The translations under genes and the position numbers were made by a program. A model generated the notes under the pieces. That model did not search any database. It was not told the DNA's origin and worked only from the letters and a program-made list of their open reading frames with translations. Of a stretch of 34,775 bases of DNA, positions 1 through 34,775 are shown piece by piece. This DNA comes from Oscillospiraceae bacterium (GTDB lineage Bacteria; Bacillota; Clostridia; Oscillospirales; CAG-272), in NCBI GenBank assembly GCA_015064015.1, contig SVTB01000005.1:1-34775 (forward strand), in the 5' to 3' direction. Numbering within the stretch: position 1 is the stretch's first letter; every line of letters begins with the position of its first letter.

Positions 1-448
1 CGAAAAGATAGTCGATGTCGTTCCAAATGGTGTCGGACCAAAACTGCTTGACAGTACCGGCGATGACGGGGCCGCGCCAGATGACGGGGCTGGTCTCATC
101 GCGAAGCATGAGGTTGACCGACATGACGTCGATGCCCGTGGTGGTGGAGGGAGGGATCATGCCCAGACCCTCTCCCTCAACGGGCTTGTTCAGACCAAAG
201 GCCTTGGGAATGGAAGGACCGGTGATATCGGCGTCAAGGATACCAACCTTGAAGCCCTTTCTCTGCATATTCACGGCCAGCATGGAGGTGACCAAAGATT
301 TACCAACACCGCCCTTGCCGCTGACCACGCCGATGACGTGCTTAACGGAGGAGAGATCGTTGGGCTTAGCCAACATTTCCTCGCGGCTGGGCTTGCGGGA
401 GGAGCAGTTGGCGGAACAGGTGGAACAATCGTGGGTACATTCAGACAT
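1..448 (-). CDS. Mrp/NBP35 (ApbC)-family P-loop ATPase, C-terminus cut off by window edge
   Basis: Minus-strand reading from ATG at 448: MSECTHDCSTCSANCSSRKPSREEML...VKHVIGVVSGKGGVGKSLVTSMLAVNMQRKGFKVGILDADITGPSIPKAFG; deviant Walker A GKGGVGKS and DADITGPS are Mrp hallmarks. The plus ORF 15..470 is its antisense. Confidence 0.93.
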   Translation of the reverse strand, partial: MSECTHDCSTCSANCSSRKPSREEMLAKPNDLSSVKHVIGVVSGKGGVGKSLVTSMLAVNMQRKGFKVGILDADITGPSIPKAFGLNKPVEGEGLGMIPPSTTTGIDVMSVNLMLRDETSPVIWRGPVIAGTVKQFWSDTIWNDIDYLF

Positions 449-485
449 TTTTTTATTTCCTTTCTGGTAAGTTGACAAGATCAGG

Positions 486-613
486 GTAGGGCGGGGCATG
501 CTCCCGCCGTGAATTTTGGTGTATAAAATTATAAAATAAATGAAAACACAATTTGAGCCGCAAAGTTGACAGATCAAGCGTATTTCATTCGGCGGGAGCG
601 AGCCCCGCCCTAC
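486..613. repeat. MITE-like/BIME-like intergenic element with 24-nt terminal inverted repeats
   Basis: GTAGGGCGGGGCATGCTCCCGCCG (486-509) vs CGGCGGGAGCGAGCCCCGCCCTAC (590-613): 22/24 inverted match; AT-rich interior. Confidence 0.75.
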
Positions 614-622
614 GATTTTATA

Positions 623-1705
623 TCATAGATGCCAAACGAAATCGTCCTCACAGGGCGCCTCGGCAAGCACAGGTAACGGCGTTGCCTCGGCCAACGATTC
701 CAACTCGGCACGGGCGGCGATCAAAGCCTCCCAATAGGGATCGGTGAGGAACACGTTTCCGCTCATGAGGAACAGATTGCGCAGACCGCACCGAATCTCC
801 CAACGCATCTTCTCAATCCAGTTTTCGGGAGATAGCGCACCCACGGGATAGGTGGTAGTCTCGCTGAAGGCGTTTTCTACCGAGCCGATCAAAGACAGGT
901 GCTTTTTGATACAGGTCTCAATGGAGGGGCGGCACAGGGGACTTCCAAAGCTACCATCATCAAAATGTCCCTCGCCTACACGGAACAGGGCACCCGGAAA
1001 ATGTGCCTTGATGCGGGGAATATCCAGACCGTGACGGCGGTCACCGTTGTGCATGACCATGATACCGGGGGTCAACCCTTCCGGAGTGGTCTCGTCGAGA
1101 AAACGGAGAATGGCATCGCATTGGATATCCGTCCAGGCGTTCCAGAGGTCGTCCCCTTCGATGGCATAGGTCACAATATCCGGTGGCTTCATGCCGTCAT
1201 ATTGTGGATATTTTTTGTAGAATCTATCCAAACAACGGGGACAGTAGCACCCTTGCAGGTGAGGTCCCCAGGAGCCCATGCGGAGGTCGTCGTCGTAGAA
1301 CAGCTTGGTAAAGCCCAGATCCTTGTGGATCTGCACCGCTTCCTTGTACCACGAAATAACGGTGTCATCTACGCAGGTGGTGGTGCCTTGGCGGTTGCCG
1401 TGAGCATCCAGGCGGTTTTGCCAGGCGTCTGGCAGGGTGGGATCGGCCTCGTCGCCGTTGAGGGCGTTGGAACCGTGACCGAGCGGCACACAGATGGCCT
1501 GCACCTCAAAGCCTTCGTCCTCCAGCATGGCCTTGGCGCGGCGGGCATCCTCCAAAGAGTTCTGCCATTCGCCGTAGATGTAGTTGTCCAGCCAGACCGT
1601 CTTGACCCCCGCCCGCTTCATGAGCTTGATCTTGCGAGGAAAATCGGGGTCAGTCAGCACGAGGCTCGTGAGAAAATCGTAGTGAAACGTGAGCGGGACG
1701 GACAT
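623..1705 (-). CDS. Conserved hypothetical, putative TIM-barrel glycosidase-like protein
   Basis: ORF with likely start MSVPLTFHYDFLTSLVLTDPDF at 1705; contains GCYCPRCLDRFYKKYP (C-x-C-x-x-C motif seen in some hypothetical glycosidase-like proteins) and LMKRAGVKTVWLDNYIYGEW. Confidence 0.6.
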   Translation of the reverse strand: MSVPLTFHYDFLTSLVLTDPDFPRKIKLMKRAGVKTVWLDNYIYGEWQNSLEDARRAKAMLEDEGFEVQAICVPLGHGSNALNGDEADPTLPDAWQNRLDAHGNRQGTTTCVDDTVISWYKEAVQIHKDLGFTKLFYDDDLRMGSWGPHLQGCYCPRCLDRFYKKYPQYDGMKPPDIVTYAIEGDDLWNAWTDIQCDAILRFLDETTPEGLTPGIMVMHNGDRRHGLDIPRIKAHFPGALFRVGEGHFDDGSFGSPLCRPSIETCIKKHLSLIGSVENAFSETTTYPVGALSPENWIEKMRWEIRCGLRNLFLMSGNVFLTDPYWEALIAARAELESLAEATPLPVLAEAPCEDDFVWHL

Positions 1706-1725
1706 GGGAACTCCTTTCTTCGCGA

Positions 1726-2937
1726 TTAAGCGCGGCTGATGCTGATAGGCGAAGTCCAACCGAATCGGCCGTCGGTCAGCTCCACTCGGAGATAGTAGAT
1801 ATCACGCGCCTGCTCCCGCTTGTAGTCGAGGAAGAACCCTGAGGACTTGGCCATCATGACGTAGTTGCGACAGTTCTTGACCACGGTCACTTGTTTCACG
1901 GGTACGTCGGTTTTGACGTTCCAGTATACCGAAAGGTCAGCATCGGCAGGCAGTGTAAGTTCTTCGCCCATCCAATGACCATTGATACGGAAGTCGATCT
2001 CCATGCGGCCGTTCATGTCTCCATCCAATGGGCCGCGCATAAAAGCGTAGGTGCGCTTGGCTTTCAGGGCCTCAAAAATGGCCTTGTGGGTGTTTTCAGT
2101 CGCCCATACGCCCGTCACACCGGGGTATTTGGCATGGCCCCTGTAAGTTTCTGTGACCTGGCCTCCAAGGCCTCGGTGATCGTCACTACCGCCGATGACG
2201 CCCATATGAACGCCCCGCCGGAGGGCATCTTGGAAATAGCCACCCTCAATGGCTACGGTCGGTTCGGCACAGGGGTTGCCCATGTACTCGGCAGCATCCC
2301 CGCGGGAGATAATCTCCATAAAGGGAGGCATGAGGTCGAGGGGCAAGGCGGTAAAATCTGCACCAGAAGTCAGCGAGTAGGTATCGTGGGGGGCAAAGAT
2401 GCAATCGTCACGGGAGAGAAGGGCGCGAAGCTCAGCTTCGGTCAGCTCGCCGTCGCGCTCGCCTCGGATCATGTCTGCATCGTCGTTTTCAAGGTAGATA
2501 ACGAGGTTATTGTAGAAGGGGTAGGAATCCCGTTCGTAGGCAAGAATGGTGGTGAATTGTCCGTCAATACGGTATTTTTTCACCTTCTCACGGATGGTAT
2601 CCCATTTGGAAGGATTTCCCACCCACAATTCGGGTTTGCCCACGCCGCCGTGGTCATGGTCAGACAGCGCGGCAAAATCCAGCTTGGCAATATCCCGCAG
2701 GTTGGTAAAGTAAGTGTCAATATCCACGCTACCGTCGGACAGATTGGTGTGACCGTGCATCTCGCCCACGAAGGGGTGCAGGTCTGGCAGCGATGGCTCA
2801 AGTGAATGCTCGGAGGCATCCATTGTCGCCCACAGCGCGCGGGCATCGCCCTCGCCGCTGTAAACCGCGTCGGTAAACGTTTTGGAGCGGTTGGGGGTGT
2901 CAATACGCTTGGCGGAGTATTTGTCGGGATGATTCAT
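1726..2937 (-). CDS. PHP-domain metal-dependent phosphoesterase/hydrolase (CehA/DUF3604-like)
   Basis: FVGEMHGHTNLSDGSVDIDTYF...DFAALSDHDHGG...GVIGGSDDHRG metal-binding motifs of PHP superfamily. Confidence 0.8.
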   Translation of the reverse strand: MNHPDKYSAKRIDTPNRSKTFTDAVYSGEGDARALWATMDASEHSLEPSLPDLHPFVGEMHGHTNLSDGSVDIDTYFTNLRDIAKLDFAALSDHDHGGVGKPELWVGNPSKWDTIREKVKKYRIDGQFTTILAYERDSYPFYNNLVIYLENDDADMIRGERDGELTEAELRALLSRDDCIFAPHDTYSLTSGADFTALPLDLMPPFMEIISRGDAAEYMGNPCAEPTVAIEGGYFQDALRRGVHMGVIGGSDDHRGLGGQVTETYRGHAKYPGVTGVWATENTHKAIFEALKAKRTYAFMRGPLDGDMNGRMEIDFRINGHWMGEELTLPADADLSVYWNVKTDVPVKQVTVVKNCRNYVMMAKSSGFFLDYKREQARDIYYLRVELTDGRFGWTSPISISRA

Positions 2938-2938
2938 A

Positions 2939-3586
2939 TTATTTTTCGGGATCCAGGTACTTCCACAGCCCCACGAAATAGTTGATACCCGAAGCGATTG
3001 TAAAGAAGATGGTCAAAGCGGCGAAGAAGTAGGACAGCGGCAGCCAAGTGACCCACCAAGCAGGTAGGGCAGAGCCGACACCCTCGATGGCGTAGATCAC
3101 GGGCTCCATGATAGCGACCACCACGAAGATGATCTGCACCACGGTCTTCATCTTACCCATCATATTGGCGGCTACTACCTTGCCGCCCGAGGAGGATGCC
3201 ACGAGACGGAGGGACGTCACGGCCAGCTCACGGAAAATGACGATCAGCAGGGTGATAACGAAAAGTGCCTGATGGTTGTTGTCGAACAGTATAGCGGTGC
3301 GGTAGACGATGGCGGTCATGGCACCGATGACCATGAATTTGTCAGCCAATGGATCCATCAGCTTGCCGAAGTCGGTGACCAGACCGTACTTGCGGGCGAT
3401 TTTGCCATCCAGCATATCTGTCAAAGAGGCGATAACAAACAGCGCGGTGCCAATGATACCGCTAACCAGAGGCGACAGCACCGATGTGGGGAGCATCATA
3501 ACCACAATGAAGACGGGTACCATGCAAATGCGCAGAACGGTCAGCTTGTTGGGGAGGTTCATTTTGGTTTTTTTCTTTTCACTCAT
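2939..3586 (-). CDS. pgsA: CDP-diacylglycerol--glycerol-3-phosphate 3-phosphatidyltransferase
   Basis: Start MSEKKKTKMNLPNKLTVLRICMVPVFI at 3586; CDP-alcohol phosphatidyltransferase motif (DMLDGKIARKYGLVTDFGKLMDPLADK). The ORF extension upstream to 3721 translates repeat DNA and is not credible. Confidence 0.93.
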   Translation of the reverse strand: MSEKKKTKMNLPNKLTVLRICMVPVFIVVMMLPTSVLSPLVSGIIGTALFVIASLTDMLDGKIARKYGLVTDFGKLMDPLADKFMVIGAMTAIVYRTAILFDNNHQALFVITLLIVIFRELAVTSLRLVASSSGGKVVAANMMGKMKTVVQIIFVVVAIMEPVIYAIEGVGSALPAWWVTWLPLSYFFAALTIFFTIASGINYFVGLWKYLDPEK

Positions 3587-3609
3587 GGCTTTTCTCCTTG
3601 TTATATGTA

Positions 3610-3663
3610 GTAGGGGCGGATCCCATATCCGCCCGTTTGTGGGAGGAACGAGCCCTGCCCTAC
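3610..3663. repeat. Hairpin-rich intergenic repeat related to the 486-613 element
   Basis: GTAGGGGCGGATCCCATATCCGCCC...GAGCCCTGCCCTAC: begins GTAGGGGC and ends GCCCTAC, with internal 8-bp palindrome GGGCGGAT/ATCCGCCC. Confidence 0.6.
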
Positions 3664-3836
3664 GGATGCAGTGTTGTGCAGGGGTATTTACTGGCGACCG
3701 CAGATCGCCTCTACAGAGCATCGGATATTGTTTTTTGTGACAACGAATGGGGCAGGGGCCCCATGGGGGATACGGAAATACAACCCTCTATTCGATCTCT
3801 GCCCCTACCATGTCCTTTTTAAAAGGTTTTGGAAGT

Positions 3837-3891
3837 CTTGAAACCTTTTTTCAAAAGGTTTCAAGTGGGGGTCAAGGGGCAACGCCCCTTG
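3837..3891. repeat. Two consecutive perfect hairpins (13-bp and 8-bp stems) downstream of rimO
   Basis: CTTGAAACCTTTT-TTC-AAAAGGTTTCAAG (3837-3865) and CAAGGGGC-AAC-GCCCCTTG (3873-3891). Confidence 0.8.
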
Positions 3892-3930
3892 CGTACTCTT
3901 GCGTACTCTTGCGTGTTCTTGCGTACTCCC
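3891..3930. repeat. 10-bp tandem repeat, four copies
   Basis: GCGTACTCTT GCGTACTCTT GCGTGTTCTT GCGTACTCCC read directly. Confidence 0.85.
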
Positions 3931-3939
3931 TCGTACGCC

Positions 3940-5304
3940 TCATTCCTGTGCCACAGCAAAGCCGTACAGGTCGTAGTCCACGACCTCGCGGATCTTGACG
4001 GGAACGGTGGAGCCGGGCGCGATGCGAGCATCTCCACGCCAGCGGAAGAACACCTTGCCGTCGATCTCGGGAGCGTCGGCGGAGGAACGGCCGAAGTAAG
4101 TCTCGTTGACGGGATCAAAGTCCTCCACAAGGACAGTGACCACAGAGCCGATCTTTTCGCGGTTTTGCTCTTCATTGATGCGAACCTGGGTGCGCATGAG
4201 GATGTCCATGCGATCCTGTTTCACCTGCTCATCAATCTGATCAGGGAAATCGTAGGCGGCGGTGCCCTCTTCACGGGAGTAGGTGAACACACCCGCGTGC
4301 TCAAAGCGAGCTTCCTCCAAAAATTCGGCCAGCTCGTTGAAGTCCTCCTCTGTCTCTCCGGGGAAGCCCACGATAAAGGTGGTGCGGATGACGATACCCG
4401 GCACCTCGGTGCGAAGCTTTCTCAGCACTTCGCGGATCATGGCACCGTCGCCGTGCCGGTTCATAGACGTCAGCATATGATCGCTGATGTGCTGAAGGGG
4501 AAGGTCGATGTATTTGACGATGCGGGGATTGTCGCGGATTTCCGCGATCAGCTCGTCGGTGATCTTGTCGGGATAGCAGTAGAGCAGACGGATCCAGGGG
4601 ATGTCTGTGGCCTCGGTGATCTTATGAAGTAGCTCATGGAGCGCGTAGTGACCGTACAAGTCCATTCCGTAACGGGTAATGTCCTGGGCGATGATGACCA
4701 GCTCCTTGATGCCCTGATCTGAAAGCTCCTTGGCCTCAGCCACAAGATCCTCCATGGGACGGCTGCGGAATTCGCCGCGGATGGAAGGGATGGCGCAGTA
4801 GGCACAGCGGTTGTCACAACCCTCAGCGATTTTGAGGTACGCCATGTACTCGGGTGTGGTCAGCACACGGTCGCCGCCTAAACGGACGGTGTTTTTGTCC
4901 TCAAAGGAGGCGTATTTTTCGGCGGGGGAAAGTTTTCTTTTTTTCTTGACCTGAGCCTCTACCGCCTGCACGGCTTCAACGATGTTGTGGATACTACCCA
5001 CCCCCAAAAGCGCGTCTACCTCGGGCATTTCCTCGAGGATCTGCTCACGATAACGCTCGGGCAGACAGCCTGTAACGATGATGCCCTTAAGGTCGCGATT
5101 TTCCTTAAGCCAAGCCACATCCAGGATGTTGTCAATGGCCTCCTTTTTCGCACTCTCGATGAAGCCGCAGGTGTTGATGATGATGATATCCGCGTCAATG
5201 TCCTCGGGGGTGATCTCATAGCCCGCTGACAAGACCTCGTGGAGCATCACTTCGGTGTCTAACTGGTTTTTGGGACAGCCCAGAGAGATAAATCCTATTT
5301 TCAT
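3940..5304 (-). CDS. rimO: Ribosomal protein S12 methylthiotransferase RimO
   Basis: MKIGFISLGCPKNQLDTEVML...AEGCDNRCAYCAIPSIRGEFRSR radical-SAM CxxxCxxC and MTTase N-term motif; C-terminal TRAM. Confidence 0.95.
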   Translation of the reverse strand: MKIGFISLGCPKNQLDTEVMLHEVLSAGYEITPEDIDADIIIINTCGFIESAKKEAIDNILDVAWLKENRDLKGIIVTGCLPERYREQILEEMPEVDALLGVGSIHNIVEAVQAVEAQVKKKRKLSPAEKYASFEDKNTVRLGGDRVLTTPEYMAYLKIAEGCDNRCAYCAIPSIRGEFRSRPMEDLVAEAKELSDQGIKELVIIAQDITRYGMDLYGHYALHELLHKITEATDIPWIRLLYCYPDKITDELIAEIRDNPRIVKYIDLPLQHISDHMLTSMNRHGDGAMIREVLRKLRTEVPGIVIRTTFIVGFPGETEEDFNELAEFLEEARFEHAGVFTYSREEGTAAYDFPDQIDEQVKQDRMDILMRTQVRINEEQNREKIGSVVTVLVEDFDPVNETYFGRSSADAPEIDGKVFFRWRGDARIAPGSTVPVKIREVVDYDLYGFAVAQE

Positions 5305-5528
5305 ATTTTATATTGTATAGCCTTTCTTGGAAAGCGGTTACCCGATTTCCTACATTACATAATCATACAGCATAATGATATCACAAAAGAAGTAAAATGT
5401 CAAGGAAAAACCGAGTGAAAAAAGCGGAAAAAGTCTTGGCTTTGTTTGTGATTGCCCAGAGGTGCTTTTGAAAATGTAAACATTTTTTGCATACGATGTC
5501 GAAATGGGGATTTTGCACCAAAAGCACC

Positions 5529-5557
5529 TTGCCAAATGATAATTTTTGTGATATAAT
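5529..5557 (+). promoter_or_regulatory. Sigma-A-type promoter for the MoxR operon
   Basis: TTGCCA (5529-5534), 17-nt spacer, TATAAT (5552-5557), upstream of 5611. Confidence 0.65.
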
Positions 5558-5610
5558 AATATATCTCGTATTTTTGAAAAAGCTTGAAAATATAGAAAGG
5601 AAATCCCGTC

Positions 5611-6645
5611 ATGAGTACCGAAAAAGACATCAAAACCAATGACACCGTAGTAGAGCAGAAAAATGAAACCCGCCTTCCTCCCGAGATGGTACAGGCCCAT
5701 GCCAAAATGATCGCTGCCGCCGATGAGGTGGAGAAAGTTGTTGTAGGTAAACGTAGTGAAGTGTTGCTTTTGCTGACTGCCATGCTGGCAGGTACCCACG
5801 TGCTTATTGAGGATGTTCCCGGCACGGGTAAGACAACTTTGGCTTCTACCCTTGCCAAAGTGACAGGTTTGCAATTCCGCCGTGCTCAGTTTACTCCCGA
5901 TGTCATGGCTTCCGACATCACGGGCTTCCACATTTACAACCGCCAAAAGGAGCAGTTCGAGTTTCGCGAGGGCCTTGTCATGTGTAACCTGCTTTTGGCC
6001 GACGAAATCAACCGTGCTTCTCCCAAGACCCAGTCCGCTCTTTTGGAGGCCATGGAAGAAGGACAGGTCACGGTAGACGGCAATACCATGAGCGTGCCCG
6101 ATCCCTTCATGGTTATTGCGACCCAAAACCCTGCTGGCTATGTAGGCACCTACCCCCTGCCCGAAGCACAGCTGGACCGCTTTTCCTTGAAGCTGAGCAT
6201 GGGATATCCCAATGCCGCCGAGGAAATTAATATCATCAAGGCGCGCCGTGGCGAGAATCCTTTGGACAGCGTAAAGGCTGTACTGACTCAGGACGAGCTG
6301 CGTGAAGTCCGCGATCTGGTGAAAAACGTACATATCGACGATGAGCTGTATGCCTATATCGTCACACTGATTACCGCCACCCGCAAGCATCCCGCCCTTT
6401 CTCTGGGTGCCTCTCCCCGTGCCTCTGTGGCTATGGTACACCTCAGCCAAGCCTACGCCTTCCTTCACGGACGTGATTTCGTACAACCCGATGATATCGC
6501 CGCGCTGTTCAGAGCCGCCATCGCACACCGCCTGATTCTTCGCCAGGAGGCTAAGCTGGCGCATCAAACAGCCATGGACGTGGTGGGTGAAATTCTTCGC
6601 ACCACCGACGTGCCCTACAAGGGTAAGCGCGCTGTTAAGGCTTGA
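5611..6645 (+). CDS. MoxR-family AAA+ ATPase
   Basis: HVLIEDVPGTGKTTLASTLAK Walker A; LLADEINRASPKTQSALLEAMEEGQVTVDG; MVIATQNPAGYVGTYPLPEAQLDRF. Confidence 0.95.
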   Translation: MSTEKDIKTNDTVVEQKNETRLPPEMVQAHAKMIAAADEVEKVVVGKRSEVLLLLTAMLAGTHVLIEDVPGTGKTTLASTLAKVTGLQFRRAQFTPDVMASDITGFHIYNRQKEQFEFREGLVMCNLLLADEINRASPKTQSALLEAMEEGQVTVDGNTMSVPDPFMVIATQNPAGYVGTYPLPEAQLDRFSLKLSMGYPNAAEEINIIKARRGENPLDSVKAVLTQDELREVRDLVKNVHIDDELYAYIVTLITATRKHPALSLGASPRASVAMVHLSQAYAFLHGRDFVQPDDIAALFRAAIAHRLILRQEAKLAHQTAMDVVGEILRTTDVPYKGKRAVKA

Positions 6646-6659
6646 TCGGGGAGTTTCCT

Positions 6660-9101
6660 ATGGAACCAATGAAGCAATGTCCCAACTGCGGCAAATATGT
6701 ACCCGCGGATAAGACGTATTGTATGAGTTGCGGCACAACCCTGGCTCTCAAATGTGAGGCCTGCGGCAAAGTGCTGCCCCTGATGACCAAGGTGTGTCCT
6801 TGCGGACATTCTTTCGTCAGAAAAACAAAAAAGGTGCGACATTCAGTGGTGCTTCCCCTGTTGCGCAAGCATGGCAGAATCCTTCTTTTGGGGATTCTGG
6901 CCGCGTTTGTGTTGGCAACAGTGGTGCTCTCAGCTTTCCCCGTGCTGTCCTATGCCGATGCGCGGACAGAGGAGATCACCGCTTCCGGATATTCGGTTGC
7001 AGGCTACTTCTTCGGTGGCGAGCCCGAAGGCATTCGGATGCTTCTGGGTTTGTCAGCCTTTGAGGATGCCGTGGGCCTTGCGGGAGCTACCTTATATCTG
7101 CAGGGTATCGGATGGCTCATGGTGCTACTGTCCACTCTGCTGATGGCCCTGCTGGTTGCCTGCAATCTAAGAACCTTCGGTCAAGTTACCTCTCGCCGCT
7201 TGATCCCTCTATTGGGTGTATTTGTGGGCGGCGCAGCTGTGATCTTTGGGGCCGATCGTGCGTTGTGGGCGGTGCTCAGTCCTCTTGCCGCCAAGAATCC
7301 TTTGTTCGGGACCTTTGTTCCGCTGACGCTTTTGATTATGGGAGCCGCCGTGCTCGGCTTGCACTTGTTCTTCTATTTTCTGACCGTCAAAGGTGTGGGA
7401 GAGCAAGATGCCCTGTCTATCACGGCCATTCTGTGGTTTCCCTACGATAAGCTCCGTGCCCATCTGCGTAAAAAGCGCGCTGTGGCTCTGGGCAAGGAGG
7501 AAGATGAAAAAAATATTACCTGCACCCGACGTTTCCGTACTTATTTGATTTTGTTGGGCGCCTCCCTGATCTTTACCCAGGCATTGCTTAGCAAAGTTTC
7601 CCACATCTTTTTCTGGTTTATGTTCCTGCTTCCTGTGCCTTGTCTTTTGTATACCTTGATCGCCAAGAGCACCTTAACGGTGACTATGATCTCGGATACC
7701 GCCACCACCGAAAAGGAACAGCCCTATACCTATGAATTCCGTATAGACAACCATTCCATTCTGGCCTTCCCATTCATTGACGCAAAGGTCAGCATCCCTC
7801 AATCCAACAGCGTGCGTTGTACCAACCGAAGCGTTCGGCTGTCTATGGCGCCCATGTCAAGCTATCACATCAAAAATACCCTTCGTTTCCGTTTCCGCGG
7901 TACTTACGAAATCGGTGTGCGTTGCTTTTATGTGTACGATTTCTTCCGTATGTTTCGCGTGAAGGTGCCGGTGGAGAACATGACGACCGTGTACGTCTTG
8001 CCTCGCCGCATCCATTTGGAGGATACTCTGGCACAGGCGGTATCTGACTCTACCGTTCGTACCGTTAAATCCCCCTTGGTGGTGGATCGACTGGAGGTCA
8101 GCGATATCCGCGATTACCAAAACGGAGATCCCCTCAAAAGCATCCATTGGAAGTTGTCCTCCAAGTCGGAAACCTTCGTGGTTAAGGACTACAATACGGG
8201 TACTTCCAATGAAACCGTGGTATTCTGTGATATGGCCGCTCATTTCCCGGATGAACCGCCCATTGTGGTTGAGGCGCCTGTGGTTACCAAAAAGCCTCGA
8301 AAGTCCAAGATGAGCGCCGAGGAGAAAAAAGCCGTTCGAGACGAGGCTAAGGCGCGGAAGGATTCCGAAAAGAAGAAGGCTCTTCAAAAGAGATACCGCC
8401 ATGCGGAGACCTCGGACACCCACGATATTTCTGACGAAGCTTTGGAGGCACGTCTGGCTCAGCGTAATAAGGTGGCCGACCGAAAAATGCAATCATCGTC
8501 TCGTAAAGCCGAAAAGCCTGTTGAGGCGGAAGAGGTTGCGGTGGATTCTGCGAGAGATGTTCACAGTTTGGCTCAACCGATTTACTATGAGGATATGAAC
8601 GAATATCTGGCAGACGGCGTCGTAGAACTGACGGTAGCATCGGTGTTGGCCGAACTTCGTCAGGGACATAACGTAACCCTAATTTGGTTTGACCACCGTT
8701 CTGAAAGCGGCGTTGCAGCCTACGCTTTGCATGGTGTAGAGGAATTTGAAAGTATTTACCATACTTTCGCCACGGCTCCCCTGTGTCCTCCTGACAAGCG
8801 TGTGAGCAGTTTGACCGCCATGATCAGCGATATCCAAAGCGCCAAGCAGCTTTTTGTGACTTCTACGCTGGATAGTGCCATGCTTTCTGAGCTGACCGCT
8901 CTGCCGGGTGTGTCGGACGCAGGCAGCTTTGGCTCTGCCGAGGTCATTTTGTACAATCCCGAGGAGCGTTTCCTCTATCCCATGGAACGCGCCTCTTATT
9001 TGGAGGGATGTCGGGAGACCCTGTTGGTCAACGGCATATCTCTTCGTACCAGTGGCATGATTGCCGTTCGTCGGGAAGGAGGTGAGGTTGGTGAGTCGTA
9101 A
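6660..9101 (+). CDS. Zinc-ribbon + membrane + DUF58-domain protein
   Basis: Start ATG 6660 after GGGGAG; N-term CPNCGKYVPADKTYCMSCG and CEACGKVLPLMTKVCPCG; TM helices; RRIHLED...VSDIRDYQNGDPLKSIHWKLSSKSETFVVKDYN is DUF58 signature. Confidence 0.88.
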   Translation: MEPMKQCPNCGKYVPADKTYCMSCGTTLALKCEACGKVLPLMTKVCPCGHSFVRKTKKVRHSVVLPLLRKHGRILLLGILAAFVLATVVLSAFPVLSYADARTEEITASGYSVAGYFFGGEPEGIRMLLGLSAFEDAVGLAGATLYLQGIGWLMVLLSTLLMALLVACNLRTFGQVTSRRLIPLLGVFVGGAAVIFGADRALWAVLSPLAAKNPLFGTFVPLTLLIMGAAVLGLHLFFYFLTVKGVGEQDALSITAILWFPYDKLRAHLRKKRAVALGKEEDEKNITCTRRFRTYLILLGASLIFTQALLSKVSHIFFWFMFLLPVPCLLYTLIAKSTLTVTMISDTATTEKEQPYTYEFRIDNHSILAFPFIDAKVSIPQSNSVRCTNRSVRLSMAPMSSYHIKNTLRFRFRGTYEIGVRCFYVYDFFRMFRVKVPVENMTTVYVLPRRIHLEDTLAQAVSDSTVRTVKSPLVVDRLEVSDIRDYQNGDPLKSIHWKLSSKSETFVVKDYNTGTSNETVVFCDMAAHFPDEPPIVVEAPVVTKKPRKSKMSAEEKKAVRDEAKARKDSEKKKALQKRYRHAETSDTHDISDEALEARLAQRNKVADRKMQSSSRKAEKPVEAEEVAVDSARDVHSLAQPIYYEDMNEYLADGVVELTVASVLAELRQGHNVTLIWFDHRSESGVAAYALHGVEEFESIYHTFATAPLCPPDKRVSSLTAMISDIQSAKQLFVTSTLDSAMLSELTALPGVSDAGSFGSAEVILYNPEERFLYPMERASYLEGCRETLLVNGISLRTSGMIAVRREGGEVGES

Positions 9102-12100
9102 AACTGCCAATGCGGTTGCTGAGGCCAGAAAACAATATAAAAAAGCCCAAAAGCAAGCCGCCAAAGCTTCTAAGAAACAGGCAAAGCTTCAGAGAAAGGC
9201 CGAAAAGAAGGCGATTGTATCGGTGCACAAGCGTCCCATTGTCTGTCCTCCCGACCAAGCGGGCCGTAGCTTGCCCTTCCGCCTGTTGGGATATCTTTGC
9301 CGCGTTTTAACGGTATGGATGGCTGCCGCCGGCCTTGTGACCTTCGTTTCCGCAGCCTTTGCCTTCAATGTTCCCACATCTACCATTTTCTTGACTACTT
9401 TTGTTGTGGTTGGACTTTGTGCGCTGGCCATGTACAACCGCTGGGGTTTGATCGCCTCATCGGTGAGTGCAGGAGGAATTTTGGTCTATGTGACCGTCAG
9501 TAACCCGTATATTTTCCTCGACCTGGGAGATGCCGTGCTCAATATGTACAACGGCATCATTCGCAGACTTAACGAGGCTTACGATCAGGTGTACAAGAAT
9601 TTCCTTTTGGATGTGTACGAGTCTGATGAGCTGATGAGCCTCGGTGTGTGTCTCATTTGCGTCTTGGTGGGTTTGGTGTTCTCCTTCAGCTTGATCAAAC
9701 GGGTGCGCATCATTCCTCCCGCTATTTTGGCAACCACCTTTTTGGTGATCATCCTGACCTTTAATATCTACAGCAACAAAAATGCCTCTAACTTGGGAAT
9801 AGCTTTGGTCATCGTTTCTTTTGCTACGGTATTGGTCATGGCAGCATATGACAGGCTTTACCGTGTCAAGGATGACAAGCACTATGATACAGGTATGAAT
9901 CTCTTCGGGGATCATGGCCGCCCTTCTTATCCTCCCGAATACGTCGCGGCCCAAGAGCAAAAAGCTCTGGAAAAGGCGGCGCGTAAGGCAACTTCCAAAA
10001 CCACCCAAAATACCTTAGCCCGTATCAAGGGCAGGGAAGAGGTGACGGTGGATGATGAGTTGACGCAATATTTTGGAGGGAGGAAAAAGAAAACACCCAA
10101 GTCTCCAAAAAGTCAAACAACCCTCTCTCCTGCCGAGCGTAAGGAACAAAAGGCCAAGGCAAGAGAGATCCGCCGCCAGGTGCGTTTGGTCAAAAATTAT
10201 GACCGCGTAACAACCCAATCCCGTGCCGCTATGGGTGGCTACGCTTCTGCGGCAGCCATGCTGTTGGCTTTCCTTATCATCGCTCTGCCCGCACTGACCA
10301 TTACCGGCAACTTTGAGACCATCGACATCATCGACGATAAGCTCTCTTTTGCCCGTGATTATGTCACGGCGGTATTGCGCGGTGATGACAAACGCTTAGA
10401 TGAGCTGGACTACGAGGCCGATCGTAACAATTTCGTGCCACGTTCTACCGACTTGGAGCAGTTGAAGTTCCAGCGCACACAGATTTTCTTTGTGGAATCC
10501 CGTTACAATGCGCCCTATTATCTTCGCGGGTGGATCGGTACAGACTATGCTGACGGTGCTTGGCAAGCGGTCAACGACGAGACCCTGGATGCCTACCGTT
10601 CCATATTTGATACAAGCCGCTCTCCGGGCGAGGAGTTCCGCTACAATTTCTACCACTATATGAAGCCTTCGTTGGTGGATGATCCTCAGTATACTGAAAA
10701 TTATTTGGGTGCATATCAATCCAACAAGCCTTACGGTTTTGTTACCGCCCTAGTGAGTCTCCGGCGTGTCAACAGCCCGTCCTCCATGACTTATTTCCCC
10801 AGCGTGTTTAAGGTGTCGGAGGGTGTCTTTGACTATGGCACCACAGACCTCAGCGAGCTGACCTACATCAATTATTTTGACGGCATCTACACGGGCCGTG
10901 CCTTTGAAAAAAACAGCGCGTCTCAGGCCACCGTGGCGATGACGCCCGATATGAAGAGTGAATACTGGTCTACCAACCAGGCCGAGCTTATCGCCGCTTT
11001 TAACATTCAAAAAGAAGCACTGCTCATCAATGAGTATTTGAACAAGGGCGGCAATTTGCAAATGTATCCCGAAAAAGACGAAAAAACAGGCCTGTATTTG
11101 TTCTCTTATCAGTACAATGTTGGCAGAAAAGACGAAAAGATTTGGCGATCCTACCACTTGGATTCTCCTGCCTATGATTTGTATGAAGTGGACGTTGAAA
11201 ACGCTTCGGAATGGATCGTCAAAACTCCCTACGGTACTCTATGTATAAAGCATTCGGGGCGCAAGATTCTGTCAGTCCAATTTATTGATACCACGCAGGA
11301 GGGGCTGTGTCAGCAATATTTCAGCAGCATGACAGATGCCGATCGCCAACTCCTCATGACTTACCTCAAGGAATATAGCGATTATTCGGATTTCGTCTAC
11401 AACACGTATTTGGGAACTTCGGGTAGCGAATATCTCAAGGAATTGGCACAGACCATCAAGGACAGTGCCGAGGGAGATATATCCGTGGCTTCCCAGAGAA
11501 ATTCCAGCTACCGTGAGGTCTACGTTCAAAGAGATCTTCTGGTACGCAGTGTCATTGACTACATTATCTCCGAAAAGGGCTTAGGTTGCGCATATACCAT
11601 CACGCCCGATATCAGCACCGTGGATCCTACTTTGGACGGCGTTGAAAACTTCCTAAAAAATACCAAGGAAGGCTATTGCGTACAGTTCGCGTCCTCCGCA
11701 GCTCTCCTACTGAGAGAGATGGGAATTCCTGTGCGCTACGTGGAAGGCTATATCGCCGCCGATATGAAGCGGCAGGGAGATATCAGCGTGGATATGACCT
11801 ACGGCGGTTACGTCCGTGACGAAGATGCTCACGCTTGGATCGAGGTCTATTATGACGGCGTGGGTTGGATCGCGTACGAAACAACCCCGGAATACTATGA
11901 TCGTTTCTATCCCATCAAGGCAGACAATCCCATTGTCAAACCTCCCGAGACCGAAACACCTGAGCCTGAAACCCAACGTCCTCCCGAGCCCGAAACCCAG
12001 CCTCCGGAGGATGAATCGGGAGAAACCGATACCACCGAGACTGATACGTTGGAGAGTGGTATGGATCTGCCTCCCGACGATGATAGCCAGGCTATTATGC

Positions 12101-12606
12101 AAGGCACCCTGATTGCTTTGGGTGTGCTGGCCGGTATCGCGTTGATCGCGGGTATCATCGGTGCTATAGTATCCTCTGCCCGTCGTGCCGAGGAACAGCG
12201 TCAGATGGTGGTTTCTCAAGTGTTGGATGACCATTTTGGTACCAATGTCAATGAGGAAGATCGCCACGAGATGGCCTGCTCGATGATGGACAGCATCAAT
12301 ACCCTTCTGAGGCTCTTTGAGCTGACGCCCTTGCCGGGTGAGTTCAGAGACGCTTATGCCGATCGCCTCACGGCCATCCTCACTGCCGCCGATGAAAAAG
12401 GAAAGAAGCGGGAAGAGGATCGTGTTGAGCTTCCTGATTTGCGTCGCGTAATGGAGGCTATGTCTGCCGAAGAATTCGGATACGGCATGACCATCCGTGA
12501 GATGAAGCTTTTGGCTATCTTCTATCTTTGCTTGCGTCGCGAGGTCAAGCGCAGATTGCCCGCATCTGCCAGATTCAGACTTCGCTATATCAAGCATTTG
12601 ATCTGA
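9091..12606 (+). CDS. Large transmembrane transglutaminase-like protein (TgpA-like)
   Basis: GTG start 9091 preceded by GGAGG; multi-TM N-term; KEGYCVQFASSAALLLREMGIPVRYVEGYIA...DEDAHAWIEVYYDGVGWIAYETTP transglutaminase Cys/His/Asp motifs; Pro/Glu/Thr-rich linker and late TM. Confidence 0.9.
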   Translation: MSRKTANAVAEARKQYKKAQKQAAKASKKQAKLQRKAEKKAIVSVHKRPIVCPPDQAGRSLPFRLLGYLCRVLTVWMAAAGLVTFVSAAFAFNVPTSTIFLTTFVVVGLCALAMYNRWGLIASSVSAGGILVYVTVSNPYIFLDLGDAVLNMYNGIIRRLNEAYDQVYKNFLLDVYESDELMSLGVCLICVLVGLVFSFSLIKRVRIIPPAILATTFLVIILTFNIYSNKNASNLGIALVIVSFATVLVMAAYDRLYRVKDDKHYDTGMNLFGDHGRPSYPPEYVAAQEQKALEKAARKATSKTTQNTLARIKGREEVTVDDELTQYFGGRKKKTPKSPKSQTTLSPAERKEQKAKAREIRRQVRLVKNYDRVTTQSRAAMGGYASAAAMLLAFLIIALPALTITGNFETIDIIDDKLSFARDYVTAVLRGDDKRLDELDYEADRNNFVPRSTDLEQLKFQRTQIFFVESRYNAPYYLRGWIGTDYADGAWQAVNDETLDAYRSIFDTSRSPGEEFRYNFYHYMKPSLVDDPQYTENYLGAYQSNKPYGFVTALVSLRRVNSPSSMTYFPSVFKVSEGVFDYGTTDLSELTYINYFDGIYTGRAFEKNSASQATVAMTPDMKSEYWSTNQAELIAAFNIQKEALLINEYLNKGGNLQMYPEKDEKTGLYLFSYQYNVGRKDEKIWRSYHLDSPAYDLYEVDVENASEWIVKTPYGTLCIKHSGRKILSVQFIDTTQEGLCQQYFSSMTDADRQLLMTYLKEYSDYSDFVYNTYLGTSGSEYLKELAQTIKDSAEGDISVASQRNSSYREVYVQRDLLVRSVIDYIISEKGLGCAYTITPDISTVDPTLDGVENFLKNTKEGYCVQFASSAALLLREMGIPVRYVEGYIAADMKRQGDISVDMTYGGYVRDEDAHAWIEVYYDGVGWIAYETTPEYYDRFYPIKADNPIVKPPETETPEPETQRPPEPETQPPEDESGETDTTETDTLESGMDLPPDDDSQAIMQGTLIALGVLAGIALIAGIIGAIVSSARRAEEQRQMVVSQVLDDHFGTNVNEEDRHEMACSMMDSINTLLRLFELTPLPGEFRDAYADRLTAILTAADEKGKKREEDRVELPDLRRVMEAMSAEEFGYGMTIREMKLLAIFYLCLRREVKRRLPASARFRLRYIKHLI

Positions 12607-12635
12607 TTTTTTAGGCAAGTGCCTCATACCAAAAC

Positions 12636-12663
12636 AGCCCCGACGGGATTTCCCGTCGGGGCT
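12636..12663. terminator. Bidirectional intrinsic terminator hairpin between convergent operons
   Basis: AGCCCCGACGGG-ATTT-CCCGTCGGGGCT, 12-bp perfect stem, U/A runs at both sides. Confidence 0.85.
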
Positions 12664-12680
12664 TACTTTTGATCAATGGA

Positions 12681-13958
12681 TCAATAAATATTACGTATTT
12701 TCTTACGAACTGCGAAGAAAATAAACAATCCCAAGAGTACGGTCACAATGATGCCGCAGATCACGTAGATGCCTGCGCTGACCGTGACGTCGGATTTCAG
12801 CTCTTCCCAAAGTCGATTGATGAGCATGAGCTTTTCTCCGGACAGATTTTTGTAAGTGGAGGTTTGCACGGCATCCGTATCATACATCTTTTCATAGGCG
12901 TCTTCCTTAATTTCGCTCATGTATTCGATGTAGGACTCATCATCCACCACTTTTTGGTTGGGAGATGCGTAATAGGTGTATTCCGCATTGGCAATAGCAG
13001 GGGCGCCGTATGTGGGATCTACCGATAGCATGAAGTTGATATAGCGCTCGGCGATTTCCTTATTTTTGGCTGACTTGGGAACACACATGGCATCCACATA
13101 GAGATTGGTGCCCTCCTTGGGGTAGAAGAACTCCAGATCGGGGTTGTTTTCATACATGGCCAAATAGTCGCCGGCGTAGTAAGCGGCAATACCTGCCGAT
13201 CCGTTTTCCATCTTGTTGTAGATTTCGTCCATGACATAGCCCTGCAGAATGGGCTTTTGCTCTCTAAGCTTATCCAAGGCGGAACGCCATTCGGCCTCGT
13301 CATCGGAATTGACATCTATGCCTAAGAAATATTGGGCTGTGCCAAAAGCATCGCGGGAGTTGTTAAACTGCAGGATATTACCCGCGTGGTTTTCATCCCA
13401 CATGAGCTTCCAGCTACCCAATCCGGGATCATCGGCCTCCACCATGGTGGTGTTATAGATAATGCCGATCATGCCGTAGAGGTAGGGAACGGAATACACG
13501 TTGCCGGGGTCGTAGGCCGAATGCTCAGAGGTCTCTCCGAAAAATTCGGGCAGGAGATTTTCCTTAGCCAATGGAATATTGTCATAGTTCAAGGGCGCCA
13601 ACAGATCTTCGGAAATGAGACGCTCGATCATATAGTCAGAAGGGACGACAACATCATAGCTGACGGAGCCGGAGCTGAGCTTGGCATACAAGGACTCGTT
13701 GCTGGAGAAGGTGGAATAGTTGACCTTGACTCTCACACCGTAGGTATCGTAGTACCAATCCTCAAAAACGGCGTTGGAGTCAAGACAGCCCTCAGAGCCA
13801 TCGGAGATGTACTCCCCCCAGTTGTAGACGTAGAGTGTCACAGTATCGCTACCGATACCCTCGGCCGCACAGCCCGAAAGGCAGAACAACAGGGAAGGAA
13901 GGAGACAAAGAATGGTTAGAAGAAGCGCAGAGATACGCTTGATAATGTTACACTTCAT
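12681..13958 (-). CDS. potD: Spermidine/putrescine ABC transporter substrate-binding protein with extra C-terminal TM helix
   Basis: Lipobox LLFCLSGCAAEG; VTLYVYNWGEYIS...YDVVVPSDYMIERLISEDLLAPL; in pot operon. Confidence 0.92.
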   Translation of the reverse strand: MKCNIIKRISALLLTILCLLPSLLFCLSGCAAEGIGSDTVTLYVYNWGEYISDGSEGCLDSNAVFEDWYYDTYGVRVKVNYSTFSSNESLYAKLSSGSVSYDVVVPSDYMIERLISEDLLAPLNYDNIPLAKENLLPEFFGETSEHSAYDPGNVYSVPYLYGMIGIIYNTTMVEADDPGLGSWKLMWDENHAGNILQFNNSRDAFGTAQYFLGIDVNSDDEAEWRSALDKLREQKPILQGYVMDEIYNKMENGSAGIAAYYAGDYLAMYENNPDLEFFYPKEGTNLYVDAMCVPKSAKNKEIAERYINFMLSVDPTYGAPAIANAEYTYYASPNQKVVDDESYIEYMSEIKEDAYEKMYDTDAVQTSTYKNLSGEKLMLINRLWEELKSDVTVSAGIYVICGIIVTVLLGLFIFFAVRKKIRNIY

Positions 13959-13962
13959 ATGT

Positions 13963-14772
13963 TTACCCCCTTTTCTCCTTTGCCTTGCGGTTGCCTACAG
14001 AGCCCGCAAAGTTGACCACCAGCAGGATGGCAAGAATGACCACCACGATAAGGGCGGACAAGGCGTACATACTGAACTTGACGTTATGTGCCGTTTGGTT
14101 GTAGACGTACAAAGGCAAGGTCTGGAAGTCGGGGGAGCTGACGAAATGGCTGATGACGAAGTCGTCAAGGGACATGGTAAAGCCCAGCATAAGACCCGAA
14201 ACAATGCCGGGAATAATCTCGGGCAGTTCCACCATGAAGAAAGCACGGGCGGGGGTACAGCCAAGATCCTGCGCAGCTTCTGACAGAGACTTATCCAACC
14301 CTTTGAAGCGGGGCATAACAGATAAGAGTACATAAGGTAGGTTGAAGGTCACGTGGGCGATGAGCATGGTGCCGAATCCAAAGAAGGACTGAGAGCCGAT
14401 GATGGCTGCCACAGCCACGAACAGAAGCATCATGGAGACACCCGTGACGATATCGGGGTTCATCATGGGAATGTTGGTCACGGTATTGATCGCACCTTTG
14501 ATGTACTTGCTTCTCATTCGGTGAAGACCCAATGCGCCAAAAGTACCGATCACCGTAGCAATGACAGAGGAGGACACGGCCAGAATCAGAGAATTGATAA
14601 GGGAAGACAGCGCTTCCTCGTCGTTGAAAAGCTCTTCATACCACATGAGGGAAAAGCCGGAAAATTCAGCCAAACTGCCCGATTCGTTGAAGGAAAAGAC
14701 AATCAGTACGAGGATGGGAATATAGAGAAGGAAGAAGATCAGGCCGATATAGCATTTGGACAGGAATTTCAT
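13963..14772 (-). CDS. potC: Spermidine/putrescine ABC transporter permease PotC
   Basis: [57 protein letters not shown] permease EAA loop. Confidence 0.93.
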   Translation of the reverse strand: MKFLSKCYIGLIFFLLYIPILVLIVFSFNESGSLAEFSGFSLMWYEELFNDEEALSSLINSLILAVSSSVIATVIGTFGALGLHRMRSKYIKGAINTVTNIPMMNPDIVTGVSMMLLFVAVAAIIGSQSFFGFGTMLIAHVTFNLPYVLLSVMPRFKGLDKSLSEAAQDLGCTPARAFFMVELPEIIPGIVSGLMLGFTMSLDDFVISHFVSSPDFQTLPLYVYNQTAHNVKFSMYALSALIVVVILAILLVVNFAGSVGNRKAKEKRG

Positions 14773-15623
14773 GGCATGATCCCTCCCCCCTTGCCGCTCT
14801 TGGGAGCGGAGGATTCTCGTTCATCATCCGAGAAGTGATTCATGATGCGCACCGATATAATGATGAGCACCATCATGACAAGAGAAATGGCGGCACCTAC
14901 GTTATAGGTGCTGGGGTTTTGGAAGAGACGCTCAATAGTATCGCCTACCAAATCAATTTTACCGGCACCCAGCTTTTGAGAGATGTAGAAGGTGCTGATG
15001 GAGGGAACAAAGACCATGGTTACACCGGAAATGACACCCGAAACAGTGAGGGGCATGATGACACGGGTCATGGTTTGGAAGCTGTTACAGCCTAAGTCGT
15101 GGGAGGCTTCGATGTATCGCTTGTCCAGCTTGGTCATGGCGGTGAAAATGGGCAGGACCATGTAAGGCAAAAAATCGTAAATCATACCTAAGATGACACC
15201 GAAGTTGGTACCCACAATGGAGAGCTCGTGAAGCCCCAACTTTTCAAGGAGGGCATTGAGCAGACCGCCGTTGTCAAGGAGCGCCATAAGGGCATAGGTG
15301 CGGATAAGCAGGTTGCACCACATGGGGAGCATAACCAGTACCATGAGGATCTTTTGCGCACGGGGGGATTGCCTGGACATGAAATAGGCTAAGGGGTAGC
15401 CGATGAGCAAGCAAATCACCGTGGCAATGAGCGCAAAAGCAATCGACAAAATAAAGACATTACCGTACTGCGACAGCGATGCGATATTCGAGAGGGAGAA
15501 ATGTCCTTCCGCATCGGTGAAAGCGAAGTACAGCACGAAGATCATGGGCGCAACGATGAACATGATGGCCCACAGAATATGGGGCGCCGCTGCGATCTTC
15601 TGGAACAGGGAGGTTTTTTTCAT
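14769..15623 (-). CDS. potB: Spermidine/putrescine ABC transporter permease PotB
   Basis: Multi-[34 protein letters not shown] loop; ATGA-type overlaps with potA and potC. Confidence 0.93.
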
Positions 15624-16744
15624 TCCTCGACCTCCTCTTCGGGGTCTCCGAGATGCTCCAGCTCATCGCTGAAGGAGGAATAGTCGCCGAACATACCCGA
15701 ATATTCGGATTTTTTCATAACGTGGATAGCTTCAGGCTCAATAAACAGGCCGATGGTGGTGTCGGGGGCCACGTGATCGGAGGTTTCCAGCATCCACTTA
15801 AAGCCCTGTACGTCCACGATGATCTCATAGTAGTCGCCTTTGAAAGTGACGGAAGTAACCACGCCCGTAATCATACCCTTGTCGATGGCTACCACGTCCA
15901 CGTCCTCGGGGCGCACCACGATGTCCACCTTTTCACCCTTGCCGAAACCTTTATCCACGCAGGTGAAGATATGGTTGGAGAACTTGACCTTGAAATCTTC
16001 CAGCATGATGCCGTCAAGGATATTGGATTCACCGATGAAATCGGCCACGAAAGCGTTCTCCGGCTCATTATAGATGTCCTCAGGGGTGCCGATCTGTTGG
16101 ATTTGGCCGCCTGCCATGACCACCACGGTGTCGGACATGGAGAGCGCCTCCTCTTGGTCATGAGTGACATAGATAAAGGTGATGCCGGTCTCGCGCTGAA
16201 TGCGTTTCAATTCGTTCTGCATATCCTTGCGGAGCTTGAGGTCAAGAGCGCCCAAGGGCTCGTCTAAAAGCAGGACGCGGGGGCGGTTGATAAGAGCGCG
16301 GGCAATGGCCACACGCTGCTGCTGACCACCCGAAAGGGTGGTGACGCGACGACGCTCAAAGCCTTTCAGATTGACCATAGCCAGCATTTCCTGTACCTTT
16401 TCCTTAATCTCGGCCTCGGGGGTCTTTTTCAAGCGAAGACCGAAGGCTACGTTTTCGTATACGTTGAGATGGGGAAAGAGCGCGTATTTTTGAAATACCG
16501 TGTTGACAAGACGCTCGTAGGGGGGAACATCATTGATTCTTTTACCGTCAAAAAAAACATCCCCGGTGTCCGGCGTTTCAAATCCGCCGATGATCCGGAG
16601 GGTTGTGGTTTTGCCACACCCCGATGGTCCAAGCAAAGTGATGAACTCTTTGTCGTGGATATCAAGGCTGACATGATCGAGAACAGTCTCTCCGTCAAAG
16701 GCCTTGGATACCCCATTGATTCGAATGAGGATGTCGTTTTCCAT
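15620..16744 (-). CDS. potA: Spermidine/putrescine ABC transporter ATP-binding protein PotA
   Basis: [29 protein letters not shown]...[34 protein letters not shown]-term TOBE. Start 16744 has AAAGGAG upstream. Confidence 0.94.
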
Positions 16745-16773
16745 TTCGCATAAATACTCCTTTGGGGGCATTA

Positions 16774-16826
16774 GTGCTTGCGCGTCTCCCGTCATACGGA
16801 GAAACCTTCGGCGTTTCTGCAGGCAC
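16774..16826 (-). ncRNA. Candidate structured 5' leader of potABCD (class unknown)
   Basis: Minus RNA: GUGCCUGC...GCAAGCAC outer stem (7/8) enclosing AGAAAC..GUUUCU and CUCCGU..ACGGGAG hairpins (sharing a few bases); lies in a ~140-nt 5'UTR predicted from the promoter. Confidence 0.4.
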
Positions 16827-16891
16827 CGCGTCTTGTGGTGTGGTTAAGCGCTTATTTCTCTCATATGCATACTGTCCGCAAACTTATGTTA

Positions 16892-16920
16892 ATTGTAGCA
16901 GAAAACTCGAAAAAATGCAA
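16892..16920 (-). promoter_or_regulatory. Sigma-A-type promoter of potABCD
   Basis: Minus: TTGCAT, 17-nt spacer, TACAAT. Confidence 0.6.
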
Positions 16921-17053
16921 TATGTTTTACAAAATCTTTGAAAATTCGTCATTTAATCCAATTATCTCTCACTTCGAGGCCTAAATACGGGAAAAACTTC
17001 GTCTATTTGTCAAATCCCTTGGATTTCGATGGTTTTTTCTCTCGTTTACGCCC

Positions 17054-17080
17054 CTAAAAAAAGCCGCCCGAAGGCGGCTT
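17054..17080 (-). terminator. Intrinsic terminator of ZIP gene
   Basis: Minus: AAGCCGCC-TTCG-GGCGGCTT followed by T-run TTTTT. Confidence 0.88.
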
Positions 17081-17099
17081 GAAAAGATGAAGCGAAGTA

Positions 17100-17888
17100 T
17101 CAGCCCAGCAAAACATCAAACACCAGCATCACACAAAATCCAACCAAAAGCGCATAGGTAGCGCCTCGCTCATGGCCGTGGGCATGGGTTTCGGGGATCA
17201 TTTCGTCGCTGATGACATAAAGCATGGTACCGCCGGCGAAAGCCAGGGCAAAGGGGAGAATGGCCGCAGAGATGCTGACGGCAAAATAGCCCAGCAGGGT
17301 TCCCAAAACCTCCACAAGCCCCGTAATCATGGCAATGGCAAGTGTGCGGCCACGGCTGATACCACCTGCCAACATGGGGGCGATGATGACCATGCCTTCA
17401 GGAATATTCTGTAAGGCGATACCACCGGCGATGATGAGTGCTTCGGAGGTGTTTTCGGTGCCAAAGCCCACACCGGCCGCAATGCCCTCGGGCAGATTGT
17501 GAATGGCAATGGCCATGACAAACAGGAGGACTTTGTCGAGCCGTGCTGTTTTTCCGGGATGTGCTTCCTGATCGACGCCTGTGATACGGTGGAGGTGAGG
17601 CACCAGCTTGTCAATCAGATTGACGCAGAGTGCGCCGGCGAAAATGCCTGCAACGGTCATAAGCAGGGAGAAGAGCTTGGATGTGATTTCGCTTGGAAAC
17701 ATAGCCGCGCCATGATCCAGCGAGGGTATAATGAGACCCAATACGGCGGCGGCTATCATCACACCCGCCGCAAAGGACAGCATAATATCGTTAAAGGTAT
17801 GGCTGACCTTTTTGAAGGCAAAGCCGAACAGCGCTCCAATCATGGTGGCACCGCCTACGCCCAGCGCGGTGAGTAAGACGATTTCCAT
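17100..17888 (-). CDS. ZIP-family divalent metal transporter (ZupT/GufA-like)
   Basis: AIAIHNLPEGIAAGVGFG and GGIALQNIPEGMVIIAPM, the paired HNxPEG motifs of ZIP transporters. Confidence 0.92.
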   Translation of the reverse strand: MEIVLLTALGVGGATMIGALFGFAFKKVSHTFNDIMLSFAAGVMIAAAVLGLIIPSLDHGAAMFPSEITSKLFSLLMTVAGIFAGALCVNLIDKLVPHLHRITGVDQEAHPGKTARLDKVLLFVMAIAIHNLPEGIAAGVGFGTENTSEALIIAGGIALQNIPEGMVIIAPMLAGGISRGRTLAIAMITGLVEVLGTLLGYFAVSISAAILPFALAFAGGTMLYVISDEMIPETHAHGHERGATYALLVGFCVMLVFDVLLG

Positions 17889-17954
17889 AGACAGTTCCTT
17901 TCAATAGTAATGGTGCAGTATCAGTTTATTCGACAGGATTTTCAAGTGTCACGG

Positions 17955-18557
17955 TCAGGTGTCCAGAATTCCCTCGTTTTTCAAGGCAGACAGAATGACT
18001 TCTGCGGCCAAACGGCTACCCAAGGGAGAAGGATGCGATCCATCGGGATCATACAAAGGAGCTTGTCCGTGCTCTTTAGCGTAGGCTTCAAAGGCAAGGC
18101 CTACCTCAGCCACGCTCATACCGTAGCGAAGGGCGGCAGCGTTATATGCCCTCGATAAAGCGGCGGTCATTTCTTCGGAGGTGAGGCCCAGTTCGGACAG
18201 CTTGGGACAACCCTCTATTCGTCCCCAAGTACAATATAGCAGAAAATGATCTGTGTAAGGCAAAAGAATCGCGCAAAGCTCTCCAACACTTTGCATGAAC
18301 ATCTCTGGATTTTTGACGGGATTACAGCTTTGGTCCTGCAGGATGATCGCATCGAAATGCGTATCCTTCAAAACTTCTCTGAGTCGTATACCTTCGGGAT
18401 TTTCGGGATCTGCGTACCATGAGAGATAGTAGCCGCCTGCGGTGATAGAGGTGACAGACAGATCATAGCCTTGCTCTTTAGCCATAGGTAAAAACAGGCT
18501 GTGGGGCATATCGTGGAAATATGTATAGCTGTTACCGATAAATAGTATATGTTTCAT
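17955..18557 (-). CDS. SGNH/GDSL-type hydrolase
   Basis: MKHILFIGNSYTYFHDMP (GNSYT block I), DAIILQDQS, DGSHPSPLG (catalytic Asp-x-x-His). Alternative upstream in-frame starts exist. Confidence 0.8.
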   Translation of the reverse strand: MKHILFIGNSYTYFHDMPHSLFLPMAKEQGYDLSVTSITAGGYYLSWYADPENPEGIRLREVLKDTHFDAIILQDQSCNPVKNPEMFMQSVGELCAILLPYTDHFLLYCTWGRIEGCPKLSELGLTSEEMTAALSRAYNAAALRYGMSVAEVGLAFEAYAKEHGQAPLYDPDGSHPSPLGSRLAAEVILSALKNEGILDT

Positions 18558-18596
18558 ATCAATCATTCCCATATATAAAATTCTTGGATTTTGGAA

Positions 18597-18624
18597 GCCC
18601 GTGTGTCCGTCGGGACACACGGGC
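18597..18624 (-). terminator. Hairpin terminator between the GH99-like gene and SGNH gene
   Basis: GCCCGTGTGTCC-GTCG-GGACACACGGGC, 12-bp perfect stem; U tract weak. Confidence 0.6.
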
Positions 18625-18654
18625 GAAATGTATTGTTGAAAGGAAGCAAAAATG

Positions 18655-21573
18655 TCAATCTTCCTTCTTACGCAGAATGCCCACACCCATAGCCATCATA
18701 GCCAAAGCCGCAACGGCGGACAGGGCGATGACAGAGCCGCAACCGTTGTTATCAATGGCGGGCTCGGGTATGTCAGAATCCACGCTGACAGGATCGGTAG
18801 CCACGGGCGTATCAATAACAGGATCAGTAGCCACGGGTGCATCAGTTGCAGGTTCTGTGGGTGCATCGGTAGTAGGTGCTTCGGTTTCATCGGAGGGATA
18901 AGTGATCTGGGAGACACCGGGGATGTAGTTCTGATAGACATAATTGAGACGACCCAGGGGAGCCGCATCACCGTCGATGTAGAAGTCCTCCATCTCGTCG
19001 TAGGAGGTCTTGCTATCAGCCCACTTGAACTGCATACAGATCTCTTTATAGCCCTCGATACCCACCATTTCCATGGGAACAGTAAGCATCATCTGCTTGC
19101 CCTTGACCTGATAAGAGACTTCGCCAATCACCTCAAAGCCGTAAGCACCGTTCTCTCCGTTGTACTTAGCCACGGTGGTGGTGAAGTGATCCTTTGCCTG
19201 ATAATTGATGATAAAGTCATAGCCGTACCAGCCTGTCTCGACAGAGCTGTCTATATCGACGTAAAGTTGCATCCAAGAGGAAGCGGTGTCGAACATGGTG
19301 ATGTTGTCCTTGGTCTCCACGTAGAAATGGAGATTCTTGGAGTCGGAGACGACCTTGGCGGAAACGATATCGTTGCGGCCGGTATCATTGGTGTACTTGG
19401 TGCGGCCGAAGCCCGTAGCGTCACGGTTAACGGTATCGCCCGTGGGATCGTTGTAGGTAACGGTTACGCCGTCCCATTGATCAAAAGCACCGGTAACGTT
19501 GATGGCCTTGCGCGCATCCTGTACCACGATGGGCGCGGTACCGTTCAGCTTCTGCACGTTGTAGGCGAGCTGGATGTAATAATTATCAAAGTAACCGCCG
19601 CGCATCATTTCGGTGTCGCGAGAGAATTCCATGGAGGAGGTGTCCACAAACCAGATACGATCCGATTTGGTATCCTGACGCTGGGCTACCCATTCGTTCC
19701 AACCGGTGACCAGCACGTACATAGCCTCGGATTCAATGGCGCGATCCCACTGAGCCTGGAAGTTGAGACCCTGAAGGGTCAAAGATTCGTCACTTTCCCA
19801 TGCTTCATAGGCGGCCCTGAGTACACGCTCAAATGCAGCCTTTCGTTTGGATTCCACACCCTCGGGGTTGACGAAGGAGCGGCCGCGGTTGGTGTGATTG
19901 CCGTACAGAGAGGAATCCGAGAAGGCTACAGTACCGCTGTGCTGTGCTACAGATACACTGATGGCGGCACCGTCGAAGTCATAAGAGGATCTATAAAGGC
20001 GGGAGGGCCATTGGAAGTCCATCCAAGGCCAGCCGTTGGTTTTGGATGCCTCGTTAGGCCATTGATTTTGCTTGGTGGTGAAGAAACCGTTGATATTGGC
20101 GCTTTCGGGTGCGATGATAACGGGCTTGCCGTTTATGCAGAACCAAGTATCGGGATAAAGATTTCGAGAGTAAATACGATTGTAGACCTCACGCACTACG
20201 CTGTCAGGGTTCGTGTTGGTGTAGAATACGACCTGAGGTGCGTCAAAGCCCTCCTCATTGAGCTGATGGAGAATTTCCATGAGCTGGATGGCATTGTTGA
20301 GGTAGGAATAACCGTTGGTTACATCGAAATACAGAAAGTCAATGTTGATGTTGCAGAGTAACTCGGCGTGCTTTCTCTGTACCCACGCATCTTTGGCGTA
20401 GTAGTAGCCATACAAAGGTTCGGCAAACCAGTGCATGGCACCCACAGGGCCGTATTTGCCACAGCTGGTGCTTCCTGCTGCTTGCACACCGACCTCATCG
20501 ATGATCTTTTGCAGATCGAAGATACCGCTGTCGCCATGCTCACCCTGCCACAGGAAGTAGAAGAGGCCGACGTAATGCTCGCCGTTGTCTCCGTACAGGC
20601 CTACCTCCTCGGAGGTATAGAAGGAGCGGTTCAGGTCATCGGTGGCCGCAAAACCGCCCGAGGTCAGGTTTTTGTTGTTGGGAAGAGTGTAGGAGCGCGT
20701 CTCGCCGTTGACATCATAGGTAATGGTCACGGTAGAGCCATCTTCTGAATAGGTGTACTTCAAAGAGCCGTCGGAGAGATCGTAATCGGTGGTATCCATA
20801 TCCTTGAAGGTAACTTCGGGCCACTGGCTCTTTTTAGCTTCTTCCTCAAGCCAGAGCTCGTAGGCAATTTTGGCGTTGTATTGGTCGATGTCAAAGCCCT
20901 CGGCCTCCTCTAAGGTGTCGAAGAAAGCAACGCACTTGAAATCAATGGTAGCGCCGTCGGGGATGGGTTCTTTGGCCCAACTGCCGCTCTCTTCCTTGTA
21001 GGCTTCACCTTCCTCGTTCAGCTTGTAGCCTGCTTCCAATACGTCAAAGCGGAAGTATTGGGCAGTCTTACCGTCGAAATGCTCACGATCAATGAGTTCT
21101 TGGGCATCGAAAATATGGGTGTGCCACTGACCGTCGGAGATGACGGCGGTCTCCATCATGGAGGAGTCATCCGAAGGGCCTGCCACGAAGGAGTCCATAA
21201 AGAACTGAGTGGTGGTGTTACCACAGTCGTTGCCGCGGTAGACATACACGACGTAGCGGCCCACGGGGAAGTTGGCCAGCGGATAATAGAAGGGGTCGGT
21301 GGGACCCGGAACCACATGGACGTAATCCTCAACAACGGTTGCGGAAACGATATTGTTAGGACCAACCACGTTGGTCAGCATCTTGGGGGTCAGGATGTTC
21401 TTGGGAATGGTGGTATTAAAGGTGGGGGCTTCTTCGTCTGCGAGAAGATCGAAGGAAAGCTTACTTTCAGCGCTTTGCTCACCGCGAGCCATGGACAGCA
21501 TGGCAAATACCGCAGTGCAGATCATGGCAAAGCAGAGTAGAGCAACGAGGGTGACCAGTAATCTCTTTTTCAT
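18655..21573 (-). CDS. Secreted GH99/GH71-like (WbsX-like) TIM-barrel protein with CBM9-like C-terminal domain and C-terminal hydrophobic anchor
   Basis: Signal peptide MKKRLLVTLVALLCFAMICTAVFA; EHYVGLFYFLWQGEHGD, NIDFLYFDVTNGYSY, YVLVTGWNEWVAQRQ; C-term NNGCGSVIALSAVAALAMMAMGVGILRKKED. Confidence 0.7.
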   Translation of the reverse strand: MKKRLLVTLVALLCFAMICTAVFAMLSMARGEQSAESKLSFDLLADEEAPTFNTTIPKNILTPKMLTNVVGPNNIVSATVVEDYVHVVPGPTDPFYYPLANFPVGRYVVYVYRGNDCGNTTTQFFMDSFVAGPSDDSSMMETAVISDGQWHTHIFDAQELIDREHFDGKTAQYFRFDVLEAGYKLNEEGEAYKEESGSWAKEPIPDGATIDFKCVAFFDTLEEAEGFDIDQYNAKIAYELWLEEEAKKSQWPEVTFKDMDTTDYDLSDGSLKYTYSEDGSTVTITYDVNGETRSYTLPNNKNLTSGGFAATDDLNRSFYTSEEVGLYGDNGEHYVGLFYFLWQGEHGDSGIFDLQKIIDEVGVQAAGSTSCGKYGPVGAMHWFAEPLYGYYYAKDAWVQRKHAELLCNINIDFLYFDVTNGYSYLNNAIQLMEILHQLNEEGFDAPQVVFYTNTNPDSVVREVYNRIYSRNLYPDTWFCINGKPVIIAPESANINGFFTTKQNQWPNEASKTNGWPWMDFQWPSRLYRSSYDFDGAAISVSVAQHSGTVAFSDSSLYGNHTNRGRSFVNPEGVESKRKAAFERVLRAAYEAWESDESLTLQGLNFQAQWDRAIESEAMYVLVTGWNEWVAQRQDTKSDRIWFVDTSSMEFSRDTEMMRGGYFDNYYIQLAYNVQKLNGTAPIVVQDARKAINVTGAFDQWDGVTVTYNDPTGDTVNRDATGFGRTKYTNDTGRNDIVSAKVVSDSKNLHFYVETKDNITMFDTASSWMQLYVDIDSSVETGWYGYDFIINYQAKDHFTTTVAKYNGENGAYGFEVIGEVSYQVKGKQMMLTVPMEMVGIEGYKEICMQFKWADSKTSYDEMEDFYIDGDAAPLGRLNYVYQNYIPGVSQITYPSDETEAPTTDAPTEPATDAPVATDPVIDTPVATDPVSVDSDIPEPAIDNNGCGSVIALSAVAALAMMAMGVGILRKKED

Positions 21574-21647
21574 GATGAGGATTCCTTTCTTTGCTTTGTG
21601 CAAGCCGTTTGGGTGGGTAGCCTTCTGCTGCGCCACTCATTATGGAT

Positions 21648-21676
21648 ATTATAACAGATTTTTTAAAATAAAGCAA
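21648..21676 (-). promoter_or_regulatory. Sigma-A-type promoter of the 18655-21573 gene
   Basis: Minus: TTGCTT, 17-nt spacer, TATAAT. Confidence 0.6.
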
Positions 21677-21694
21677 GGTTTTTTTGATATATTT

Positions 21695-21730
21695 GTAAAA
21701 AAGAACCCTGTATTTTTCATACAGGGTTCT
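21695..21730 (-). terminator. Intrinsic terminator of the 21744-24545 gene
   Basis: Minus: AGAACCCTGTAT-GAAAA-ATACAGGGTTCT then TTTTT. Confidence 0.88.
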
Positions 21731-21743
21731 GAAAGACGGGAAA

Positions 21744-24545
21744 TCAATTTTCTTTCTTTTTAAAAATCCACGCGCTACTCGTCAAAATCAGCATCATAGG
21801 CAAAATAAGCGAGATGGCAGAGGCGCAACCCTGGGGTTCCTTTTGAGGATCGGATGCCGCAGAGGTATCGCTTGTCTCGACTTGGCTGCTTTCTTCGGTG
21901 ATCGGTGTGCTTTCTTCGGTGGTCTCGTCTCCGGGCAGAGCCTCAAATACGCTCTCACCGGGAATGTAGGTTTGGTAGACGTAGTTCATACGGCCCAAAG
22001 GCATACAATCGCCATCGGTGTAGAATTGCTCCATGGTGTTGATGACAGAAGTGCTGTCCACCCATTTGAAGTCGATCGCGATCTGACGGTAGTCCGTTAC
22101 TCCCAAAAGTGTTAGAGGAACGGCAATCATAAGCTCGTTGTCTTTGGCTCGATAGCTGACTTCACCAACAGTTTCAAATCCGTAAGCGCCGTCTGTTCCG
22201 TTGTACTTGGCTACCGTGGTGGTGAATGTATCCTTGGCCTTGTGGTTGATGATAAAATCATAGCCGTACCAACCTGTCTCGTGGTTGCCGTCGGTATTGA
22301 TGTACAGCTGCATCCACGCGCTGTTGGGATCGAACATGGAGATATCGTGGGCTGTCTGTGCGTAAACGTACAGGTTTTGGGTATCGTTTGTGATTTTGGA
22401 GGCTACGATGTCGTTTCTGCCCGTTTGGTTGACATAGTGGGTCTGACCGAAGCCCGTGGCGTCTCTGTGCGCCGCGTCGCCTGTGGGATCCGCATAACTG
22501 ACGGATATATCATTCCATTGGTCAAATTCGCCTGTGACATTGATGGGCTTACGGCCGTCCTGCACCACGATGGGAGCGGTGCCCTTCAGCTTCTGGATGT
22601 TATAAGCGAGCTGAACATAGTAATTGTCGAAATAACCGCCGCGCATCATCTCAATGTCGCGGGAGAATTCGGCAGAAGCGGTGTCCACAAAGAGTACGCG
22701 ATCGGGATCCTTATCCTCGATGTACGTATTGCCATCCTGACGCTGAGCGATCCATTCGTTCCAGCCCGTGACCAGCACAAAGGGTACGTCCTTTTCGATG
22801 GCATAGTCCCATTGCGCTTGGAAATTATAGCCTTGGTTGGTGAGGGAATTGTCTGCCGCCCACGCCTCGTAGGAGGTTTTCAGGAGACGGTTGAAAATGC
22901 CCACGCGCTTGTCGCTGTGACCGTCGGGATTATGGAAAGAACGGCCGCGGTTGGTGTATTCTCCGTACAGAGAGGAGTCGCTGAACATGATCGTACCCGA
23001 ATGCTGAGCGACGGATACGCTGATGGCCGAGGGGTTACCCTTTTCATCGTTAAAGACGCGCTGAGGCCACTGGAAGTCCATCCAAGGCCAAGCGTTCTCA
23101 TGGATGGTCTCATCGTTGGGCCATTGAGAGGCTTTGACGGTGAAAAAGTCTTTGTAATTGATGTTATCGGGAGAAATCACTACGGGCTTGCCGTTCAGCA
23201 TGAACCAAGTATCGGGGTAGAGATTTTGGCTGTAGATGTAGTCGTAGAGCTCCTTAACGCGCTGTTGAGCGTTGGTGTTGGTGTAGAAAACCACTTCGGG
23301 GGCATCATAGCCCTGCTCGTTCAGCTCGTGGAGGATTTCCATGATCTTGATGGCGTTCTTGGCGTAGATGCTGTTGTTGGTTACGTCAAAGTACAAGAAG
23401 TCTACACCCACGTTGGTGAGCAGCTCCATGTGCTTTCGGATGACCCATTCATCGTTGATGTAATAGTAGCCGTACAGGGGTTCGGCAAACCAATGGAAAG
23501 AATGCATGGGGCCGTAAAGACCGCTGTTGGCGTTCATCGCGGCGGAACCACCGGTCTGACGGATTTTTTCCAGATCAAAGATACCGGGATCTCCGTGCTC
23601 ACCGTGCCATAAAAAATAGAACATACCGACGTAATGCTCTCCGTTATCTCCAATCACGCCTACCTGAGAGGCGTTGTACAGGGAGCGGCCCAGATCGTCC
23701 ACCGCGGTCATCGTGCCGCTCTTGTATTGGTTGGTGTTGGGAACGGTGAAGGTGCGGGTCTCGTCGTTGACCTTGTAGGAGATGGTGACAGTTTTCTCAT
23801 CCTCGGAAACGGTGTAGGTCAAAGTACCCTCGGCGGTATCCTCCGGGACAGTTTCCATGTCCTTGTATTCGGGTGCGGGCCATTCCACCTCAGGGGCAAC
23901 TGTCTCGTTTTCCTTGTTTTCCTCTTTTTCTTCGTAGGCCAACTTTTCCTTGTAGGTGTCGAAATCGAAGCGCTTGGCATCCTCAAGGGTTTCGAAGAAG
24001 GCCACATACTTGACGTCAATATGCTCACCCTCGGGTACGTTGAGCTGGAGGGGGTCATAGCGGAAGCCGGTAAAGGTCACGCTGTCATCCACATTGGTCC
24101 AGACAGAGCAATCTGCGATGGACTTGGCCCACTCGCCCGAGCTGTTCTGGTCGAACTTGACGTTGGTGCCGTCCTGACCCATCTGCTTGCCATCGGAGCG
24201 ATTGACGTAAAATTCACCTTGTCTTGTGGAGGTGGTACGCTGGAAGATCACCGCGTAGGCCATTTGATTACACCTGACCTCAGGGACAGGGAGGTGCATG
24301 GAGGGATCGTCTCCCAGTGCGGTGATAGACATATAGCCCTCATCCGAAAATTCGTAGGTGAAATTGTAGGGGTTGTTGATGGAAAGCCCGATTTCGCTGG
24401 TAGAAAAATCGTAAAGCACCAGCGGGTCGGATGTATCAAAGACGGGTGTATCCTCGGCCAAAACGGGAAGAGCTGTTAGCATACTGCCTCCGAGCAGGCA
24501 AAAGCAGAGCCCCATCAAAAGCAAAGTTCGGAACATTTTTTTCAT
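21744..24545 (-). CDS. Paralogous secreted GH99/GH71-like protein
   Basis: MKKMFRTLLLMGLCFCLLGG signal; EHYVGMFYFLWHGEHGDPGIFDLEKI, FVLVTGWNEWIAQRQ, near-colinear with the 18655-21573 product; C-term PQGCASAISLILPMMLILTSSAWIFKKKEN. Confidence 0.72.
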   Translation of the reverse strand: MKKMFRTLLLMGLCFCLLGGSMLTALPVLAEDTPVFDTSDPLVLYDFSTSEIGLSINNPYNFTYEFSDEGYMSITALGDDPSMHLPVPEVRCNQMAYAVIFQRTTSTRQGEFYVNRSDGKQMGQDGTNVKFDQNSSGEWAKSIADCSVWTNVDDSVTFTGFRYDPLQLNVPEGEHIDVKYVAFFETLEDAKRFDFDTYKEKLAYEEKEENKENETVAPEVEWPAPEYKDMETVPEDTAEGTLTYTVSEDEKTVTISYKVNDETRTFTVPNTNQYKSGTMTAVDDLGRSLYNASQVGVIGDNGEHYVGMFYFLWHGEHGDPGIFDLEKIRQTGGSAAMNANSGLYGPMHSFHWFAEPLYGYYYINDEWVIRKHMELLTNVGVDFLYFDVTNNSIYAKNAIKIMEILHELNEQGYDAPEVVFYTNTNAQQRVKELYDYIYSQNLYPDTWFMLNGKPVVISPDNINYKDFFTVKASQWPNDETIHENAWPWMDFQWPQRVFNDEKGNPSAISVSVAQHSGTIMFSDSSLYGEYTNRGRSFHNPDGHSDKRVGIFNRLLKTSYEAWAADNSLTNQGYNFQAQWDYAIEKDVPFVLVTGWNEWIAQRQDGNTYIEDKDPDRVLFVDTASAEFSRDIEMMRGGYFDNYYVQLAYNIQKLKGTAPIVVQDGRKPINVTGEFDQWNDISVSYADPTGDAAHRDATGFGQTHYVNQTGRNDIVASKITNDTQNLYVYAQTAHDISMFDPNSAWMQLYINTDGNHETGWYGYDFIINHKAKDTFTTTVAKYNGTDGAYGFETVGEVSYRAKDNELMIAVPLTLLGVTDYRQIAIDFKWVDSTSVINTMEQFYTDGDCMPLGRMNYVYQTYIPGESVFEALPGDETTEESTPITEESSQVETSDTSAASDPQKEPQGCASAISLILPMMLILTSSAWIFKKKEN

Positions 24546-24587
24546 GGCAAACCTCCAACTAAACAAAGCATTGGTTAAATTAGTTGT

Positions 24588-24616
24588 ATTATATCAGAAA
24601 TAGGAATAAATTGCAA
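24588..24616 (-). promoter_or_regulatory. Sigma-A-type promoter of the 21744-24545 gene
   Basis: Minus: TTGCAA, 17-nt spacer, TATAAT. Confidence 0.65.
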
Positions 24617-24735
24617 GGGCTTTTGTGAAATTTTACCTTTGACTAAGAAAAGGGGAAAAACACGTTGTTTGGCGATGAATTTGCCGTTAAAATTAAAAAA
24701 GTTAATTTTGAAATTAACAAAATTTATAAAATAGC

Positions 24736-24764
24736 TTGACAAAATTGATTTTGTGTGTTAATAT
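24736..24764 (+). promoter_or_regulatory. Sigma-A-type promoter of the DUF2089 cassette
   Basis: TTGACA (24736-24741), 17-nt spacer, TAATAT (24759-24764). Confidence 0.65.
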
Positions 24765-24807
24765 GTTCTTGTATCCAAATTAAAGACAACTCCAAAGGAG
24801 AATATGT

Positions 24808-25254
24808 ATGTATCGAGCTCCACATCAATGTCCCATCTGCGGCGAAAAACTGACCATCACAGAAATTACCTGTGACGCTTGCGGTACCCGTATGCAAGGG
24901 AAATTCGACGGCTGTCGCTTTTGCGCACTTTCTCCCGAAGAAGCGGGATTTCTTTTGACTTTTATCCGCAATCGCGGAAGCATCAAGGACGTAGAGCGGG
25001 AGTTGGGTGTTTCTTATCCTACGGTCCGCGCCGCTTTGGACAATCTCATCGCTGCATTGGATAGAGATGAGGGAGCTGATATGCTTGACCGTCGTAACGT
25101 TGCCGAGGAAAATGTAGAACAGACACCAGAAGTATTGCCCCGTGAAGCGAAAATCCCCGATGTCAAGGGGAAGGCGCGCAGAAAGATCCTTGATCGTTTG
25201 GCGCGTCATGAGATCACTGCCGAGGAAGCAGCGGCACAACTGAAAAAATTGTAA
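24808..25254 (+). CDS. DUF2089-like zinc-ribbon/HTH regulator
   Basis: CPICGEKLTITEITCDACGTRMQGKFDGCRFCALSPEEAGFLLTFIRNRGSIKDVERELGVSYPTVRAALDNLI; C-terminal SHOCT-like KILDRLARHEITAEEAAAQLKKL. Confidence 0.85.
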   Translation: MYRAPHQCPICGEKLTITEITCDACGTRMQGKFDGCRFCALSPEEAGFLLTFIRNRGSIKDVERELGVSYPTVRAALDNLIAALDRDEGADMLDRRNVAEENVEQTPEVLPREAKIPDVKGKARRKILDRLARHEITAEEAAAQLKKL

Positions 25255-25273
25255 GAGGAAAGGAAAACATATC

Positions 25274-26026
25274 ATGGCGAATATTCATATTTCCCGATAT
25301 AGTCCCTCCCGCACCCGCGGAAAACGCATTCGGAAAGGCGTAGCCCGCACGTTTTTGGGCCTCTTGGTTATGGCTGTGGGTGTTGGATATTTAGGCAATC
25401 ACCTGGACTTCTGCCCTTGGGAAAATTTCACTTTGTTTTTTCCGGGATGGGGGTCGCTGTTTTTGATCATTCCCGCCATTTACTTTTTTATATGCCGTCC
25501 CACCTCGCTGTTTTGGCCCATCATTGGCCTGACGGGGGTACTGGTTCTTCTTGCCAATCAAGACGGCTATGGATTTGGCAAAGCTGCTGCCATCGTTCTG
25601 GCGATTGCTGTGATTTTTGTAGGCCTGCGCATCCTGCTGTCCCCGTTGTTTCGCCGTATCAAGCGTAAGAAAAAGGAGCGCTTTGCATCATTTGCAAACC
25701 AAACCGACACAAATTATTCCGTCCGCTTCGGCGAGCGTACCGTGGCACTGAGCGGGCAGAGCTTCAGAAGTGCCACACTGGACTGCTCCTTCGGCGAGCT
25801 AAATTTAGACCTTCGCGGTGCGCTTATGGAAGATCCTGCTGTGATTGACGCTCGTTGTTCCTTTGGAGAGATCCATATATCCTTGCCTGCGGATGTGAAG
25901 GTAGAGTTACATCCTTCGGCTGTATTGGGAGACGTGTCCAATATGTATGCAGACACTGCGGATTCTTCGGCTCCCACCCTATATATCAACGCTGAATGCT
26001 CCTTTGGGGAGATCGTGGTACGATGA
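25274..26026 (+). CDS. LiaF-like membrane protein (DUF5668-like TM N-terminus, cell-wall-active-antibiotic-response-like C-terminus)
   Basis: TM hairpins then SATLDCSFGELNLDLRG...DARCSFGEIHISLP...INAECSFGEIVVR, typical of LiaF-like beta domains. Confidence 0.72.
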   Translation: MANIHISRYSPSRTRGKRIRKGVARTFLGLLVMAVGVGYLGNHLDFCPWENFTLFFPGWGSLFLIIPAIYFFICRPTSLFWPIIGLTGVLVLLANQDGYGFGKAAAIVLAIAVIFVGLRILLSPLFRRIKRKKKERFASFANQTDTNYSVRFGERTVALSGQSFRSATLDCSFGELNLDLRGALMEDPAVIDARCSFGEIHISLPADVKVELHPSAVLGDVSNMYADTADSSAPTLYINAECSFGEIVVR

Positions 26027-26064
26027 GTGTCGGATCATTGCATGACAAGGAAAGGAAAAAAGAT

Positions 26065-27519
26065 ATGAACGAACGACTGGACATTCTTCAAATGTTGGCG
26101 GAAGGAAAAATTACCCCTGCCCAAGCCGAGCTTCTGTTGGACGCTTCTGACCGCACCCGTTCAGACGAAGAAGGAAGTGATATTTCGAGTTCTCATGACC
26201 TGTTGGCCGCATGCCAAGCGCTGCGGGACGAGTGCGAGGCGATCCGCACACAATGCGAGTCCTTTGCACGTCAGGCGGAGGACTATGCTTCTCAAGCGGA
26301 AGAATATATGAATGAAGCCGAGGACTTTGCCTGTCAGGCCGAGGATTGCGCCGAAAGTGGTTTTTCAAATGACGAAATTCCCAATGTCGAGAAGATCCAA
26401 GCGGCGCTGGAGAAAGCCAATGCTATCATGGAAAGCTTGGGGATTCAAGGGATCAACCTCAAAGAGATTTTCGGTAAGAACTACGGTTCCGCATTCTCTA
26501 AAGCGGGGAATCGTTCAAGTGATGAAACGGAAGGGCTGCGCTTTTACAGTACTGATGAGACGGCTCGGGAGGCGTGGTTTGAGCGACGCAGAAACGATAG
26601 AAAACGTCGCGAGAGTGACAGAAAACGCCGCGAGCAGGATCGAACCCGCCGTGAGGGCGACAGAGCTCGCCGTATCGAAAATTATCTTAGAGATCAAAGA
26701 TTTATTCAAAATGCTAATCTTCCTGCCGAAGGGGATATGGTCCGAGAGGTGGTCGGCACGATATACGAAAACAGTTCCTTCGACGGCCATATCATATCTC
26801 CGGGTATGTACGGAGATCTTCGAGGCATTGTAACCGGAGATATCATTTTAGGCTCCTTGTCGCGGGGCTTCGGAAATCGGGTTGCCAACTGGAACGGCTC
26901 TCTCTTGGGAACAGTAGAGGGGGACGTATCTGCCAATCTGCTTGGTGACATGAAGGGCTCCGTGCGCGGAGACTATACGGGGGTGATTGACGCAGATATG
27001 ATGGGACTGATCGAGGGCGACCTGAATGGCAACGTGTGGGGAGACCTGTACGGTGAGGTGCAGGGTGATATGCGCGGTGATATTGACGGTCATCTTTGCG
27101 GTCACATCGCGGGAGATTACCATGGCTTTGTGGGCGGAAATTTGGCAGGGCTTGTGGAAGGAGACTTCGACGGTATGCTGGATGGACACCTTTTGGGAAT
27201 GGTGCAGGGAGATTTTCGGGGCACCATCTTAGGTGATCTTCACGGATTGATTCAGGGAGATGTGTTTGGTACGGTTGACGGAGACATTGCTGGCACGGTC
27301 AACGGCGATATTCACGGCGATGTCAACGGTGATATTGCCGAAGGTGCTGTGATCGCAGGTGATATCCTCGGCAACGTGGACGGCAATATTTACGGTACGG
27401 TCACAGGAGATATCCGCGGACAAGTCAACGGCAATGTATATGGCGCCGTGGGCGGGGATATCCTTGGCGAAGTAGCAGGAACGGTTTCCTTCGCGAATCA
27501 TGTGACAAATGAATCCTGA
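26065..27519 (+). CDS. SHOCT-like / coiled-coil / tetrapeptide-repeat beta-solenoid protein
   Basis: Start MNERLDILQMLAEGKITPAQAELLLDAS at 26065; coiled coil; Arg-rich 7-mer repeats; C-terminal run of Gly-x-hydrophobic-x tetrads. Confidence 0.85.
   Translation: MNERLDILQMLAEGKITPAQAELLLDASDRTRSDEEGSDISSSHDLLAACQALRDECEAIRTQCESFARQAEDYASQAEEYMNEAEDFACQAEDCAESGFSNDEIPNVEKIQAALEKANAIMESLGIQGINLKEIFGKNYGSAFSKAGNRSSDETEGLRFYSTDETAREAWFERRRNDRKRRESDRKRREQDRTRREGDRARRIENYLRDQRFIQNANLPAEGDMVREVVGTIYENSSFDGHIISPGMYGDLRGIVTGDIILGSLSRGFGNRVANWNGSLLGTVEGDVSANLLGDMKGSVRGDYTGVIDADMMGLIEGDLNGNVWGDLYGEVQGDMRGDIDGHLCGHIAGDYHGFVGGNLAGLVEGDFDGMLDGHLLGMVQGDFRGTILGDLHGLIQGDVFGTVDGDIAGTVNGDIHGDVNGDIAEGAVIAGDILGNVDGNIYGTVTGDIRGQVNGNVYGAVGGDILGEVAGTVSFANHVTNES
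26587..26670 (+). repeat. 21-nt coding repeat, four copies (RRNDRKR RESDRKR REQDRTR REGDRAR)
   Basis: Codon-by-codon reading of 26587-26670. Confidence 0.85.
26896..27489 (+). repeat. 12-nt (4-aa) coding repeat array: 37 tetrads, 18-nt insert, 11 tetrads
   Basis: GSLL GTVE GDVS ... GDIA | EGAVIA | GDIL GNVD ... GTVS; 46 of 48 tetrads start with Gly; all have an aliphatic/aromatic third residue. Confidence 0.92.
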
Positions 27520-27524
27520 ATATA

Positions 27525-27554
27525 CCCCGGCGGTCTGTCCGTCGGGGATTTTTT
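27525..27554 (+). terminator. Intrinsic terminator of the DUF2089 cassette
   Basis: CCCCGGCGG-TCTGT-CCGTCGGGG (9 bp, one G-U) followed by ATTTTTT. Confidence 0.88.
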
Positions 27555-27595
27555 GCGTCAAACTGTATCCGTGGAATAATTTTCTCGTTTTCCTC

Positions 27596-27624
27596 TTGCA
27601 ATATATTGGATTTTATGATATACT
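27596..27624 (+). promoter_or_regulatory. Sigma-A-type promoter of rimM-trmD
   Basis: TTGCAA, 17-nt spacer, TATACT. Confidence 0.6.
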
Positions 27625-27664
27625 AATACTGAATAATTATCTATATATGAAACGGAGGCTCACC

Positions 27665-28207
27665 ATGCCTAAGCTTACCCCCTATCTGGAATGCGGAAAG
27701 ATCATCAATACCCACGGCTGCAAGGGCGGCATGAAGGTGGATCCTTGGATGGATACCCCTGAGGATTTCTGCGACCTTGATCGCGTTTTTGTAGGAGAGG
27801 GTGATCGCAAAACACAGCGTAAAATCATCCGTACCTCGGTCATGCAGGGAAGATTCATTTTGCTGCATCTGGAAGGAGTCGATGACATGGATGCCGCCGA
27901 CGCCATGAGAAATACGGTGCTGTACGCGGCCCGTGAGGACTTTTCCTTGGAGGACGGACAATACTTTCTTTCCGATGTGGTGGGAGTTCCCGTTTATGAT
28001 GCACGCGAGGGCAGGGAAGGACAGTTGCTTGGCACTGTTGCTGAGATCAATCCGGGCGTAGCTTCCGCTCTCTATGTGGTGAATACCCCCAAGGGTCAGG
28101 TTATGGTGCCTGCCGTCCCCGCTTTTATTGCAGAAGTTGTTCCCGGAGAGTTGGTGCGCATGACTCCCATCGACGGGATGTTTGACGAAGCAGACGAGGT
28201 AAGATGA
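27665..28207 (+). CDS. rimM: 16S rRNA processing protein RimM
   Basis: MPKLTPYLECGKIINTHGCKGGMKVDPWMDTPEDF; next to trmD. Confidence 0.92.
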   Translation: MPKLTPYLECGKIINTHGCKGGMKVDPWMDTPEDFCDLDRVFVGEGDRKTQRKIIRTSVMQGRFILLHLEGVDDMDAADAMRNTVLYAAREDFSLEDGQYFLSDVVGVPVYDAREGREGQLLGTVAEINPGVASALYVVNTPKGQVMVPAVPAFIAEVVPGELVRMTPIDGMFDEADEVR

Positions 28208-28210
28208 CCC

Positions 28211-28939
28211 ATGAGATTTGATATCATGACCCTTTTCCCGGATCTCGTAACCCACGTTTTGGGGGAGAGCATCATTGGCCGTGCCCAAAAGAGCGGTGCT
28301 TGTGAGATTCACGCCCATAATATCCGTGACTATTCCGAGGACAAGAACCGTCGAGTGGATGATACCCCCTACGGCGGCGGCATGGGAATGCTCATGGCCG
28401 CGCCTCCCATTTATAATTGCTACCGCGGCGTGCTGGAAAAACAACTGGCTGACGGCTTTGACGGTCGCCGTCACGTGATTTTCATGTCTCCTACGGGCAA
28501 GGTACTGACCCAAAAAAGAGCGGAGGAGCTGGCGGCAAGCTACGATAATCTGATCATTCTCTGCGGACATTACGAGGGCGTTGACCGTCGTATTGTAGAA
28601 GAGATCGTGGATGAGGAGCTCTCTATCGGCGACTACGTGCTGACGGGCGGAGAGATCCCCGCTTGCATTCTGGTGGATTGCGTGGCGAGACTGACTGATG
28701 GCGTGTTGTCCGCCCCCGAATGCTATGAAAACGAAAGCATATCCTCCGGGCTTTTGGAGTATCCTCAATATACCCGTCCCTTAGATTATCACGGCATGAA
28801 GGTGCCGTCAATCCTTACCTCAGGAGATCACAAAAAGATCAGCGAATGGCGGCATGAGGCGGCTCTGGAGTTGACCCGCCGCAACCGTCCCGATCTGTTG
28901 CCCGAGGTGCCTGAGGAACCCAATTCTTCAAAAAGATAG
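28211..28939 (+). CDS. trmD: tRNA (guanine-N1)-methyltransferase TrmD
   Basis: MRFDIMTLFPDL...LCGHYEGVDRRIVEEIVDEELSIGDYVLTGGEIPA. Confidence 0.97.
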   Translation: MRFDIMTLFPDLVTHVLGESIIGRAQKSGACEIHAHNIRDYSEDKNRRVDDTPYGGGMGMLMAAPPIYNCYRGVLEKQLADGFDGRRHVIFMSPTGKVLTQKRAEELAASYDNLIILCGHYEGVDRRIVEEIVDEELSIGDYVLTGGEIPACILVDCVARLTDGVLSAPECYENESISSGLLEYPQYTRPLDYHGMKVPSILTSGDHKKISEWRHEAALELTRRNRPDLLPEVPEEPNSSKR

Positions 28940-28990
28940 TTTGTATATCTATATCAGCAAGGATCAATCATCTTGCGGAAAGGAGTGTCC

Positions 28991-30973
28991 GTGAATCATA
29001 TTAAAAACAAAACGGAAGGGAAGAAGCGTCCGTCTGTGATTTGGAAGGCATTGGTGTGTTTTTCTCACAGTCTATACCATGTCGTTGGAGACAGTATTCT
29101 CGGGCGGAGCTTTACAGCTTACAGGCGTGCAGATGCCAAGCTGCATCATGAGCGCCGCCGCGCCTTACGTGACGATTGCCGTCCCATGTCACCCCGACGC
29201 GCTGCTGTGTTGGAAGCCGTACGTGGGAGCGGACTTTTCAAGTTTTTTGCTACAATATCTTCCGCGGCAGCCCATGGCCCTGCTCGCTTTTATGGACAGT
29301 TTATCCTATTTTACAGTGCCCTTGGCGCCCTGATTCACGCGATCGAGGCCTATATCCGCGTAGAGGAAAAAATCAATATTCCGCTACTGATTATATATCT
29401 GTCCATGGCGCTTATGTCTCTGCCCCTGCTCTTTACCAAGCGATCGGCTGTCGAGCTTTTGATTCAAGGCCGGTTGACCCGTTGGTTTTTCGTGGGGCTT
29501 TTGGGATTGCCCGAAGATCAGCTGGCTCACGCCGCTGAATCACGAAGACATACGGGGCTGCAAAAAATAACGCCGTATGTAGCGTTCCTCTTAGCGGTGC
29601 TTGCCGCTGTCCTCACTCTGTGGATCCCCCCTCTCATAGTCCCTGCGGCCTTTCTCCTGCTGGGATTGACGGGTATGATCATGGCATTCCCCGAAACAGG
29701 AATTTTGCTGTCGGTGATGACGCTTCCTTTGACCCTATGGAGCAACGTAGCCTTTGGCGCGATGGCATTTTTGATTCTTGTCACTTGGATAGGATACGGC
29801 ATCAAGCTGTTGCTCATGCGCCGTGCCATTTACTTCAACCTGTTGGATGTAGCGGTTCTGATTTTTGGTGGAGCCTTCTGTCTCGCCGGATTCACAGGTG
29901 CCTATGTGACTTTGGAATCGGTACTGCGAGGACTTCTCGGCTTTTTGATTATTTCCTTGTATTTCCTGATCACCAATTTGATGACCACGCGTCAACAACA
30001 AAGGCGTTGCCTGGTGGGCCCTCTTGTGACGTTGGGGATTTTGATTGTAATGACCTTGATCGCCGCGATTCCTTCCCATGAGCCGAATTGGCTGGAGGGT
30101 TCACGGGCGGGCGATGCCATCATTGAGGCGTTCTTAGCCGTGCAAACGGTATGTCGCGAGCATCTTCGCCCTCAGGATATTTGCATTCTTTTGGCGGCTA
30201 TCCCCTTTATTGCCGGATTACTGGCTCGCCAAAAGCGCCTGCGGTACAAGATAGCGCTGTTGCTCCTTCTTTTGACTTGCGGAGCCTGCCTATGGTTTTG
30301 GGGTTCTCTCAGCGGTTTGATTGTGGCTCTCTTGAGCCTGTTGCTCTTCTTCTTACTGTTCAGCCATCGCAATTTTGCGGCGTTGCTTTTATCACTGCCT
30401 GCTTTGGCTTGCGGTGGCGTATGGCTTTATGCTACCTTTGAGGATACCATTCAGCGAGGACTTGTACGCATTTTCGAGGGTGTACACCGTCGCGGTCCTA
30501 TTTGGCAGGGCACGTGGCAAGCCGTGTGCGATCATCCCTACGGGATTGGCCTTGGCTCTCATGCCGTTACCTCGGTGCTTCCTTCTTATGTGGAGAGTGG
30601 AGCCACGGCCGTAACTGAGACTTCGGGGTTATACATGACGCTTCTTTTGAAAATGGGTATTCCCGGGCTTGTCATTCTCCTGTTCGTGATATTCCTGTTC
30701 CTGCAAAAGACTTTCACCAGCCTTGGGGTAAGTGAACGACGTGAAGATTCTCTGATGGTATTGAGCGGCACGGTATCGCTTCTGGCCTTGTTGGGATTTG
30801 GTATTTTGTCGGACGCACCCGCAGCTATGTCCACCATGCTTTTGGCCTGTATCATTTTGGGTATCTGCAGCGCCAAGGAAAACACGGTTTTAGAAGCGTG
30901 GGATACAACCACGGTGAGTATGGCGTGCTCTGAAAATCGCGTGGATATGATGATGCACCATCCCGGTGTATAA
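28991..30973 (+). CDS. O-antigen-ligase-like polytopic membrane protein
   Basis: GTG 28991 with AAAGGAG upstream; many TM helices; late region GPIWQGTWQAVCDHPYGIGLGSHAV resembles Wzy/WaaL-type loops. Confidence 0.65.
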   Translation: MNHIKNKTEGKKRPSVIWKALVCFSHSLYHVVGDSILGRSFTAYRRADAKLHHERRRALRDDCRPMSPRRAAVLEAVRGSGLFKFFATISSAAAHGPARFYGQFILFYSALGALIHAIEAYIRVEEKINIPLLIIYLSMALMSLPLLFTKRSAVELLIQGRLTRWFFVGLLGLPEDQLAHAAESRRHTGLQKITPYVAFLLAVLAAVLTLWIPPLIVPAAFLLLGLTGMIMAFPETGILLSVMTLPLTLWSNVAFGAMAFLILVTWIGYGIKLLLMRRAIYFNLLDVAVLIFGGAFCLAGFTGAYVTLESVLRGLLGFLIISLYFLITNLMTTRQQQRRCLVGPLVTLGILIVMTLIAAIPSHEPNWLEGSRAGDAIIEAFLAVQTVCREHLRPQDICILLAAIPFIAGLLARQKRLRYKIALLLLLLTCGACLWFWGSLSGLIVALLSLLLFFLLFSHRNFAALLLSLPALACGGVWLYATFEDTIQRGLVRIFEGVHRRGPIWQGTWQAVCDHPYGIGLGSHAVTSVLPSYVESGATAVTETSGLYMTLLLKMGIPGLVILLFVIFLFLQKTFTSLGVSERREDSLMVLSGTVSLLALLGFGILSDAPAAMSTMLLACIILGICSAKENTVLEAWDTTTVSMACSENRVDMMMHHPGV

Positions 30974-31019
30974 GCAAGACTTCGGTTATCGCAAAAATAT
31001 TTGAAATGAGGATAAAATC

Positions 31020-31628
31020 ATGGCAAATAAACGTGACGGCAAGGAAATTGCCGAAAACAAAGCCTCCAGCTTGCTGGGTGACGGGCTTTCTTCTCTGACT
31101 CGAAATGCCGGAGCTTACGGCAAGCGCGGGAAGGGACACAAGGAAACGGCTGTGGTGGGAAAGAAAAAATTCCCTTGGAAGAGCCTTATTGTAGACGTTA
31201 TTCTTTTGGTGATCTTGTGCGGTGTCGGTGTAGGCGCGTTTTGGGGATACCATACCGTAAAAAATATGTATATGCCGACTTGGCAGGAGAAAGAGATTGA
31301 ATTCTGCGTGGAAATTCCCGATGTGGAAAAGGGACGAGCCAACCAACTGCTTTCCGTGTTGGAAGGTAAAAAGCTTTGGCATTCGGGGCAGGCGGACGGT
31401 GATACTTTGGGTATTATCAGTGACGCCGGATATGACCCCGGTTCCGAAGATAACGTGATCAACTTAATTTTGACAGTCAAAACAACGGCTGAATATCGAA
31501 AGGGAGAGGGATACTACATTAACTCTACCCGAATTTTGGCGGGGGAAACCACAGAACTTCGTACAGAAGGCTTTGTGGGTGAAGGCGTTGTGCTGTACGT
31601 TCGTGATTTGTCGGAGGCTTCATCATGA
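31020..31628 (+). CDS. Small single-pass membrane protein (DUF4330-like)
   Basis: KKFPWKSLIVDVILLVILCGVGVGAFWGYHTV TM and extracellular domain; adjacent to 31625 ORF with 4-nt overlap. Confidence 0.6.
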   Translation: MANKRDGKEIAENKASSLLGDGLSSLTRNAGAYGKRGKGHKETAVVGKKKFPWKSLIVDVILLVILCGVGVGAFWGYHTVKNMYMPTWQEKEIEFCVEIPDVEKGRANQLLSVLEGKKLWHSGQADGDTLGIISDAGYDPGSEDNVINLILTVKTTAEYRKGEGYYINSTRILAGETTELRTEGFVGEGVVLYVRDLSEASS

Positions 31629-32188
31629 GTTATACGAAAAACGAAATGGAACTGAATGAAAAAGCCGTCTCTGCCCGTGACAAGGGTGCCGAGAGCGAAA
31701 AGCAGGTCGGGAAGAAGCCCAAGCAACCCCGCAAAGGTTCTCGTTGGACGGCGGTGGACACCGTCATTCTTCTGATGGTGCTTTTGGCTGTAGCCGGGGT
31801 TGTGGCTCGCAGCTTTATGCAGACGCCCAAAGTGACTCCGCAGGATAACGCGACCTACTTCGTGGAATTTAATATCAAAGAGATCCATCAAAGTGCTTTG
31901 GAAGGACTTCAGGCAGGGGATGCGCTGTATTTGTACGAAACGAATGCCCTCGTCGGATACATCGGCAAGTATGAGAATGATAAAATTGCGATCAACGAAA
32001 CGGGAGCTGTCGAGGGTAAAAAGGGATACGTGACAGCCTGGGGCTGTATGTTCTGCCGCGACGCGAGCTACAAGGATGGAGCTCTGCTTGTGGAGGGAAC
32101 CGATACCTATCTTGTGCCGGGAAGTGTGATGCTTCTGCGCACAGACAAGGCGGTATTTGAGGTTGAAATTACAAAAATCCGAACATGA
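31625..32188 (+). CDS. DUF4330-like single-pass membrane protein
   Basis: SRWTAVDTVILLMVLLAVAGVVARSF TM; small beta-rich C-terminal domain. Confidence 0.6.
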   Translation: MSYTKNEMELNEKAVSARDKGAESEKQVGKKPKQPRKGSRWTAVDTVILLMVLLAVAGVVARSFMQTPKVTPQDNATYFVEFNIKEIHQSALEGLQAGDALYLYETNALVGYIGKYENDKIAINETGAVEGKKGYVTAWGCMFCRDASYKDGALLVEGTDTYLVPGSVMLLRTDKAVFEVEITKIRT

Positions 32189-32268
32189 TATGGCGCGAGA
32201 CACGAATTCTTGTGAAAAGTGATAAAAATATCGCGCCGCAATATGTGAAAAATCCGTAACATTGACAC

Positions 32269-32297
32269 TTGATTTTATTTCGATTTTTTGGTATACT
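32269..32297 (+). promoter_or_regulatory. Promoter of HPr gene
   Basis: TTGATT (32269-32274), 17-nt spacer, TATACT (32292-32297). Confidence 0.55.
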
Positions 32298-32342
32298 ACT
32301 CCTGTACAATAGGTTGATTCTATCAAACACAGGAGATATACT

Positions 32343-32609
32343 ATGAAAAGTCGCGATGTTGTCATCACCAATGCCAGCGGTCTGCACGCAAGACCTGCTA
32401 CTTTCTTCATTCAGAAGGCCAATACCTACAAGAGCACCATTTGGGTTGAAAAGGAAGACCGTAAGGTGAATGCCAAGAGCCTTCTCGGTGTTCTGTCTTT
32501 GGGCATTGCCAAGGGCATGACCGTGACCTTGATTGCAGAAGGTCCCGACGAGAGCGATGCTCTCGCAGGCTTGACTGCCCTCATTGATTCCGGTTTTACC
32601 GAGGCGTAA
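32343..32609 (+). CDS. HPr-family phosphocarrier protein
   Basis: MKSRDVVITNASGLHARPATFFIQKAN...KVNAKSLLGVLSLG: His15 and Ser46 regions present. Confidence 0.92.
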   Translation: MKSRDVVITNASGLHARPATFFIQKANTYKSTIWVEKEDRKVNAKSLLGVLSLGIAKGMTVTLIAEGPDESDALAGLTALIDSGFTEA

Positions 32610-32708
32610 GCCGTCGAACGGTTTGTGCTCAAGAAACACGGTCAAACCAGGATTGTGAAGAATGGCCCTACCCTTGGGTGGGGTGATTGTTGATGCATAT
32701 ATGTCATG

Positions 32709-32753
32709 AAAACGGTGCGGATTCATCCCGGGGATGAGGATCGCACCGTTTTT
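32709..32753 (+). terminator. Intrinsic terminator of HPr gene
   Basis: AAAACGGTGCG...CATCCCGGGGATG...CGCACCGTTTTT. Confidence 0.85.
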
Positions 32754-32810
32754 CATCAGAGGGGATTATGGGAGATGCTATGATCTTTTCCAAGGAAGGA
32801 ATCTGATACT

Positions 32811-34646
32811 ATGCCCATTCGTGAAGAAGAACGTGCGGAATTGCTGTCACGCGCCAATGATCTTCCCCTGACGCCCGGAGTGTACATCATGAAGGATAGA
32901 ACGGGGCAGGTCATTTATGTGGGAAAATCTCGCAAGCTGAAAAATCGCGTGTCACAGTATTTCCAAAATAGCGAAAAAAATATCAAGACGGCTCGCATGG
33001 TGGCGGCCGTTCATGACTTTGCATATTTTTTGTGTGATACCGAAATTGAGGCTTTGACCTTGGAGAATACCCTTATCAAGCAGTATCACCCCAAATACAA
33101 TATCCGATTGAAGGATGCCAAATCCTACCCCTATATCAAAATTACCGAAGGGGCCTACCCCCGCCTCATCATGACCCGCAAAAGGGAAGCGGACAAAGGG
33201 AAATATTTCGGCCCGTATTCCGGCACCAAAACGGTTTACAGCATCATTGACACCGTGAATCGCACGTTGGGTCTGCCCTCCTGCAACCGACGGTTCCCAA
33301 GGGATATCGGTAAGGAGCGTCCTTGCCTTTATGCTCAGATGGGACGTTGTTGCGGTCCTTGCACGGGTAAGGTCAGCGAGGAAGACTACGCTGTGCTGAT
33401 CTCCATGGCAGCTGATCTGTTGAGAGGGCACACCGCGAAGGTCAAGGCGGTGCTGTCGGAGCAAATGTACGCCCACGCCGAGGCTGAGCGGTATGAAGCC
33501 GCGGCCAAATGTCGTGATACCATAATGGCGCTGGACCGTCTCCATCAGAAACAGACGGTAGTGGCGGCGCCTGATACCGAGCAGGACGTGGTGGCTTTCG
33601 CCGCCGATGATGTAGCGGCCTGTATTTCAGTTTTTTATATTCGCGGTGGTGCCGTGATCGATAAGGAGGATTTTTTGTCGGGAGCGGAGCGTATCGTTGA
33701 CGAAGAAAGCCTGGATACCTTCTTATGCGAACACTATGCACAGCGCGCTGATATTCCCAAAACCATCCTCTTATCAGTATCCATGGATGATGAGACCCGT
33801 GTCGGCGTGGAAAGCTATCTTGCCGAAAAGGCGGGTCATCGTGTGAGTATCCGTACCCCCGAACGCGGGGTCAATAAGACCCTTTGTGAGTTGGTGGCCG
33901 CCAATGCCGCCGAAAGGGTCAGACAATATAGTATAGAGGCGCGAAAAGACGAGGGTGTGCTGGTGCGTCTGTGGGAGCTGCTGATGCTCCCCGATTATCC
34001 CCGCCGTATTGAAGCGTACGATATTTCGAATCTCGGCTCCGAACATTTGACAGCGGGAATGATCGTTTGTGAGGACGGTAAGTTCTTGAAATCGGATTAT
34101 CGGTACTTCAAAATCAAAACTGTGGACGGAACCGATGACTACGCCAGTATGCGAGAGGCTCTTTCCCGTCGTTTGTCACATTTGACTGATGAAAGCGGCG
34201 CTTTTTCTCAATGCCCCGATCTTATTCTTTTGGACGGCGGCAAGGGACATGTGGCCGTGATCCGCGAGCTAATGGCTGAGCAGGGGTTGGATATTCCCGT
34301 GTTTGGTATGGTCAAGGATGATTTCCACAAGACCCGCGCGCTCTGCACCGAGGAAGACGAAATTTCCATCGCCCGTGAGCAGAGTGTATTTACTTTTATT
34401 TATCGTATTCAGGAAGAAGTGCATCGCTTTACTGTATCTCGCATGGATGCGGCAAAGCGTAAGACTATGACACATTCCAGCCTGACTAAGATCAAGGGCA
34501 TCGGAGATAGTAAGGCTAAGGCGTTGCTGAAGGCATTTGGCGGTCTTGGAGGAGTGAAAAATGCCTCTGTAGAGGATCTTGCCGCAGTAAAGGGGATCAC
34601 CAAGACGGATGCTGTGAATGTGTTCGAGGCGTTGCATAAGAAATAG
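32811..34646 (+). CDS. uvrC: Excinuclease ABC subunit C
   Basis: LPLTPGVYIMKDRTGQVIYVGKSRKLKNRVSQYF GIY-YIG; RPCLYAQMGRCCGPCTG; RIEAYDISNLGSEH; C-terminal HhH. Confidence 0.97.
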   Translation: MPIREEERAELLSRANDLPLTPGVYIMKDRTGQVIYVGKSRKLKNRVSQYFQNSEKNIKTARMVAAVHDFAYFLCDTEIEALTLENTLIKQYHPKYNIRLKDAKSYPYIKITEGAYPRLIMTRKREADKGKYFGPYSGTKTVYSIIDTVNRTLGLPSCNRRFPRDIGKERPCLYAQMGRCCGPCTGKVSEEDYAVLISMAADLLRGHTAKVKAVLSEQMYAHAEAERYEAAAKCRDTIMALDRLHQKQTVVAAPDTEQDVVAFAADDVAACISVFYIRGGAVIDKEDFLSGAERIVDEESLDTFLCEHYAQRADIPKTILLSVSMDDETRVGVESYLAEKAGHRVSIRTPERGVNKTLCELVAANAAERVRQYSIEARKDEGVLVRLWELLMLPDYPRRIEAYDISNLGSEHLTAGMIVCEDGKFLKSDYRYFKIKTVDGTDDYASMREALSRRLSHLTDESGAFSQCPDLILLDGGKGHVAVIRELMAEQGLDIPVFGMVKDDFHKTRALCTEEDEISIAREQSVFTFIYRIQEEVHRFTVSRMDAAKRKTMTHSSLTKIKGIGDSKAKALLKAFGGLGGVKNASVEDLAAVKGITKTDAVNVFEALHKK

Positions 34647-34671
34647 GTATATAAATTGTTGTTTAACTTAC

Positions 34672-34775
34672 TAACTTTTCTCTCCTCGTCGAGAGAAAAG
34701 TTACAAAAGAGGCGCCGCTGAGGGATAGAACCTACGGTTCTCCCTCAGAACCCAACTCCCATCGTGACGCACGCC
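34672..34775. repeat. Multi-hairpin intergenic repeat, continues past window edge
   Basis: TAACTTTTCTCTC-CTCGTC-GAGAGAAAAGTTA (13-bp perfect) then CTGAGGGA..GAACC-TAC-GGTTC..TCCCTCAG. Confidence 0.75.

Follow-up and report, generated by a model that had tools for sequence, protein, structure and literature searches.

The locus described here raises the question of whether the short cysteine-containing C-terminal tails of two paralogous proteins encoded side by side constitute a protein sorting signal and, if so, which enzymes act on it. The two genes lie in the window, the whole stretch of DNA that was analysed (34,775 nt of contig SVTB01000005.1 of the Oscillospiraceae bacterium assembly GCA_015064015.1). 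Cysteine-containing C-terminal sorting tags and the CPBP proteases that accompany them have been established only recently.

Two Paralogous Proteins and Their Tails

Both proteins, which share 54% identity, have a C-terminus made up of GC[GA]S, a hydrophobic helix and KKE[DN], with the stop codon directly after KKED or KKEN (Table 1). The two tail sequences, which lie on the minus strand with a stop after each, read exactly as in the preliminary description of this DNA, and the low-complexity linker that it placed before the tail has proved to be general over the tails of the host. The interval that it assigned to the feature (18655–21830) covers paralogue A completely, whereas it reaches just into the 3′ end of paralogue B (21744–24545). 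The body of protein A has many paralogues in the host with diverged bodies, and the other matches of a whole-protein search are limited to the tail region. No Pfam family matched protein A, a sequence search of the window cargo against the PDB gave no match, and the AlphaFold model of the window cargo has a pLDDT of 37.

Elsewhere in the window, a PotD-like spermidine/putrescine-binding protein (12681–13958, minus strand) carries an N-terminal lipobox-like LSGCAAEG and, at its C-terminus, a transmembrane helix that ends in basic residues and lacks the cysteine motif. On the plus strand, a gene adjoining LiaF-like and DUF2089 genes (25996–27519) encodes a protein of 507 aa, the second half of which forms a long repeat of the GDI-x-G-x-V-x-GD type.

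Table 1. Features of the two window proteins and of the tail protein–lgt2–cpbp locus in the same genome
Feature	Location	Strand	Basis
Cargo protein A, 972 aa (predicted signal peptide, unassigned body, T/P/E-rich linker, GCxS tail)	window, 18655..21573	(-)	ORF
Tail A, NNGCGSVIALSAVAALAMMAMGVGILRKKED: Cys motif, hydrophobic helix, basic end	window, 18658..18750	(-)	A5 profile, E 5e-10
Linker of protein A, T/P/E/D-rich	window, 18751..18900	(-)	sequence; composition over 31 tails
Predicted N-terminal signal peptide of protein A, MKKRLLVTLVALLCFAMICTAVFA	window, 21502..21573	(-)	hydrophobicity heuristic
Cargo protein B, 933 aa, paralogue of A with the same architecture	window, 21744..24545	(-)	ORF
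Tail B, PQGCASAISLILPMMLILTSSAWIFKKKEN	window, 21747..21836	(-)	A5 profile, E 3e-9
Linker of protein B, T/S/E-rich	window, 21837..21941	(-)	sequence
Predicted N-terminal signal peptide of protein B, MKKMFRTLLLMGLCFCLLGGSMLTALPVLA	window, 24456..24545	(-)	hydrophobicity heuristic
Tail protein	L062 (contig C44), 3544-2078	(-)	
lgt2	L062 (contig C44), ~1946-1068	(-)	
cpbp	L062 (contig C44), 1066-206	(-)	

The Tail Family in the Host Genome

Two similar tails may be explained by shared ancestry alone, and the host genome (G000; 2.27 Mb in 191 contigs, 75% complete) was therefore searched, the first tail profile being built from ten tails. Tail profiles followed by reading of the frames yielded 31 tails on varied proteins, with the cysteine present in 31 of 31; their consensus is [GS]-C-[GAS]-[SA] followed by about 20 hydrophobic residues and then K-K-[KR]-[DE]. 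A signal peptide is predicted by a hydrophobicity heuristic in all 26 tail proteins with an intact start, the remaining five of the 31 being truncated or interrupted by the end of a contig. The 60 residues upstream of the cysteine consist, over the 31 tails, of 15% T, 15% E, 14% A and 13% P. Among 28 of the tail proteins, Pfam gives a small and mixed set of matches (phosphodiester glycosidase, GDPD, F5/8 type C, laminin-G-like, GH106, GH30 C-terminal and CBM4/9). The sorting signal suggested in the preliminary description was expected to recur on other proteins of the host, and it does. The tail is neither a product of chance nor of shared ancestry only: some 30 mostly unrelated secreted proteins of one gut bacterium carry the tag. 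In other genera, the tail cysteine stands at the same place while the helix sequences vary freely. One paralogue of the window cargo, on host contig C162 (L018:662–3541, minus strand), ends in a plain helix followed by KRKRK and lacks the GC motif.

A profile made from the host tails alone (A2) was too narrow, giving no match in 398 other genomes of the phylum and only scattered matches in relatives, so a broader profile (A5) was made. Since A5 includes tails first found by a pattern scan of the Lgt2 loci described below, its matches at those loci are partly built in; the control genomes were searched with A5 too.

A Gene Pair Linked to the Tails

The host encodes five CPBP (Rce1-like) proteases, one of them on contig C44, together with another tail protein. 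At this locus (L062), which is not part of the window, the order on one strand is tail protein, lgt2, which encodes a divergent paralogue of the prolipoprotein diacylglyceryl transferase Lgt, and cpbp, the start of the protease gene overlapping the end of lgt2 (Table 1). A second, ordinary Lgt with the normal GRxGN signature is encoded elsewhere in the host. The window also contains a cluster of genes for a MoxR-type ATPase, a DUF58 protein and a large membrane (transglutaminase-like) protein (5611–12606), and a counterpart of the MoxR/DUF58 cluster lies directly upstream of the tail protein–lgt2–cpbp genes (L062:3670–7028).

In the four same-family relatives with a strong Lgt2, an orthologous protease with 38–51% identity to that of the host is encoded directly downstream in every case. 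The genome collection was also scanned with the Lgt2 alignment and the best 80 loci were used, all of them from Clostridia or Firmicutes metagenome assemblies and many from herbivore guts. The protease gene directly follows lgt2 in 65 of these 80 (64 by the distance rule and L129, whose stop-to-stop frame begins further upstream), and 58 of 70 lgt2–cpbp pairs overlap or are separated by no more than 10 nt. The immediate upstream neighbour of lgt2 is a tail gene in 17 loci, which count as 16 distinct ones because L107 and L132 are one record. The upstream cargo proteins form about eight groups without detectable similarity between groups, and the linkage therefore does not represent one inherited neighbourhood. 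The genetic link of the tails with the lgt2–cpbp pair is strong.

Where Lgt2 loci have no adjacent protease (n = 15), nine of the genomes encode the protease at another place (197 bits or more) and one has a weak, broken match elsewhere (10 of 15 matched in all), and a genome search, mostly of incomplete assemblies, did not find it in five of the 15 genomes of this Lgt2 clade. In the protease-less clade a galactokinase-like gene comes after lgt2 in L180, L137, L161 and L184; in L152 and L176, lgt2 stands beside a glycerol-kinase-like gene. The long Lgt2 frame of L180 (5938–7965) was considered as an Lgt2–protease fusion and rejected, as Lgt2 runs there in frame into the galactokinase-like protein. 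Just downstream of lgt2–cpbp in G549 (L109:3408–7481), three consecutive genes bear a cysteine-less tail composed of S-P-[AT]-T-G-F, a helix and SKKR, an LPXTG-like variant beside the pair.

Co-Occurrence across Genomes

The order sample was one fixed set of 295 genomes; the genomes are mostly incomplete metagenome assemblies. A strong Lgt2, a strong CPBP protease and multiple full-length tails occur in it in the identical five genomes (G000, G610, G684, G619 and G549). In these five, Lgt2 is matched at E 5e-57 or better, the CPBP protease reaches at least 264 bits (91 bits in the next best genome), and the tail matches at E ≤ 0.01 number 26, 11, 11, 4 and 4, respectively, most of them covering the cysteine motif. 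The remaining genomes have at most one match each that covers the motif, their other matches being aligned to the helix and lysines only. With the genomes taken as independent, the chance of identical sets of five would be about 1 in 1.8e10 for 295 genomes or 1 in 53130 for the 25 genomes of the family; as the genomes are related, the co-occurrence counts are not independent and the true figure is larger.

Fifty further genomes were picked by Lgt2, mostly for having no tail gene near lgt2. A tail match at E ≤ 0.01 is found in 49 of these 50 Lgt2 genomes versus 30 of the 295 in the order sample, and at E ≤ 1e-4 in 39 of 50 versus 7 of 295. No tail at E ≤ 0.01 was found in the Lgt2 genome G698. 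A single good tail occurs in G530, a genome in which neither Lgt2 (at E ≤ 1e-25) nor the CPBP protease (at E ≤ 1e-8) was matched. A sixth positive, the same-family genome G649 (Lgt E 5e-43), was considered and rejected, having neither a protease neighbour nor tails and branching outside Lgt2. Its sole Lgt match in the Lgt2 search (L110:5165–6010) is of the GCC type (GRVGCFFAGCCYG), so GCC-type Lgts also exist outside the tail system.

The Two Enzymes

Lgt2 belongs to PF01790 (E 9.9e-32; 110.6 bits versus a cut-off of 24.9) and falls below the cut-off of the NCBIfam Lgt model TIGR00544 (82.1 versus 118.9 bits); its PDB profile match is to 5AZB/5AZC only. It retains the Y26, R143, G154, Y235, R239 and E243 positions of the E. 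coli enzyme, whose GRLGNFINGELWG becomes GRLGCLMAGCCHG in Lgt2 (N146C, E151C), and has a Tyr at the position of H103. According to a 2026 study, Y26, H103, R143, N146, G154 and R239 are absolutely required in E. coli Lgt (PMC13251419); Lgt2 has four of these six residues, with H103 replaced by Tyr and N146 by Cys. The same work reports that in natural Lgts H103 is replaced by Y, W or F and N146 by C, that the N146C enzyme is partly functional and E151 dispensable, and that some divergent Lgts of Myxococcales are without R143/R239 (PMC13251419). Since the H103 and N146 replacements occur naturally and the N146C enzyme is partly functional, Lgt2 may be active as a transferase. A quick tree separates Lgt2 from the normal Lgt of the host and from the GCC-type Lgts of its relatives, while the placement of the protease-less Lgt2 members relative to the rest is weakly supported.

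The host protease is a member of PF02517 (E 1.7e-15) with low scores against the NCBIfam models Mrt_core (21.7 bits, cut-off 100), MrtJ (19.2, cut-off 75) and MrtP (15.4, cut-off 250). All of the 43 proteases match MrtJ weakly (best 2.1e-9; 21.5 bits versus the cut-off of 75 for the host-type member), and their nearest curated relatives include MrtJ, Mrt_core and MrtS. The Rce1 active-site positions (EExxxR and His/Asn) are invariant or nearly so over the 43 orthologues. The AlphaFold model of the protease has a pLDDT of 92.9 and its best PDB fold match is Rce1 (4cad), followed by SpdC (6u0o), with a modest E of 7e-3 and a Foldseek probability of 1.00; by sequence, the protease had no match in the PDB. 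No NCBIfam model (release 20) appears to cover the GCxS tail, and none covers the paired CPBP protease.

Proposed Pathway and Alternatives

In our opinion the tail, which we call GCxS-CTERM, is probably a C-terminal sorting signal: its cysteine would receive a lipid from Lgt2 and its helix would be cut off by the CPBP protease, so that the mature protein stays on the surface by a C-terminal lipid anchor. The predicted N-terminal signal peptide would direct export of the protein, and the C-terminal helix would hold it in the membrane, oriented with the basic end towards the cytoplasm and the cysteine on the outer side. Lgt2 would add a diacylglyceryl or similar lipid to the invariant cysteine, and the CPBP/Rce1-like glutamic intramembrane protease, judging by myxosortase and Rce1, would cut just after the lipidated cysteine and free the helix. 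The mature protein would then reside on the outer leaflet via its C-terminal lipid, behind a flexible T/P/E-rich linker. By analogy with these enzymes we infer the lipidation, the cleavage, the order of the steps and the final location; the suggestion of the preliminary description that the tail is processed and possibly lipidated is plausible.

The tail could instead be cut by the CPBP protease while Lgt2 serves otherwise, for example as a second Lgt for ordinary lipoproteins; the lipid on the cysteine, if there is one, would then come from the normal Lgt or from some other enzyme. The MYXO-CTERM tag was processed by MrtX in E. coli without a dedicated partner, which in the view of the authors favours the ordinary Lgt (PMC11980579); moreover, the H103 and N146 positions are altered in Lgt2, and the related GCC-type Lgt of G649 occurs without tails or protease. 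However, the host possesses a separate normal Lgt, and Lgt2 follows the tails and the protease genome by genome and is operon-linked to the protease at most loci. We consider such a different role of Lgt2 rather unlikely.

It appears still less probable that the tail is a mere C-terminal membrane anchor, that is, an uncleaved stop-transfer helix with the lysines inside and a structural or palmitoylated cysteine, to which the gene pair is linked for some other reason. A C-terminal helix can indeed anchor any extracellular protein, and the host cargo paralogue L018 mentioned above has just such an end without the Cys motif, but the invariance of the cysteine in the 31 host tails and in other genera despite freely varying helices, the single phylogenetic profile of the tails and the pair, and the different cargo genes adjoining the pair all argue against it. 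A sortase-type cell-wall signal with an unusual motif would have the same tripartite layout, and three tails score just over the permissive LPXTG_anchor cut-off (16.0–17.7 versus 15.9 bits). These matches, however, involve the helix and lysines only, the tails contain no LPXTG-type motif, and no PF04203 match was found at E ≤ 10 in the host genome (75% complete), making this explanation very improbable.

If Lgt2 and the CPBP protease act on the tail as proposed, the pathway would represent an undescribed means of surface attachment in Gram-positive bacteria, giving the surface proteins of gut Clostridia a second lipid anchor beside that of the N-terminal lipoproteins, and would assign a function to two protein subfamilies so far known by family name only. 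Lgt2 would also be a candidate for the lipid transferase that the myxosortase authors call unidentified (PMC11980579). Since the Lgt-family gene is coupled to the protease gene and tracks the tags across genomes, a specific two-enzyme pathway of C-terminal lipidation is directly testable. One may speculate further that the GCC-type Lgts (N146C, H103Y and two further invariant cysteines) have the lipidation of C-terminal cysteines as their dedicated role, that the clostridial Lgt2–CPBP system is the first complete two-enzyme C-terminal lipoprotein pathway, and that divergent Lgts elsewhere, such as those of Myxococcales without R143/R239, serve MYXO-CTERM and related tags alike; this extension we regard as possible though doubtful.

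Comparison with Known Systems

A cysteine-containing C-terminal tag together with a CPBP protease is a known kind of system. Judged against NCBIfam release 20 and the open literature, the tag family, its occurrence in Gram-positive hosts and its dedicated Lgt partner seem to be new, the survey of Haft (2024) lying outside this comparison, with overlap possible.

The arrangement resembles LPXTG proteins in having a signal peptide at one end and a motif, helix and basic tail at the other in a Gram-positive host, but an invariant cysteine takes the place of the LPXTG motif and no sortase was found in the host. The assignment of the signal to the MYXO/Synerg-CTERM kind rather than to LPXTG, made in the preliminary description, holds. 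Its expectation of a rhombosortase, exosortase or archaeosortase as the partner did not find support in that form: in partner searches that covered the Lgt2/CPBP pair and sortase, the protease that co-occurs with the tag and is linked to it by gene position is CPBP/Rce1-like, of the myxosortase class, and comes with an Lgt paralogue.

Among tested systems the closest parallel is MYXO-CTERM, in which the myxosortase MrtX, a CPBP protease of M. xanthus, is needed for cleavage of the cysteine-containing C-terminal tag (PMC11980579). Both tags have an invariant cysteine (in a generic GCGC in MYXO-CTERM), a transmembrane helix and a basic end at the extreme C-terminus, both occur on many secreted proteins per genome, and both are accompanied by a CPBP/Rce1-like intramembrane protease, in the Clostridia a presumed cognate enzyme. 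Nevertheless, of 35 tails a single one reaches E ≤ 1 with TIGR03382 (14.0 bits versus a cut-off of 15.85), the clostridial protease is far below the Mrt cut-offs, and the clostridial tail end is Lys-rich with a final acidic residue, whereas that of MYXO-CTERM is Arg-rich. As the Clostridia are Gram-positive, there would be no outer membrane or type II secretion step, unlike in MYXO-CTERM. The Clostridia also have a dedicated, gene-linked Lgt paralogue, while for MYXO-CTERM an Lgt-like acyl-transferase has been proposed without being identified, lipidation before cleavage being a hypothesis of the authors (PMC11980579).

Synerg-CTERM/MrtS and JDVT-CTERM/MrtJ are, according to their NCBIfam names, likewise cysteine-containing C-terminal tags with glutamic-type CPBP proteases. 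Seven of the 35 tails match the Synerg-CTERM model TIGR04564 at E ≤ 1 (best 7e-5); tails checked singly, the one with E 7e-5 not among them, gave 11–16 bits versus a cut-off of 22.5. GlyGly_CTERM was rejected as the class of the tail, the single tail above its cut-off (17.3 versus 15.5) matching via the helix and basic residues only.

With Lgt of E. coli (5AZB/5AZC; PMC4728403), Lgt2 shares the PF01790 family and the six conserved positions listed above, but GRLGN...GELWG of the E. coli enzyme reads GRLGC..AGCCHG in Lgt2, with H103Y. Further, the proposed client cysteine of Lgt2 precedes its membrane helix instead of following it, and the gene to which lgt2 is linked encodes a CPBP protease, not LspA. 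On the side of the protease, the fold match and the same active-site positions relate it to Rce1, the CAAX prenyl endopeptidase (MmRce1, 4cad). Rce1 is known to cleave beside a lipidated cysteine close to the C-terminus. The clostridial enzyme would differ in that the lipid is diacylglyceryl and not prenyl, the client is extracytoplasmic, and the piece removed is a whole membrane helix.
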